Source of the DNA: Myxococcaceae bacterium | GTDB taxonomy: Bacteria; Myxococcota; Myxococcia; Myxococcales; Myxococcaceae | Direction: 5' to 3' | NCBI GenBank assembly: GCA_003818285.1 | Contig: RPRB01000016.1 | Coordinates: 1 to 50,989 of the forward strand | Length of the DNA stretch: 50,989 nucleotides | Translations under genes and position numbers: made by a program | The notes under the pieces: model-generated | The model's input: only the letters and a program-made list of their open reading frames with translations | What the model was told of the DNA's origin: nothing | Database searches by the model: none | Shown: positions 1 to 50,989 of the stretch, one piece after another | Layout of the letters: each line of letters starts with the position of its first letter | How positions within the stretch are numbered: the first letter of the stretch is position 1

Positions 1-654
1 CGAGAAGGGCGGCTTCCCCTCGACGTGCAGCGCGTCGTACACGCGGCGGATGAGCTCGTAGTCCTCGGCGTAGTCGATGGTCAGCCGGTGGGTCATCTGC
101 AGGTCGCGGTCCCAGACCACGTTCTTCAGCTTGAAGCGCTCCGGCCGCTCCCAGATGAACGGCGTGGTGTGCTCCCGCTCCAGGGGCTTGGTGGCCTCGC
201 GCCAGGCGGTCTCCAGCACGTCGCGCTTCATCACCTCCACGTCGTACCCGTCCGGCCACGTGGCGGGGTGGAGGTTGGAGACGTAGTCGTAGGACGGGTC
301 CTCGAGGGACGCCCCGAGGATCCGATCGACCACCGCGGGGTCGATCAGCGGGCAATCGGAGGGGATCTTCGAGACCGCGTCGCAGTCGGTCGTGCGCAGC
401 GCGGCGATGTGCCGGTCGAGGAGGTCCGTGGGATGACCGCGCACGCAGGCGACGCCGGCCTGCTTGGACAGCTCGGCCACCGGATCGTCCGAGCTCGCCG
501 TGGTCGTGGCGACGATGATCTGCGCGGGAGTCGTCGCCGCCTGGAGCCGCTCGATCATCCGGACCAGCAGCGGCTTTCCGGCGAGCGGCATCAGCACCTT
601 GCCGGGAAGACGAGTACTGCCAGTGCGTGCCTGGACGACGACCAGAACCTTCAA
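1..654 (-). CDS. SpsF-like cytidylyltransferase (CMP-KDO synthetase-type), partial at left edge
   Basis: The reverse strand encodes about 218 residues of a nucleotide-sugar cytidylyltransferase related to SpsF and KDO or acylneuraminate cytidylyltransferases, which activate acidic sugars with CTP for surface polysaccharides. The N-terminal nucleotide-binding loop QARTGSTRLPGKVL lies at residues 8-21, followed by VATTTSSDD and KIPSDCPLIDP, all typical of this Rossmann-like fold. I chose the TTG at 654-652 because a GGAG sits 6 nt upstream and the conserved core begins directly after it. The reading frame is still open at base 1, so the C-terminal part (about 30 residues by comparison with the usual length near 250) lies outside the window. 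The GT4 transferase and polysaccharide-type genes at 10.8-15 kb fit the same theme. The exact sugar cannot be read from the sequence. Confidence 0.85.
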   Translation of the reverse strand, partial: MKVLVVVQARTGSTRLPGKVLMPLAGKPLLVRMIERLQAATTPAQIIVATTTASSDDPVAELSKQAGVACVRGHPTDLLDRHIAALRTTDCDAVSKIPSDCPLIDPAVVDRILGASLEDPSYDYVSNLHPATWPDGYDVEVMKRDVLETAWREATKPLEREHTTPFIWERPERFKLKNVVWDRDLQMTHRLTIDYAEDYELIRRVYDALHVEGKPPFS

Positions 655-865
655 GAGTTGCTCCGGAACGGGCGAGAGAGCCCGCGGCGGACTTCTAGCC
701 GACCAGGCCCCTCGCCGCTGCGAAACCGTCCCTACCGGAGACCAGCACGAGCGTTGACCATCAGAAGCCAGACCTGACCTCGGGACGACTGGGTTGCCAA
801 TGGTGCATCGGTCAGTGGCTCGGAGACTCGACCGGTCGCAGCTTCGGTCACCGCGCGGAGGCCAC

Positions 866-2101
866 TTGTCGACGGATCGAACGAGTGGGGGGCTGAGCAA
901 GGGATGGGTCTGCGTGCTCGCGCTGGCGGTCGCCTGTGGCGGCAGCAGCGGCGGAGGACGGGTGGACTCCGGCACACCGGGCGCCGACGCGGGAGGCCTC
1001 CCCGCCGACGCCGGCCAGGACGGCGACGCGGGGACTTCGCCCGACGCGGGGCCGGACGCCGGGCCTCCCGCGGACGCCGGCGTGCCACCGGACGGCGGAA
1101 CGGATTCCGATGCCGGGACGGCCGACGGGACGCGGATCCAGCTCCCGCCGGGGGGCCGGCTTTACCACGGGGTCTTTCCGGCCGGGACCGGGCGGCCCGA
1201 CGCGGACATCTCGATGCAGGCGGCCGACGCGTACCGCGACGCAGTGGGGCGACCGCTCGCGTGGATCTACTTCAGCAACGAATGGTACGTGACCAAGCAG
1301 TTCCCGCGCGTGACGGCGGAGGCGATCCGCTCACGGGGTGCCGTGCCGTTCATCCGTCTGCACATGCGTAGCCAGCAGCGGCAGCTGATCCCCGATCCCA
1401 GGTACACGCTGGACCGGATCGCCGCCGGAGAGTTCGACGGCGAGCTGCGCACCTGGGCGGATGGAGCGAAGGCCTTCGGGACGGCGGTCATCGTCCAGTA
1501 CGGCACCGAGGTGAACGGCGACTGGTACCCCTGGAGCCCGCCCTACAACGGCGGTTTCGAGGTTGGACCGGCGAAGTTCCAGCTGGCCTTCCGTCGGATC
1601 GTCGAGGTGATGCGCGACCAGGGAGCGAACAACATCACCTGGGCGTTCCACCTCAACGGCGAGAACTGGCCGAGCGACACCCCGCTGAACAATGCCGGTG
1701 CCTACTACCCTGGGGACGACGTGGTCGACTGGATCGGATTCTCGATCTACCAGACCCAAGGGCCCGACCAGACGAAATGCCGCGACCTCGATGCGCTCCT
1801 GAAGGCCCGCGAGGCGGAGCTCGGGGATGTCGCGAGTCGAAAGCCGCTCTTCCTGTTCGAGTTCGGGACCAATGTCGTGGCCACCGCGTGCAAACCGGTC
1901 GAGTGGACCCGGAAGACGCTGGAGGACCTGCTCGGCGGCCGCTGGCCGGAGCTGCGCGGCTTCTCCTGGTGGAGCGAGACGTTCACGGACGGCTCCTCCG
2001 TCATGAGCGTCCCCGACACGCCCGAGCTGCGGGAGGCGTTCCACGACGTGCTGAACGGGCCGCTCGGGCCAAATCTGCAGGACCGGCCGATCGTGCGGTG
2101 A
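866..2101 (+). CDS. GH26-type glycoside hydrolase (beta-mannanase-like) lipoprotein
   Basis: This is a secreted lipoprotein of about 411 residues. A signal peptide ends in LALAVAC, giving a lipidated Cys near residue 24. An Asp/Ala/Gly-rich linker (about residues 25-95, DAG repeats) follows, the low-complexity spacer common in myxobacterial lipoproteins. The catalytic domain resembles GH26 enzymes. The segment GTEVNGDWYPW (Glu near 215) matches the acid/base region, and LFLFEFGT (Glu near 332) matches the nucleophile strand, so a mannan or related beta-glycan is the likely substrate. The frame is open further upstream to a TTG at 794, but the TTG at 866 has GGAGG 5 nt before it and places the signal peptide at the true N-terminus. 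It is divergent from the cytidylyltransferase gene. Family assignment is good; substrate is inferred. Confidence 0.83.
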   Translation: MSTDRTSGGLSKGWVCVLALAVACGGSSGGGRVDSGTPGADAGGLPADAGQDGDAGTSPDAGPDAGPPADAGVPPDGGTDSDAGTADGTRIQLPPGGRLYHGVFPAGTGRPDADISMQAADAYRDAVGRPLAWIYFSNEWYVTKQFPRVTAEAIRSRGAVPFIRLHMRSQQRQLIPDPRYTLDRIAAGEFDGELRTWADGAKAFGTAVIVQYGTEVNGDWYPWSPPYNGGFEVGPAKFQLAFRRIVEVMRDQGANNITWAFHLNGENWPSDTPLNNAGAYYPGDDVVDWIGFSIYQTQGPDQTKCRDLDALLKAREAELGDVASRKPLFLFEFGTNVVATACKPVEWTRKTLEDLLGGRWPELRGFSWWSETFTDGSSVMSVPDTPELREAFHDVLNGPLGPNLQDRPIVR

Positions 2102-2132
2102 TTCGGAGTGAGGGCGATGGGCGACTGAGTTC

Positions 2133-2831
2133 CTACAGCACGCCCCAGCCGCCCGGGTCCTCGTAGATGACCCGGATCTCGGACTCGGGCGCGGGCGGGC
2201 GGGGGATGTCCCGGCGAACGCTGGGGACCGTCTGGGAGACGCTGGGCGGCCGCGGCGGCTTCGGCTCGACGCCGTTGGTTTGCGCGAATCCACGGATCGC
2301 CGCACGCGCCGGGCTCTCGTCCTCGGCCGCGTGACCACCGTTGACGTTGACCGGCTGGCCGTTCGTCGTCGGCCGCGCCGTGGGCATCGGGATCTCCCGG
2401 CCTCGAAGCGGGCGCGTCCGCACCGTGGGCAGGTCCGCATCGTCGTACCGCGGGTCGGGGGCGGGAAGGGGCACCGTCTCGACGAGCGGCTTGGTCACGC
2501 CCGTCGGAGCACGGAACGACGGACCGAGCAGCGCGCGGTCCGCCTTCCGCCGATCCCCACCGCTCCGCCGCTCGAACGCACGGTACAGCGGGTTCTCCGG
2601 CAGCGGCTCCACCATCCGCTTCGCCTGACCCAGCACTTCGTCCACGTGCGCCATCAGCGGCTCGACCGCGGGCCCGTACAGCTTCCGGATCGCCTTCCCC
2701 ATCGCCTCGAGTCGGCCCGCGTCCTCGCCGATCATCGGCGCGACCAGCGCCTGCGCCTTGCTGAACACCGCCCGGAACCGCTCCAGCTCGTCGTAGAAGT
2801 CCTGAAGCCTGGCCCTGTCGAGGTCGTCCAC
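2133..2831 (-). CDS. Hypothetical protein with Pro-rich C-terminal half
   Basis: I do not recognise this protein. The N-terminal half (about residues 1-85) is predicted to be helical, with alternating acidic and hydrophobic residues (DRARLQDFYDELERFRAVF), and ends near PENPLYRAFERR. The C-terminal half is disordered, rich in Pro, Arg and Asn, and finishes with EIRVIYEDPGGWGVL. No signal peptide or membrane segment is seen, so it is probably cytoplasmic. The frame is open up to a GTG at 2906, but I prefer the GTG at 2831-2829 because GGAGGAG lies about 8 nt upstream. The region between those starts is a perfect 21-bp tandem duplication carrying that same ribosome-binding site. It lies downstream of the amidohydrolase gene on the same strand and could be cotranscribed with it. 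Confidence 0.6.
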   Translation of the reverse strand: MDDLDRARLQDFYDELERFRAVFSKAQALVAPMIGEDAGRLEAMGKAIRKLYGPAVEPLMAHVDEVLGQAKRMVEPLPENPLYRAFERRSGGDRRKADRALLGPSFRAPTGVTKPLVETVPLPAPDPRYDDADLPTVRTRPLRGREIPMPTARPTTNGQPVNVNGGHAAEDESPARAAIRGFAQTNGVEPKPPRPPSVSQTVPSVRRDIPRPPAPESEIRVIYEDPGGWGVL

Positions 2832-2872
2832 CGACTGCTCCTCCCGTACATCCGACTGCTCCTCCCGTACAT
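2831..2872. repeat. 21-bp perfect tandem duplication at a translation start
   Basis: Two identical 21-bp units abut at 2831-2851 and 2852-2872. Read on the reverse strand, each contains GGGAGGAGCAGTCGG, so the likely Shine-Dalgarno of the leftward hypothetical gene is present twice. Only the copy next to the GTG at 2831 is well placed. In the longer reading frame the repeat would encode DVREEQS twice. Confidence 0.9.
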
Positions 2873-2956
2873 CGCCCACCAGAAGACTACCGGTCTGTAG
2901 CGACACCCCAAATTTTTTCCCTGATTTCTCCGGCTCTTACGTGGTGGGAGGAGGGA

Positions 2957-4231
2957 CTACCGCGAGAACACGGATTTCCCAGCGGTCCACGTCGCGCGAA
3001 CACGGGTGAGCGCCTCCACGTCGACCCGCGGATCGCCCTCGACGAGCACCAGATCCGCCGGAGTTCCCACGGCCAGGGCCCCCCGGGCAGGGTCCTTCAT
3101 CCGTCGCGCGGGGGCGGAGGTCAGGGAGCCGAGGATCGCGCGCCAGTCCATGCCCGCGCCCGCCATCCGGCGGACCTCCTCGTCCGCGTCCTTCTCCGGG
3201 ATGTAGCCGACGTCGGTCCCGAACAGCACCTCGCCGCCGGCGGCCACGAACGCCCGGAGCTGGTCCGCGCCGGTCGCGATGAACCGGTCCGCCCCCTCCT
3301 TCGGCACGCCGCCTCGCTCCATCTCCACCTGCCAGAGGCTCAGGGTTGGAACCACCGCCATCCGACGCGCCCGCATTCGCTGGATGAGCTCGGGCGACCA
3401 GGGGCCTCCGTCCGGGGCGGTGTGGGCCAGCACGTTCACCCCACCCTCGATGGCCGCCTCGATCCCCGGGATCGTCCCCGGATGCGCGAAGACCACCAGC
3501 CCGTGGCGATGCGCCTCCGCCGTCGCGCCCTTCACCACCGCCACGTCCATGAGCCCCGTCCTGCTGCCGCCGAGCCACGTCCCGACGAACAGCTTCGTCG
3601 CCCGGGCTCCCAGCCGGAGGCTCTGCTGGACGAAGCGCGCCGCCTCGGAGCCGGTCTTCGGCTGCGGCAGCCCATCCGCCACCTCGTCCCCGAGCGCCTT
3701 CCGCACGTAGATCGGCACGCCGCCCGCCGGGTACATCGGGATGCCCGTCGTGAGGATCCGGGGGCAATCCAGCGATGGAGCGCGCCGCCGCAGCGCCACC
3801 GTGTTCTCCGGCCACGACCCGAGGTCCACCACCGTCGTGAACCCGCGCGAGGTCAGCATCTCCCGGCACCCGCGGCTCAGGTCCTCCGCCGGCCGGTGCG
3901 CGGCATCGACGAACCGCTCGTCCGTGAAATGCACGTGCACGTTCCAGTAGCCCGGGAGCACCGTCCCGCCGCGCCCGTCCACCCGGCGGGCGCCCTGGGG
4001 CACGGGCACCGCCGCCGACGGGCCGATCGCCTTCACTCGCCCGTCTCGCACCACCACCGTCCCGTCTTCGACCACGGCCCCGGCCGGCGAGGCGATCAGC
4101 CGCGCGTGCTCGATGGCCCAGGTCTCGCCGGCCCGGGCCTCCAGCGTGACCAACAACGCGGTCGCGAGCAGCTCACGCCATCGGTGACTCGGTGCGCGAC
4201 GGCTCCCCGGACTCGCTCCTCGCAGCGGCAT
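2957..4231 (-). CDS. Exported amidohydrolase family protein
   Basis: This 424-residue protein belongs to the metal-dependent amidohydrolase superfamily (imidazolonepropionase or prolidase-like branch). A positively charged N-terminus and hydrophobic segment (WRELLATALLVTLEARA) suggest export. A small beta-sandwich strand set (ARLIASPAGAVVEDGTVVVRDG) precedes the TIM barrel. Metal-ligand motifs are visible: HVH near residues 99-101, a conserved Lys in ATKLFVGTW, His in VFAHPGT, His in NVLAHTAPDGG, and the Asp of LFGTDVG. The C-terminus has LASTAPARRMK-like features (LTSAPARRMKDPARGAL) and the DLVLVEGDP strand that closes the sandwich. The start overlaps the 3' end of the upstream flavoprotein gene by 59 bases, with AGGAGG 12 nt before ATG, so the two are probably translated from one transcript. 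The substrate is unknown. Confidence 0.85.
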   Translation of the reverse strand: MPLRGASPGSRRAPSHRWRELLATALLVTLEARAGETWAIEHARLIASPAGAVVEDGTVVVRDGRVKAIGPSAAVPVPQGARRVDGRGGTVLPGYWNVHVHFTDERFVDAAHRPAEDLSRGCREMLTSRGFTTVVDLGSWPENTVALRRRAPSLDCPRILTTGIPMYPAGGVPIYVRKALGDEVADGLPQPKTGSEAARFVQQSLRLGARATKLFVGTWLGGSRTGLMDVAVVKGATAEAHRHGLVVFAHPGTIPGIEAAIEGGVNVLAHTAPDGGPWSPELIQRMRARRMAVVPTLSLWQVEMERGGVPKEGADRFIATGADQLRAFVAAGGEVLFGTDVGYIPEKDADEEVRRMAGAGMDWRAILGSLTSAPARRMKDPARGALAVGTPADLVLVEGDPRVDVEALTRVRATWTAGKSVFSR

Positions 4232-5378
4232 ACGCGGCAGGCGCCTCCTGTGTCGTCGTCCCGGTCATCGCTGCCCCGACCAGCCAGTGGATCCCCCTCT
4301 GGAACGACGCGCTGTTGTACGTACGTGCCAGCCCGTCGAGCATTCCATTCGAGACCATGTCCCGCAGCAGGTACCCGGCCGCGAACCCGACGGTGAAGCG
4401 CTTCCGCAACGCCCTCAGATAGCCGCGCCACGCCGCGAACTCGCTGGCCTCGCCCCGCACCACCCGCGCCACCGCGTCCGCGCCGTACATGCCCGACTGC
4501 ATCGCCTGGCTGATCCCCTCGCCGGTCCCGTTGTGCGTCAGCCTCGCGGCCTCGCCGATCAGCAGCGCGCCCGGCCGCGTCACGTTCGCGATCCAGGTGG
4601 TGTGCACGATCGGATGGCCCTTCCACCCGCCGACCTGTCTCGCGCTCCGCAGCTCCTTGGCGTAGTGCCGCTCCAGGAATCGCCGGAACACTGCGCGCAG
4701 ATCGCGCGGAACCTTCCGCCCGTACTCGTCCTGCGCGTCGATGCAGATGCCGATGTTCACCCGCGTGGCCGTCTCCGGGAACAGCCAGCCGTAGAGCGGC
4801 GACAGCTCCGGATCGAACACCATGTCCAGCCGGCCGGGCTCGAAGTCCGGCCCCTCCCACCAGCCCATCAGGGTGTCGATGTGCCGGCGCTCGCGGTCGT
4901 CCCGCGTGAACAGACTGGGCGCGCCGTCTGCGAACAGCGTCCACCGCGCGCGGATCTCCGTCCCGTCGAACCCGCGCACCCCCACCACCCGCCCGTCCTC
5001 CTCGAGGGCCTCGGCCACCCGGAAGCCGTCGCGGAACCCCACTCCGAGCGACCGGGCCCGCTCGACGAGCAGGTTGTCGAACTCCTTCCGGAGCAGGATC
5101 ACCGCCGCCGAGTTCGCCGGGGCACGCAGCTCCTCCCCGGACTGGGTCACGAAGCGCACCGTGAGCACCGGGTTCGCCCGCCTTCGCAGCTCGGGGCCGA
5201 TCCCCAGCGCCTCCGCCAGGTGCAGCGCCGCCGGCGACAGCCCGGAGCCGCAGGTCTTGTTCCGCGGGAACCGGTCCCTGTCCACCAGCAGCACGTCCTT
5301 GATTCCCAGCTGGCACATCTGCACCGCCGCCGCGGCGCCCGAAGGACCCGCACCCACGATGAGGATCTCGGTCTCCAT
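4173..5378 (-). CDS. Geranylgeranyl reductase family FAD-dependent oxidoreductase
   Basis: This 401-residue flavoprotein has the N-terminal dinucleotide-binding motif ILIVGAGPSGAAAA (about residues 4-17). The family motif RFPRNKTCGSGLSP appears near residues 36-49, and the second FAD contact GALLIGEAARLTHNGTGEGI near residue 285. This arrangement is typical of the geranylgeranyl-reductase/halogenase-like group, which reduces isoprenoid double bonds in quinones, lipids or carotenoids. No membrane segment is evident. The ATG at 5378 is chosen because GAGGTG lies 7 nt upstream; a GTG 9 bases earlier overlaps that site. It is transcribed away from the AAA ATPase gene, and its 3' end overlaps the amidohydrolase start. 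The family is clear; the particular isoprenoid substrate is not. Confidence 0.88.
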   Translation of the reverse strand: METEILIVGAGPSGAAAAVQMCQLGIKDVLLVDRDRFPRNKTCGSGLSPAALHLAEALGIGPELRRRANPVLTVRFVTQSGEELRAPANSAAVILLRKEFDNLLVERARSLGVGFRDGFRVAEALEEDGRVVGVRGFDGTEIRARWTLFADGAPSLFTRDDRERRHIDTLMGWWEGPDFEPGRLDMVFDPELSPLYGWLFPETATRVNIGICIDAQDEYGRKVPRDLRAVFRRFLERHYAKELRSARQVGGWKGHPIVHTTWIANVTRPGALLIGEAARLTHNGTGEGISQAMQSGMYGADAVARVVRGEASEFAAWRGYLRALRKRFTVGFAAGYLLRDMVSNGMLDGLARTYNSASFQRGIHWLVGAAMTGTTTQEAPAAYAAARSESGEPSRTESPMA

Positions 5379-5480
5379 TGGACGCACCTCAGGTAGCGAG
5401 ATGTGGTCGCGGCCTCAAGGGGCGAAGGACGGCCGGCAGGGTTCCGGACGGAGATTCGTCGTCTATGCTGCGGGAACACC

Positions 5481-7031
5481 GTGCCCCAGACAGCAGAGCG
5501 CCCCGTCGCCTCCCCTCGCCAGCCCCGCTTCGTCGGCGAGCTGGACACCCTCATCCGTGCGCGCTACCCGCTGGTCTACCTCGTCTCCTCCGAGGAGACA
5601 CGCGTCGAGGAGCTCCTGAAAGGCATCGCTCGCGGCCACGGCAAGTCGCTCATCGGCTGGTCTGCCGTGCGCGGGCTCCACCGCCTCGACGAGACCCGCG
5701 GGGTCGCGCTGCCGTCCGAGACCGAGGACCCCTTCGCCGCGCTCCAGGCACTCCGCGGACTCCAGGAACCCGCCCTGATCGTCCTCAAGGACCTCCATGC
5801 CTGGCTCGACGACCGCCGGCTGGTCCGCGCGCTCCGAGAACTCGGCCAGACGCTGAAGAGCAGCTACACGACGGTCCTCGTCCTGGCGCCCGTGCTTCAG
5901 CTCCCCGTGGAGCTGGAGAAGGAGATCGCCGTCCTCGACGTCCCGCTCCCAACCTTCGCCGAGCTGGCCGATCTCCTCCGCGAGATCGTGGGCGTGCTCC
6001 GGAGGTCCGGCCGCATCGCGGTGGACCTCAAGCGGGAGGAGGGCGAGCAGCTGATCAAGGCCGCCCTGGGCCTCACCCTCCAGGAGGCCGAGAACGCCTT
6101 CGCCAAGGCCATCGCCGAGAACGACCGCCTCGACGCTTCGGACATCCAGCGGGTCATGGACGAGAAGCGCCAGCTCATCCGGAAGAGTGGGCTCCTCGAG
6201 TACTACCCGGTGGACCAGTCGCTCGCGGCCGTCGGCGGGCTCCAGAACCTGAAGGACTGGCTGCACCGCCGGGCCCGCGCCTTCACAGCCGAGGCGCACG
6301 CCTTCGGTCTCCCCGAGCCCCGAGGGCTGCTCCTCCTCGGCGTCCAGGGCTGCGGGAAGAGCCTCACCGCCAAGGCCATCGCCTCCCAGTGGGCGCTGCC
6401 GCTGCTCCGTCTGGACATGGGCCGGGTGTTCAGCGGGCTGGTGGGCTCGAGCGAGGAGAACCTGCGCCGCGCCATCCGTGTCGCGGAGAGCGCCGCACCG
6501 GCGGTCCTCTGGCTCGACGAGATCGACAAGGCCCTCTCCGGCTCGGCGTCGTCGAACGTGAGCGACGGCGGCACCACCGCCCGGGTGCTGGGCACGTTCC
6601 TCACCTGGCTCCAGGAGAAGACGGCGCCGGTCTTCGTCGTCGCCACCGCCAACCGGGTGGAGGGGCTCCCGCCCGAGCTCCTGCGCAAGGGGCGGTTCGA
6701 CGAGATCTTCTTCATCGACCTCCCCGACGCGGCCGAACGCGAGGAGATCCTCCGGATCCACCTGACCCGCCGCGGGCGCAAGCCGGAGAGCTTCGATCTC
6801 GCGGCACTCGCCGCTCGCGCCGAGCAGTTCAGCGGCGCCGAGCTGGAGCAGGCGGTGGTGGAGGGCCTCCACGCCGCATTCGATGTCCGGACCCAGCTCG
6901 CGGACGGCCACCTCGCCCAGGCCATCTCCGAGACGGTGCCTCTGGCAGTGACCCTCCGCGAGGAGATCTCGCGGATCCGCGACTGGGCGCGCGATCGCAC
7001 GCGGTCCGCCTCGCGCGGGACCTCGCGGTGA
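5481..7031 (+). CDS. Ycf46-like AAA family ATPase
   Basis: This protein is about 516 residues if started at the GTG at 5481; the frame is open to 5403 but the extra N-terminus is low-complexity and unlike the family. Residues 15-200 form the N-terminal domain seen in Ycf46-type proteins, where the peptide YPLVYLVSSEETRVEELL begins a degenerate nucleoside-triphosphatase fold. The C-terminal AAA module is complete. It has Walker A GVQGCGKSLTAK (near 286), Walker B VLWLDEIDKA (near 342), the sensor region FVVATANRVEGLPPELLRKG, and the arginine-finger segment GRFDEIFF. It is the first gene of a three-gene run in which the next two starts overlap the preceding stops (GTGA), so translation is likely coupled. 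Ycf46-type proteins have been linked to photosynthesis or carbon-use regulation in cyanobacteria; the role here is unknown. Confidence 0.88.
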   Translation: MPQTAERPVASPRQPRFVGELDTLIRARYPLVYLVSSEETRVEELLKGIARGHGKSLIGWSAVRGLHRLDETRGVALPSETEDPFAALQALRGLQEPALIVLKDLHAWLDDRRLVRALRELGQTLKSSYTTVLVLAPVLQLPVELEKEIAVLDVPLPTFAELADLLREIVGVLRRSGRIAVDLKREEGEQLIKAALGLTLQEAENAFAKAIAENDRLDASDIQRVMDEKRQLIRKSGLLEYYPVDQSLAAVGGLQNLKDWLHRRARAFTAEAHAFGLPEPRGLLLLGVQGCGKSLTAKAIASQWALPLLRLDMGRVFSGLVGSSEENLRRAIRVAESAAPAVLWLDEIDKALSGSASSNVSDGGTTARVLGTFLTWLQEKTAPVFVVATANRVEGLPPELLRKGRFDEIFFIDLPDAAEREEILRIHLTRRGRKPESFDLAALAARAEQFSGAELEQAVVEGLHAAFDVRTQLADGHLAQAISETVPLAVTLREEISRIRDWARDRTRSASRGTSR

Positions 7032-7687
7032 AGTTCCTCACCCGCTTCCAGCGACTCGAGCGCTCGCGCCGGGCGGGTGAGGAGGCACGCCGCACCACCG
7101 GAGAGCGCTTCCGGGCCATCGAGCCGGCCAGCCCGATCCCGGAGGTCCGCGCGGGAGACCTCGCGCGGTTCGTGCCCGCCGCCGACGCTCCGCTGGAGCT
7201 CCAGTCGCCATCGGACGCGCAGCCATTCGTTCGTTGCCCGGCCTGCGGGGTCGACTCGCTGCTCGGCACTCGCCGCTGCACCTGCGGCACTGCCCTCGAC
7301 ACGCTGGAGGCGGTGGCCTTCAACACCGCGCTCTGGGACCGGCACCTCGAGGAACGGGCGCGGCACGACGCGGAGCAGCAGCGCGCCCGCGCGGAGGATC
7401 TCGACGAGGCACGGCGACTCCAGCAGGAGCGCCGGGCACTCGGCGAGTCGATCGCGCGGGAGATTGCCGAGCGCGAGAGTCTCGGTGCCGGAAGACGCCT
7501 GTCCTGGGGCCTGACCAGCGTCGTTCTGGCGGTGTGCGGTGCCTTGCTGCTGCTCCGGTTGGGGCCGGTGGGCCGCGGCGTCCTCGCCTTCCTGCTCGGA
7601 GCGGCATGTGTGCGCTGGGTGGTGGGGTGGGTCCGGCGCCGCTCGGGCGAGATTGACCCGGGGGGCGGGTCCAGCGTCGACCGGTGA
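7028..7687 (+). CDS. Zinc-ribbon, coiled-coil, membrane-anchored protein
   Basis: This 219-residue protein begins at a GTG overlapping the stop codon of the AAA ATPase gene (GTGA), which also settles the start. Its layout is visible. A charged N-terminal region (KFLTRFQRLERSRRAGEEARR) is followed by a Cys cluster CPACGVDSLLGTRRCTCGT (about residues 75-93) that could bind one zinc. A highly charged helix likely to form a coiled coil (about 110-155, DLDEARRLQQERRALGESIA) comes next, then one or two hydrophobic segments (LTSVVLAVCGALLLLRLG and GVLAFLLGAACVRWVVGWV). This suggests a membrane-anchored partner of the ATPase with its Zn-ribbon in the cytoplasm. I know no named family for it; the description rests on sequence features alone. 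Confidence 0.8.
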   Translation: MKFLTRFQRLERSRRAGEEARRTTGERFRAIEPASPIPEVRAGDLARFVPAADAPLELQSPSDAQPFVRCPACGVDSLLGTRRCTCGTALDTLEAVAFNTALWDRHLEERARHDAEQQRARAEDLDEARRLQQERRALGESIAREIAERESLGAGRRLSWGLTSVVLAVCGALLLLRLGPVGRGVLAFLLGAACVRWVVGWVRRRSGEIDPGGGSSVDR

Positions 7688-7983
7688 GCAGGGAGTACAT
7701 CAGGCTCCCTTGCCGCCTATGCGGGCAAGTTTCACCCTGCCGCACCATGCTGGGCTTCCTGAAGCGGCGATCGGCGCGTGACGAGCTGCCGGAGGGCACC
7801 ACCTGCCAGTGGTGCCGGAAGGTGATTCCGGCCACGACCAACGAAGAGCTTTATCTGGCCGGAGCGGTTCTCGACCCGCTCGCCGGCTGGTTCTGCTCCA
7901 CCCCCTGTGCCCAGCAGTACGGGGTTCGGTTCCGGGTCCAGCCGTCGCGCACGCCGCCCGGCGGCTCCCGTCGAGCGCGCTAG
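7684..7983 (+). CDS. Small Cys-rich (zinc-binding type) protein
   Basis: This is a 99-residue protein whose GTG start overlaps the TGA of the preceding gene (GTGA), continuing the coupled operon. It carries an N-terminal CRLCGQVSPC cluster and a second pair CQWCRKVI...FCSTPCAQQYG. The latter resembles treble-clef or FCS-type zinc fingers, in which the final Cys pair begins a helix. The hydrophobic stretch ELYLAGAVLDPLAGWFC between them is short and more likely buried than membrane-spanning. A shorter version could start at the ATG at 7747, which has no good ribosome-binding site and would lose the first Cys cluster. Together with the upstream gene it makes two putative zinc proteins beside one AAA ATPase. 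Function unknown. Confidence 0.72.
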   Translation: MSREYIRLPCRLCGQVSPCRTMLGFLKRRSARDELPEGTTCQWCRKVIPATTNEELYLAGAVLDPLAGWFCSTPCAQQYGVRFRVQPSRTPPGGSRRAR

Positions 7984-8047
7984 TCGGCGCGCATCCGGGT
8001 CCTCCGCACGTCGGCCACGACCACTGGCCTGCTCCCCGCGGGCCTGC

Positions 8048-9157
8048 TCAGTGCAGCTCCGCGACCGGCGCGCTGGGCTCGGGCTCGCTCGGCGCCGGCG
8101 GCTCGTCCGTGGGCGGCTTCTTGTGCAGACGCCCCTCGATCCAGAGCGTGGTCACGATGATCTGCAGCACCGTGAGCAGCGGCGTGGCCACGATCAGGCC
8201 CAGCAGGCCGAAGAGCGCGCCCATCAGCGCCTGGAAGAAGAGGAGCAGCGCCGGATTGGTCTCCACCGCCCGGCGCATCACGACCGGCTGCACCAGATAC
8301 CCCTCGATGACGTGCACGCCGACGTAGACGGCCAGGGCCAGGAAGAAGTGGTTCGGTGACTGTGCGAGGCCGACGAGCAGCCCCGGCACCGAGCTGGACA
8401 CCGCGCCCACGTAAGGCACGAAGGTCCCGAGGAAGGTCAGCAGGCCGAGCAGGACCCACCCCTGGATCCCGCACGCCCAGAGGCCCACCGCGGTCACCGA
8501 GCCCATCAGGAACATCGCGACCACTGTTCCGCCCACCCAGCCGCGAAGTCCCCGCCCGAGCCTGACCCACAGCTCGTCGAAGTCCCGCTCGAAGCTGCGG
8601 GGGAGCATCGACCGGATACCGCGGGCATAGAGCGGCGGGGAGTAGACCAGGAACGCGGCGAGCACGATGAGGAGGACGAAGGTCGAGACCAGCTCCACCA
8701 CGCGCCCCACCATCTTCGGAGTGAGCGTGGCCACGGTCTCCATCGCCTCCGGCACCTTGGCCTTGAGCGTGCCCGCCACGTCCTTGCCGTTGGTGAGCTG
8801 GCGCACCGTCTTGTCCCGCTGGGCGCGCCGCAGCCAGGCCTCCGCCCTCCGGGTCGCCTCGGGAAGGTCTTCCACCAGCTGCTTGCCTTGCTCGACGACC
8901 AGCGGAGTGGCCAGCGCCACCAGCCCCCCCACGGCCCCGAAGGTCAGGAGCACGGTGAGCACCACCGCCGCTGCGCGGGGCATCACCCGGGAGAACCAGC
9001 CCACCGGGAAGGAGAACATCGCGGCGATCAGGATGGCCAGAAAGCCCAGGAGCACCACGTTCCAGGCCTTGGCCAGACCGACCCACAGCGCCCAGACCAG
9101 GAGCAGCGAGAGCGCCAGCGCGAGCGGGTGCTTGAAGATTCGAAGACCCCGGATCAT
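8048..9157 (-). CDS. AI-2E transporter family (UPF0118) permease
   Basis: This 369-residue integral membrane protein belongs to the AI-2E exporter/PerM family. Hydrophobic segments follow the family pattern: two at the N-terminus (ALALSLLLVWALWVGLA and NVVLLGFLAILIAAMFSFP), then VVLTVLLTFGAVGGLVAL, a soluble helical stretch (about 105-165), and a cluster of C-terminal helices. The last group includes GLLTFLGTFVPYVGAVSSSVPG and the motif VHVIEGYLVQPVVM, both characteristic. The C-terminal tail is Pro/Glu-rich. ATG at 9157 is chosen because the frame upstream is unlike coding sequence and this places the first membrane helix about 10 residues in. A second family member lies at 25774-26832. Known members export autoinducer-2, indole or ions; the substrate here is unknown. 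Confidence 0.9.
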   Translation of the reverse strand: MIRGLRIFKHPLALALSLLLVWALWVGLAKAWNVVLLGFLAILIAAMFSFPVGWFSRVMPRAAAVVLTVLLTFGAVGGLVALATPLVVEQGKQLVEDLPEATRRAEAWLRRAQRDKTVRQLTNGKDVAGTLKAKVPEAMETVATLTPKMVGRVVELVSTFVLLIVLAAFLVYSPPLYARGIRSMLPRSFERDFDELWVRLGRGLRGWVGGTVVAMFLMGSVTAVGLWACGIQGWVLLGLLTFLGTFVPYVGAVSSSVPGLLVGLAQSPNHFFLALAVYVGVHVIEGYLVQPVVMRRAVETNPALLLFFQALMGALFGLLGLIVATPLLTVLQIIVTTLWIEGRLHKKPPTDEPPAPSEPEPSAPVAELH

Positions 9158-9294
9158 CGAGGCGATTCGGCTCGGCGAGGCATGGTGCAGACGAGGTGTG
9201 CCTCGCCGCGCTGGAAGGCAAGCGCCCCGTCGGCCGGATTGCACGATGCAACTGGCCAGGCGGTCAGCCCCGACCGTCAAGACCCTGTCGCCGC

Positions 9295-10773
9295 CTACTG
9301 GTGCGTGGGAAGCCCGGCAGCGCCCGGGTTGAACGCGACGCCGCCGAACGTCACCTGGGTCAGGGAGTTCAGCTGAACGGTCCCGCTGGCGCCGGTCACC
9401 TGGACGAGATTTCCGTTGTCCGCGGTTCCCTCGGAGACGACCCACAGGTTTCCCTGCTTGTCGAACGCGAGGCCGCCCGGGCAGGAGAATTCGGGCAGCG
9501 CCAGCGGCGACCCGGCAGCACCGACCGGGCTGATCTGCACCACGGAGCTTCCGCTGCAGCTGGTCACCCACGCGTTTCCGCCGGGGTCGACGGCGAGGCC
9601 GTAGGCGTCGCTCACGCTCGGCGCGGTGGTGAAGTCCGAAGCCGTGCCGGCGGCGTTGAAGCGGTAGACCTTTCCCTGGGTCTTCGACGCGACCCAGAGC
9701 TTGCCGTTGTCCCCCACGTCGTAGCTGATGCCCCAGATGCATCCCACCGAGATGGGCAGCGCCGCGGGCGTGGCGTTGACGTCGCTCCGGGAGAAGGTCG
9801 ACACGCCGCCCGAGTTCCCGTTGCAGGTGGCGACCGCGACGGTGTCGCCGCGGATCGCGATCCCCGTCGCGTCGGACAGGGTCACGGTCCTCGCAGGCGT
9901 CGAGCCGTCGCTCGCCTGGGTCTCGGGCGTGTACATCCGGATGCCGTCGGAGAAGGTCGCCCACAGGTTTCCGTCGGTGTCGAAGGCCAGCGCTCGCACC
10001 CCGCCGACGCTGATCCCGTTCTCGCTGGCGTGGTCACCGAGGAGCTGGCTCTCGGTGAAGCTCCGGATCGCGCCGTCCACCGGGATCCACAGCCGCCCCT
10101 GCCCGCCCCGGAGAGCGAAGTTCACCGCCACCGTGGTCTCCGCGTTCGGCCGGACCGGAACCTGGACCGAGCGGGCGGGAGTTCCGCCGTCGAACTGCAC
10201 CGTCCCGTCCCAGATGCCGTCGACCAGGTTCCCCGCAACGGTGATGCCGGCGTCCGCGGTCACCGTGTAGGTGCCGGCGTCGATGGTCTTGCTGCGGACG
10301 ACCGTGGGTGCGTCGGCCACGAAGGTGGTCTTGCTCCCGTCGTTCGGATCCGTGATGTCCACTGAGCCCACGGCGTCCCCGGGGTCAATCCCCATGACGA
10401 TCCGCCCGTGCGTCGAGGGCACCACCGTCACCGCCGCGGTCGCCGGCTGGAGGGTTCCGCCCACCGTCGCCGTCGCCTTGATCACCACCGCCCCACCGGG
10501 CGTTCCGAGGCCGGTCGGGGTGAAGTTGACCGTCTGGCCGCTGCTCGCCCCGAGCGTCCCCGCGTTCCCGCTGAACACCTCCCAGGTCACGTTCCCCGTG
10601 AGGTCGCCGCTCTGTGGCACGGCCTGCAGGGTGATGGGGTCCGCGCCGGTCTCCACGCTCACCGTGGCCGGGGAGATGGTCAGCTTCGGGCCGACGCCCT
10701 GGATCGGGCCCTGGTCGCTGCAGGCGAGCGCGAGGGCCAGCGGGGTGAGGGACACCACGAGCGGGATGCGCAT
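9295..10773 (-). CDS. Lipoprotein with Ig-like region and NHL/SMP-30-type beta-propeller
   Basis: This is a 492-residue surface lipoprotein. The signal peptide MRIPLVVSLTPLALALAC gives a lipidated Cys at residue 18. Residues 30-120 look like a bacterial Ig-like domain (LTISPATVSVETGADPITL, then AVVIKATATVGG). A second beta-rich module (about 125-225) includes DAGTYTVTADAGITV. From about 230 to the end there are repeated blade motifs such as ALAFDTDGNLWATFSDG, GLAVDPGGNAWVTSCSG and GLAFDKQGNLWVVSEG, the pattern of NHL or SMP-30-like propellers. The ATG at 10773 follows a GAGAGAG purine run. Such proteins usually bind or cleave extracellular ligands; no catalytic residues could be assigned. It is followed downstream on the same strand by the AI-2E permease gene. 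Confidence 0.83.
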   Translation of the reverse strand: MRIPLVVSLTPLALALACSDQGPIQGVGPKLTISPATVSVETGADPITLQAVPQSGDLTGNVTWEVFSGNAGTLGASSGQTVNFTPTGLGTPGGAVVIKATATVGGTLQPATAAVTVVPSTHGRIVMGIDPGDAVGSVDITDPNDGSKTTFVADAPTVVRSKTIDAGTYTVTADAGITVAGNLVDGIWDGTVQFDGGTPARSVQVPVRPNAETTVAVNFALRGGQGRLWIPVDGAIRSFTESQLLGDHASENGISVGGVRALAFDTDGNLWATFSDGIRMYTPETQASDGSTPARTVTLSDATGIAIRGDTVAVATCNGNSGGVSTFSRSDVNATPAALPISVGCIWGISYDVGDNGKLWVASKTQGKVYRFNAAGTASDFTTAPSVSDAYGLAVDPGGNAWVTSCSGSSVVQISPVGAAGSPLALPEFSCPGGLAFDKQGNLWVVSEGTADNGNLVQVTGASGTVQLNSLTQVTFGGVAFNPGAAGLPTHQ

Positions 10774-10826
10774 TGCTCTCTCTCGTTCGGGGAGGGAGCA
10801 GACGACATCCCCTTTCGGCACCCGCG

Positions 10827-11951
10827 TCAACGTTTGGGAAGGGGTGGTGCGACCACCGACACGAGGGCGGCGATCGCCCGAGGCCATCCGTGCGTCGCGA
10901 CCAGCTGTGCGCGCGCGGACTGGCCGAGCGCGGCGGCGAGCTCGGGCGCGTCGAGGAGACGCTGGATGGCGCCGGCCAGGGCCGGCGGATCGGCGGGTGG
11001 CACCAGCAGCCCGGTGACGCCGTCGCGCACCAGCTCGGGGATGGCGCCGACGCGGGTCGCCACCAGCGGCCGGCCGCGGGCGAGGGGCTCGGCGGCGGAG
11101 AGGCAGAACGCCTCCTCCCATCGGGAGGGGACGACGCAGACGTCGGCCGCGGCAACACACTCCGCGGCATCGGGGCGTTGCCCGGCGAGGCGCACGCGCC
11201 CCCCCGTTCGCAGCGCGGCCCGTTGCGCCTCCAGCCGTGCGCGGTCGGGTCCGTCGCCGAACACCAGGACGTCGACGTCGGGCGGAAGCGCATCCGCCGC
11301 CGCGATCAGGTCGGCGAATCCCTTCTCCGGCGTGAGCCGGCCCGCCGCCGCGACGAGCCGGCGGCCCGGCGCGAGCCCGAGCGATGCGCGCACCTCGGCC
11401 GCCGGGCGGACCGCGTCGGGCACCCAGACCGGATTGGGAACCACGTGGATGCGTCCGGCGGGAACGCGCCCGGCGGTTCGCTGCCGGCCGGCCACGTACT
11501 CGCTCACCGCGACCACCGCGTCCGCCGTCGCCCAGGGGAGTCTCGTGGCGAGGCGCTGGGCGAGGCCGCGCGGCCCGTGATGCACCGGCCGGGAGCCGGA
11601 GCTGTGATCGTGCACGACCACCCGGCGCACTCCCGCGGCGTGCAGGGCGGCGTAGGCCAGCGAGAACACCGGCCGGTCGATGAGCCACACCGCGCGGACG
11701 CGCTCCCTCCTGACCAGCTCCACGCCCGCACGGACCGACCGGGGCGTGGCGAGCGAGAGGTCCAGGCCCAGGGGCTCCGCCGCGCTTCCGGCCAGCGATT
11801 CCGGGCGCGTGTCGAGCACCGGATAGGCCACCAGCGTGCGGATCCCCTCCCGGGCAAGGGCGTTCGCGACCTCGGCGAACAGCCGCCCGATGAAGGTCCA
11901 GGCATACCCGGTGCTGGACGGGAAGTTGGCGACGCAGAGCAGGCTGTCCAC
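10827..11951 (-). CDS. Glycosyltransferase family 4 protein
   Basis: This 374-residue protein has the GT-B, family 4 layout. The N-terminal domain begins with a strand and loop (LLCVANFPSSTGYAWTFIG) that would contact the acceptor. The C-terminal nucleotide-sugar domain includes GRLTPEKGFADLI (about 212-224), DVLVFGDGPDR, and the donor-binding motif VPSRWEEAFCLSAAEPLARG with the E-x7-E arrangement (EAFCLSAAE). VSEYVAG and VVPNPVWVPD are also typical. It probably transfers a sugar from a nucleotide donor during surface polysaccharide synthesis. The GTG at 11951 starts the frame. It is divergent from the phosphatase gene at 12067, and the whole 10.8-15 kb block looks like an exopolysaccharide locus. 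Sugar specificity cannot be read. Confidence 0.88.
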   Translation of the reverse strand: MDSLLCVANFPSSTGYAWTFIGRLFAEVANALAREGIRTLVAYPVLDTRPESLAGSAAEPLGLDLSLATPRSVRAGVELVRRERVRAVWLIDRPVFSLAYAALHAAGVRRVVVHDHSSGSRPVHHGPRGLAQRLATRLPWATADAVVAVSEYVAGRQRTAGRVPAGRIHVVPNPVWVPDAVRPAAEVRASLGLAPGRRLVAAAGRLTPEKGFADLIAAADALPPDVDVLVFGDGPDRARLEAQRAALRTGGRVRLAGQRPDAAECVAAADVCVVPSRWEEAFCLSAAEPLARGRPLVATRVGAIPELVRDGVTGLLVPPADPPALAGAIQRLLDAPELAAALGQSARAQLVATHGWPRAIAALVSVVAPPLPKR

Positions 11952-12030
11952 GGGCGCCCCAAGCTAGGGAGCACCCGGCGGCCGTGCCGGGGCACGGTCC
12001 GCCGGCTGACAGCCGATGGTCCAGGGTGGG

Positions 12031-12058
12031 TTGCCACACGGCCGGGCCGCCCTACCTT
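12031..12058 (+). promoter_or_regulatory. Candidate sigma-70-like promoter of the phosphatase gene
   Basis: TTGCCA (12031-12036) and TACCTT (12053-12058) are separated by 16 bases, just upstream of the GTG at 12067. With this -10, transcription would begin at or within a few bases of that GTG. This agrees with the lack of any Shine-Dalgarno and would make the mRNA nearly leaderless. The -10 match is weak, so this is tentative. Confidence 0.3.
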
Positions 12059-12066
12059 GGCGCAGC

Positions 12067-12648
12067 GTGACTGGCGTGGTGACGGTCTGGTCGAGGGGCG
12101 TGACGCAGCAGCATGGGCGCAAGCAGGCCTGGCTTCGCCACCAGGCATCGTCCTGGCTTCACCGGCTGGGCGCCTACGCCGATCTGAAGAGCTTCGACGC
12201 CAGCCGCGTGCTGCGCCTGGTGTTCGTCTGCGCGGGAAACGTCTGCCGTAGCCGTTACGCCGAAGCTCGGGCGCGAGCGCTGGGGTTCGAGGCGGGCTCC
12301 TTCGGGTTGCGCGCGGACGGCCGGTCCCCGCCGGATGCCGTCGCGGTCCGCGCCGCCCGGCTCCGGGGGATCGACCTGCTCCCGCGCGCCTCGCGCCGCG
12401 CCGAGGATGTCCGTCCCACCGCGGGTGACCTCCTCGTCGCCATGGAGCCGCACCAGGCACGCGCGCTCCAGCGCGCGCATCCCAGGGCGCAGGTGGCGTT
12501 GCTCGGGCTCTGGTGCCGCTCGCCCCGCCCGGTGCTGGCGGATCCGTACGGCCTGCCGGACGCGTACTTCGACACCTGCTTCCGCTGCATCGACGAAGGG
12601 GTGGAGGCGCTGGTCCAGACCGTGGAGCGCCGGCGTGCGGAACGCTGA
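12067..12648 (+). CDS. Low-molecular-weight protein tyrosine phosphatase-like protein
   Basis: This protein of about 193 residues contains the LMW-PTP active-site loop VCAGNVCRSRYAEA, with nucleophile Cys and the Cx5R spacing intact, after a short strand (VLRLVFV). The general-acid motif appears near the C-terminus as LADPYGLPDAYF, where DPYG matches the family DP(Y/F). In bacteria these enzymes dephosphorylate tyrosine kinases that control capsule and exopolysaccharide export, which fits the GT4 and deacetylase neighbours. Several in-frame GTGs (12067, 12076, 12079) are possible starts and none has a clear ribosome-binding site. I use 12067; the first 35-40 residues are not part of the known domain. 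Its 3' end overlaps the start of the next gene by 14 bases. Confidence 0.82.
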   Translation: MTGVVTVWSRGVTQQHGRKQAWLRHQASSWLHRLGAYADLKSFDASRVLRLVFVCAGNVCRSRYAEARARALGFEAGSFGLRADGRSPPDAVAVRAARLRGIDLLPRASRRAEDVRPTAGDLLVAMEPHQARALQRAHPRAQVALLGLWCRSPRPVLADPYGLPDAYFDTCFRCIDEGVEALVQTVERRRAER

Positions 12649-14965
12649 GCCGCGAGTGGGCGTCGACCGCGGGAGCGTCCCGGTCCTCGTGCCCCAGGCG
12701 GGGTCACTGGGGGCGGTGGGCGTCATCCGCTCCCTCGGGCAGGCCGGGTACCCGGTGCACGCCTGCGCCGAGTCGGCGGAGGCGCTCGGGCTCCATTCCC
12801 GCTGGGTGCGCAGCGCCCGCGTCCATCCGCCAACCACGTCGGCCGAGTTCATTCCCTGGGTGCGGGACACGGTGCACGCGCTCGGCATTCGCGCCATCGT
12901 GCCCTCGGAGTCGTTCCTCCTCGGGCTCCGGCCGGCGCTGGACGAGCTCCAGGACCTGTTCCCCTTCTTCGACCCGGGGCGGTTCGAGCTCGCCTTCAGC
13001 AAGGCGCAGCTGGCGTCCGCGCTGGCGGGCGACCCGCACCTGCCGCCCGGCCTGCTGGTCGACGGCGAGGTGCCGGCGTTGGAGCGGCTCGCGCGACTCG
13101 GCAGCCCGCTGTGGCTGAAGGCCGACGCGGTCCTCGCCCGGGACGGCGCGCCGAGCCGGGTGCTCCGCGTGGACGGGCCGGCAGAGGCGCACGCCGAGCT
13201 CGTCCGCTGGCTCCCGCACTATCGGCGGCTCCTGGTGCAGGGGCACGCCCCGGGCACCGGGGTGGGCGTCTTCTTCCTGATGGTGAACGGGCATCCACGC
13301 GCCCGGTTCGGTCACCGGCGGATCCACGAGGTGCCACATACCGGCGGCGTGTCCTCCTTCCGCGAGAGCGTGCGCCTTCCGGACCTGGAGGCCCACGCGC
13401 TCTCGGTGCTGCGGCGGATCGGCTGGAACGGCGTGGCGATGCTCGAGTACCGGCGAGACCCGTCCAGCGGTGACTTCCGTCTCCTGGAGCTGAACGCGCG
13501 CTTCTGGGGCTCGCTGCACCTCGCGCTGGCGGCGGGGGTGGACTTTCCGCGACTGCTCCTCGACGCGTGGCTCGGAGGGCGCGAGCCGGAGCCGGGCTGG
13601 AGAGCCGGCGTCCGGTGCCGCCAGACCGTCCCCGGCGAGCTGATGCACGTGTGGAGCGTGCTCAAGGACCGGGCGGTGCCCCGCGGGGAGAAGCTCCGAA
13701 GCGTGGCTCGCTTCGCCGGGCTCACCCTGGACCCGCGGATCCACTCCGACCTGTGGTGGCCGGGAGACCGGGCCCTCGCGGTCCGGGAGGCGGCGCGCTG
13801 GGGCCGCGAGGCCGGGACGACGGTGGCCCGGCGGATCCGGCCGCGCCTGAAGCGGTCGCTCTTCGCGGGCGCGCGGGCGGCGGGGCTGTTCCGGCTGTCG
13901 CGCCTCCTCACCCGGGATGCGCTGCGCATCGTGTGCTGGCACGGCACCTCGCTCGCCGACGAGCACCACCTCTTCCCCGGCCTGTTCCTCTCGCCCGACG
14001 ACCTCGAGCGCCGGCTGCTCGCGCTCCACCGCCACCCGGTCCTTCCGCTGCAGGAGGCGGTGCGGCGGCTGCGCGCGGGGACGCTCCCTCCGGCTTCGGT
14101 CGCGCTCACCATCGACGACGGCTTCTTCGGCACGCTCCGCCACGCCTGGCCGGCGCTGCAGAGGCACGGCTTCCCGGCGACGCTCTACGCGACGACCTAC
14201 CACGTCCAGAGCGGCACGCCGGTGTTCCGCCTCCTGGTCCGGTGGGCGTTCCACCAGAGCCGGGAGCCGGTGCTCGATCTCTCCCGGCTGGGGGTGGGGA
14301 TGGTGGGCTCGGTCCGGATGACGCCCGGCCCGCAGCGCAGCGAGGCGATGTGGCGGCTCATCCGGCACGCCGAGGAGACGATGCCGGAACCCGCGCGCCA
14401 GGCTCTCGCCGACCGGGTCGCCGGGGCGCTGGGCGTGGATCTCCGGCCGGTGCGGGAGGGACGCTGGCTCTCGCTGGCCTCCGCCGACGAGCTCCGCGCC
14501 GCCGCGCGCGAGGGGCTGGACGTGCAGCTCCATACCCACCGGCACCGCTTCCCGGTCTCCCGGGAGCTGGCCCTCCGCGAGCTGCGCGACAACCGGGCGG
14601 TGCTCGAGCCGGTGGCCGGGCGCGCGCTCCGGCACTTCTGCTACCCGAGCGGCTACTTCCGCCCCGCGCACCTGCCCTGGCTGGAGGAGGCCCAGGTGGA
14701 GAGCGCGAGCACCTGCGACCCGGGGATGAACCGCCGCGGGGACTCGCCGCTCACCCTCCGCCGGTTCCTGGACAGCGCGGAGATCTCGCAGGTCGAGTTC
14801 GAGGCCGAGCTCGCCGGATTCTCGGAGCTGCTCCGCCGCGGCTGGGTGCTGCTGCAGCGCGTGCGGGGGCAGACGGTTCGCCCCGAGGTTCCGGTTCCCC
14901 CCGGCTCGGAGGTGGCCGCGCCGGTCGAGAGGTCCCATCCGAGGGCCCGGGACGCCATGGCGTGA
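12635..14965 (+). CDS. ATP-grasp / polysaccharide deacetylase (NodB) fusion protein
   Basis: This 776-residue protein joins two enzymes. Residues 1-400 resemble carbamoyl-phosphate-synthase-type ATP-grasp ligases. They have an N-terminal pre-ATP-grasp fold (LVPQAGSLGAVGVIRSLGQ), PLWLKADAVLARDG as the nucleotide-binding loop, LLVQGHAPGTGVGVFFL, and the metal-binding region FRLLELNARFWGSLHLAL with the conserved E-x-N-x-R. Residues 480-740 form a polysaccharide deacetylase domain: ALTIDDGFFGT carries the Asp pair of motif 1, and VQLHTHRHRFPV carries the H-x3-H metal ligands. The GTG at 12635 follows GGAG and overlaps the phosphatase stop. The fusion suggests coupled ligation and deacetylation of an amino-sugar or glycan in polysaccharide maturation. 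No signal peptide is seen. Both domains are recognisable; the combined reaction is inference. Confidence 0.83.
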   Translation: MRNAEPRVGVDRGSVPVLVPQAGSLGAVGVIRSLGQAGYPVHACAESAEALGLHSRWVRSARVHPPTTSAEFIPWVRDTVHALGIRAIVPSESFLLGLRPALDELQDLFPFFDPGRFELAFSKAQLASALAGDPHLPPGLLVDGEVPALERLARLGSPLWLKADAVLARDGAPSRVLRVDGPAEAHAELVRWLPHYRRLLVQGHAPGTGVGVFFLMVNGHPRARFGHRRIHEVPHTGGVSSFRESVRLPDLEAHALSVLRRIGWNGVAMLEYRRDPSSGDFRLLELNARFWGSLHLALAAGVDFPRLLLDAWLGGREPEPGWRAGVRCRQTVPGELMHVWSVLKDRAVPRGEKLRSVARFAGLTLDPRIHSDLWWPGDRALAVREAARWGREAGTTVARRIRPRLKRSLFAGARAAGLFRLSRLLTRDALRIVCWHGTSLADEHHLFPGLFLSPDDLERRLLALHRHPVLPLQEAVRRLRAGTLPPASVALTIDDGFFGTLRHAWPALQRHGFPATLYATTYHVQSGTPVFRLLVRWAFHQSREPVLDLSRLGVGMVGSVRMTPGPQRSEAMWRLIRHAEETMPEPARQALADRVAGALGVDLRPVREGRWLSLASADELRAAAREGLDVQLHTHRHRFPVSRELALRELRDNRAVLEPVAGRALRHFCYPSGYFRPAHLPWLEEAQVESASTCDPGMNRRGDSPLTLRRFLDSAEISQVEFEAELAGFSELLRRGWVLLQRVRGQTVRPEVPVPPGSEVAAPVERSHPRARDAMA

Positions 14966-14976
14966 AAGGGCGGAAC

Positions 14977-15109
14977 GCTCAGCCCCCCGAACCCAGGGGG
15001 ACGCCTGCGGAAGCGCGCGGGGGCGCGCCAGCGTCCAGGCTCAGCCCCCCGAACCCAGGGGGACGCCTGCGGAAGCGCGCGGGGGCGCGCCAGCGTCCAG
15101 GCTCAGCCC
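14977..15109. repeat. 62-bp tandem repeat with internal hairpins between convergent genes
   Basis: Two perfect 62-bp copies (14977-15038 and 15039-15100) are followed by the first 9 bases of a third (15101-15109), which form the last codons of the MFS gene. Each copy contains CCCCC-gaaccca-GGGGG and a second imperfect stem from GGACGC and GCGCGC pairing with GCGCGC and GCGTCC. Lying between converging 3' ends, the array could act as a bidirectional terminator. A diverged copy lies inside uvrA at 36521-36575. Confidence 0.92.
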
Positions 15110-16317
15110 GGAGCGACCACGCGTGGGGCGATCACCGGCTGGCCCTCGGGGCGGATCCGGGCCAGGAGCAGCGTGGAGAGCGCGCCCACCGCGAGGCAGG
15201 CGAGCCACAGCGTCCGGGCCCCTGCCGCCTCGAGGACGTTGAGCCCCGCCCACGGGCCGAGGGTGAACCCGATGCCGAAGGTCATCGAGTAGAAGCCCAT
15301 GTACTCGCCGCGGCGCGCGGGCGGCGCGAGCTCGGAGACGTAGGCCGCCGTCGAGGGGAAGAGGATCATCTCCCCGAAGGTCCAGATGACCACCGTGAGC
15401 ATGATGCCCCAGGAGCTGGTCAGGAACGCCAGCGCTCCGAACCCGACGGCGCACAGCGCCGAGCCCACCGAGAGCGCCCGGGCCGGGCTCCAGTGGGCGG
15501 TCATGCCGTTCAGCCGGACCTCGAGGAACACGATCAGCAGCGTGTTGACGGTGAAGATCAGCCCGAAGGTCTGGGTGGGCATGCCCAGCTGGTCGACCAT
15601 CCACACCGGCATCGCCCCCTCGTGCTGGAAGAACACCAGGAGGACCGGCAGGAGGCAGAGGATGACGTAGCGCAGCCGGCGGTCGGCGATCGCCCCGAGC
15701 GAGGGCGCGCCCGCGGCGTGCGCCTCGGCCGACCGCACGCGGAGCGGGAAGAGGAGGAGCACCAGTGCCGCGGCGATCGACGTCGCCCCGTCCACCCAGA
15801 ACAGCATCTGGAAGGAGTGCGCGGCGAGGAAGCCGCCCAGGGCCGGCCCCACGCTCATCCCGAGGTTGATGGCCAGCCGGTTGAGCGCGTACGCCTGCCG
15901 GCGAAGCTCGGGCGGGGCCAGGTCGCTCACCAGCGCCAGGGTGGCCGGGCGCATCGCCTCGGAGACCGCCGAGAGCACCATCATGCCCACCAGCACCTGG
16001 GGCATCGTCCTGAGGAGGGGCAGCGCCCAGAAGCCCAGGCCACCCAGGAACAGCGACACGGTGAGAATGCGCTGGCTCCCCACCCGGTCGGCGAGACGGC
16101 CGGCAAACGGGGAGGTCAGGAGGGAGACGACTCCATAGACCGCCAGGGCCGTCCCGGCCTGACCCGCGGAGAAGCCCAGGTTCCGGGTGAAGTGGAGCGC
16201 CAGGAAGGGGATGACCATCGTCCCTGCGCGGTTCACCAGGGTGGCCAGGGCAAGCAGCCAGCTGTCGCGGCTCAGGCCGGCCAGGTCCGACCAGGGATTG
16301 AGCGCACGCCAGGTCAT
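15103..16317 (-). CDS. Major facilitator superfamily transporter
   Basis: This is a 404-residue protein with about 12 hydrophobic segments. The cytoplasmic loop 2-3 motif is present as SPFAGRLADRVGSQRIL (family signature G-x3-D-R-x-G-x-R-R, here partly degenerate), and RLAINLGMSVGPALGGFLA marks helix 5. Its second half has LARRGEYMG-like loop residues (PPARRGEYMGFYSMTFGIGFTLGP), common in drug-efflux MFS members. The ATG at 16317 begins MTWRALNPWSDLAGLSRDSW, a sensible cytoplasmic N-terminus; the frame continues upstream but over the divergent lipoprotein gene. The final codons come from the start of the tandem repeat. It probably exports a drug-like or metabolic compound; the substrate is unknown. 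Confidence 0.87.
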   Translation of the reverse strand: MTWRALNPWSDLAGLSRDSWLLALATLVNRAGTMVIPFLALHFTRNLGFSAGQAGTALAVYGVVSLLTSPFAGRLADRVGSQRILTVSLFLGGLGFWALPLLRTMPQVLVGMMVLSAVSEAMRPATLALVSDLAPPELRRQAYALNRLAINLGMSVGPALGGFLAAHSFQMLFWVDGATSIAAALVLLLFPLRVRSAEAHAAGAPSLGAIADRRLRYVILCLLPVLLVFFQHEGAMPVWMVDQLGMPTQTFGLIFTVNTLLIVFLEVRLNGMTAHWSPARALSVGSALCAVGFGALAFLTSSWGIMLTVVIWTFGEMILFPSTAAYVSELAPPARRGEYMGFYSMTFGIGFTLGPWAGLNVLEAAGARTLWLACLAVGALSTLLLARIRPEGQPVIAPRVVAPG

Positions 16318-16401
16318 GGAGGAAGCCCCGCAGAGCGGGGGTAACGTGCGCGCACCGCGATGTCGAGCACCGCTGGCTGTATCCCCCGACGAGGGCCACT
16401 C

Positions 16402-17583
16402 GTGTTTCGCCGCCGCGGGTGGGTCCCCTTGCTCCTGCTCGTGGGAGCGACGGCCTGCCACGAGCCGCCGCCCCCGCCGCCCCCGCCCGCGCGGCCGCCG
16501 CCCCCGCTCGGTCCGGCGCAGGTGCGGGCCGCCTTCCCGGAGGGGGTGGGCGACCCGGCCGGATGGGCCCGGGACCTCCTGGCCGGCTTCTCCGAGTCGA
16601 GCCTCGTCCCGGACGCCACGCGGGTCTGCGGGGTGGTGGCCGTGCTCCAGCAGGAATCGGGGTTCCAGGCCGACCCGCCCGTGCCGAACCTCGGCGCCCT
16701 GGTGCGAGCCCGGCTGAAGGAGGAATCCGAGCGGTTCGGTCCGCTCGGTCCGCCGGCGATGGCGCGGCGCCTCAAGGACCACGCACCGGGCGACCGGCGG
16801 ACCTTCGAGGAGCGCATCCGGCGCCTGCGGACGGAGCGGGAGCTCGATCTACTGTTCCGCGAGATGCTCGAGGCCGAGCGCCGGGAGCATCCGGCCATGG
16901 TCGCGACCGCGAATCTCCTGGACACGCTCTTCCGGGGGCGAAGGCTCGAGGACCTCAACCCGGTTACCACCGCCGGGTCGATGCAGGTCAGTGTCCGCTG
17001 GGCGATCGACCACGCCCGGAGCCGCGGCTGGCCGGACGACGAGGAGCAGGTTCGCGACGCGCTGTACACCCGCGCCGGCGGGCTGCGCTTCGGGGTTCCC
17101 CGTCTCTGGGCTTACCCGCTGACCGACACAGACGTCCTGTACCGCTTCGCCGATTACAACGCCGGCCAGTACGCCTCGCGGAACGCGGCGGTGCAGCGGG
17201 CGCTGGCGCAGCTCACCGGCATCCGGCTCGCCGCGGATGGGGACCTCCTGGTCTACGCGGCCGACGGACGGCCCACCGGCGAGGAGGGCGAGACGCTGCG
17301 GGCGTTCCGCGCGTTCCGCGAGCGCTTCGTGCCGACTCTCCCCGAGACCCGCCTCCGGGGAGATCTGGAGAAGGCGAAGGAGCAGTCGTTCGAGGAGACC
17401 CCCAGCTACCTCGCCCTGCGGCGGGTCTACCGGGAGCAGATCGGCAGCCCGATGCCCTCCGCGGCCGTCCCGGAGCTGGAGCTGAAGAGCCCCAAGCTCC
17501 GGCGGGGCTACAGCACGGCCGCCTACGCACGGAACGTGCTCCGCCACCACCGGGCGTGTGTCCAGCGGCTGCGTGGGGACTGA
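16402..17583 (+). CDS. DUF1615-like lipoprotein
   Basis: This is a lipoprotein of about 393 residues. The signal peptide VFRRRGWVPLLLLVGATAC gives a lipidated Cys at residue 19, then a Pro-rich linker. The mature part contains VCGVVAVLQQESGFQADPPVPNL (about 70-92) and VTTAGSMQVSVRWA. Together with YRFADYNAGQYASRNAAVQ these match what I know of the DUF1615/YaiW family of outer-membrane-associated lipoproteins. The ESGFQADP and later SMQVS/YNAG motifs also recall lysozyme-like lytic transglycosylases, so a cell-wall role is possible. I chose the GTG at 16402 over the ATG at 16360 because it starts the signal peptide directly. The gene is divergent from the MFS transporter. Confidence 0.72.
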   Translation: MFRRRGWVPLLLLVGATACHEPPPPPPPPARPPPPLGPAQVRAAFPEGVGDPAGWARDLLAGFSESSLVPDATRVCGVVAVLQQESGFQADPPVPNLGALVRARLKEESERFGPLGPPAMARRLKDHAPGDRRTFEERIRRLRTERELDLLFREMLEAERREHPAMVATANLLDTLFRGRRLEDLNPVTTAGSMQVSVRWAIDHARSRGWPDDEEQVRDALYTRAGGLRFGVPRLWAYPLTDTDVLYRFADYNAGQYASRNAAVQRALAQLTGIRLAADGDLLVYAADGRPTGEEGETLRAFRAFRERFVPTLPETRLRGDLEKAKEQSFEETPSYLALRRVYREQIGSPMPSAAVPELELKSPKLRRGYSTAAYARNVLRHHRACVQRLRGD

Positions 17584-17603
17584 GGGGCGCCGACACCCGG
17601 CGG

Positions 17604-17628
17604 GCACGGGGAGTTCACCCACCCGTGC
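17604..17628 (+). terminator. Possible hairpin after the DUF1615-like gene
   Basis: GCACGGG (17604-17610) pairs with CCCGTGC (17622-17628) across an 11-base loop, 20 bases after the stop codon. No T-run follows, so termination activity is uncertain. Confidence 0.3.
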
Positions 17629-17685
17629 ACGAGACGTCGAGCGACTCCGGTACGACGAGGGCCCGGAAAAGAGGCCACAAGGCGC

Positions 17686-18393
17686 ATGGCCGTCGCGATG
17701 GAAGACTGGTCCAGGACTGCCTTCGAGCCCGGTGGCGGCGACGCGACGCTCTTCTACCTGGTGTTCGGCGAGCTCGGCCCGGTGCGGCTGCCGCCCACGC
17801 CCGCCGGCCTGTCGCTCACCGTCCACCCGCAGGGCGAGGCCGTCTGGGTCGACCCGCTGGTCGCCGCCAGCGCCGACGCGAACGACAGCCGGCCGCAGCT
17901 GGCCGCGGTGGTGCGGGGGGCACCGGACTTCGCGCTGCTCCGCGGGCGCCGAACGGACCCGCCGGACCTCGGTCACCTCCGCGACGCCGAGTCGGTGCTC
18001 GCGGCGCTGCTCGACGCCGGAGCGGCGGCGGTGCTGGACGTGGAGGCACGGCGCTGGTGGACGCCGGACGCGTTCCGCCGCGAGGTCCTCACCGGCCTCC
18101 GTCCGGCGGTGCGGGCCCACGTGTCGGTCCGCGCTCGACACGGGCTGGTGGAGACGCGCGGGCTCAGAAAGTTCGGCCGGCCGGACCTGCGCTTCCACGG
18201 GGTCCCGCCCGCGGAGGAGCCCGAGGCTCTCCGGCCGTGCTGGAGCCTTGTGGAGCGGCTGGCTCGCGGTGCGCGCCCCGGCCCCGGCTTCTCCGCCGGC
18301 CAGCTCCTGCTGCAGCCCTCCGGCGGGGCCGGCCACCCGGCGCTGGAGGCGGAGTGGCCGACGCCGCCGCTCCCGCGGATCCGGAACGCCTGA
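17686..18393 (+). CDS. Hypothetical protein
   Basis: I do not recognise this 235-residue protein. It is soluble by appearance: no signal peptide, no membrane segment and no Cys pairs. The N-terminal part (about 10-130) alternates strands and helices (LFYLVFGELGPVRLPPTP, GEAVWVDPLVAA, AAAVLDVEARRWWTPDAF), and the later part contains HVSVRARHGLVETRGLRKFGRPDL. The C-terminal 40 residues are Pro/Gly-rich. Strong third-position GC bias supports real coding. The start could be the ATG at 17686 or the one at 17698; AAGGCGC precedes the first. It is in the same direction as the DUF1615-like gene about 100 bases upstream. A deep profile search would be needed to place it. Confidence 0.62.
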   Translation: MAVAMEDWSRTAFEPGGGDATLFYLVFGELGPVRLPPTPAGLSLTVHPQGEAVWVDPLVAASADANDSRPQLAAVVRGAPDFALLRGRRTDPPDLGHLRDAESVLAALLDAGAAAVLDVEARRWWTPDAFRREVLTGLRPAVRAHVSVRARHGLVETRGLRKFGRPDLRFHGVPPAEEPEALRPCWSLVERLARGARPGPGFSAGQLLLQPSGGAGHPALEAEWPTPPLPRIRNA

Positions 18394-18484
18394 GCGCCTC
18401 GTTCAGACAGGAGTGAGCTGTCCGCCCCGACACGTCGAGCGTGACGGTGGTGACCTTCACCAGGAGCCCGGAAGGGTTGCTCGC

Positions 18485-18706
18485 CTAATTCACCGTCACC
18501 TCGCTCTGCGGGATGAAGGTGAAGGTGGCCCGTGCCTTCGCGGCGTCCACGGCCAGCGTCAGGTAGCCGTGCGCGGAGGTGTTCACGAACTTGACCGCCC
18601 CCCCGCTGCTCGCCTGGAGGATCTGCGGCAGCAGGGTGACCAGCGCGTTGTACACCGCGCCCTCGGGCTGGAATGCCGGGTCTCGTGCCTCCCTGTGACC
18701 TGGGTG
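18485..18706 (-). pseudogene. Orphan C-terminal gene remnant (phosphatase-like tail)
   Basis: The reverse strand encodes 73 residues ending in TFIPQSEVTVN, with normal high-GC codon use (YNALVTLLPQILQASSGG, then VKFVNTSAHGYLTLAVDAA). There is no proper start: the frame is closed upstream by a TGA at 18709-18707. Beyond that stop the same frame again reads as plausible coding (LSLLDMNGNQSTPLPNYTT), running into the antisense of the aminotransferase start. The pattern F-V-N-T-x-A-H-G-Y-L recalls the end of PhoD-type or calcineurin-like phosphatases, but this is a weak resemblance. I read it as the tail of a larger exported enzyme whose body was deleted. A short intact gene from the GTG near 18640 is the alternative. 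Confidence 0.5.
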
Positions 18707-18752
18707 TCAGCTCTCGGTGACGGTGGTGTAGTTAGGAAGAGGAGTAGACTGG

Positions 18753-20030
18753 TTGCCGTTCATGTCGAGCAGCGAGAGCGCCCCGCAGGCGTTCCGACCG
18801 GTGCCGCGCACCGGCGTCATCTTCGTCACCACCGAGGCCCAGAAGCGAGGCTTCGATCCGGCCGACCCGGACTGGTGCAACCTCGGCCAGGGTCAGCCCG
18901 AGACCGGTGAGCTGCCCGGCGCGCCGCCGCGCGTGGACACGGTGGCAGTGGACCCGGCGGACCAGGAGTACGCGCCGGTGGCCGGGCTCTGGGAGCTCCG
19001 GGAGGCCATCGCCGCGCACTACAACCGCACCTACCGCCGGGGACTCCCGTCGCAGTACTCGGCGGAGAACGTCAGCGTGTCCGGGGGAGGGCGCGCCTCG
19101 CTGACCCGCGCCGCGGCGAGTCTCGGGCTCATCAACCTCGGGCACTTCCTTCCCGACTACACCGCGTACGAGGAGCTGCTCGACGTCTTCAAGGCCTTCA
19201 CCGCCATCCCCATCCTCCTCGATCCCGAGCGGGGATACGCCTTCGGGTCCGACGCGCTGAAGAAGGAGATCCTCGGGCTGGGGCTCTCGGCGGTGCTGCT
19301 CTCCAACCCCTCGAACCCCACGGGGAAGGTGGTGCAGGGCGCGGAGATGGGAGCCTGGGTCGAGCTGGCGCGCGGCCTCGACTGCGCGCTGCTCGTCGAC
19401 GAGTTCTACTCGCACTACGTCTGGACCAGCGACCCCCGGGCTCCGGTGCCGGTCAGCGCCGCGGCGCACGTCCGGGACGTGAACAAGGACCCGGTCATCC
19501 TCTTCGACGGGCTCACCAAGAACTGGCGCTACCCCGGCTGGAGGGTGACCTGGACCCTGGGGCCCCGTCCGGTGATCGACGCGCTGACCAGCGCCGGCTC
19601 GTTCCTCGACGGCGGCGGGAGCAAGCCGCTGCAGCGGGCCGCGCTGCCGCTCTTCGAGCCGGGGCTGGTGCAGCGCGAGCTGCAGGCCATCCACGACGCG
19701 TTCCGTCCCAAGCGCGAGCGCTTGCTGAACGGGCTTCAGGCGCTGGGCATCCGCGTGGACCGCGTGCCCGAGGGGACCTTCTACGTCTGGGGCGACCTGG
19801 CCGGGCTCCCGCCGCCGCTCAACGACGGGATGGGTCTGTTCCGCGCGGCGCTGGAGCAGCGGGTCATCACCGTCCCCGGCGAGTTCTTCGACATCAATCC
19901 CGGGAAACGCCGGCGCGGGCGGGCCTCCCGGTTTCGCGGCCACGCGCGCTTCTCCTTCGGCCCGTCGATGGACGTGGTGGAGCGGGCGCTGCAGCGGCTG
20001 GAGATCGTGGTGCGGGCGCGGGCCGCCTAG
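18753..20030 (+). CDS. Class I/II PLP-dependent aminotransferase
   Basis: This protein of about 425 residues has the fold-type I aminotransferase landmarks. NLGQGQPETGELPG lies near the N-terminus. The substrate/PLP contact is LLSNPSNPTGKVVQ (about 187-200), and the cofactor-ring Asp sits in LLVDEFYSHY. The Schiff-base lysine is in DGLTKNWRYPGWRVTW (Lys near 256), and the C-terminal Arg region is RARFSF-like (HARFSFGP). The TTG at 18753 is used because AGAGGAG lies 8 nt upstream; the ATG at 18762, three codons later, is the alternative. The C-terminal region has an unusual basic insert (NPGKRRRGRASRFRGHARF). It likely acts in amino-acid metabolism; the substrate pair cannot be read. Confidence 0.87.
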   Translation: MPFMSSSESAPQAFRPVPRTGVIFVTTEAQKRGFDPADPDWCNLGQGQPETGELPGAPPRVDTVAVDPADQEYAPVAGLWELREAIAAHYNRTYRRGLPSQYSAENVSVSGGGRASLTRAAASLGLINLGHFLPDYTAYEELLDVFKAFTAIPILLDPERGYAFGSDALKKEILGLGLSAVLLSNPSNPTGKVVQGAEMGAWVELARGLDCALLVDEFYSHYVWTSDPRAPVPVSAAAHVRDVNKDPVILFDGLTKNWRYPGWRVTWTLGPRPVIDALTSAGSFLDGGGSKPLQRAALPLFEPGLVQRELQAIHDAFRPKRERLLNGLQALGIRVDRVPEGTFYVWGDLAGLPPPLNDGMGLFRAALEQRVITVPGEFFDINPGKRRRGRASRFRGHARFSFGPSMDVVERALQRLEIVVRARAA

Positions 20031-20074
20031 ACAGCGCAGCCCGATGGCGTTGACAGCGGCTTCCCGGGGGTGGG

Positions 20075-20518
20075 ATGCCAGGGCACATGCGCGAGAACGA
20101 GCTGCCGGTGACGGTGTCGGTCACGCGTGCGGACGGCACCGTCGAGCAGGTGCAGGTCGGAACGGCCGTGCGCCGCGGAGACGGCTTCAGCGTACGTCTG
20201 GCCGAGCTCACCATCGGAGGCGACGCCGGCGCTCGCAGCGCGCCGGCTCGCCGTCTACCGTCCAGTGCTCCGGGCGAGCCGCCCGCGGCCTTCCCGCCCT
20301 ACGGCCGGAGCCGGGGCATGCCCATCCGGGGAGCCAGCGGTCAGGACCTCGAGTTCTACGCGACCGGCGCTCGCCGGACGCTGGCCGATCCGGGCAAGTC
20401 CCGCTTCCACGAGAAGGAGCGGGCCCTTCTCACCGCCATCGAGGCGGAGCAGGCACGACAGGCGAGTGGCGGCGGAGCGGAGGAGGAGCCACCTTCTCCG
20501 GACGAAGAGCAGTTCTGA
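20075..20518 (+). CDS. Hypothetical soluble protein
   Basis: I do not recognise this 147-residue protein. Residues 1-50 look like a small beta-rich domain (LPVTVSVTRADGTVEQVQVG, then GFSVRLAELTIGG). The middle is Pro/Arg-rich and disordered, and the end is a charged helix (KSRFHEKERALLTAIEAEQA) with an acidic tail. No signal peptide or membrane helix is visible. ATG at 20075 follows a G-rich stretch; an ATG at 20087 is possible. It sits 44 bases after the aminotransferase stop and only 24 bases before the TerC gene, so the three may form one transcript. Codon use is typical of its neighbours. Confidence 0.6.
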   Translation: MPGHMRENELPVTVSVTRADGTVEQVQVGTAVRRGDGFSVRLAELTIGGDAGARSAPARRLPSSAPGEPPAAFPPYGRSRGMPIRGASGQDLEFYATGARRTLADPGKSRFHEKERALLTAIEAEQARQASGGGAEEEPPSPDEEQF

Positions 20519-20542
20519 ACTCGACGTCCCCCCGCGCCCACC

Positions 20543-21322
20543 GTGCTCGACCTCGCTCCGTTCTCCACCGCCGACGGCTGGATCAGCCTGTTGACCCTCA
20601 CCGCCCTGGAGGTGGTGCTGGGCATCGACAACCTGGTCTTCCTCTCCATCATGACCAGCAAGCTGCCCCCCGAGCGTCAGCCGCTCGCGCGACGGCTCGG
20701 GCTGGGCCTCGCGCTCGTGATGCGCGTCCTGCTGCTCCTGGCGGTGTCGTGGATCGTGACGCTGCAGGCCGACCTGTTCACCATCTTCGGCGAGGGCTTC
20801 AGCGGGCGTGACCTGATCCTCATCGGCGGCGGGCTGTTCCTGGTGGGCAAGGCGACCCATGAGATCTTCGACCGGACGGAGGTCGATCACTCCCAGCCGC
20901 GCCGGCCGATCCGGGTGTCCTTCGCCGCGGTGATCGTCCAGATCGTGCTGCTGGACCTGGTGTTCTCCATCGACTCGGTCATCACCGCGGTCGGGATGGC
21001 CCGGGCGCTGTCGATCATGGTGGCGGCGGTCGTCATCGCCGTCGGGGTGATGCTCGTCTTCGCCGGGCCGATCAGCGGCTTCGTCGAGCGGCACCCCAGC
21101 CTCAAGATCCTCGCCCTGGCGTTCCTGATCCTGATCGGGGTGGTGCTGGTGGCGGACGGGATGGGCCAGCACATCCCCAAGGGCTACGTGTACTTCGCGA
21201 TGGCGTTCTCGCTCGGGGTGGAGATTCTCAACCTCCGGCTCCGGTCGAGGCAGTCTGCGCCGGTGAAGCTGCACGGCCCGTTCGAGGCGGAGATGGCCGC
21301 TCGGGCGAAGAGCACCTCGTAG
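20543..21322 (+). CDS. TerC family integral membrane protein
   Basis: This 259-residue protein has seven or so hydrophobic segments and the TerC family motifs. The first helix has LEVVLGIDNLVFLSIM with the conserved Asp, and the fifth has VQIVLLDLVFSIDSVITAVGMA with the matching Asp. These acidic residues in the membrane are thought to bind metal. TerC proteins export Mn2+ or support metalation of secreted proteins, and some contribute to tellurite resistance. The GTG at 20543 starts the frame. There is no room for a manganese riboswitch in the 24-base gap upstream. The gene converges on a glutathione transferase gene, with a hairpin at 21430-21449 between them. Confidence 0.92.
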   Translation: MLDLAPFSTADGWISLLTLTALEVVLGIDNLVFLSIMTSKLPPERQPLARRLGLGLALVMRVLLLLAVSWIVTLQADLFTIFGEGFSGRDLILIGGGLFLVGKATHEIFDRTEVDHSQPRRPIRVSFAAVIVQIVLLDLVFSIDSVITAVGMARALSIMVAAVVIAVGVMLVFAGPISGFVERHPSLKILALAFLILIGVVLVADGMGQHIPKGYVYFAMAFSLGVEILNLRLRSRQSAPVKLHGPFEAEMAARAKSTS

Positions 21323-21395
21323 CGACCTGCCGGCACCCGGGTGCGGCGACCGCGGATGCGAGGACGAGCAGCCTGACCGCCACGGAAGGGGACAT
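21228..21395 (-). CDS. Possible truncated small lipoprotein
   Basis: On the reverse strand an excellent AGGAGGAG lies 4 nt before an ATG at 21395 that begins MSPSVAVRLLVLASAVAAPGC, a good lipoprotein signal peptide. After the Cys the 34-residue remainder (RQVATRCSSPERPSPPRTG and on) has no fold and runs antisense through the 3' end of the TerC gene, where the opposite strand is strongly coding. The most likely reading is a lipoprotein gene whose body was lost, leaving ribosome-binding site and signal peptide. A genuine 55-residue lipoprotein is possible but less likely. Confidence 0.35.
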   Translation of the reverse strand: MSPSVAVRLLVLASAVAAPGCRQVATRCSSPERPSPPRTGRAASPAQTASTGAGG

Positions 21396-21429
21396 GGTTC
21401 TCCTCCTGAGCGGGATCCCGTTACAACAC

Positions 21430-21449
21430 CCCGACACCCCGTCGGGTTT
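21430..21449. terminator. Hairpin between convergent TerC and GST genes
   Basis: CCCGAC (21430-21435) pairs perfectly with GTCGGG (21441-21446) across a 5-base loop, followed on the plus strand by TTT. It lies between the convergent TerC and glutathione transferase stops and could terminate both, though the T-run is short. Confidence 0.45.
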
Positions 21450-21468
21450 CGGCTCTTCGCGACGGCGG

Positions 21469-22107
21469 CTAGTACGGGATGTACGTCGGCCGCTTCTTCT
21501 CCACCCACTTCCGGACGCTCGGCCGCGACCAGACCGCATCCACGAAGCGCTGCACCTTGTCCCCGAGCGGGTGCCCGTTCTTCCCGAGCCGCTGGAGCAT
21601 GAGGGCGAGGTCGGCGTCCGCGACGCTGAAGCGGCCGAAGAGGGTGGTGGCCCCATCGGGGATCCACGCGTCCGCCGCCGCGAGGAGCTTCGCCACCGCC
21701 TGCTGCGCCGACTCGGAGAGGGGCTTCGTCGGGATGCCGTAGAAGATGGTCTCCGTGGAGCGCTCCGCCCGGATCGGGAGGAGATCGCTCCGCACCCAGG
21801 CCATGATCTGCCTGGCCCGGGCGCGTTGCCGGACCTCCTCGGGAAGGACGCGAGGCGTGCCGGGGAACGCGTCCTCGAGGTACTCGGCGATCGCGCTCGA
21901 CTCCGAGAGGTGGAAGTCGCGGTGGCGGAGCATCGGCACACGGGCGCTGATGGACCGTCGCGCGTACTCCGGCGCGCGGTACTCCGCACGGTGCATGGCG
22001 ATCTCCTCCACGTCGTACTCGAGCCTCTTCTCCTCCAGCGCGACGAAGGAGGAGAAGGCGTAGGGGCTGATCCAGAACGCGTCCACCCACAGGGTCAGGT
22101 CGGCCAT
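21469..22107 (-). CDS. yfcF: Glutathione S-transferase, YfcF-like
   Basis: This 212-residue protein has the two-domain GST layout. The thioredoxin-like domain opens with LTLWVDAFWISPYAFSSFVALEEK, where WISPYAFS matches the YfcF active-site region. ISARVPMLRHRDFHLSESSAIAEYLED follows, with the cis-Pro before Val/Met and the SES motif that binds glutathione. The C-terminal all-helical domain includes TIFYGIPTKPLSESA and LFGRFSVADADLALMLQRL, typical of YfcF. E. coli YfcF has disulfide-bond oxidoreductase and peroxidase activity. The ATG at 22107 is the first in frame and matches the family N-terminus. It is a monocistronic leftward gene converging with TerC. Assignment to the YfcF-like group is from motif resemblance. 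Confidence 0.85.
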   Translation of the reverse strand: MADLTLWVDAFWISPYAFSSFVALEEKRLEYDVEEIAMHRAEYRAPEYARRSISARVPMLRHRDFHLSESSAIAEYLEDAFPGTPRVLPEEVRQRARARQIMAWVRSDLLPIRAERSTETIFYGIPTKPLSESAQQAVAKLLAAADAWIPDGATTLFGRFSVADADLALMLQRLGKNGHPLGDKVQRFVDAVWSRPSVRKWVEKKRPTYIPY

Positions 22108-22150
22108 GCACCCGACCCTCGCACGTCGGCGCCCCGGCCGACCATCACGG

Positions 22151-22330
22151 TCAGGCAGCGAGACTGGAGACGGTCGGCCGAGGAGCAGGTTCGACGGCCG
22201 GAGCGCGCTCGAGCGCCACCTCCGGCGCCAGCAGCTCGTAGACCACCGGAGTCACCAGCCGGGTGAGCAGCGTCGAGCTGAGCAGGCCCCCGATGATGAC
22301 CCAGGCCAGCGGGGAGTAGAGGGACGAGTT
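22151..22330 (-). pseudogene. C-terminal remnant of an RND efflux transporter
   Basis: The reverse strand encodes LYSPLAWVIIGGLLSSTLLT followed by RLVTPVVYELLAPE and a short polar tail. This is the last transmembrane helix of AcrB/CusA-type RND pumps, in which the family has a closely similar final helix ending in VVYxLL. No start codon or upstream RND sequence exists: the same frame meets the stop codon of the Gre-like gene (22388-22390) only about 20 codons upstream, through a low-complexity Pro/Ala stretch. About 1,000 residues of a normal pump are missing. It is therefore a deletion remnant, and a good marker of genome reduction at this site. Confidence 0.75.
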
Positions 22331-22387
22331 CTCTGCCGCCTCCGGAGGGGACGGCGCGGGTGCGCGTCCGGGCCCGGCGCGGGCCGA

Positions 22388-22840
22388 TCAGGCCGCGGCG
22401 TACACGCGGAGGATCCGCAGCTCGAGGGTGTCTCGCGGACGCTCCACCAGCACCGAGTCCCCGGCTCGCCGGCCGAGCAGCGCCGCGCCGAGCGGCGAGT
22501 CCACGCGGACCCATCCGCGCGCCGCGTCCGCCTCGTCGCCGCCCACGAGCCGGAGCTCGCGCCGTCCTCCGTCCTCGTCCTCGACCTCGAGGAAGGCTCC
22601 GAGGACCGCGCGCCCGTCCGCGCCGGCGTCGGCCGGGGCCGGCACCGCCCGCTCGAGGATCGCGTCCAGCTCGCGGCGGCGCTCCCCGGCCCCGGGTGCA
22701 TCGGAGCCGTCGAGCGCTTCACGTTCGCGCAGCAGACGTGCGTGTCCGTCGGCAGTGAGGGGCCGTGGCCCCACCGGCCCCCGGCGCGCAGGCACCGGTG
22801 GTGGGAGCAGGTCGTCCTCTCGGGTGAAGGCCTTGCTCAT
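22388..22840 (-). CDS. Gre-like transcription factor with shortened coiled coil
   Basis: This 150-residue protein begins MSKAFTREDD, an N-terminus I associate with GreB-like proteins, and ends with a recognisable GreA/GreB C-terminal domain: GWVRVDSPLGAALLGRRAGDSVLV. Gre factors enter the RNA polymerase secondary channel and use acidic residues at the tip of an N-terminal coiled coil to rescue backtracked complexes. Here the coil region (LTADGHARLLREREALD ... RRRELDAILERAVPA) seems to lack roughly 25 residues, including the acidic GDxxENxEY tip. Transcript-cleavage stimulation is therefore doubtful, and it may act more like Rnk or an inhibitory Gre paralogue. I use the ATG at 22840; a longer frame to 22882 exists. 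It is divergent from the sterol-desaturase-family gene. Confidence 0.78.
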   Translation of the reverse strand: MSKAFTREDDLLPPPVPARRGPVGPRPLTADGHARLLREREALDGSDAPGAGERRRELDAILERAVPAPADAGADGRAVLGAFLEVEDEDGGRRELRLVGGDEADAARGWVRVDSPLGAALLGRRAGDSVLVERPRDTLELRILRVYAAA

Positions 22841-22911
22841 GTCACCGTCTGGACGGTGGCCATCCTCCAGCCCCCGAGTCAACCGGGCTAGACTCGGGTC
22901 GCGGGATCTTC

Positions 22912-24072
22912 ATGACGCTGGACCCCATCGCCCTCGCCGTTCCCTTCTTCTTCCTCCTCATCGGGCTGGAGCTGCTCTTCGCTCGATTCCGCCGCCGGCG
23001 CGTCTACCGCTTCACCGACAGCTTCGCCGACCTCGGCTGCGGGGTCACCCAGCGAGTGGTGCTGCTCCTGTTCGAGGCCTCGCTCCTGGCCAGCTACGCG
23101 CTCCTCTACGAGCACGGACGGCTCGTGACCTTCGCCCCGGGCAGCCCCTGGCCGTGGGTCATCGCCATCATCGGGGTGGATCTCGCCTACTACTGGTGGC
23201 ACCGGCTGTCCCACGAGGTGAACCTCCTGTGGGCCGTTCACGTCGTGCATCACCAGAGCGAGGACTACAACCTCGCGGTCGCGCTCCGGCAGGCGGTGCT
23301 CTCCCCGATCACCGTCATGCCCTTCTACCTGCCGCTGGCGGTGCTCGGAGTGCCGGTGACGGTGTTCTTCATCGTCAACGCGCTGAGCACTCTGTACCAG
23401 TTCTGGATCCACACCGAGCTGGTGGACCGGATCGGCGTGCTCGAGAACGTGGTGAACACCCCCTCGCTCCATCGGGTGCACCACGGCGTGAATCCCGAGT
23501 ACCTGGACAAGAACTACGCCGCGACCTTCATCTGCTGGGACCAGCTCTTCGGGACGCTTCGCCGCGAGGAGGCCCCGGTCGTCTTCGGCGTCAGCCACCC
23601 GCTGCGGAGCTTCGATCCGGTGTGGGCGCAGGTGCAGCCACTGTGGGCGCTGTGGCAGGCGATGCGGCGGGCGCCGTCGGCGCGCGAGGCGATTCGCTTC
23701 CTCTTCGCCTCGCCGGCATGGCACCCGGACTGGCTCGGTCCCGTGGAGCCGCGCCGGGGCGTGGACCCCGAGGCGCTCCCGAAGTTCGACGTGCGCCCGG
23801 GGCGACGGCGGCTCGGGTACGTCTTCGCCCAGCTCACGCTGATCATCGTCGTCGCCTTCGCCCTCCTCACCTGGCACAAGGCGCTGTCCGCGGCGGCCGT
23901 GGTCACCGCGGTGACCTGGGTCCTGGTGTCGCTGGTTGCCGGCGCGGCGCTGCTCGAGGGGAGGCGCTGGGCGGTGGGCCTGGAGATGGCGCGGATCGGC
24001 GTGCTCGCCGGCGCTGTTGCCATCGTGCTGCTGGTTCCGTCCATCGGACCCGTGCTCCTGGCTAGCCGCTGA
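22912..24072 (+). CDS. Sterol desaturase / fatty acid hydroxylase family protein
   Basis: This 386-residue membrane protein carries the eight-histidine di-iron motif set. HRLSH lies near residue 101, HVVHH near 117, and LHRVHHG near 190 with preceding WIHTE. This arrangement matches the family that includes alkylglycerol monooxygenase. Hydrophobic segments occur at the N-terminus (LAVPFFFLLIGLELLFARF), around the histidines, and as a C-terminal group of three (VFAQLTLIIVVAFALLTW and following). The extra C-terminal helices after residue 300 are a familiar addition in bacterial members. It probably hydroxylates or cleaves a lipid using O2, an activity compatible with the ether lipids of myxobacteria, which is inference. 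ATG at 22912 is 39 bases from the end of an apparent leader; no clear Shine-Dalgarno is seen. Confidence 0.88.
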   Translation: MTLDPIALAVPFFFLLIGLELLFARFRRRRVYRFTDSFADLGCGVTQRVVLLLFEASLLASYALLYEHGRLVTFAPGSPWPWVIAIIGVDLAYYWWHRLSHEVNLLWAVHVVHHQSEDYNLAVALRQAVLSPITVMPFYLPLAVLGVPVTVFFIVNALSTLYQFWIHTELVDRIGVLENVVNTPSLHRVHHGVNPEYLDKNYAATFICWDQLFGTLRREEAPVVFGVSHPLRSFDPVWAQVQPLWALWQAMRRAPSAREAIRFLFASPAWHPDWLGPVEPRRGVDPEALPKFDVRPGRRRLGYVFAQLTLIIVVAFALLTWHKALSAAAVVTAVTWVLVSLVAGAALLEGRRWAVGLEMARIGVLAGAVAIVLLVPSIGPVLLASR

Positions 24073-24132
24073 GTCGGCCGACGCGCGTCGTGCCCCACGC
24101 GGACGTGGTCGCACGCGCAACGTTCTGCGTCC

Positions 24133-24161
24133 TTGACAGCCTCCCAGCCCTCCGGGACTCT
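24133..24161 (+). promoter_or_regulatory. Candidate promoter of the sulfite dehydrogenase operon
   Basis: A perfect TTGACA (24133-24138) is followed after 17 bases by GACTCT (24156-24161), 42 bases before the SorA start. The -35 is strong and the -10 weak, a pattern often seen in high-GC bacteria. Confidence 0.4.
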
Positions 24162-24202
24162 CACCGCGCTTGCAGCGCATCCCTTCCCGGAGGGAGGTGC
24201 AC

Positions 24203-25441
24203 ATGAGGACCAGGCGCCAGTTCCTGAAGGACCTCGCCGGCGGTGCAGCGGTGCTCGGCTCGGGAGCGCTGCTTCCCTCGCTGGCACGTGCCGGGGACCC
24301 CTCGACGGTTGGACCGGCTTCGTTGCCCGCCGGCACCCTGGAGGCCTCGTTCCTGGAGACGCTCCCGGGCAAGCGGCCGCTCATCAAGCGGACCTACCGT
24401 CCGCCGAACTTCGAGACTCCACTCGAGGTCTTCGAGCAGCTCTTCACCCCCAACGACGCCTTCTTCGTCCGCTACCACCTGCCCCGCATCCCCGAGGTGT
24501 CCGCCGCCCGGTGGAAGCTGGAGATCGGCGGCGACGCGGTGGAGAAGCCGTTCGCCCTGGACCTTCCGGCGCTCCAGCGCGACTTTGAGCAGGTCGAGCT
24601 GGCGGCGGTCTGCCAGTGCTCGGGAAACCGCCGGGGCCTGTCTGATCCTCACGTCGCGGGGGTGGAGTGGGGCATCGGGGCCATGGGCAACGCCCGTTGG
24701 AAGGGTGCGCGCCTCAAGGATGTGCTGGCGAAGGCCGCACCGAAGAAGGAGGCGCTGGAGGTCGCCTTCAACGGCGCGGACCACGGCTCGCTCGAGGCCA
24801 CGCCGGACTTCCAGAAGAGCCTCCCGGTGTGGAAGGCGATGGAGGAGAACACGCTCCTCGTCTGGCAGATGAACGGCGAGCCGCTGCCTCACTGGAACGG
24901 AGCGCCGGTCCGGCTGGTCGTCCCCGGATGGACCGGCACCTACTGGATGAAGCACCTCGTCTCCGTCCAGGTGCTCTCGCAGCCGTTCAAGAACTTCTGG
25001 ATGTCCACCGCCTACCGCATTCCCAAGGGCAAGTTCCCGATCGTGGACCGCTTCCTCTCGCAGGAGACGGACGCCAACACGCCCATCACCGAGATGGTCG
25101 TCAACTCCCTCATCACCAGCCCGCGTGAGGGGCAGCGCTTCCGGCCCGGGCAGCCGGTGGAGGTGAAGGGCATCGCCTGGGACAACGGCGCCGGCATCCG
25201 CACCGTCGAGGTGTCGGCCGACGAGGGACGCTCCTGGCAGACCGCCACCCTCGATGCGGACTCCGGCCGCTTCTCGTTCCGCGGCTTCCGCCACCGGTTC
25301 AAGGCCGGCGCGAAGGGCGAAGTGACCGTCCTCGCCAAGGCCACCAACCGGATCGGCTCCTCGCAGGTCTCCGAGCTGGTGTTCAACCCCGCCGGCTACC
25401 ACAACAACGTCGTCTCCCGGGTCAGGATCCGGGTCGGCTAG
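24203..25441 (+). CDS. sorA: SorA-type sulfite dehydrogenase molybdopterin subunit
   Basis: This 412-residue protein is exported by the Tat pathway: the N-terminus MRTRRQFLKDLAGGAAVLGS has the RRxFLK motif and ends at an Ala-x-Ala site. The molybdopterin domain of the sulfite oxidase family follows, with FFVRYHLPRIPEVS near residue 90, the molybdenum-ligand Cys in AVCQCSGNRRG, WKGARLKDVL, and VPGWTGTYWMKHL. The C-terminal Mo-co dimerisation domain (SLITSPREGQRFRPGQPVEV) has the Ig-like pattern. AGGGAGG lies 5 nt before ATG 24203, fixing the start. The next gene, 9 bases downstream, encodes a monohaem cytochrome c, which together make the periplasmic SorAB sulfite dehydrogenase that oxidises sulfite to sulfate. 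No haem domain is in this subunit. Confidence 0.9.
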   Translation: MRTRRQFLKDLAGGAAVLGSGALLPSLARAGDPSTVGPASLPAGTLEASFLETLPGKRPLIKRTYRPPNFETPLEVFEQLFTPNDAFFVRYHLPRIPEVSAARWKLEIGGDAVEKPFALDLPALQRDFEQVELAAVCQCSGNRRGLSDPHVAGVEWGIGAMGNARWKGARLKDVLAKAAPKKEALEVAFNGADHGSLEATPDFQKSLPVWKAMEENTLLVWQMNGEPLPHWNGAPVRLVVPGWTGTYWMKHLVSVQVLSQPFKNFWMSTAYRIPKGKFPIVDRFLSQETDANTPITEMVVNSLITSPREGQRFRPGQPVEVKGIAWDNGAGIRTVEVSADEGRSWQTATLDADSGRFSFRGFRHRFKAGAKGEVTVLAKATNRIGSSQVSELVFNPAGYHNNVVSRVRIRVG

Positions 25442-25450
25442 GGGACGCCC

Positions 25451-25729
25451 ATGACCGCGCTCGTTGCCCTGATCCTGCTCGCCTCGCCCCCTGGCTACCC
25501 CGACGAGAACCGGGTCCAGCTCAAGGAGGGACCGGCCCGTGACCTGGTCCTCGGCCGCTGCGCCGCCTGCCACAGCCAGGACTACATCCCGATGAACTCG
25601 CCGTTCCTCGACCGCAAGGGCTGGGAGGCCGAGGTCAACAAGATGGTCAAGGTCTTCGGCGCTCCGATGCAGCCGGACGAGATGGCAAAGATTGTCGATT
25701 ACCTCGCCACCAACTACGGGAAGAACTAG
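25451..25729 (+). CDS. sorB: SorB-type monohaem cytochrome c subunit
   Basis: This 92-residue protein has a short signal peptide (MTALVALILLASPPG) and one haem c motif CAACH near residues 37-41, preceded by DLVLGRCAACHSQDYI. The distal Met axial ligand is probably in APMQPDEMAKIVDYLATNYG. The size and pattern match the small cytochrome subunit of SorAB sulfite dehydrogenases, which takes electrons from the molybdenum subunit and passes them to a soluble cytochrome. It is 9 bases after the sorA-like stop with AGGGGA ahead of its ATG, so the two are one operon. The mature protein starts around residue 15-20. Confidence 0.88.
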   Translation: MTALVALILLASPPGYPDENRVQLKEGPARDLVLGRCAACHSQDYIPMNSPFLDRKGWEAEVNKMVKVFGAPMQPDEMAKIVDYLATNYGKN

Positions 25730-25773
25730 CGCGCGCTGGCCGCATGGGTGACGCGGGTTAGCTTGGCCGGCCT

Positions 25774-26832
25774 ATGGACCGGACTCGCCTCGATGGATCA
25801 CAGATCTTCTCCTGGCTCCTGGTGGCGCTGGCCCTGGTGCTCCTCTGGGCGATCCTCCAGCCCTTCTGGTCCGCCCTCTTCCTGGCCGCGGTGCTGGCGG
25901 GGGTCTTCGCCGGGCTGCAGCGACGCCTCGCGCGGAAACTCGGGGGCCGCGCGGCGCTCGCCGCGGGATTGCTGACCGTCCTGGTGCTCCTCGCGATCGT
26001 GCTCCCCCTCGGTGGGATCGCCGGCGTGCTCGCCAAGGAGATCGCCCAGGTGATCGACTCGGTGCGTGGCAGCCTCCAGGAGTACGGCGTCGAGGGGCTC
26101 GTCGAGCGGCTGCCCGGCCCACTGCGGATGCTCGCCGCGCGTGCGCTCGAGTCCGTGGGGGGAGGTGAGGGCGGCCAGAGCTGGGTCCAGGTGGTCCAGT
26201 CACAGAGCGGCAAGGCGGCGACCGCGGTGACGGGTTTTCTTTCGGCGACCTCGCGGGCGGTGCTCGGGGCAGTGCTGATGCTGATCGCCTTCTACTTCCT
26301 GCTCATCGACGGGCATCGGCTGGTGGGCTGGCTCGAGCGGGTGACCCCGCTTCCTCCCGGGCGCTTCCGCAGCTTCCTGTCCGAGTTCCGCGGTGTCTCC
26401 CGCGCGGTGGTCATCTCCACGGTGGGCACCGGCGCGGTGCAGGCCGCGGCGGCACTGGTGGGCTACCTCATCGCCCGGGTGCCGAATGCCATCTTCTTCA
26501 CCCTGGTCACCTTCTTCATGTCGTTCATCCCCTCGGTGGGGGCGGGCAGTGTGGCGCTGGTGGTCTCCGTCGTCCTCTTCATCCAGGGGCGAGTCGGCTG
26601 GGGCATCTTCATGATCGCCTGGGGCGTCCTGGTGGTCGGGCTCATCGACAACGTGGTGAAGCCGCTGCTGATCAAGGGCGGGGTGGAGATGCACGGGGCA
26701 GTGGTGTTCTTCGCCCTCCTCGGCGGGCTGGCCGCCTTCGGGGCGGTCGGGCTGATCGCGGGACCGCTGGTGGTGGCGTTCTTCATCGCCATCAGCCGGA
26801 CCTACTCGGGGGCGGGACCCCGGGCGGCCTGA
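25774..26832 (+). CDS. AI-2E transporter family permease (second copy)
   Basis: This 352-residue integral membrane protein is the second AI-2E/PerM family member in the window. Hydrophobic segments are at about 11-30 (FSWLLVALALVLLWAILQPF), 31-45, 60-85, then a soluble helical region (about 100-150) and a C-terminal cluster. That cluster includes VTFFMSFIPSVGAGSVALVV and GLIDNVVKPLLIKGGVEMHG; the motif IDNVVKPLL is characteristic. It is distinct from the copy at 8048-9157 in both N-terminus and loop lengths, so it is not a recent duplication. It lies 44 bases after the SorB-like gene and could be part of that transcript. The 3' end converges with the metallo-beta-lactamase-fold gene, leaving 10 bases between. 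Substrate unknown. Confidence 0.9.
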   Translation: MDRTRLDGSQIFSWLLVALALVLLWAILQPFWSALFLAAVLAGVFAGLQRRLARKLGGRAALAAGLLTVLVLLAIVLPLGGIAGVLAKEIAQVIDSVRGSLQEYGVEGLVERLPGPLRMLAARALESVGGGEGGQSWVQVVQSQSGKAATAVTGFLSATSRAVLGAVLMLIAFYFLLIDGHRLVGWLERVTPLPPGRFRSFLSEFRGVSRAVVISTVGTGAVQAAAALVGYLIARVPNAIFFTLVTFFMSFIPSVGAGSVALVVSVVLFIQGRVGWGIFMIAWGVLVVGLIDNVVKPLLIKGGVEMHGAVVFFALLGGLAAFGAVGLIAGPLVVAFFIAISRTYSGAGPRAA

Positions 26833-26842
26833 GCGGCCCGGT

Positions 26843-27454
26843 TCACTCGTACCAGCGTGGTGCCTTCACCGCGTCCCGGAAGAACGCCGTGCTGTGGCCG
26901 ATCCACAGGCGGGCCTTCTTCCTGGAAAGCACCGTCTCGATCTTCCGCCGCGACTCCGGCGTGCCGGTGGTCCGCTCCTCCGCGGGCATGCGGTCCAGAG
27001 TCCGCTCCTCGTCGTGGTGGTACAGGTCGCCGGAGATGACCACCCCGCCGGTCCTGACGAGCTTGACGTAGAGCGACTGGTGGCCCGGTGTGTGGCCCGG
27101 GGTGGAGAGGAGCAACACCGTCCCGTCCCCGAAGACGTCGTGGTCTCCCTGGATGACCCGCTTCCGGGCCTTCGCGAGCGCGGCGAGCTCCGGCGGCGGA
27201 GGTCCGGGCGCGCCCGCCATGTTGGGGTCCGCGACCTCGTTCCGCGCCAGGCCGTACTCCTCGGCCGACCCGGAGAGCAGCGTGCCGCAGTCGAGCACGT
27301 AGAGGCGGGGCGCGCGAAGCGCGGGTTTCCGCGTCGCGCCCGGTGCGCCCGTGCCCGCGTCCGGGGGGGCCGCCCCGGACCGCACGGGGTGGAGGCTCCC
27401 GAGCGCGAAGAGGAGCAGGAGCACCGGGCTGCGGTGGTGGCGCGCGACGCTCAC
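26843..27454 (-). CDS. Metallo-beta-lactamase-fold protein with deletion of the HxHxDH region
   Basis: This 203-residue protein resembles N-acyl homoserine lactonase family proteins of the MBL fold. A signal peptide (VLLLLFALGSLHPVRSGAA) is followed by LYVLDCGTLLSG, then, after a short Pro-rich join (GAPGPPPPELAALAKAR), RVIQGDHDVFGDGTVLLLST, PGHTPGHQS, VVISGDLYHHDEE and LWIGHS. The central part that should hold the metal-binding HxHxDH and about 80 residues is absent, although the reading frame is kept. All later ligands (HTPGH, the SGD Asp, and the final GHS His) remain. The deletion is described in the findings; activity is very unlikely. The GTG at 27454 overlaps the TGA of the upstream hydrolase gene and has GGAGG 7 nt before it. 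Because it stays in frame I list it as a CDS. Confidence 0.78.
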   Translation of the reverse strand: MSVARHHRSPVLLLLFALGSLHPVRSGAAPPDAGTGAPGATRKPALRAPRLYVLDCGTLLSGSAEEYGLARNEVADPNMAGAPGPPPPELAALAKARKRVIQGDHDVFGDGTVLLLSTPGHTPGHQSLYVKLVRTGGVVISGDLYHHDEERTLDRMPAEERTTGTPESRRKIETVLSRKKARLWIGHSTAFFRDAVKAPRWYE

Positions 27455-28257
27455 CGGTGCGCCTCCAGGAACGACCCGAGCTCCGCGGTGACCGCCTCGG
27501 GAGCGTCGATCGGCGACATGTGTCCGGCCCGCGGGATGCGCACCAGGCGCGCGCCGGCGATGCCCGCGGCGAGCTCCTCCGCTCGCGCGGGGACGGTGGC
27601 GGTGTCCTCCTCGCCCACCATCACCAGGGTGGGGCAGCGGATGGCGGGCAGCATTCCCATCGCGCTCTCCCGCTGCAGCACGCCTTCCACGGCGCGGGTC
27701 ATCGCCCGCGCGTCCACGTGCAGGAGGTAGTCCCTCCAGGCGCGGAGGGTTGCGGCGCGGGCCGGGTCCTGTCGCGCGCTCGCGCCGTGCATGATCGCCT
27801 GCACCCGCCCCAGCACCGGCCGGGTCCCGATCCAGCGCGCCACCCACTCCAGCCGCCGGTAGCGCGGAAGGTTCTCCGGAGGCTCCGGGCCGCCCGAGGT
27901 GTCGATCAGGGCGAGCGAGCGCACCAGCTCGGGACGGCGTGCCGCCAGCCGCATCCCCACGAAGCCCCCCATCGACATGCCGACGAAGTGAACCGGTCCC
28001 AGGCGAAGCGAGGCGATCAGCGCTGCCGCATCCTCGGTGAGCGTGTCCATGTCCAGGCCGGTGGCCGGCGCATCGCTCTGCCCCTGCCCGCGGTGGTCGT
28101 AGGCGACGCAGCGAAAGCGCGTGCGCAGGGTCGCGATCTGCGTGTCCCACATCCGCAGCGAGTAGAGCAGGCCGTGGGAGAACAGCACCGTCGGCCCGCT
28201 TCCACCCGAGTCTTCCACCGCGAGCCTGACACCGTTGCAGAGGATGCGGGTCGCCAT
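27451..28257 (-). CDS. Alpha/beta fold hydrolase
   Basis: This 268-residue protein is a typical alpha/beta hydrolase. LFSHGLLYSLRMWDTQI gives the oxyanion-hole HG motif, AYDHRGQGQSDAP follows the second strand, and the nucleophile elbow is VGMSMGGFVG (Ser near 101). The Asp is likely in VMVGEEDTATVPA, and the His in IPRAGHMSPIDAP. This is the lactonase/haloperoxidase-like branch, acting on small esters or lactones. I use the ATG at 28257 (MATRILCNGVRLAVEDSGG), which matches the family N-terminus; the frame is open further upstream. Its 3' end overlaps the MBL-fold gene by 4 bases, so they are translated together. It is divergent from the Pro-rich lipoprotein gene at 28358. Confidence 0.88.
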   Translation of the reverse strand: MATRILCNGVRLAVEDSGGSGPTVLFSHGLLYSLRMWDTQIATLRTRFRCVAYDHRGQGQSDAPATGLDMDTLTEDAAALIASLRLGPVHFVGMSMGGFVGMRLAARRPELVRSLALIDTSGGPEPPENLPRYRRLEWVARWIGTRPVLGRVQAIMHGASARQDPARAATLRAWRDYLLHVDARAMTRAVEGVLQRESAMGMLPAIRCPTLVMVGEEDTATVPARAEELAAGIAGARLVRIPRAGHMSPIDAPEAVTAELGSFLEAHR

Positions 28258-28357
28258 CGGGCGGTAGCCTAGTCGTCCGCTCGGGTCGCGGTCGTGCGCT
28301 GAATAGCCGCCTGCGTCAGGGCGTCTCGCCAAGAGGCAAGGAAGGACGGAACCGACG

Positions 28358-29773
28358 ATGCACAGGATCCTCTCCATCGGTAGCGTGCTGCTGCTCGCCT
28401 CGGGCTGCGTGGTCCGCGAGGTGCGCCAGTCGCCGCCGGTGGTGGTGTACCGCGAGTCACCGCCGCCCCCGCCCGTGTACGCGCCGCAGCCTCAACCGGT
28501 GTATGCGCCTCCGCCGCCTCCGCCCGCCGCTCCAGTCGTCGCGCAGGATCCGGAGTGGGAGGCGGTCTCGATCGAGCCGGCGTTCGACCAGCCCGCCCCG
28601 GTGGCCATTCCCTGGGCGCCTCCGCCGATGCTCTGGGACCCGCCGCCTCCGCGGCCGTGGTTCGAGGCAATGTGGATCGGCGGCCACTGGACCTGGTGGA
28701 ACGGCGAGTGGGTCTGGGCGCGCGGATACTGGGCTCGTCCCCCCAGGTCGGGATGGGTGTACGCCGAGCCGTACTACGAGTACCGCGGCAACGTGGTGGT
28801 CTTCGTCGCCGGCTTCTGGAGGCCGGTGACGCGGGTCTTCGTCCCGCCGCCGCCGACCGTGTACATCCCGGTGGTGCAGGTGCGCGTGGTCCACGTCGGC
28901 TATGCGCGGCCCATCGGTCCGCACGGTGTCTTCGTTCCGCCGCCGCCTGGGTCGCAGCCTGGCGTCATCGTTCCCTGCCCGGTGGGGACGCCACCCGCCG
29001 TGGTGCTCAGCGCCCCTCCGGTGGTCCGTCCAGGAATGGTGGTCCGCCCGGTGTCGCGCGCCGGAGTCGTCGAGGTGGTCGCGCCCGCCGGGGTGACCCG
29101 CGAGGGCCGGCCGGTCTCCGCCCAGGCCCCGGTCGTCGCGCATGACGCGGCCTCCGTGCACCCGGTGGTGGTCGCGCCGCCGCCGCCGATCCGGAACGCC
29201 GGTCCGCGCGGAGTGAACGAGCCCGTTCCCTTCCCCTCCCGGAACCCGCCGGCGACGATGGGTGGAGCTCCGGTCGCCACGCCCGTTCCGGCTCCCTCGA
29301 GCGCTCCGGCCCAGTCCGGCACCAGCACCGTGACGGTGCGGCCGCTCCCGCCCCCTCCGACCAGTCTGCCCCCGGTGCAGCCGGTGCTCCGCCCCGAGTC
29401 GATGGGCGGCGAGCGGGGGAACCCGCGCCCGTGGTCCAACGGGGACGACCGCCCCGGGAACGAGCCGATCCTCCGTCCCGTGCCGCGCGCCGAGACGATG
29501 GGCGGCGAGCGGGGCAAGCCGCGCCCGTCGTCGAACGGGGACGACCGTGCCGCGAACGAGGGCCCACGCACCGGGGCGAATCCGCGTCCGCCGCCGGTCC
29601 AGAACGCCCCTCCCGCGGCTCGCCCCTCCGCGCCGGCCGCGCCTCCGCAGGAGGCCCAGCAGGCGCCGCCGCCGCCGGTGGCCAATCGGGCTGAGCCCGC
29701 GCCGAAGCGTGGAGCTCCGCCGAAGGTCGATCCGCAGGACAAGAAGGGTCACCGCGACCCTTACGAGCGCTGA
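28358..29773 (+). CDS. Pro-rich YXWxxGxW-repeat lipoprotein
   Basis: This 471-residue protein has signal peptide MHRILSIGSVLLLASGC, so it is lipid-anchored at Cys 17. Residues 25-65 are Pro/Tyr/Gln-rich. Residues 105-160 hold aromatic repeats (WIGGHWTWWNGEWVWARGYW and EYRGNVVVFVAGFWRP) of the kind seen in YXWGxW-repeat envelope proteins. The rest is low-complexity Pro/Val/Ala sequence, including an imperfect 96-bp (32-residue) tandem repeat centred on MGGERG-x-PRP-x-SNGDDR (from 29396 and 29492). The tail is Lys/Arg-rich. AAGGA lies upstream of the ATG. It is probably a structural or surface-exposed outer-membrane protein; no enzyme motif is present. Third-position GC bias supports the frame across its length. 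Confidence 0.75.
   Translation: MHRILSIGSVLLLASGCVVREVRQSPPVVVYRESPPPPPVYAPQPQPVYAPPPPPPAAPVVAQDPEWEAVSIEPAFDQPAPVAIPWAPPPMLWDPPPPRPWFEAMWIGGHWTWWNGEWVWARGYWARPPRSGWVYAEPYYEYRGNVVVFVAGFWRPVTRVFVPPPPTVYIPVVQVRVVHVGYARPIGPHGVFVPPPPGSQPGVIVPCPVGTPPAVVLSAPPVVRPGMVVRPVSRAGVVEVVAPAGVTREGRPVSAQAPVVAHDAASVHPVVVAPPPPIRNAGPRGVNEPVPFPSRNPPATMGGAPVATPVPAPSSAPAQSGTSTVTVRPLPPPPTSLPPVQPVLRPESMGGERGNPRPWSNGDDRPGNEPILRPVPRAETMGGERGKPRPSSNGDDRAANEGPRTGANPRPPPVQNAPPAARPSAPAAPPQEAQQAPPPPVANRAEPAPKRGAPPKVDPQDKKGHRDPYER
29396..29587 (+). repeat. 96-bp imperfect tandem repeat inside the Pro-rich lipoprotein
   Basis: Two 96-bp units start at 29396 and 29492. Their first 69 bases differ at few positions and encode ES/ETMGGERGxPRPxSNGDD; the remainder of the unit is less alike. 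The unit is a multiple of three, so the protein frame is kept. Confidence 0.75.
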
Positions 29774-29843
29774 GCCCCGGCCAGGGGCGCGCCGGAGCGG
29801 CCGGAATCGGGACGAAGTTCGGTAGACTCCGGACCTCCGAGCC

Positions 29844-31673
29844 GTGCCCCGCGCCCGCCCCGCCGCCATCGTCCTCGCTGCATCTCCCCTTCGCGAGCGC
29901 CTCCAGGCCCTGCTGGCCGAGATCGAGGCGCTCCGGGACGACGTGGCCCAGCTCGAGCTGGAGTGCGAGACGGTCCGGGGGGAGCTGGCGGCCTTCGGGG
30001 TCCGGCACCGGGCGGAGCTCGCCGACAAGCAGCGCTTCCTCCAGCGCGTCGCCTCCGTGGTGCGGCAGCTCGAGCGATGGGCGGAGATGCTCGCCGAGAG
30101 CGAGCCCCGCGAGCGCGCTGCCCGGGCCCGACGGGTGGAACGGCAGCGAACCCGCGAGCTCCATCAGGACGCGGCCGGGCCCGCGCCCGCCGAGGACGAT
30201 CCACTCCCCGAGCCGATGCCCGCGGCGGAGCTGAAGTCGCTCTACCGTCGGCTCGCTCGTCGCTTCCACCCCGACCTCGCCCGGACCGAGGAGGAGCAGG
30301 TCCGGCACGCCGCGCTCATGGCGCGAATCAACGCGCTGTACCGCGCCGGGGATCGCGCCGGGCTCGAGGCCCTCGCCGACCAGGCGCTGGGCTCGGAGCT
30401 ACCCGAACCCGCCGTCTCGCTGGAGGACGAGGTGCGGCTGCTCGAGGAACGGCGAGCGCGCTTCGAGTCGGCGCGCGACGGGCTGCGGATCGAGCTGGCC
30501 GCGCTCCGCGGCTGCGCCACCGCCGAGCTCCTCAGGCGGTGCCGGGAGGCCGAGAGGGATGGGCGTGACTTCTTCGACGAGGTCCGGGCGGAGCTCGCGG
30601 CGAGGGGCGCGGAGGCGCTGGCAGAGGTGCGCGATGCGGCGGGAGCACTGGAGGACGCGGTGACAGGAGCAAATCGACGCTCGCTGGCCAGCAGGGGCCG
30701 GAGGTCGCTGGCCCGGGCCTTCGACCCCCTGGGGCGCCAGCAGCTGGTCCGGCTCTCGCTCGAGGCGTTGCAGTCGGCCCGGTCCACGGCGGAAGCCCGG
30801 ACGGAGGCGAACCGGATCGCCGAGCTGGCCCGGAGCTCCGCGTCGGCGGCGCGCCTGGTGCTCTTCGCCTACGCGAGCGAGCTGGTACCGCATCCGCTCG
30901 ACGCGCTGCGGACCTACGACGACCTCGCGCTCCGGTTCGAGCACCTCGGGAGGCGCGACGAGCAGGGACGGACGCTCGAGCGCGCGCTGGTGGAGGCGGC
31001 GGAGCTGGTGGAGTTCGGGATTCGCCGGGCCGGAGAGCGCCTGGTCCAGAGCGGGCTGCGCTTCCGGAGCCCCCTCGTGCGCGACGCGGTGCCGCTCGCG
31101 CTACGGAAGCATCCGCTCCGGGTCGAGTTCCGGCGGGTGCTCGCCACACTGGGGGAGCGCACCGGCTGCCCCGAGTGCCAGGTGGAGATCTTCGCCGTGC
31201 CGCTCTACCGGTTGCGAGGGCTGGACGACCTGCACGCCAGCGCCTGCCCGCGGTGCGGACATCTCGTCTCGAGCTACTTCCTGCCCCGGGGGAAGGACGT
31301 CCAGTCGGTGCTGAACACCGCGTTCCTGGATCTCGAGCTGCTGACCGAGTGGAGCTTCCGGATGGGGGTCGCCTCCGTCTCGGTGCAGCTGCTCCCGGTT
31401 CAGCTCGAGCGGATGACCGTCGGCCAGCTCAAGCGCCGCTTCTGGGCGGACGTGCTCGAGCGCCACGCGGTTCGGGTGCCGCTGGAGACGGTGCGGCTGC
31501 TTCAGGCGCGCCGGCTGGTTCCGGAGAGACGGAAGCTCGGCGACCTCGACCGGCAGGAGTTCGTGGTGTCCTTCGGCGAGAAGGCTCGCGTGTCGGTGTC
31601 CGACGCCCTGGAGACGGTGAAGCACCGCATCCGCACCCGGTTCCGGCCGGACGCGGCCGCCGGAGGCCGCTGA
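29844..31673 (+). CDS. J-domain-like protein with C-terminal zinc-ribbon
   Basis: This 609-residue protein has a long coiled coil at the N-terminus (about 18-110, LRERLQALLAEIEALRDDVA and on). A DnaJ-like segment ELKSLYRRLARRFHPDLA (about 128-145) follows, with the HPD tripeptide intact and the following helix MARINALYRAGD. A second helical region (about 190-330) leads to a C-terminal module with CPECQVEIF and CPRCGHLVSSYF, four Cys spaced as a zinc ribbon. This combination suggests a co-chaperone that recruits DnaK to a specialised client. The glycine/phenylalanine linker of classical DnaJ is absent. The GTG at 29844 is used because the frame is in phase with the coiled coil; no strong Shine-Dalgarno is seen. 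It converges with the ArfB-like gene. Confidence 0.75.
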   Translation: MPRARPAAIVLAASPLRERLQALLAEIEALRDDVAQLELECETVRGELAAFGVRHRAELADKQRFLQRVASVVRQLERWAEMLAESEPRERAARARRVERQRTRELHQDAAGPAPAEDDPLPEPMPAAELKSLYRRLARRFHPDLARTEEEQVRHAALMARINALYRAGDRAGLEALADQALGSELPEPAVSLEDEVRLLEERRARFESARDGLRIELAALRGCATAELLRRCREAERDGRDFFDEVRAELAARGAEALAEVRDAAGALEDAVTGANRRSLASRGRRSLARAFDPLGRQQLVRLSLEALQSARSTAEARTEANRIAELARSSASAARLVLFAYASELVPHPLDALRTYDDLALRFEHLGRRDEQGRTLERALVEAAELVEFGIRRAGERLVQSGLRFRSPLVRDAVPLALRKHPLRVEFRRVLATLGERTGCPECQVEIFAVPLYRLRGLDDLHASACPRCGHLVSSYFLPRGKDVQSVLNTAFLDLELLTEWSFRMGVASVSVQLLPVQLERMTVGQLKRRFWADVLERHAVRVPLETVRLLQARRLVPERRKLGDLDRQEFVVSFGEKARVSVSDALETVKHRIRTRFRPDAAAGGR

Positions 31674-31684
31674 GACCGAGGCGA

Positions 31685-32068
31685 TCACCAGCGCCCGGTC
31701 TCGCGCCTGTCGGCTTTCTTCCGCCCCAGCCGCTTCTTGGACTCGAGCCGCCGCTCCTTCGCGCCCCGGGAAGGTCGGGTCGCCCGGCGGGGGCGCCGGA
31801 CCCGGGTCAGCACCGAGAGGGCGGCGCGGAGGCGCTCCAGCGCCGTGGCGCGGTTCTGCGCCTGGCTGCGCCGCTCGGTGGCGGTGACGGTCAGTCCCGT
31901 CGGCTCGTGCACGATCCGGACGGCGGACGCGGTCTTGTTCCGGTGCTGGCCCCCGGGGCCTCCGCCGACGAAGGTCGAGACTTCGCACGTGCGCAGCAGT
32001 GCCTCGTCGTCGAGCGCGAGCGCGGCGCGTGCGGCCTCCCTCCGGGCGACTGGGTCAGCGGCGTCCAT
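31685..32068 (-). CDS. arfB: ArfB-like peptidyl-tRNA hydrolase (RF-1 domain protein)
   Basis: This 127-residue protein has the catalytic GGQ motif in [19 protein letters not shown] near residues 33-52, which hydrolyses peptidyl-tRNA in the ribosomal A site. Like ArfB/YaeJ it lacks the codon-recognition domain of full release factors and ends in a basic tail ([20 protein letters not shown]) that would enter the empty mRNA channel of stalled ribosomes. It therefore probably rescues non-stop ribosomes. The N-terminal 30 residues ([20 protein letters not shown]) form a helix. The ATG at 32068 is the first in-frame ATG. It converges with the J-domain gene, 11 bases apart, and is divergent from the hydrolase at 32169. 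A general RF-1-domain name such as PrfH-like is the main alternative. Confidence 0.8.
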
Positions 32069-32168
32069 CGAGCCGGCAGGGTGTACACGACGCGCGCCGG
32101 GACAGGTAGAGGTTGATCGCCGGAGGCCCGACCTCTAAAGGGAGGACGCGCTCGAGAAAGGAACACCC

Positions 32169-32885
32169 ATGTCCCCTGCAGTCAGCCAGAGGCCGCTGAA
32201 GATCGTCCTCGTCCACGGTGGGTTCGTCGATGGCTCGGGCTGGGCCGGTGTCTACCGGGCCCTCCGGAAGGATGGATTCGAGGTCGCCGTCGTCCAGAAC
32301 CCCACGCTGTCGCTGAGCGACGACGTCGCGGTGACTCGCCGGGCGATCGCTGCCCAGGGCGGTTCGGTCCTGCTGGTGGGTCATTCGTACGGAGGCGTGG
32401 TGATCACCGAGGCGGGAACGCACCCGAACGTCGCCGGACTGACGTACGTCGCCGCCTTCGCCCCTGACGCAGGCGAATCGGTCTCCTCCCTCATCAAGGA
32501 CCCGCCGCCGGGGGCGCCCGTTCCTCCGATCCTCCCGCCGCAAGACGGCTTCCTGTTCCTCGACCGCACGAAGTTCCACGCCTCATTCGCGGGCGATGTG
32601 GACGCGGACACCGCGGACTTCATGGCCGCCTCGCAGGTCCCGTGGGGCGTCGAGGCGCTCGAGGGGAAGATCACCACGCCGGCCTGGCGGACGAAGCCGA
32701 GCTGGTACCTGGTGGCGACCGACGACCGGATGATCCCGCCTCCGGCTCAGCGCGCGATGTCGAAGCGTGCCGGCTCCACGGTCATCGAGGTCCCGGGCAG
32801 CCACTCGGTCTACGTGTCGCAGCCCGGTCCCGTGGCTGCGCTCATCGCGCGGGCGGCGACCGAGACCGCGGCCAGGATCCAGTAG
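32169..32885 (+). CDS. Alpha/beta hydrolase (EstC-like)
   Basis: This 238-residue cytoplasmic alpha/beta hydrolase begins IVLVHGGFVDGSGWAGVYRA, which is typical of the plant-methylesterase/EstC-like branch with its short lid. The nucleophile Ser is in LLVGHSYGGVVITEAG (near 82), and the catalytic Asp is probably in YLVATDDRMIPP. The His is in VPGSHSVYVSQP. AAGGA lies 6-7 nt before ATG 32169. Such proteins hydrolyse small esters or act on cyanohydrin-like or hormone-like substrates in plants; the bacterial substrate is unknown. It is divergent from the ArfB-like gene and is followed, after 157 bases with no visible feature, by uvrA. Confidence 0.87.
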   Translation: MSPAVSQRPLKIVLVHGGFVDGSGWAGVYRALRKDGFEVAVVQNPTLSLSDDVAVTRRAIAAQGGSVLLVGHSYGGVVITEAGTHPNVAGLTYVAAFAPDAGESVSSLIKDPPPGAPVPPILPPQDGFLFLDRTKFHASFAGDVDADTADFMAASQVPWGVEALEGKITTPAWRTKPSWYLVATDDRMIPPPAQRAMSKRAGSTVIEVPGSHSVYVSQPGPVAALIARAATETAARIQ

Positions 32886-33042
32886 AGCCTCAGCTCCGCC
32901 GGTCGCGACGCCAGGCTCCGGGCCGATGGAGCCGCCCGTCCATGCTCGCCTGCCCACCCGGGAGCCTCGAAGGAGGCCCGGACGCGCCGTGACGGGGGGT
33001 GCACCACGGACGTCGTCCTGTTAGCACCGCAGCTCCCCGCCC

Positions 33043-36000
33043 ATGCACCGCATCCACCTCGAGGGTGCCCGCACCCACAACCTGGCGGGCGTCAGCGTCG
33101 AGCTCACCGCCGGCCAGCTCACCGCCGTCACCGGCGTGTCGGGCAGCGGCAAGAGCAGCCTCGCGGTGGACACCCTCTACGCGGAGGGGCAGCGCCGCTT
33201 CGTCGAGAGCTTCAGCCCCTACGCCCGGCAATTCCTGGAACGCCTGGAACGGCCGCCGATGGACCGGCTCGAGCCCGTGGCGGCGGGTATCGCCGTCGAC
33301 CGCCGCACCAGCGTGAAGAGCTCGCGGTCCACCGTCGCCACCCTCGCCGACCTCGAGGCCTACTTCTCGGCGCTGTTCACCCGCGAGGCGCTGCCGCTCT
33401 GCCCCGAGCACGGCGAGGAGGCCGTCCGCCGCGACCCCGACTCCGCCGCTCACGTGCTCGCGACCGAGCACGCCGGCTCGGCGGCGATCCTCACCTTCCC
33501 GGCGAGAATGCCCGACACCGAGACGTTCATCGGCGTCCGGGCGCGCCTGCTCAAGGACGGGTTCCGGCGTCTGCTCATCGGCGGCGAGGTGCGGCCTCTC
33601 GAGGAGCTCCGCCCCGCGGAGGCCATGGGCGCGGCGGGCCAGGCGGACGTCGTGGTCGACCGCCTCACGCTGTCGAAGGACATCCGGGGGCGCCTCGCCG
33701 CCTCCCTCGAGCAGGCCTGGGCCGAGGGTCACGGGGAGGCGCACCTCTGGATCTCGGGTCGCCGGCGGCCGGTGCGACAGGGGCTGGTGTGCCCGGTCTG
33801 CGCGCGCGGCTTCGAGCCCGCGCGCCCGGGCCTGTTCAGCTACCAGTCGCCGGTGGGCGCCTGCCCGGCCTGCCGTGGCTTCGGGCGGACGCTGGGCATC
33901 GATTGGGCGAAGGTCATCCCCGACGACTCGCTGAGCATCTCCGACGGTGCGCTGCGTCCGTGGAACGGCCGGTCCAGCGAGTGGGAGCGCGGGCAGCTGG
34001 TCCGCTTCGCGAAGTCCAATCGCATTCCCCTCGACGTTCCCTGGCGCGAGCTCCGCCCCGAGCAGCGGGAGGCCGTGCTCGAAGGGGAGGGCACCTACCG
34101 CGGCGGCCGCTACCCCGGGCTGCGCGCCTGGTTCCGGTGGATGGAGTCGCGCACCTACAAGATGCACGTGCGGGTGCTGCTGAGCCGGTACCGCGCGTAC
34201 ACCCTCTGCACCACCTGCGACGGCGCGCGCCTCAATCCGGGCGCGCTCCGGTACCGCGTCGGTGGGCTCGATCTCGCCGCGTGGCACCGGCTGGAGGTCG
34301 GCGAGGCGCACCGACGGCTGGAGGCGCTGGCGACCCGGACCGGGCAGGGCGAGCTCGCCCGGCGCGAGCTGGTGAGCAGGCTCGGGTGGCTGGCGCGCGT
34401 GGGGCTCGGCTATCTCGGGCTCGATCGCCAGAGCCGCACGCTGTCCGGAGGCGAGGCGCAGCGGGTGTCCCTGACCGCGGCGCTGGGGACCGGGCTCACC
34501 GGAGCGCTGTTCGTCCTCGACGAGCCGTCGGTGGGGCTCCATCCCACGGACCTCCAGCCGCTGACGACGGCGCTCGGGGAGCTGGCCCGCCGCGGGAATG
34601 CGGTGATGGTGCTCGAGCACGACCCGGCGCTCATCCGCGCGAGCGACCGCGTGCTGGAGCTCGGGCCCGGGGCGGGACCCGAGGGTGGACGGCTCTGCTT
34701 CGACGGCTCCCCCGACGCCCTGTCGGGCCGGAGGGACCTGCCCACCGGCCGTGTCCTGGGCGGAGCGCGCGTCCACACCCGTGCTCGCCGGACGCCGCGC
34801 GGATGGATCGCGGTCCGCGGGGCCACCGCGAACAACCTCGCCGAAGTGGACGTGCGCGTCCCGCTGGGCGTGCTCGCCGCACTGTGCGGGCCGAGTGGCT
34901 CGGGAAAGAGCACCCTCGCGGAGGAGATCCTGTACCGGAGCCTCGCCCGCGCGCTCGGTCGGAGCGACGTCGAGGCCCCCGGCGCGGTGCGCTCGGTCGA
35001 GCCGGGTCTGCCGCTCGAGCGGGTCGTGCTCGTGGACCAGGCGCCGCTCGGCCGCACCTCCCGCGGCAACGCGGCGACGTACACCAAGGCGTGGGAGACC
35101 TTCCGCAAGCGCTTCGCCGCCGAGCCGGACGCCGTTCTCCGTGAGTTCGGGCCGGCTCACTTCTCGTTCAACGTCGAGGGCGGTCGATGCGAGGCGTGCT
35201 CCGGCGAGGGCAGCGAGACGGTGGAGATGCAGTTCCTGGCCGACGTGGCGCTCACCTGTGGCAGCTGCCGCGGCCGGCGCTTCAAGCCCGAGGTGCTCGA
35301 GGTCCGGCTGAAGGGCCACTCGGTCTCCGACGTGCTGGCGATGACCGTGGACGAGGCGCTGGCCGCGTTCGGGGGTGATTGCCCGATCGCCGAGGCGCTC
35401 CGGCCGCTGCAGCGGCTGGGGCTGGGGTACCTCCCGATCGGCCAGCCGCTGTCGACGCTCTCCGGCGGTGAGGCTCAGCGGGTGAAGCTCGCCCGCGCGC
35501 TGGGCGGGGCGCAGCAGGGAGTGCTGTACCTGCTCGACGAGCCGAGCGCGGGCCTGCACGGCGAGGACGTGGCGCGGGTGCTGGAGGCCCTCCACGTGCT
35601 CGTCGACGCCGGGGCGAGCGTGCTCGTCGTGGACCACGACCTCGACCTCCTGAGCTCCGCGGACTGGCTGGTCGAGCTCGGCCCCGGCGGAGGCCGCGAG
35701 GGCGGCCGTCTGGTGGCAGAAGGCACGCCCGAGGAGATCGCCCGCGGCTCGACCAGAACCGGGGAGGCGCTCCGCAAGGCGACCGCGTCCCCCGAGACGC
35801 CCCGCCCCCTCCCCGCGGCGGGCGGTGCGCCGTGGCTGGAGGTGGAGCACGCCCGCGAGCACAACCTCGCCGACGTGAGCTGCCGGATCCCGCTCGGCAA
35901 GCTGGTGGTGCTCACCGGGCCCAGCGGCTCGGGAAAGTCGACGCTCGCCTTCGACGTGGTGTTCGCCGAGGCGCAGCGGCGCTTCACCGAGACCCTGAGC

Positions 36001-38373
36001 CCGTACGCGCGGCAGTTCCTCCCCACCTTGCCTCGCCCGGACGTGGAGCGGATCCGGGGACTGCCTCCCTCGGTGGCCCTCGAGCAGCTGACTGCCCGGG
36101 CCGGCGCCACCAGCACCGTGGCCACGGTGACCGAGGTCGCACACTACCTCCGGCTGCTCTTCGCCAAGCTGGGCACACCGCACTGCCCGAACGACGACAC
36201 GGCCATCGCGCCGCGCTCGGCCGTGCAGCTGCTCGAGGAGGCCCGCGCCATGCGCGGTCCCATCGAGCTCCTCGCGCCGGTGGTCCGCGCGCGCAAGGGC
36301 ACCTACCTCGACGTCTTCACCGCCGCCGCACGGGCCGGGGTGAAGGAGGCCCTCTGCGACGGGGCCCGGGTCTCGACCGATGCCCCGCCGAAGCTCGCCC
36401 GCAGCCGCGAGCACACCATCGATCTGGTCGTCTGGTCCGGACCGGCGGCGGAGATCCCGGCCGAGGCGTTCGACCAGGCGCTGCGCTGGGGGCAGGGAGC
36501 GGTGAAGGTTTTCCGTGGCGGGCCCCCCGCACCAGGGGGACGCCCGAGGACCGTCGCGCGGGCGCCGGGTGACCATGCTCAGCGGGAGCGGCTGCTCTCG
36601 TCCGAGCGCAGCTGCCCCCGCTGCGGGACCGCCGTCCCGGAGCTGGACCCGCGCTGGTTCTCCTTCAACACCGCGCAGGGGCGCTGCGAGGACTGCGAGG
36701 GCACCGGGCTCGAGTCGGGGGACGTCGACGGCGAGGGCAACGACCCGTGCCCCACCTGCGAGGGAACGCGTCTCCAGCCCATCCCCCGGGCGGTGCGGCT
36801 CTTCGGCCGCCGCTACGCGGAGGTGGTGCAGCAGCCGGTGGTGCGCGCGCTCCAGGAGGTCCGCGGCTGGTCGCTCTCGGGAGACGCCGCCCGCATCGGC
36901 GCCGCGGCGCTCGGCGAGCTGGTGCGCCGCCTCGAGTTCCTCGAGCGGGTGGGCCTCGGCTACCTCTCGCTGGACCGGGCGGCGGCGACGCTGAGCGGCG
37001 GAGAGATGCAGCGGCTGCGGCTCTCGGCGCAGGCGGGCGCCGGGCTCACCGGCGCGCTCTACGTGCTGGACGAGCCGACCATCGGCCTCCACCCGCGCGA
37101 CACCGGGCGGCTGCTGGAGAATCTGCGGACGCTGGTCGACACCGGAAGCACGGTGCTGGTCGTGGAACACGACCTGGACACGATCCGGGCCGCGGACCAC
37201 CTGGTGGACCTGGGGCCCGGTGGAGGGCGGCTGGGAGGCCGCATCGTCGCCGAGGGCCCGCCGTCCGAGGTGCTCTCCTCCGAGGTCTCGCCCACGGCGC
37301 GCGCACTGCACCTCCCGGTGCGCGGGCTGCGGCCGATGCGTCCGGCAGCTCGGGACTGGCTCCGCCTCGAGGGGGCGCGCTGCCACAATCTCCGCGGCGT
37401 GGACCTGTCGCTGCCGCTGGGGCGGATGACGGTGGTGGCGGGCGTGTCCGGCTCGGGCAAGAGCACGCTGGTGCGGCGGGTGCTGTTTCCCGCGGTGCGC
37501 GAGGCGCTGGGCCGGACCACGCCTCCTCCGGGTCCGTTCCGCCGGCTCACGGGGATCGGGCCGCTGCGGCGGGTGCTGGCGGTGGACCAGTCCCCGATCG
37601 GCCGGACGCCGCGGAGCGTGCCCGCGACCTTCCTGGGCGTCTGGGACGAGCTGCGGCGGGTATTCGCCGGGACGCCCGAGGCGCGGGCTCGCGGGTTCAG
37701 CCCGACGCGCTTCTCGTTCAACGCGGCGGGTGGGGGCCGCTGTCAGAGCTGCGCCGGTCAGGGGGCCATCAGCCACGAGATGTCCTTCCTCCCCGACGTC
37801 ACCACTCCGTGCGAGGCGTGCGGCAGTGCGCGGTTCGAGCCGGCGACGCTCGAGGTTCGCTGGCGCGGGCTCAACGTGGGGGAGGCGCTGCGGCTCACGG
37901 TGGACGAGGCGCTGGAGGTGTTCTCCTCGCTGCCGCGAGTCGCAGGGCCGCTGCGCTGCCTCTCGGAGCTGGGTGTGGGTTATCTCCAGCTGGGGCAGGG
38001 GAGTCACACGCTCTCCGGCGGCGAGGCCCAGCGGCTGAAGCTGGCCGCCGAGCTGACCGCGACCGCGCGGCACGAGCCCACGCTCTACGTGCTCGACGAG
38101 CCGACCACCGGGCTTCACCTCGCCGACGTGGCGAAGCTCCTCCGGGTGCTCGACCAGCTCGTGGCGCGCGGGGACACGCTGGTGGTCATCGAGCACCATC
38201 CGGTGGTGATCGCCGCAGCGGACCACGTGGTGGAGCTGGGACCCGAGGGCGGCGAGGCCGGCGGACGGGTCGTCGCCCACGGAACGCCGGCCCAGGTGGC
38301 CCGGGCCGCGACCGCGACCGCGCCGGTCCTGCGGGGAATTCTGGGAGACGAGCCGCGGCAGCGGGCCGGATGA
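33043..38373 (+). CDS. uvrA: Tandem-fused double UvrA (four ABC ATPase modules)
   Basis: This 1,776-residue protein is two complete UvrA-like halves in one chain, twice the usual ~940 residues. Four Walker A motifs are present (GVSGSGKSS near 31, GPSGSGKST near 615, GPSGSGKST near 958, GVSGSGKST near 1466). So are four LSGGE signature motifs (near 467, 805, 1316, 1656) and four Walker B segments (FVLDEPSVGLHP, YLLDEPSAGLH, YVLDEPTIGLHP, YVLDEPTTGLHL). Each half has its own zinc-module Cys pairs and a region corresponding to the UvrB-binding domain, clearest in the second half (LLAPVVRARKGTY). Normal UvrA dimerises to scan DNA damage; here one chain might replace the dimer. A hairpin-repeat-like insertion lies in the second half (36521-36575). 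The ATG start matches the family N-terminus. Double UvrA proteins occur in some other Proteobacteria-related groups. Confidence 0.93.
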   Translation: MHRIHLEGARTHNLAGVSVELTAGQLTAVTGVSGSGKSSLAVDTLYAEGQRRFVESFSPYARQFLERLERPPMDRLEPVAAGIAVDRRTSVKSSRSTVATLADLEAYFSALFTREALPLCPEHGEEAVRRDPDSAAHVLATEHAGSAAILTFPARMPDTETFIGVRARLLKDGFRRLLIGGEVRPLEELRPAEAMGAAGQADVVVDRLTLSKDIRGRLAASLEQAWAEGHGEAHLWISGRRRPVRQGLVCPVCARGFEPARPGLFSYQSPVGACPACRGFGRTLGIDWAKVIPDDSLSISDGALRPWNGRSSEWERGQLVRFAKSNRIPLDVPWRELRPEQREAVLEGEGTYRGGRYPGLRAWFRWMESRTYKMHVRVLLSRYRAYTLCTTCDGARLNPGALRYRVGGLDLAAWHRLEVGEAHRRLEALATRTGQGELARRELVSRLGWLARVGLGYLGLDRQSRTLSGGEAQRVSLTAALGTGLTGALFVLDEPSVGLHPTDLQPLTTALGELARRGNAVMVLEHDPALIRASDRVLELGPGAGPEGGRLCFDGSPDALSGRRDLPTGRVLGGARVHTRARRTPRGWIAVRGATANNLAEVDVRVPLGVLAALCGPSGSGKSTLAEEILYRSLARALGRSDVEAPGAVRSVEPGLPLERVVLVDQAPLGRTSRGNAATYTKAWETFRKRFAAEPDAVLREFGPAHFSFNVEGGRCEACSGEGSETVEMQFLADVALTCGSCRGRRFKPEVLEVRLKGHSVSDVLAMTVDEALAAFGGDCPIAEALRPLQRLGLGYLPIGQPLSTLSGGEAQRVKLARALGGAQQGVLYLLDEPSAGLHGEDVARVLEALHVLVDAGASVLVVDHDLDLLSSADWLVELGPGGGREGGRLVAEGTPEEIARGSTRTGEALRKATASPETPRPLPAAGGAPWLEVEHAREHNLADVSCRIPLGKLVVLTGPSGSGKSTLAFDVVFAEAQRRFTETLSPYARQFLPTLPRPDVERIRGLPPSVALEQLTARAGATSTVATVTEVAHYLRLLFAKLGTPHCPNDDTAIAPRSAVQLLEEARAMRGPIELLAPVVRARKGTYLDVFTAAARAGVKEALCDGARVSTDAPPKLARSREHTIDLVVWSGPAAEIPAEAFDQALRWGQGAVKVFRGGPPAPGGRPRTVARAPGDHAQRERLLSSERSCPRCGTAVPELDPRWFSFNTAQGRCEDCEGTGLESGDVDGEGNDPCPTCEGTRLQPIPRAVRLFGRRYAEVVQQPVVRALQEVRGWSLSGDAARIGAAALGELVRRLEFLERVGLGYLSLDRAAATLSGGEMQRLRLSAQAGAGLTGALYVLDEPTIGLHPRDTGRLLENLRTLVDTGSTVLVVEHDLDTIRAADHLVDLGPGGGRLGGRIVAEGPPSEVLSSEVSPTARALHLPVRGLRPMRPAARDWLRLEGARCHNLRGVDLSLPLGRMTVVAGVSGSGKSTLVRRVLFPAVREALGRTTPPPGPFRRLTGIGPLRRVLAVDQSPIGRTPRSVPATFLGVWDELRRVFAGTPEARARGFSPTRFSFNAAGGGRCQSCAGQGAISHEMSFLPDVTTPCEACGSARFEPATLEVRWRGLNVGEALRLTVDEALEVFSSLPRVAGPLRCLSELGVGYLQLGQGSHTLSGGEAQRLKLAAELTATARHEPTLYVLDEPTTGLHLADVAKLLRVLDQLVARGDTLVVIEHHPVVIAAADHVVELGPEGGEAGGRVVAHGTPAQVARAATATAPVLRGILGDEPRQRAG
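36521..36575. repeat. Diverged copy of the 62-bp hairpin repeat inside uvrA
   Basis: The block resembles the repeat at 14977-15100. The segment from GCCCCCCG to GACGCC is nearly identical, then CGCGCGGG is shared. It lies within the second UvrA half, after the UvrB-binding-like region and before the zinc module, where it encodes a Gly/Pro/Arg-rich run (GGPPAPGGRPR). Resemblance was judged by eye, at about 24 of the first 27 bases. Confidence 0.65.
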
Positions 38374-38388
38374 GGCATCCTGGACGGG

Positions 38389-38659
38389 ATGCGCCTCACG
38401 CCCGGGATCGTCAGCTTCTACTTGCCGGCAGCGTTCTTCGTGCTCGTCGCGATGGGGAACGCGGCGATCATCGTTTCGCTTCGTCACCACGGGCCGGCCC
38501 GCCTCAGGCGTCCCCCTGGTCGGCGGCATCGGCGGCACCATTGCCATCCTCCTGCGTCCCGAGCTCAGGGGCTGGGCCCGGGTCCCTTTCCTGCTCGAAC
38601 CGGGAAGCGGACCGATGGTGATCGGGGCGCTTCGGCGTCGGCTCCTCGTCCCGCGCTGA
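38389..38659 (+). pseudogene. Frameshifted small membrane protein
   Basis: The ATG at 38389 opens MRLTPGIVSFYLPAAFFVLV with AAIIVSLR, a good first membrane helix. After about residue 32 the frame becomes His/Arg/Pro-rich nonsense. The frame one base forward continues as VTTGRPASGVPLVGGIGGTI, then AILLRPELRGWARVPFLLE and LVPR, ending at TGA 38657-38659. The joined product of about 90 residues is like small two- or three-helix proteins common in Proteobacteria. So there is a one-base insertion (or two-base loss) near 38475-38482, or a sequencing error. The gene begins 15 bases after uvrA. Its intact form is of unknown function. Confidence 0.7.
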
Positions 38660-38683
38660 CGCCGCGGAGGCTGCGCCTGCTGC

Positions 38684-39079
38684 CTAGCGCGTCTTCTTCT
38701 TCGTCGTCGCCGTCGTCGTCTTCTTCGCGGTGGTGGTCGCCTTGGCGGGGGTGGGGGCGGGCTTCTTCGCCGCCGCCTTGGGGTCCTCCACCTTCACCGG
38801 CTCGACCTTCCGCTCCGCGAGCAGCGCCTTCTCTCGCTCCAGGTCGCGGATCTTCAGCTCCAGCGTCGCCTGGGTCTTCGCCAGCTCCTTCACCTTGTTC
38901 TCGAGCGCGGCGGACCGCTCGCTCTCCTTCCTGAGCGCGTTCTCCGCCTCGTCCTTGGCCCCCTTCAGGGTGCAGGAGCTCCAGCCGCCCACGACGACCG
39001 CGGCCACGAGGAGGATCCAGGGGAGCTTGGAGGGTCGAGAGCGGCGCCACTCCGCCTCGAACTCGGCAGTCGTCGACAA
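38684..39079 (-). CDS. Membrane-anchored coiled-coil protein with Lys/Thr-rich tail
   Basis: This 131-residue protein has a cytoplasmic N-terminus (STTAEFEAEWRRSRPSK), one membrane helix (LPWILLVAAVVVGGWSS), then a heptad coiled coil of about 50 residues (ENALRKESERSAALENKVKE and on). The tail is repetitive Ala/Lys/Thr/Pro sequence (PTPAKATTTAKKTTTATTKK), similar in composition to histone H1-like or cell-wall-spanning linkers. The TTG at 39079 is used because AGGTGGAG lies 4-5 nt upstream; a longer frame to 39103 is possible. It is divergent from the hydrolase at 39130. I know no named family. The tail may bind nucleic acid or polyanionic surface material, which is inference. Confidence 0.7.
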   Translation of the reverse strand: MSTTAEFEAEWRRSRPSKLPWILLVAAVVVGGWSSCTLKGAKDEAENALRKESERSAALENKVKELAKTQATLELKIRDLEREKALLAERKVEPVKVEDPKAAAKKPAPTPAKATTTAKKTTTATTKKKTR

Positions 39080-39129
39080 GGGGCTCCACCTTAGCAGGCC
39101 CACCCCCCCGTGCTAGTTCCCTGGGAGCC

Positions 39130-39951
39130 ATGGCCACCCTCGCGCACACCGAGCTGACCGCGGGTCCGAACCCGCCCGAGCGCTGGGTCCTCTTCCTCCA
39201 CGGGCTCCTCGGACGTGGTGGAAACTGGCGCTCCTTCGGGAGGAGGTGGGTGGAGACGCACCCGACCTGGGGGGCGGTGCTGGTCGATCTGCGTCTGCAT
39301 GGCGACTCGTCCACGGGATTCGACCCACCACACGCGGTTGGTGCGGCGGCCGGCGACGTCCTCGCGCTGTTGCCGGCGTTGCCAGGGCCCGTGGAGGCGC
39401 TGGTGGGACACTCCCTCGGAGCGAAGGTGGTTCTCGCCCTGCAGCGCGCGAGCGGTCACCGCTTCCCGCGCGCGGTGGTGATCGACGCCTCGCCCTCGCC
39501 CCGTCCCGACGACCTCGGCGCGGAGCAGAGCCGCGAGATCCTCGCGCTCCTGGCAAGGCTGCCGCGCACGTACGCGACCCGCACCGAGTTCGTCACCGCG
39601 GTGGAGGCCGCCGGACAGCCCCGGTCGATCGCCCAGTGGCTGGCGATGGCGCTCCAGCCGCAAGGCGGAAGATTCGTGCTCTCCCTGGACCTGGCGGGCC
39701 TCGAGTCGCTCTACGAGAGCGTCCTCGCCGAGGACGACTGGGACGTCGTGACCTCGGTTCCGCCGGGGCACCGGCTCGCCTTCATCGTTGGCGGCGCCTC
39801 TTCGACGGTCGAGCCCGCGGCCCGCGAGCGCATCCGCACGCTCGCCCCCGCTGTCACCCTGGAGGAGATCCCCGGCGCCGGCCACTGGGTGCACGTGGAC
39901 GCCCCGGACGCCACCTTCGCTGCCGTGGAGCGGGCGCTGCGGCCGCCCTGA
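39130..39951 (+). CDS. Alpha/beta hydrolase
   Basis: This 273-residue hydrolase has the oxyanion-hole region WVLFLHGLLGRGGNWRSFG, VLVDLRLHGDSS after strand 5, and the nucleophile elbow ALVGHSLGAKVVLAL (Ser near 99). A likely Asp lies in the AFIVGGASSTVEP region (the usual Asp is not obvious), and His is in GAGHWVHVDAP. The pattern is that of YbfF-like or ABHD11-like esterases. GGGAGCC is just before the ATG. The 3' end is followed by an 80-bp-period direct repeat (39953-40086), and it converges with the SpmAB gene. Substrate unknown; the missing acid residue should be checked by alignment. Confidence 0.86.
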   Translation: MATLAHTELTAGPNPPERWVLFLHGLLGRGGNWRSFGRRWVETHPTWGAVLVDLRLHGDSSTGFDPPHAVGAAAGDVLALLPALPGPVEALVGHSLGAKVVLALQRASGHRFPRAVVIDASPSPRPDDLGAEQSREILALLARLPRTYATRTEFVTAVEAAGQPRSIAQWLAMALQPQGGRFVLSLDLAGLESLYESVLAEDDWDVVTSVPPGHRLAFIVGGASSTVEPAARERIRTLAPAVTLEEIPGAGHWVHVDAPDATFAAVERALRPP

Positions 39952-39952
39952 C

Positions 39953-40086
39953 CCCGACGACGGTGCGGCCCTGAGAACCGCCGACGTGGCTCTGGGCGGC
40001 GGCCGCGCCGACTGTGTTGCGGCCGCCGTTAGCCCGACGACGGTGCTGCTCTGAGAACCGCCGACGTGGCTCTGGGCGGCGGCCGC
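39953..40086. repeat. 54-bp direct repeat, 80-bp period, between convergent genes
   Basis: Copies at 39953-40006 and 40033-40086 differ in only a few bases (GCGGCCCTG versus GCTGCTCTG). Each contains CCGCC...GGGCGG that can form a stem. The block starts two bases after the hydrolase stop and ends 12 bases before the SpmAB stop, so it probably acts as a bidirectional terminator or insulator. It is unrelated in sequence to the 62-bp repeat. Confidence 0.88.
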
Positions 40087-40098
40087 CCTGACCCTGAC

Positions 40099-41433
40099 CT
40101 ACCGGGTCGCCCAGCCGAAGAAGAGGTAACAGAGGCTGGTCGCAGCCACGTAGCCGGCGAGGTCCGCCGAGAGGCACGCCAGGAGCGTGTGGCGCATCAC
40201 CCGGACCTGGACGCTGCCGAAGTAGACCGCCAGGACGTAGAAGGTGGTCTCGGTTCCTGCGTTGAGGAGGCAGACCAGGTACCCGATGAACGAGTCGGGA
40301 CCATAGGTCTTCATCGTCTCGCTCATCACCCCCAGCGCGCCGCTACCGGACAGCGGCTTGATGAGCGCCATGGGGAGTGCCTCGGCGGGAAAGCCCAGCC
40401 GGGAAGTGACCGGGGAGAGCACCCCGATGAGCGTGTCCATCGCCCCCGAGGCGCGGAACATCGCGATGCCCACCAGGATGGCCACCAGGAAGGGGATGAT
40501 CACGATGGCGATCTGGAACCCTTCCTTCGCCCCGGAGATGAAGACCTCGTAGATCTTCACGTGGCGGGCGAGGCCGAAGAGCACGATCGCCAGCATGATG
40601 GTGGGGAGGGTCCACTCGCTCATGAGCACCCGGACCCAATCGAACCCCGGATGCTCGGCCCGGACCCGCACCGCCTCGCGCACCAGGGCCACCAGGAAGA
40701 GCGCCAGAAGGCCGAGGGCGATCGCCCGACGGCGGGGGCTCGCCGGGGCATGGTCCACCGCCAGCTGCTCCGCCTTCTCCAGGGCCGCGGCATCGGGCCC
40801 CTTTGCCGCCGCGGTGGACTCCTTCCCGGGCTCCGGGGTGTAGCGCTCGGGTCGGAAGCGGGCCCTCTTCTCGAGCAGCTTCGCCACCACGACCGCGGTG
40901 AGCGCCGCCGAGAAGGTGGAGAGGAACGAGGGCAGCACGATTCCGGCGGGGTCCTTCGAGCCGAGCGCCGCCCGCACCGCCACCGCGCCGAGCGGGAGGA
41001 TGGCGACCCCCGCGGCGTTGATGGACAGGAAGAGTGCCATCGAGTTCGTCGCCACGCCCGGGTACCGGTTCAGGGTGTTCAGCTCGGTCATCGCCTTGAG
41101 GCCAAAGGGCGTGGCGGCGTTGCCGAGCCCGAGCATGTTCGCCGCGAGGTTCAGGATCATCGACCCCATCGCCGGATGGTCATCGGGGACCTCCGGGAAG
41201 AGGCGCCGCATCAGCGGACGGAGGCCGCGAGCGATGGAACGAAGCAGTCCACCCTCACGGACGATGGCCATCATCCCCAGCCAGAGCGCCATCTGGCCGA
41301 TGAGGCCGAGCGCCAGATCCACCGAGGCCTTGGCCGCGGTGAGGGAGGCCTCGGTGACCCGGGGCATGGTGCCGCGAAAGGCTGCCGTGAGGACGGAGCC
41401 CGCGATGAGGACGAGGAAGATGCCGTTGAGCAC
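40099..41433 (-). CDS. Fused SpmA-SpmB-like nucleoside-recognition membrane protein
   Basis: This 444-residue protein joins the two spore maturation proteins that are separate genes in Bacillus. The N-terminal half (about 1-190) has SpmA-like VLNGIFLVLIAGSVLTAAF, the gate-like motif NLAANMLGLGNAATPFG, and LNRYPGVATNSMALFLSINA. The C-terminal half (about 270-444) has SpmB features, EWTLPTIMLAIVLFGLARHV, VIIPFLVAILVGIAMFRASG, SGSGALGVMSETM and LNAGTETTFYVLAVYFG. In sporulating Firmicutes SpmAB affects spore-core dehydration; both halves share the nucleoside-transporter gate domain. A charged linker (about 190-250) joins the halves. The GTG at 41433 is used. In myxobacteria fused versions occur outside sporulation genes, so function here is open. 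Confidence 0.88.
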   Translation of the reverse strand: MLNGIFLVLIAGSVLTAAFRGTMPRVTEASLTAAKASVDLALGLIGQMALWLGMMAIVREGGLLRSIARGLRPLMRRLFPEVPDDHPAMGSMILNLAANMLGLGNAATPFGLKAMTELNTLNRYPGVATNSMALFLSINAAGVAILPLGAVAVRAALGSKDPAGIVLPSFLSTFSAALTAVVVAKLLEKRARFRPERYTPEPGKESTAAAKGPDAAALEKAEQLAVDHAPASPRRRAIALGLLALFLVALVREAVRVRAEHPGFDWVRVLMSEWTLPTIMLAIVLFGLARHVKIYEVFISGAKEGFQIAIVIIPFLVAILVGIAMFRASGAMDTLIGVLSPVTSRLGFPAEALPMALIKPLSGSGALGVMSETMKTYGPDSFIGYLVCLLNAGTETTFYVLAVYFGSVQVRVMRHTLLACLSADLAGYVAATSLCYLFFGWATR

Positions 41434-41543
41434 GGGGGGTCTGGACCCTATCAGCGCCCCCGGACGCCCTGTGTGTCCGCCGGGTGATGCAGGAAATGCA
41501 GCCAGCCGGCCCGTTCCGGTCGTCGGGCGGTGAACGGGGGCGT

Positions 41544-41573
41544 TTGCCGCTCCCGAGCGGCGCGGGGTAGATT
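41544..41573 (+). promoter_or_regulatory. Candidate sigma-70 promoter of the kinase gene
   Basis: TTGCCG (41544-41549) and TAGATT (41568-41573) are 18 bases apart, about 30 bases upstream of the kinase ATG, which has GGAG at good spacing. Both hexamers match 4 of 6 positions. Confidence 0.4.
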
Positions 41574-41602
41574 TCGGGCGCCGTTTCCTCCGGGAGACAG
41601 CA

Positions 41603-43453
41603 ATGGCTCGCGAGGCCCCGTCAGGAGAGGTGTGTCGTCCGGCGTCCGCCGACGGACGCACGGCGAGCGCCACGCCCGATGACGGGGTGGGCGGGCCCGT
41701 CCCGCGCCTCCCCCGGGGGGCCACCCTCGGACGCTACGTGGTGCTGGACTGCCTGGGCAGCGGCGGCATGGGGGTTGTGTACCGCGCGCACGACTTCGCC
41801 CTGGACCGGCGCGTCTCCCTGAAGCTCCTCCGCCCCGCGGGGAAGGACCCGGAGGCGCGGCGCGAGCGGCTGGTCTCCGAGGCCCAGGCGCTCGCCCGGG
41901 TGTCCCATCCCAACGTGCTCGCCGTCCACGACGTGGGGACCTGGGAGAACGAGGTCTACCTCGCCCTCGAGCACGTGGAGGGCGAAACGCTGCGGAGCTG
42001 GCTCGACCGCGCTCCCCGGAGCCCCGCGGAGATCCGCGGCATGTTCCTCCAGGCCGCGCGCGGGCTGCAGGCCATCCATGACGCGGGTCTGGTGCACCGG
42101 GACGTCAAGCCCGAGAACCTCCTGCTGGGGCGGGATGGCCGGCTCCGCGTGGCGGACCTGGGGCTGGCCATCACCACCGGAAGCAGCGTCCCTGCTCCGG
42201 CGCACGAGACGCTGCGGCCCGGCACGCCGGGGTACATGCCTCTCGAGCAGCACCGGGGCGAGCCGCTCGATGCGCGCGCGGACCAGTTCAGCCTCGCGGT
42301 GGCCATCCACGAGGCGCTCCTCGGGTGCCGTCCGTACGGGAGCCGCGGGACGTCGCGCGAAGCGCTCGAGGCGAGGCTGGCGCGCGGCCCTGCGGTCGAG
42401 GTTCCGCGCTCCCCGGCCGTCCCCCCGCGCCTCCGTCGTGCGCTCACCGCATCGCTCAGCCCGGATCGCGCCCGGAGGCCGGCCTCGCTTTCCCCGCTCA
42501 TCGACGCGCTCGCCGCTCCCGGGGTGCACGCCTCGAGCACGCTCGGTGGATCGCTGGCCGTCGCCGCGTCTGCGGTCCTGCTCGTCGTGGCAATGGCCCG
42601 GGGGAGCGCCACGCCGGTGGCCCGCGCCGAGGCCGCCCCGTGGCTGCCTCCTGCCTACGAATTCCAGATCGAGACCGTGGAGCCGGCCGAACCGGTGGTC
42701 GCGCAGGCCAGCGCAGTGGCGCTCCCGGTCGGCGGACCGCTCATCCGGGAGAGCTGGACGTCCGCGCGGACCGCGGCCGCGAGCCAGGCCGGCCCGCTCG
42801 CCGCTCCGTCCGCTCCGGGCGTGCAGAGGCCGGAGGTGCTGGTCATCGGTCACCCGCCACCGGGGACGACGGCAGCGTCCGGCGAGGGACCGGCGCTGGA
42901 TCTCGACAAGCTCGCCGAGCTGCGTGGACTCCTCCAGGCCCTCTACCGCGCCCTGAGCGAGCCGCGGGAGGGGACGGCCGGGGGGCCGCTCCTGGCGCTC
43001 TCCCCGAACCCGGCCGCGGGAGGGGTCGGCCCCTCCGCGCCCGTCGGCACGTCCGCCTTGCCTCTTCAGGTCGCGTCCGCGGCCACTCCGTACGGGTCGG
43101 GCCCCGACTTCGTGGACCCCACGGGCGAGACCATCGCCGCCATCGAGCGCCGCCTCGAGCAGCAGATCCGGCACAACCGGAGCCCCCCGGAGATCGCCCA
43201 GACCCGCTTCGCGCTCGCCCAGGCGATCTGGAACTCGAGCGACGCCGAGCAGGCGCAGATCCGCGCCCTCAGCCTGGCCCGCCAGAGCAAGGCCGAGCTC
43301 GAGTCGGTGGCAGGTCTGGACGCGAACGTCTCCTTGCTCGAGCTGCGCGCCCAGGTGACCGACTGGATCTCCCTGCGAGAGGGGCCGATCGGCAAGCCAC
43401 GCGGCAACCTGACCGTCGAGACCAGGAGGGACGGGCTGGGGCTGCCCCCTTGA
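41603..43453 (+). CDS. Hanks-type serine/threonine protein kinase, membrane-anchored
   Basis: This 616-residue protein has a complete kinase core at about residues 40-310. The glycine loop is LGSGGMGVVYRA, the catalytic Lys is in VSLKLLRPAG, the helix C Glu in LVSEAQALARV, and the catalytic loop HRDVKPENLLL lies near 165. The metal-binding motif is ADLGLA (DLG rather than DFG, common in bacteria), and the activation-segment end is PGTPGYMPLEQ. A membrane helix (GGSLAVAASAVLLVVAMARG, about 314-333) separates the kinase from a Pro/Ala-rich extracytoplasmic part. The C-terminal region (about 510-600) is helical (TIAAIERRLEQQIRHNRSPP and on). GGAG lies 6 nt before the ATG. The FHA/sigma-54 activator gene begins 34 bases downstream, so a phosphorylation link is likely. 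Confidence 0.87.
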   Translation: MAREAPSGEVCRPASADGRTASATPDDGVGGPVPRLPRGATLGRYVVLDCLGSGGMGVVYRAHDFALDRRVSLKLLRPAGKDPEARRERLVSEAQALARVSHPNVLAVHDVGTWENEVYLALEHVEGETLRSWLDRAPRSPAEIRGMFLQAARGLQAIHDAGLVHRDVKPENLLLGRDGRLRVADLGLAITTGSSVPAPAHETLRPGTPGYMPLEQHRGEPLDARADQFSLAVAIHEALLGCRPYGSRGTSREALEARLARGPAVEVPRSPAVPPRLRRALTASLSPDRARRPASLSPLIDALAAPGVHASSTLGGSLAVAASAVLLVVAMARGSATPVARAEAAPWLPPAYEFQIETVEPAEPVVAQASAVALPVGGPLIRESWTSARTAAASQAGPLAAPSAPGVQRPEVLVIGHPPPGTTAASGEGPALDLDKLAELRGLLQALYRALSEPREGTAGGPLLALSPNPAAGGVGPSAPVGTSALPLQVASAATPYGSGPDFVDPTGETIAAIERRLEQQIRHNRSPPEIAQTRFALAQAIWNSSDAEQAQIRALSLARQSKAELESVAGLDANVSLLELRAQVTDWISLREGPIGKPRGNLTVETRRDGLGLPP

Positions 43454-43486
43454 AGTACACGGGGCCGACCGCTATCGGCTTCTGAC

Positions 43487-44863
43487 GTGTCCCGCTCCAT
43501 CGTCACCAGGTCCGAGACGGATGGCCGGCCGTCGTCCCGGCCCGCGCGCACCAGCCAGCTGGTGATCGCGCTCGCCTGTGACCGGCCCCTCGAGCCGCCG
43601 CGCGCGATCGAGCTGAGCGGCACCGGAGAGGTGTGGCTGGGCCGCGCGCCGCCCGAGGCGCCCGCCGGTGTCGTCCGGCTGAGCTTCCCGGACGACCGGA
43701 TGTCCGCCCTCCACGCGCGCCTGCGGCGGGTCCTCGGAAGGTGGGTCATCGAGGATGCAGGGAGCAAGAACGGGCTCCGCGTCCAGGGAACGCCTCAGCG
43801 CCGCGCGGTGCTCAACCCGGGCGACGCCATCGAGTGCGGGCAGACCTTCTTCGTCTTCGACGAGCACGGTGCCGAGGAGCCGGTCCCCGCGCTCCCGGCC
43901 GGCGCGGTCGAGCTTGGCTGCCAGAGCTTCCACCCCGACCTGCTCGCCGGATGGTCGGCGCTGGCCCGGGTGGCGCCCACCCGGGTGCCGGTGATGCTCC
44001 AGGGCGAGACGGGCACCGGGAAGGAGCTCGCCGCGCGCGCTCTCCACGCCTGGTCCGGGCGCACCGGCCCGTTCGTGGCGGTGAACTGCGGCGCGCTCCC
44101 CGAGCAGCTGGCGGAGAGCGAGCTGTTCGGTGTGCGGCGCGGCGCGTTCACCGGTGCCGTCGAGGACCGCCCCGGGCTGGTGCGGGTCTCGAGCGGAGGA
44201 ACGCTCCTTCTCGACGAGGTGGGAGAGCTGCCGGCAATCCTCCAGGTGAAGTTGCTCCGGGTGCTCCAGGAGAACGAGGTCCAGCCGGTCGGCGCGGCGC
44301 AGCCCGTCCGCGTGGACCTCCGCGTCGTCACCGCCACGCACCGAGACCTGTCCGCGCTGGTGGAGGAGGAGATCTTCCGGAGCGATCTCTTCGCCCGGCT
44401 CACCGGGCTCGAGGTGGAGCTTCCGCCCCTCCGGGACCGGCGGGCCGATCTCGGGCTGCTCATCCCCACGCTGCTCCGCCGCGCCGGTGCTCCGGCCGGA
44501 GTGCGCTTCTCCCGGGAGGCAGCCCGGGCCCTGTTCCGCTGGAGCTGGCCGCACAACGTCCGCGAGCTGGAGAAGGCGCTGGCCCTGGCGGTGGCGCTGG
44601 CCGGCGAGGGACGCATCGAGCTCGCTCATCTGCCCGAGCCGGTGCGCACCGCGCCCGAGGCACGGCCCGATCCGATGGCCGGCCGCACTGTCCGCCCGCT
44701 CAGCGAGGCGGACGTCTCGCGCCGGACCGAGCTCATCGAGCTTCTGCGGGCCCACCACGGCAACGTGAGCGAGGTGGCGCGGCAGTTGGGCGTGGCCCGG
44801 ATGCAGATCCAGCGCTGGTGCCGCCGCTTCCACCTGGACCCCGCGAGCTTCCGCGCCGCTTGA
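43487..44863 (+). CDS. FHA-domain sigma-54-dependent transcriptional activator
   Basis: This 458-residue protein has an N-terminal FHA domain (about 40-130) with the phosphothreonine-binding pattern GRAPPEAP, SALHARLRR and DAGSKNGLRV. A sigma-54 activator AAA domain (about 150-380) follows: Walker A GETGTGKELAAR, the sigma-54 contact loop GAFTGA intact in RRGAFTGAVEDRPG, and Walker B GTLLLDEVGELP. Arg-finger region FARLTGLEVELPPLRDRRAD also fits. The C-terminal Fis-type helix-turn-helix is NVSEVARQLGVARMQIQRW. There is no response-regulator receiver, so control is probably through FHA binding of a phosphorylated partner such as the adjacent kinase. The GTG at 43487 starts the frame. The target promoter is unknown, but the sequence boxes at 44933-44994 lie just downstream. 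Confidence 0.9.
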   Translation: MSRSIVTRSETDGRPSSRPARTSQLVIALACDRPLEPPRAIELSGTGEVWLGRAPPEAPAGVVRLSFPDDRMSALHARLRRVLGRWVIEDAGSKNGLRVQGTPQRRAVLNPGDAIECGQTFFVFDEHGAEEPVPALPAGAVELGCQSFHPDLLAGWSALARVAPTRVPVMLQGETGTGKELAARALHAWSGRTGPFVAVNCGALPEQLAESELFGVRRGAFTGAVEDRPGLVRVSSGGTLLLDEVGELPAILQVKLLRVLQENEVQPVGAAQPVRVDLRVVTATHRDLSALVEEEIFRSDLFARLTGLEVELPPLRDRRADLGLLIPTLLRRAGAPAGVRFSREAARALFRWSWPHNVRELEKALALAVALAGEGRIELAHLPEPVRTAPEARPDPMAGRTVRPLSEADVSRRTELIELLRAHHGNVSEVARQLGVARMQIQRWCRRFHLDPASFRAA

Positions 44864-44932
44864 CGGCGGAGACCGACGGGCGGGTCGCAAGGACCGATCG
44901 ACCGGCCCGTCTACGCGCTCACGCCCGCTCAG

Positions 44933-44995
44933 GGTGCAACACCGGGGTGCAACCCCAGGGTGCAACACCGGGGTGGGGTGCAACGTGTTGCACCC
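44933..44995. promoter_or_regulatory. Array of GGTGCAAC boxes ending in a perfect palindrome
   Basis: GGTGCAAC occurs at 44933-44940, 44946-44953, 44959-44966 and 44977-44984. The first three have exact 13-base spacing and the next is 18 bases on. The last is followed two bases later by its inverse GTTGCACC (44987-44994), giving a perfect inverted repeat GGGTGCAAC-GT-GTTGCACCC at 44976-44995. This is the signature of a cooperatively bound protein operator. It lies between converging genes and 100 bases before a strong terminator. Confidence 0.75.
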
Positions 44996-45011
44996 GCGGC
45001 TGCTGGTGCCC

Positions 45012-45024
45012 TTGTCCCAGACAA
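45012..45024. promoter_or_regulatory. Short perfect inverted repeat TTGTC-CCA-GACAA
   Basis: TTGTC (45012-45016) and GACAA (45020-45024) are perfect inverse copies with a 3-base centre. It sits 17 bases after the GGTGCAAC palindrome and is AT-rich for this genome. It may be a second operator or part of an RNA stem. Confidence 0.4.
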
Positions 45025-45103
45025 ATCGCCGCTCGTCGCCCGGCATGGCGACTGCAATGGCCGGAGCGCGAGGTCGAGGCGGCCTGCTGTCCTGGGGCCA
45101 CGG

Positions 45104-45152
45104 GGCGCCGTGGGTACACTCTCCCCTCCCCACGGCGCCTCGTTTTTTTTTT
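45104..45152 (+). terminator. Strong intrinsic (Rho-independent) terminator
   Basis: GGCGCCGTGGG (45104-45114) pairs perfectly, 11 base pairs, with CCCACGGCGCC (45129-45139) across a 14-base loop. TCG and a run of ten T (45143-45152) follow on the plus strand. It is by far the most canonical terminator in the window. It could end the kinase/activator transcript, or a separate short RNA starting near the boxes at 44933-44995. The T-run overlaps the stop codon of the leftward TPM-domain gene. Confidence 0.88.
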
Positions 45153-45939
45153 AGTAGCTCTCGCTCGAACCGCCCCCGCCGCCTTCGCCGCCGCCTCCGC
45201 CGGAGAAGCCACTTCCGCCGTCTCCGCCGCCGCCTCCACCTCCACCCCAGCCTCCGCCTCCCCACCCTCCACCGATGAAGGGCGGCCCGCCCCAGTACGT
45301 GCGGCGGCGAGGGTGCCGGCTGGCACGGAGCAGGAGCATCACCACCACGAAGAGGACGAAGCCCCAGAAGCAGAGGTCGAACCAGTGCGGCAGCACCACC
45401 GGAGCCTGGGGAGCCGCCGCCGGACCCGGCCCGGGCCGCCGCCGCGCGGTGGTGCCGCTGCCCGAGAGCGCCTCGGCGATGCCGTCGATGCCGGAGAGGA
45501 TGGCGTCGTGCACCCGGTTCTCGCGCATCAGGGGAGCGATGCGCCGGCGGATGATGTCGTTGGACTGGAGGTCGGTCAGGTCACCGCCCACACCCTTGCC
45601 GGTCTCGATCCGGATGCGGCGCTCGCCGGTGGCGATGATCAGCACCACCCCGTTGTCCTTGCCCTTCTGTCCGGGACGCCAGGTCTGGATGAGCTGGTAG
45701 CCGACGTCCTCGATGGGCTCGCCCTGCAGCGAGGCCGTGACCAGGACGAAGATCTGGTTGCTGGTCTTCCGCTCGTAGTCGCCGAGCCGGCTGTCGAGGT
45801 CGGCAAGCTCGGCCGTGCTGAGCACGCTGGCGGTGTCGGTGACGTAGTCGGTCTGCTTCGGGACGTTGAAGGCCCGTGCAGAACCGGTGACGAGGAGGAG
45901 CAGGGTCGCGCAGAGCGGGCCCCAGGCCCGCCTCGGCAT
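45151..45939 (-). CDS. TPM-domain (YgcG-family) membrane protein
   Basis: This 262-residue protein has a signal peptide (WGPLCATLLLLVTGSARAF) and a TPM domain (about 28-165). Motifs include TDYVTDTASVLSTAELADLD, GQKGKDNGVVLIIATGERRIRI and GKGVGGDLTDLQSNDII, all typical of TPM proteins anchored to membranes. A membrane helix follows (WFDLCFWGFVLFVVVMLLL, about 195-213). The C-terminus is a Gly/Trp/Ser-rich tail (GGGWGGGGWGGGGGGGG) ending SSESY, which resembles a membrane or wall-exposed low-complexity region. Its ATG overlaps the LemA stop codon (TGATG), and LemA/TPM pairs are a recurrent arrangement. Such pairs are implicated in envelope stress or protein quality control. Start is secure from the overlap. 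Confidence 0.88.
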   Translation of the reverse strand: MPRRAWGPLCATLLLLVTGSARAFNVPKQTDYVTDTASVLSTAELADLDSRLGDYERKTSNQIFVLVTASLQGEPIEDVGYQLIQTWRPGQKGKDNGVVLIIATGERRIRIETGKGVGGDLTDLQSNDIIRRRIAPLMRENRVHDAILSGIDGIAEALSGSGTTARRRPGPGPAAAPQAPVVLPHWFDLCFWGFVLFVVVMLLLRASRHPRRRTYWGGPPFIGGGWGGGGWGGGGGGGGDGGSGFSGGGGGEGGGGGSSESY

Positions 45940-46532
45940 CAGAAGGTCACCTTGGGCGCCTGCTGGGCGTCCGATGAGGCCTGGAAGTACACGCGAGGCT
46001 TGAACGTCCCGCCCGTGGCCCGCTTCACCACCGCCCCGCGGATCTTCCCGAGCTCGGTGTTGTAGTCGCGCACCGCGTCGTTGTACTGCTCGCGCGCCCG
46101 GAGAATGCGGTTCTCGGTCCCCTCGAGCTGGACTTGGAGCGCGTGGAACTGCGCGTTGGCCTTGAGGTCGGGATAGGCCTCGTTGACGACCAGGAGCCGT
46201 GAGAGCGCTCCCCGCAGCTGGTCCTGCGCCTTCTGGAACGCCGCCACCTTCTCGGGGTCCTGGAGGTCCTCGGCGCTCAGGGTGATGCCCGTCGCCCGGG
46301 CGCGCGCCTCGGCGACGTCGGACAGCGTCTTCTCCTCGTGCTGCGCCGAGGCCTTCACCGTGGCCACCAGGTTGGGGACGAGGTCGGATCGCCGCTGAAG
46401 CTGAGCCTGGTAGTCCGCCCACCGAGCGTCGGCGACCTGATCCTTGGCGATGAGCTGGTCGTACTGGTTGCAGCCGGCCAGGGCGAAGAGTCCCACGGCG
46501 GCCACGAAGGTGATGGGGGCGCGGGTCGTCAT
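45939..46532 (-). CDS. LemA family lipoprotein
   Basis: This 197-residue protein matches the LemA family. A short N-terminal hydrophobic segment ends in FALAGC, giving a lipidation site at Cys 21 (many LemA proteins instead keep a membrane anchor). The family core follows: NQYDQLIAKDQVADARWADY, then QLQRRSDLVPNLVATVKASA, and LLVVNEAYPDLKANAQFHAL, then GTENRILRAREQYNDAVRDYN. The protein is an extended helical bundle on the outside of the cytoplasmic membrane. The ATG at 46532 is chosen by its distance to the hydrophobic region; G-rich GGGTGTC precedes. It overlaps the downstream TPM-domain gene by one base (TGATG), so the two are made together. Divergent from the transglycosylase gene. Confidence 0.92.
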   Translation of the reverse strand: MTTRAPITFVAAVGLFALAGCNQYDQLIAKDQVADARWADYQAQLQRRSDLVPNLVATVKASAQHEEKTLSDVAEARARATGITLSAEDLQDPEKVAAFQKAQDQLRGALSRLLVVNEAYPDLKANAQFHALQVQLEGTENRILRAREQYNDAVRDYNTELGKIRGAVVKRATGGTFKPRVYFQASSDAQQAPKVTF

Positions 46533-46663
46533 GACGACACCCTAACGCCCACCATGTGTGCACGCGCAAGGGAACTTTCGGCCGGGAGTGTGCCCCAGGA
46601 CCAGACGGTTGGGCAGACGCAAGTCCCGTCGGGACATTAGGATTCTCGACGTACCCGCCGACG

Positions 46664-48616
46664 ATGAAACCTGCCCCATCCACGCCGACGAGCTCAGCGT
46701 GGACGCGCACACCCGTGCCGCGTCCGCCCCGTGCACGACGGCGTTCCCGGCGCAGGCGGTGGCTTCAGCGCGCGGCGGTGATCGGCCTCGCGCTGCTCAC
46801 CACGCTCACGGTGCTGCACTCGATCCTGAACTCCACCGCGGTGCGCTCGCGGCTCCGGGACCGGGTGGAGGCGGCGCTCTCCGTGCGGCTCGGCGGCGTC
46901 GAGCTGGGAAGCCACAGCGAGGTGGACTGGAGCCTCCGGCTCAGCTTCGGGCCGGTGCGCATCTCGCCCGAGCCAGGCTCGCCGGTGGTGCTGGAGATGG
47001 AGCGGGTGCGGGTCCGACCCCGGTGGACCGCGCTGCTGGCCGGACGGCTCGAGCCCGGCCTGGTGCAGATGAAGACCGTCGTGCTGCGGCCGGGCACCCA
47101 GCTCGAGGGGCTTCGTGCCCTCGGCAGGCGACTCAAGGCGACGCCTGCCGCTCCGGGGAAGGAAACCCCTTCGTCCGGCTCCGCGGCGCGGCTCCCGCGG
47201 CTCGAGGTGCAGGACCTCCGCATCGAGCTGGTGTCCAGCCACGACGGGCACCCGCTCGACCTCGGCGCCTGGGATGCGCAGGTGGAGGTGTCGAGCGGGG
47301 CGTCGGCGCGGGTGCTCGAGGTGGCCGTCCAGCGCGATGGGGGAGGCGAGGCGCGGTCCGTCGTCCGCTGGGCGCGCGGACAGCCCTTCCAGGTGGAGGC
47401 GGGCCTCGAGGGGATGCCGCTGCGGCCCCTGATCGAGCTCCTGGGGCAGCGCGTCGGCGTGCGCGCCACCGCGGGCTCGGTGACCGCGCGAATCAACGGC
47501 CTCCTCCCGGCCGACCTCAAGCGCGGCGAGCTGGAGGTCTCTGGACGCATCGACGGGCTGTTCCTCGAGGGCAGCCGGCTGGCGTCCGAGCCCGTGGGAC
47601 CCTGGCGTCTGTCGGGCGCCGGCACCGTGGACTGGGACCGGGGCCGCCGCGAGGTCCGGCTCCGTGACGGGCACATCGGCTTCGGGGAGAACGACTCGCT
47701 CCGCGTGAACGTGGAGGGCGTGTACGAGGGCACCCGCGTTCCGCGCTTCCGCGCCGAGGCCCGGGTGGACCAGCTCCGCTACCAGGACGCGGTCGACGCG
47801 CTCCCGCCGCAGTTCAGCCTGGGGGACGAGGCTCCGCGCATCCCCGGCCTGCTCGATGCCCGGGTGCGCGTCTCCGGCCCGGTGCGCGATCCCGAGCAGT
47901 GGGTGCTCGACGTGAAGCTCGATCTCACCGGGCTGCGGGCCGCCTCGAAGGCGACGCCGTTCTTCCTCCGGGGTGCCTTCATCTACCGGCCGGTCGATGC
48001 CAGCGGGCGGTCCCGGGAGATCTGGGTCGGCCCCCAGAACCCGAACTTCGTTCCCATCTCCGATCTGCCCCGGTACGTCTCGCGCGCGGTCACCACCAGC
48101 GAGGACGCCGGCTTCTGGTTCCACCCCGGCTTCGACTTCGACGAGATGAAGGAGAGCCTCATCGACGCCGCCGAGGGCAGCCGCGTGCGGGGCGCCTCGA
48201 CGCTGACCCAGCAGCTGGCGAAGAACCTCTTCCTCTCGCGAGAGCGGACCTTCGCCCGGAAGGTCCGCGAGGCGCTCTTCACCCTCGCCCTGGAAGCCTC
48301 GCTCCCCAAGGCGCGGCTGATGGAGATCTACCTGAACATCATCGAGTGGGGCCCGGGCATCTACGGTCTCGGCGAGGCCTCGCGGCACTACTTCGGCGTC
48401 AACGCGCGCAACCTCGGCGTGCAGCAGGCGGCATTCCTCGCCACCATCATCCCCAACCCGGTGAAGTACCACGCGATGTACGAGAAGGGCCGGCTGTGGC
48501 CCGGATGGCAGTTCAAGATCCGGAACCTGATCCGGAAGCTGGAGTCGAACGGAATCATCGACTCGGGGCAGGCCTTCCAGGCGGAGTTCACCCCGGTGAG
48601 GTTCCGGAGCGACTAG
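46664..48616 (+). CDS. AsmA-like protein fused to a GT51 peptidoglycan transglycosylase
   Basis: This 650-residue protein has a positively charged N-terminus (RRSRRRRWLQRAA) and one membrane helix (VIGLALLTTLTVLHSIL). About 430 residues of AsmA-like or DUF748-type repeated beta-strand sequence follow (VRLGGVELGSHSEVDWSLRL and on). The C-terminal domain (about 470-640) is a glycosyltransferase 51: TTSEDAGFWFHPGFDFDEM contains the first catalytic Glu, RGASTLTQQLAKNLFLSRER the second signature, and LMEIYLNIIEWGPGIYGL the third. It would polymerise lipid II in the periplasm. No penicillin-binding transpeptidase domain is present, so it resembles monofunctional MtgA with an unusual N-terminal extension. 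The ATG at 46664 is chosen because it directly precedes the basic helix; longer in-frame starts exist. Confidence 0.85.
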   Translation: MKPAPSTPTSSAWTRTPVPRPPRARRRSRRRRWLQRAAVIGLALLTTLTVLHSILNSTAVRSRLRDRVEAALSVRLGGVELGSHSEVDWSLRLSFGPVRISPEPGSPVVLEMERVRVRPRWTALLAGRLEPGLVQMKTVVLRPGTQLEGLRALGRRLKATPAAPGKETPSSGSAARLPRLEVQDLRIELVSSHDGHPLDLGAWDAQVEVSSGASARVLEVAVQRDGGGEARSVVRWARGQPFQVEAGLEGMPLRPLIELLGQRVGVRATAGSVTARINGLLPADLKRGELEVSGRIDGLFLEGSRLASEPVGPWRLSGAGTVDWDRGRREVRLRDGHIGFGENDSLRVNVEGVYEGTRVPRFRAEARVDQLRYQDAVDALPPQFSLGDEAPRIPGLLDARVRVSGPVRDPEQWVLDVKLDLTGLRAASKATPFFLRGAFIYRPVDASGRSREIWVGPQNPNFVPISDLPRYVSRAVTTSEDAGFWFHPGFDFDEMKESLIDAAEGSRVRGASTLTQQLAKNLFLSRERTFARKVREALFTLALEASLPKARLMEIYLNIIEWGPGIYGLGEASRHYFGVNARNLGVQQAAFLATIIPNPVKYHAMYEKGRLWPGWQFKIRNLIRKLESNGIIDSGQAFQAEFTPVRFRSD

Positions 48617-48725
48617 ACCCCGAGCGGCGGACGCCGGGCGCTCGGCCGGGGACGGGCGTGCTCGGGAGACCTCGAAGGTCGAGTCCTTCTGGTGGGTTGC
48701 GCGGCTCCCGTCCTGCGTTACGTCA

Positions 48726-48938
48726 ATGTCCATGCTGAACGGCACCGATCGTCAGGAGGAGACCGCCGACTTCACCCTTCCCACCGGCTGTCCGCTGTGC
48801 GGTGGGGAGCTGGCCGTGCGGATGACTCCTGGCACCAGCTACAGCTACTGCGCGCGCTGCCACTGGCTCTCGCGTTCGCACGTCGCCGTGGGGCCGAACA
48901 CCGTGCGCGTCGGACATCCGCCCGGCGGGCTCGGCTAG
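48726..48938 (+). CDS. Small zinc-ribbon protein
   Basis: This 70-residue protein has two Cys pairs, CPLCGGELAV and YCARCHWL, about 20 residues apart, forming a likely zinc ribbon. The N-terminal part is polar (TDRQEETADFTLPTG). An ATG at 48732, two codons downstream, is an alternative start; there is no clear ribosome-binding site for either. Coding bias matches neighbouring genes. The closest resemblance is to short Zn-ribbon proteins of unknown function. It converges with the sirtuin gene with 10 bases between. Function unknown. Confidence 0.6.
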   Translation: MSMLNGTDRQEETADFTLPTGCPLCGGELAVRMTPGTSYSYCARCHWLSRSHVAVGPNTVRVGHPPGGLG

Positions 48939-48948
48939 CCCCGGTCAG

Positions 48949-49713
48949 TCACGTCGTCTTGGAGACCCCGAGCAGGGACGGAAGCAGCGTCCCGCTCGGG
49001 CCTTGCCGGACCTGGTCGAAGCGGCCGGCGTTGTCCGCCCGCTCCGCGTTCACCAGCCAGGTCTCCGCGCCGCGCGCCCGAGCAAGGTCCACGAAGCCGG
49101 CCGCCGGCCACACCGCTCCGGACGTGCCGGCGGCGAGGAACACCAGTCGCCCTCCGCGCCAGCGCTCGAGGAACTCGTCCACCGCCTCGAGGTGCGCCGG
49201 ATCGAGCGCCTCCCCGAACCACACCACCGCCGGACGCAGCAGCCCGCCGCACTGCTCGCAGGGAGGGACGGTTCCCTCCGCATAGGCGGTCTCGTCCGTC
49301 GTCTCGGGCCGGCGGCAGCGCGAGCACCGGGTGCCCAGCAGCCGCCCGTGGATCTCGATCAGCCGCTCGCTCCCCGCCCGCCGGTGCAGCCCGTCCACGT
49401 TCTGGGTCACCAGCAGGAAGCGCTGGCCCATGCGGCGCTCGACCTCGACCAGCGCGCGGTGCCCGGCGTTCGGTCGGGCGCGAAGCGCCGCCTCGCGTCG
49501 CTCGGAGTAGAAGCGCCACACCAGCGCGGGGTCGGCGTGGAACCCCTCGGGCGACGCGAGGCGCTCGAACGCATGCGAGCGCCAGAGCCCTCCCGATCCC
49601 CGGTAGGTGGGAAGCCCGCTCTCCGCGGACACTCCCGCGCCGGTCAGGACCAGGAGCGCAGAATCGGGGCCGAGCCCGAGCTCGCCGTCAACGGATGAAG
49701 TAGCCGGCGCCAC
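48949..49713 (-). CDS. cobB: NAD-dependent protein deacylase (sirtuin, CobB-like)
   Basis: This 254-residue sirtuin has the NAD-binding LVLTGAGVSAESGLPTYRGS (about 20-39), the QNVDGLHRRAGS segment, and the catalytic His in LIEIHGRLLGTRC. The four structural zinc Cys are present as C-x2-C twice (CSRCRRPE and CEQCGG). VVWFGEALD and FLAAGTSGAVWPAA follow, with the usual sirtuin GTS/VWP pattern. The motif FYSERREAA carries the Tyr and Arg that in SIRT5/CobB-type enzymes accept acidic acyl groups, so desuccinylase activity is possible. The GTG at 49713 overlaps the 3' end of the DUF4019 gene by 26 bases. It removes acyl groups from lysines using NAD. Confidence 0.92.
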   Translation of the reverse strand: MAPATSSVDGELGLGPDSALLVLTGAGVSAESGLPTYRGSGGLWRSHAFERLASPEGFHADPALVWRFYSERREAALRARPNAGHRALVEVERRMGQRFLLVTQNVDGLHRRAGSERLIEIHGRLLGTRCSRCRRPETTDETAYAEGTVPPCEQCGGLLRPAVVWFGEALDPAHLEAVDEFLERWRGGRLVFLAAGTSGAVWPAAGFVDLARARGAETWLVNAERADNAGRFDQVRQGPSGTLLPSLLGVSKTT

Positions 49714-50101
49714 GGAATCGATCGCCCTCCAGCATCATGGTCACCGTCTCGCGGCCGTGCTCCTTGCGCTCGAAGCGGGTGTCGAAGGTCAGCACCACGT
49801 AGGTCCCGTCGGGCGCGCCGGGCAGCTCGTGCATCAGCTGCTTCGAGGCGAGCTTTCGGTCGAGGAGCTTTCCCAGCGGCTCGCGTGCCGCCGCCGCCTG
49901 CTTCTCCCACGTGGCCCGGGACACGGCCTTCCGGAACATCGCCGAGGCTTCGTCCCACGAAGCACCGTACCGACCGGCGTCGATCAGCTTCAGCCACGCC
50001 TCGGCCGCCTGTACCGCGGCGCCCTCGCTCGCGTCCGCGGCCAGGGCGCCCCCGGAGGCTGCTCCCAGCAACCAGCAGGTCAGCGCGATTGCTCGTCTCA
50101 T
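49688..50101 (-). CDS. DUF4019 domain-containing exported protein
   Basis: This 137-residue protein has a cleavable signal peptide (RRAIALTCWLLGAASGGALA). The DUF4019 core follows: EAWLKLIDAGRYGASWDEAS, then AVSRATWEKQAAAAREPLGK, LPGAPDGTYVVLTFDTRFE and FRGAGYFIR at the end. This domain is common in Proteobacteria and has no assigned function; it lies in the periplasm. The ATG at 50101 (MRRAIAL) is used because GGGGTGAC lies just ahead and the signal peptide starts there; an upstream frame to 50134 also exists. Its 3' end overlaps the sirtuin gene by 26 bases, so they are probably cotranscribed. Confidence 0.85.
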   Translation of the reverse strand: MRRAIALTCWLLGAASGGALAADASEGAAVQAAEAWLKLIDAGRYGASWDEASAMFRKAVSRATWEKQAAAAREPLGKLLDRKLASKQLMHELPGAPDGTYVVLTFDTRFERKEHGRETVTMMLEGDRFRGAGYFIR

Positions 50102-50162
50102 CGATGTCACCCCACGGGGAGAATGCCCGAGCACGGTGTGAGGGGCCAGTTCGGCTCGGCCC

Positions 50163-50178
50163 GGCGAGAGCGCTCGCC
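50163..50178. terminator. Perfect short hairpin between leftward genes
   Basis: GGCGAG (50163-50168) and CTCGCC (50173-50178) pair perfectly around AGCG, in the 121-base gap between the leftward Cys-rich lipoprotein gene and the leftward DUF4019 gene. No T-run follows, so it may be only a weak terminator. Confidence 0.35.
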
Positions 50179-50222
50179 CCGGGGCAGGCGCCGATGGAGG
50201 AGTCGGTATCGGCGGGGTGCGA

Positions 50223-50561
50223 TCAGCGCGTGCAGACCTGGTTGCAGCTCGCGGGAACGATGCCGTTCCCGAGGTCGTCGCAGGATGAGTTTCGGTAGTC
50301 GTCGATGCAGCTCTTCGAGTTGCCCGAGTTGAAGCTGTACCCGGTCGGGCAGGCCGTCCTCTCGGGAGTGCAGGTCTGAGCGGTCCGGTTCGCGATGCAA
50401 TCCGAGACGGTGCCGTAGAGCTGCTGGGATCCCGTGGGGAAACACTCGAACGCCTTGTTGCAGGCCAGCTCCATCAGGGTCTTGCAGTCCCCGATCGGGT
50501 CGGAGCCACCGCAGGCGGAGACAGCGGTGGCGAGAAGGACGGCCACGAACGCACGGCGCAT
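50223..50561 (-). CDS. Cys-rich lipoprotein
   Basis: This is a 112-residue lipoprotein with signal peptide MRRAFVAVLLATAVSAC. The mature part is short and Cys-rich (DCKTLMELACNKAFECF, DCIANRTAQTC, ACPTGYSFN, SCIDDYRNSSC, CNQVC). The spacing suggests several disulfides in a compact fold, a pattern common in myxobacterial outer-membrane lipoproteins. I do not recognise a named family. The ATG at 50561 with GGGGG 5 nt before is preferred over the ATG at 50573. It is divergent from the DGG-linker lipoprotein gene at 50747. Confidence 0.72.
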   Translation of the reverse strand: MRRAFVAVLLATAVSACGGSDPIGDCKTLMELACNKAFECFPTGSQQLYGTVSDCIANRTAQTCTPERTACPTGYSFNSGNSKSCIDDYRNSSCDDLGNGIVPASCNQVCTR

Positions 50562-50746
50562 GTGAACCCCCATTCCTCACGAGAGGCGGCGGGCCCGTTG
50601 CGTGACCGAGGTGTCCGAGCTGTTGGGCCGCCCGAGACTGAAGACGGTCCGCGTGGAGTGTCAAGCCAGACGCCGTTTGACGATTTCAGGATTTGGCCCC
50701 ACGACCGCCATTGGCAGACCCCGGTCACGGGCGCAGGCTTCGTGCC

Positions 50747-50989
50747 ATGCGGTTGCGCCTGGTGATCCTCGTCGCGCTCGGGCTGGCAGGCGGATGTAAC
50801 GGCCCCTCGGGGAACGGCCCCGATCGAGGCGGGTCTACCCGCGTGAACGACGGTGGGGCGACCGACGGCGGTGTTCCGGACGGTGGCCTGACCGATGGGG
50901 GCGCGGACGCCGGTGGAGCGCCGGACGGCGGAGCCGACGACGGCGGGCAGGATGGCGGTGCTCCGGATGCCGGCGCGATCGATGGGGGC
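50747..50989 (+). CDS. DGG-linker lipoprotein, partial at right edge
   Basis: The frame encodes 81 residues from ATG 50747 to the window end. The signal peptide MRLRLVILVALGLAGGC gives a lipidation site at Cys 17. Nearly everything after that is an Asp/Gly linker with DGG, DAGG and PDGG repeats (GGATDGGVPDGGLTDGGAD). It resembles the linker of the GH26-type lipoprotein at 866. The functional domain lies beyond the window, so the protein's role cannot be stated. Confidence 0.78.
   Translation, partial: MRLRLVILVALGLAGGCNGPSGNGPDRGGSTRVNDGGATDGGVPDGGLTDGGADAGGAPDGGADDGGQDGGAPDAGAIDGG

Follow-up and report, generated by a model that had tools for sequence, protein, structure and literature searches.

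Gene organization of the locus

The window analyzed here is a stretch of 50,989 nucleotides from a Myxococcaceae bacterium. On its forward strand, a kinase-activator pair opens with a gene for a Ser/Thr protein kinase (positions 41603–43453; Pfam Pkinase, 2e-37) that carries the motif HRDVKPEN. The second gene of the pair (43487–44863, forward strand) encodes a protein composed of an FHA domain (Pfam FHA, 1e-8), a sigma54-activation AAA+ domain (Sigma54_activat, 6e-58), and a Fis-type helix-turn-helix (HTH_8, 6e-5). The combination of an AAA+ sigma54-interaction domain with a DNA-binding HTH, as assigned by Pfam, identifies this protein as a bacterial enhancer-binding protein (EBP), and its recognition helix reads VARMQIQRW. 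Myxobacteria encode many FHA-type sigma54 activators, most of which have no known target. The unit ends at a convergent gene that lies outside it, on the reverse strand, and encodes a TPM-domain protein (45151–45939; TPM_phosphatase, 9e-35). The stop codon of this gene (45151–45153) overlaps the T run of the terminator described below, and a LemA gene is likewise downstream and convergent.

The congener G001 (L035, Myxococcaceae MAG Chersky_276) shares this gene order and has an EBP that is 87% identical to that of the window. A kinase ORF is found directly 5' of the EBP gene in G001 and also in G018, G016, G065, G066, G060, and G061. Two paralogous FHA-EBPs in the genome to which the window belongs (G000; C40:14348-15673 and C151:6697-8013) are 48% and 46% identical, respectively, and both are without TGCAAC boxes and without a sigma54 promoter scoring at least 9 directly downstream.

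A box array and dyad downstream of the activator gene

Three exact copies of GGTGCAAC follow the EBP gene on the forward strand (44933–44940, 44946–44953, and 44959–44966) and constitute putative enhancer half-sites. They are followed by a putative enhancer dyad, GGGTGCAAC-GT-GTTGCACCC (44976–44995), which contains two further exact boxes, one at 44977 on the forward strand and one at 44987 on the reverse strand. A preliminary description of this DNA had reported boxes at 44933, 44946, 44959, and 44977, the first three in 13-nt steps, and this array is real and exact at every position. The "perfect 20-base palindrome" of the same description is in fact two 9-bp arms flanking an asymmetric GT center (9+2+9). 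Within an RNA, the array and dyad would be able to pair.

The box GGTGCAAC occurs six times in the window against an expectation of 1.05, a count that none of 100 shuffled sequences reached, and under a first-order model the expectation for a four-box cluster in the 5.77-Mb genome is ~3e-9. The genome search that the preliminary description had proposed returned no second cluster, as no other direct GTGCAAC...TGCAAC pair within 30 nt was found anywhere in the 5.77 Mb; the box cluster and the dyad are single-copy. The other enhancer-type pair in the genome is one isolated GTGCAAC...GTTGCA on contig C238, which is at control level. Across the family, the exact dyad is present in 2 of 96 genomes, both of this genus and both at this locus. 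Autoregulation of the kinase operon through the boxes was considered and rejected, as the part of the window upstream of 41603 is free of box pairs.

A conserved block, CTGCTGGTGCCCTTGTCCCAG (45000–45020, forward strand), separates the dyad from the promoter described below; all 21 of its 21 positions match the congener, and it may bind another protein. The inverted repeat TTGTC-CCA-GACAA (45012–45024) noted in the preliminary description is present in the window but is not conserved as a repeat, because the right arm in the congener is GGCAA.

A predicted sigma54 promoter

The boxes were initially thought to lie where no promoter operator is expected, between two convergent genes. This premise does not hold because a predicted sigma54 (-24/-12) promoter, CGGCATGGCGACTGCA (45041–45056, forward strand), is located within the interval. 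The site has an exact GG-N10-GC core and matches the -24/-12 consensus at 9/12 positions, while the aligned site in the congener, CGGCACGACGACTGCA, matches at 10/12. The spacing from dyad to promoter is 47 nt in both species. Measured to the -12 element, the center of the dyad is ~70 bp away and the boxes are up to ~120 bp away, which places these repeated and dyad elements within the ~60–150 bp upstream interval by which EBP sites are recognized.

By chance, a score of at least 9/12 is expected roughly every 5 kb on a given strand, and the 51-kb window has 20 such sites when its two strands are combined. Because a 9/12 match is common by itself, the argument for this promoter rests on its position and on comparison with relatives. 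As a positive control, the same score gives 10–11/12 for the pxr promoters of the family. No minus-strand sigma54 promoter scoring at least 9 was found in the gap, and a search for a sigma70 promoter as an alternative also found none. The top-scoring sigma54-like site in the window is located at 50747 on the reverse strand (TGGCACGAAGCCTGCG, 10/12).

The terminator and the predicted RNA

The interval closes with an intrinsic terminator (45100–45152, forward strand) that has a 15-bp stem, a C/U-rich loop of 14 nt, and a T10 run. The G+C-rich stem spans 45100–45143 and is followed by the U run (T10 at 45143–45152), with a folding energy of -31.8 kcal/mol for 45090–45160 and a shuffle z-score of -3.4. 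The earlier observation that this is the only canonical intrinsic terminator with a T10 run in the window was borne out, as it is the sole stem-plus-T-run of this kind; a simple scan missed it because the loop is longer than 8 nt.

Placing the start of transcription 12 nt after the -12 element, at ~45067, and the end at the last T of the run, at 45152, gives a predicted non-coding RNA of ~85 nt (45067–45152, forward strand). The counterpart in the congener would be ~88 nt. The predicted start differs from that suggested in the preliminary description, which had placed it between 44930 and 45000. No ORF with a common start and stop was found in the predicted RNA of the window and the congener, and a short peptide was rejected as the product, as the only candidate was a GTG-started frame of 14–15 codons within the hairpin, and the two species do not have its stop in common. 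The consensus fold of the predicted RNA combines a hairpin, whose loop is C/U-rich, with a short 5' part that is conserved; since the genus is sampled by two species, this fold is without covariation support. The loop sequence CUCUCCCCU would perhaps allow the RNA to target G-rich ribosome-binding sites.

A known RNA family was ruled out, as the window has no match in Rfam 15 at or above the gathering score. Across the family, a copy of the RNA was found only in the congener. A weak match in G012 (L097, E 2.5e-4) was discarded because it seems to fall within coding sequence and probably reflects a chance match of G+C-rich DNA.

Conservation between the two species

The EBP genes of the two species are identical at 136 of 271 fourfold-degenerate sites (50%), which provides a baseline for the downstream interval. 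Relative to this baseline, the dyad (20/20), the promoter (14/16), the 5' part of the predicted RNA (45067–45099; 27/33), and the terminator stem-loop (43/44) are conserved, with identities of 88–100% for the dyad, promoter, and hairpin. The preliminary description had called for such a comparison, and the boxes and stem are indeed retained, with the tandem array reduced in the congener to two boxes alongside the dyad. Conservation is lacking in the spacer at 45025–45040 and in the stretch that separates the EBP stop codon from the first box. Conservation of the stem-loop and T run is expected of any terminator, and the kinase-EBP mRNA could use this terminator alone.

Homologous activators, their boxes, and their targets

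The downstream regions of related activators were compared using the 27 close EBP homologues with enough downstream sequence. A sigma54 promoter scoring at least 10/12 is found within 250 nt 3' of the gene in 14 of these 27. The corresponding background frequency is 1.5% (65 of 4222 segments), and remote EBPs have such a promoter in 3 of 19 cases, which differs from the close homologues with a Fisher p of 0.016. Pairs of TGCAAC boxes lie 3' of 7/10 homologues with the helix ARMQ[IV]QRW and of 0/17 others, a distribution with a hypergeometric probability of ~1.4e-4 by our own arithmetic, which ignores shared ancestry. Homologues with other helices carry other boxes in the same slot: GGTGTACC for SRAQVHRLF, CCTGCATC/GATGCAGG for TRAQVHRW, and CGTAAC for ARMQVHRW. 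Changes in the FHA-EBP helix are matched by changes in the box, which would amount to a natural specificity code. In L056, L058, L059, L061, and L098, the GGTGTACC, GATGCA, or CGTAAC boxes are no more than 150 nt beyond the EBP stop codon.

The genes found at these positions in relatives are small. In G018, G016, and G065, the EBP stop codon is followed by TGCAAC boxes, a sigma54 promoter, and a gene for a protein of 70–78 residues that has a single hydrophobic helix. The small-protein gene of G066 (L118 1382-1725, contig C8) and the EBP gene are on different contigs; upstream of the small-protein gene are four TGCAAC boxes, spaced in 9-nt steps, and the sigma54 promoter AGGCACGCCCCCTGCT. Because this unlinked target carries the boxes, the boxes go with the promoter and target, as expected of an enhancer. 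The number, spacing, and pairing geometry of the boxes differ among relatives, with the TGCAAC core retained. This small membrane protein is found in five relatives (E<1e-20) and is absent from G000 and G001, where the best E values are 0.67 and 0.29, respectively.

A related protein of 49–56 residues with the motif REWGFP follows the promoter in G051, G123, and G124. None of six small proteins tested has a Pfam match. A family of one-helix proteins of 49–57 residues, most with an N-terminal REWGFP and none with a Pfam match, is encoded behind sigma54 promoters 3' of the EBP gene in L045, L064, L068, L070, and L055; this family is possibly a feedback partner of the kinase. A second gene for a small hydrophobic protein in G018 (L121 1409-1700, contig C127) has a 10/12 sigma54 site upstream and no TGCAAC boxes, and is probably a paralogous target of another EBP.

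Proposed mechanism and alternative readings

Judging from the sequence, the interval is probably a self-contained sigma54 unit that gives rise to an EBP-linked small RNA of the Pxr/CrcZ kind under the control of the kinase and the FHA-EBP, a reading to which we assign a probability of roughly 0.68. In the proposed mechanism, the Ser/Thr kinase presumably switches on the FHA-EBP (43487–44863), for which the dyad and the tandem TGCAAC half-sites would together serve as the enhancer to be bound upstream. The bound EBP would then loop to RNA polymerase-sigma54 at 45041–45056 and open the promoter, and transcription would run from ~45067 to the terminator, yielding a transcript of ~85 nt. The product is predicted to be non-coding and structured, with a loop rich in C and U. 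In relatives, this arrangement of enhancer and promoter appears to drive the small one-helix membrane protein, and in this genus the RNA would take its place. The two proposals of the preliminary description, a protein-binding array and a regulated small RNA, are both supported by the sequence and are combined here as parts of one unit, with its premise about the gap and its RNA start replaced.

The main rival is a relict promoter. According to this explanation, the membrane-protein gene has been lost, the terminated transcript is without function, and the terminator merely ends the EBP mRNA and shields the TPM-LemA genes. The absence here of the small protein that is the target in relatives is consistent with such a loss, as is the window promoter, which at 9/12 is weaker than those of the congener (10/12) and the relatives. 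However, decay would be expected of a dead promoter, and the dyad, the promoter, and the 5' part of the RNA are retained far above the 50% identity of fourfold sites. In addition, the loop is kept at 13/14 positions even though loop sequence is unimportant for termination. This retention argument draws on two genomes only, and we consider the relict explanation unlikely but the strongest of the alternatives.

A second alternative is that the EBP is not the protein that binds the boxes and that another regulator does so, such as one repressing the promoter or the EBP operon. Genuine direct repeats accompanied by a dyad would suit many regulators, but the box sequence tracks the HTH type of the adjoining EBP and the boxes are at enhancer distance from sigma54 promoters, even when target and EBP gene are unlinked, making a different binder improbable. 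Less probable still is that the kinase-EBP mRNA carries the array and hairpins as RNA elements of its 3' UTR, with no separate promoter. Read-through from the operon would cover the array and dyad, which could pair in the RNA, but conservation of pairing is not what is seen among relatives, where the geometry, number, and spacing of the boxes vary while the TGCAAC core stays, and the G066 boxes are upstream of a gene, apart from the EBP gene. Finally, a chromosome-organizing site or mobile-element remnant, suggested earlier on account of repeats and a dyad between convergent genes, is unsupported and highly improbable, because the array is single-copy and tied to the activator family, the exact dyad is limited to 2/96 family genomes, and neither a transposase nor terminal repeats were noted.

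Returning to the small-RNA unit, a more specific proposal is that the RNA is the sole direct target of the kinase-FHA-EBP pair, that the protein output was swapped for an RNA while the switch was kept, and that helix and enhancer sequence, which occur together at a single locus, change in step across the family as a readable code. We regard the chances of this extended proposal as about even. If the unit is as described, the locus is an example of a protein-to-RNA target swap. More broadly, both the target and the binding site can be read from the sequence that immediately follows the activator gene, which makes many FHA-EBPs testable at once.

Comparison with known systems

In Myxococcus, nla19/pxrR is followed on its 3' side by pxr, a gene whose transcription appears to start from a sigma54 promoter (PMC5568312, PMC5684412). 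Similar to Pxr, which is a small RNA of ~100 nt, the predicted RNA would be encoded directly 3' of a sigma54-activator gene and would have its own sigma54 promoter, enhancer, and stem-loop terminator. Pxr has three stem-loops, and the predicted RNA of the window shares no sequence similarity with it beyond short matches at chance level. A Pxr probe allowing up to 3 mismatches had no match in G000 or G001, whereas 59/96 family genomes matched. Identity with Pxr was rejected, as there is no SL1/SL2 homology and the neighboring EBP has an FHA domain and no receiver domain match. The activators also differ, in that a histidine kinase and its NtrC-like response regulator control Pxr, while the window encodes an FHA-EBP with a Ser/Thr kinase.

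The promoter architecture resembles that of the Nla28-type sigma54 promoters of Myxococcus xanthus, in which 8-bp tandem half-sites lie upstream of a -24/-12 promoter (PMC7910581). The Nla28 half-site is CT(C/G)CG(C/G)AG, compared with GGTGCAAC here, and Nla28 regulates many genes, whereas the window EBP has one recognizable site cluster in the genome. Parallels are also found in the FHA-EBP small-protein targets in L041, L042, L076, L045, and L082, which have the same EBP family and the same enhancer-promoter slot. There, the promoter drives a one-helix protein of 49–78 residues without a Pfam match, while the window has a non-coding stretch and a terminator.

A small RNA gene directly after an EBP gene is also seen in the CbrAB-CrcZ system of the Pseudomonadaceae. 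In Pseudomonas, crcZ is positioned 3' of cbrB, and CbrB activates the sigmaN-dependent crcZ promoter via repeated subsites (PMC8871633). CrcZ differs in that it titrates Crc/Hfq, and the lineage, the RNA, and the signaling domains are also different. The known EBP-linked small RNA genes, pxr and crcZ, share the layout of this locus, with a predicted RNA here that is, by its sequence, not a homologue of Pxr. If the proposed reading is correct, the locus adds to PxrR-Pxr and CbrB-CrcZ an EBP-linked small RNA that is under a Ser/Thr kinase and an FHA partner.
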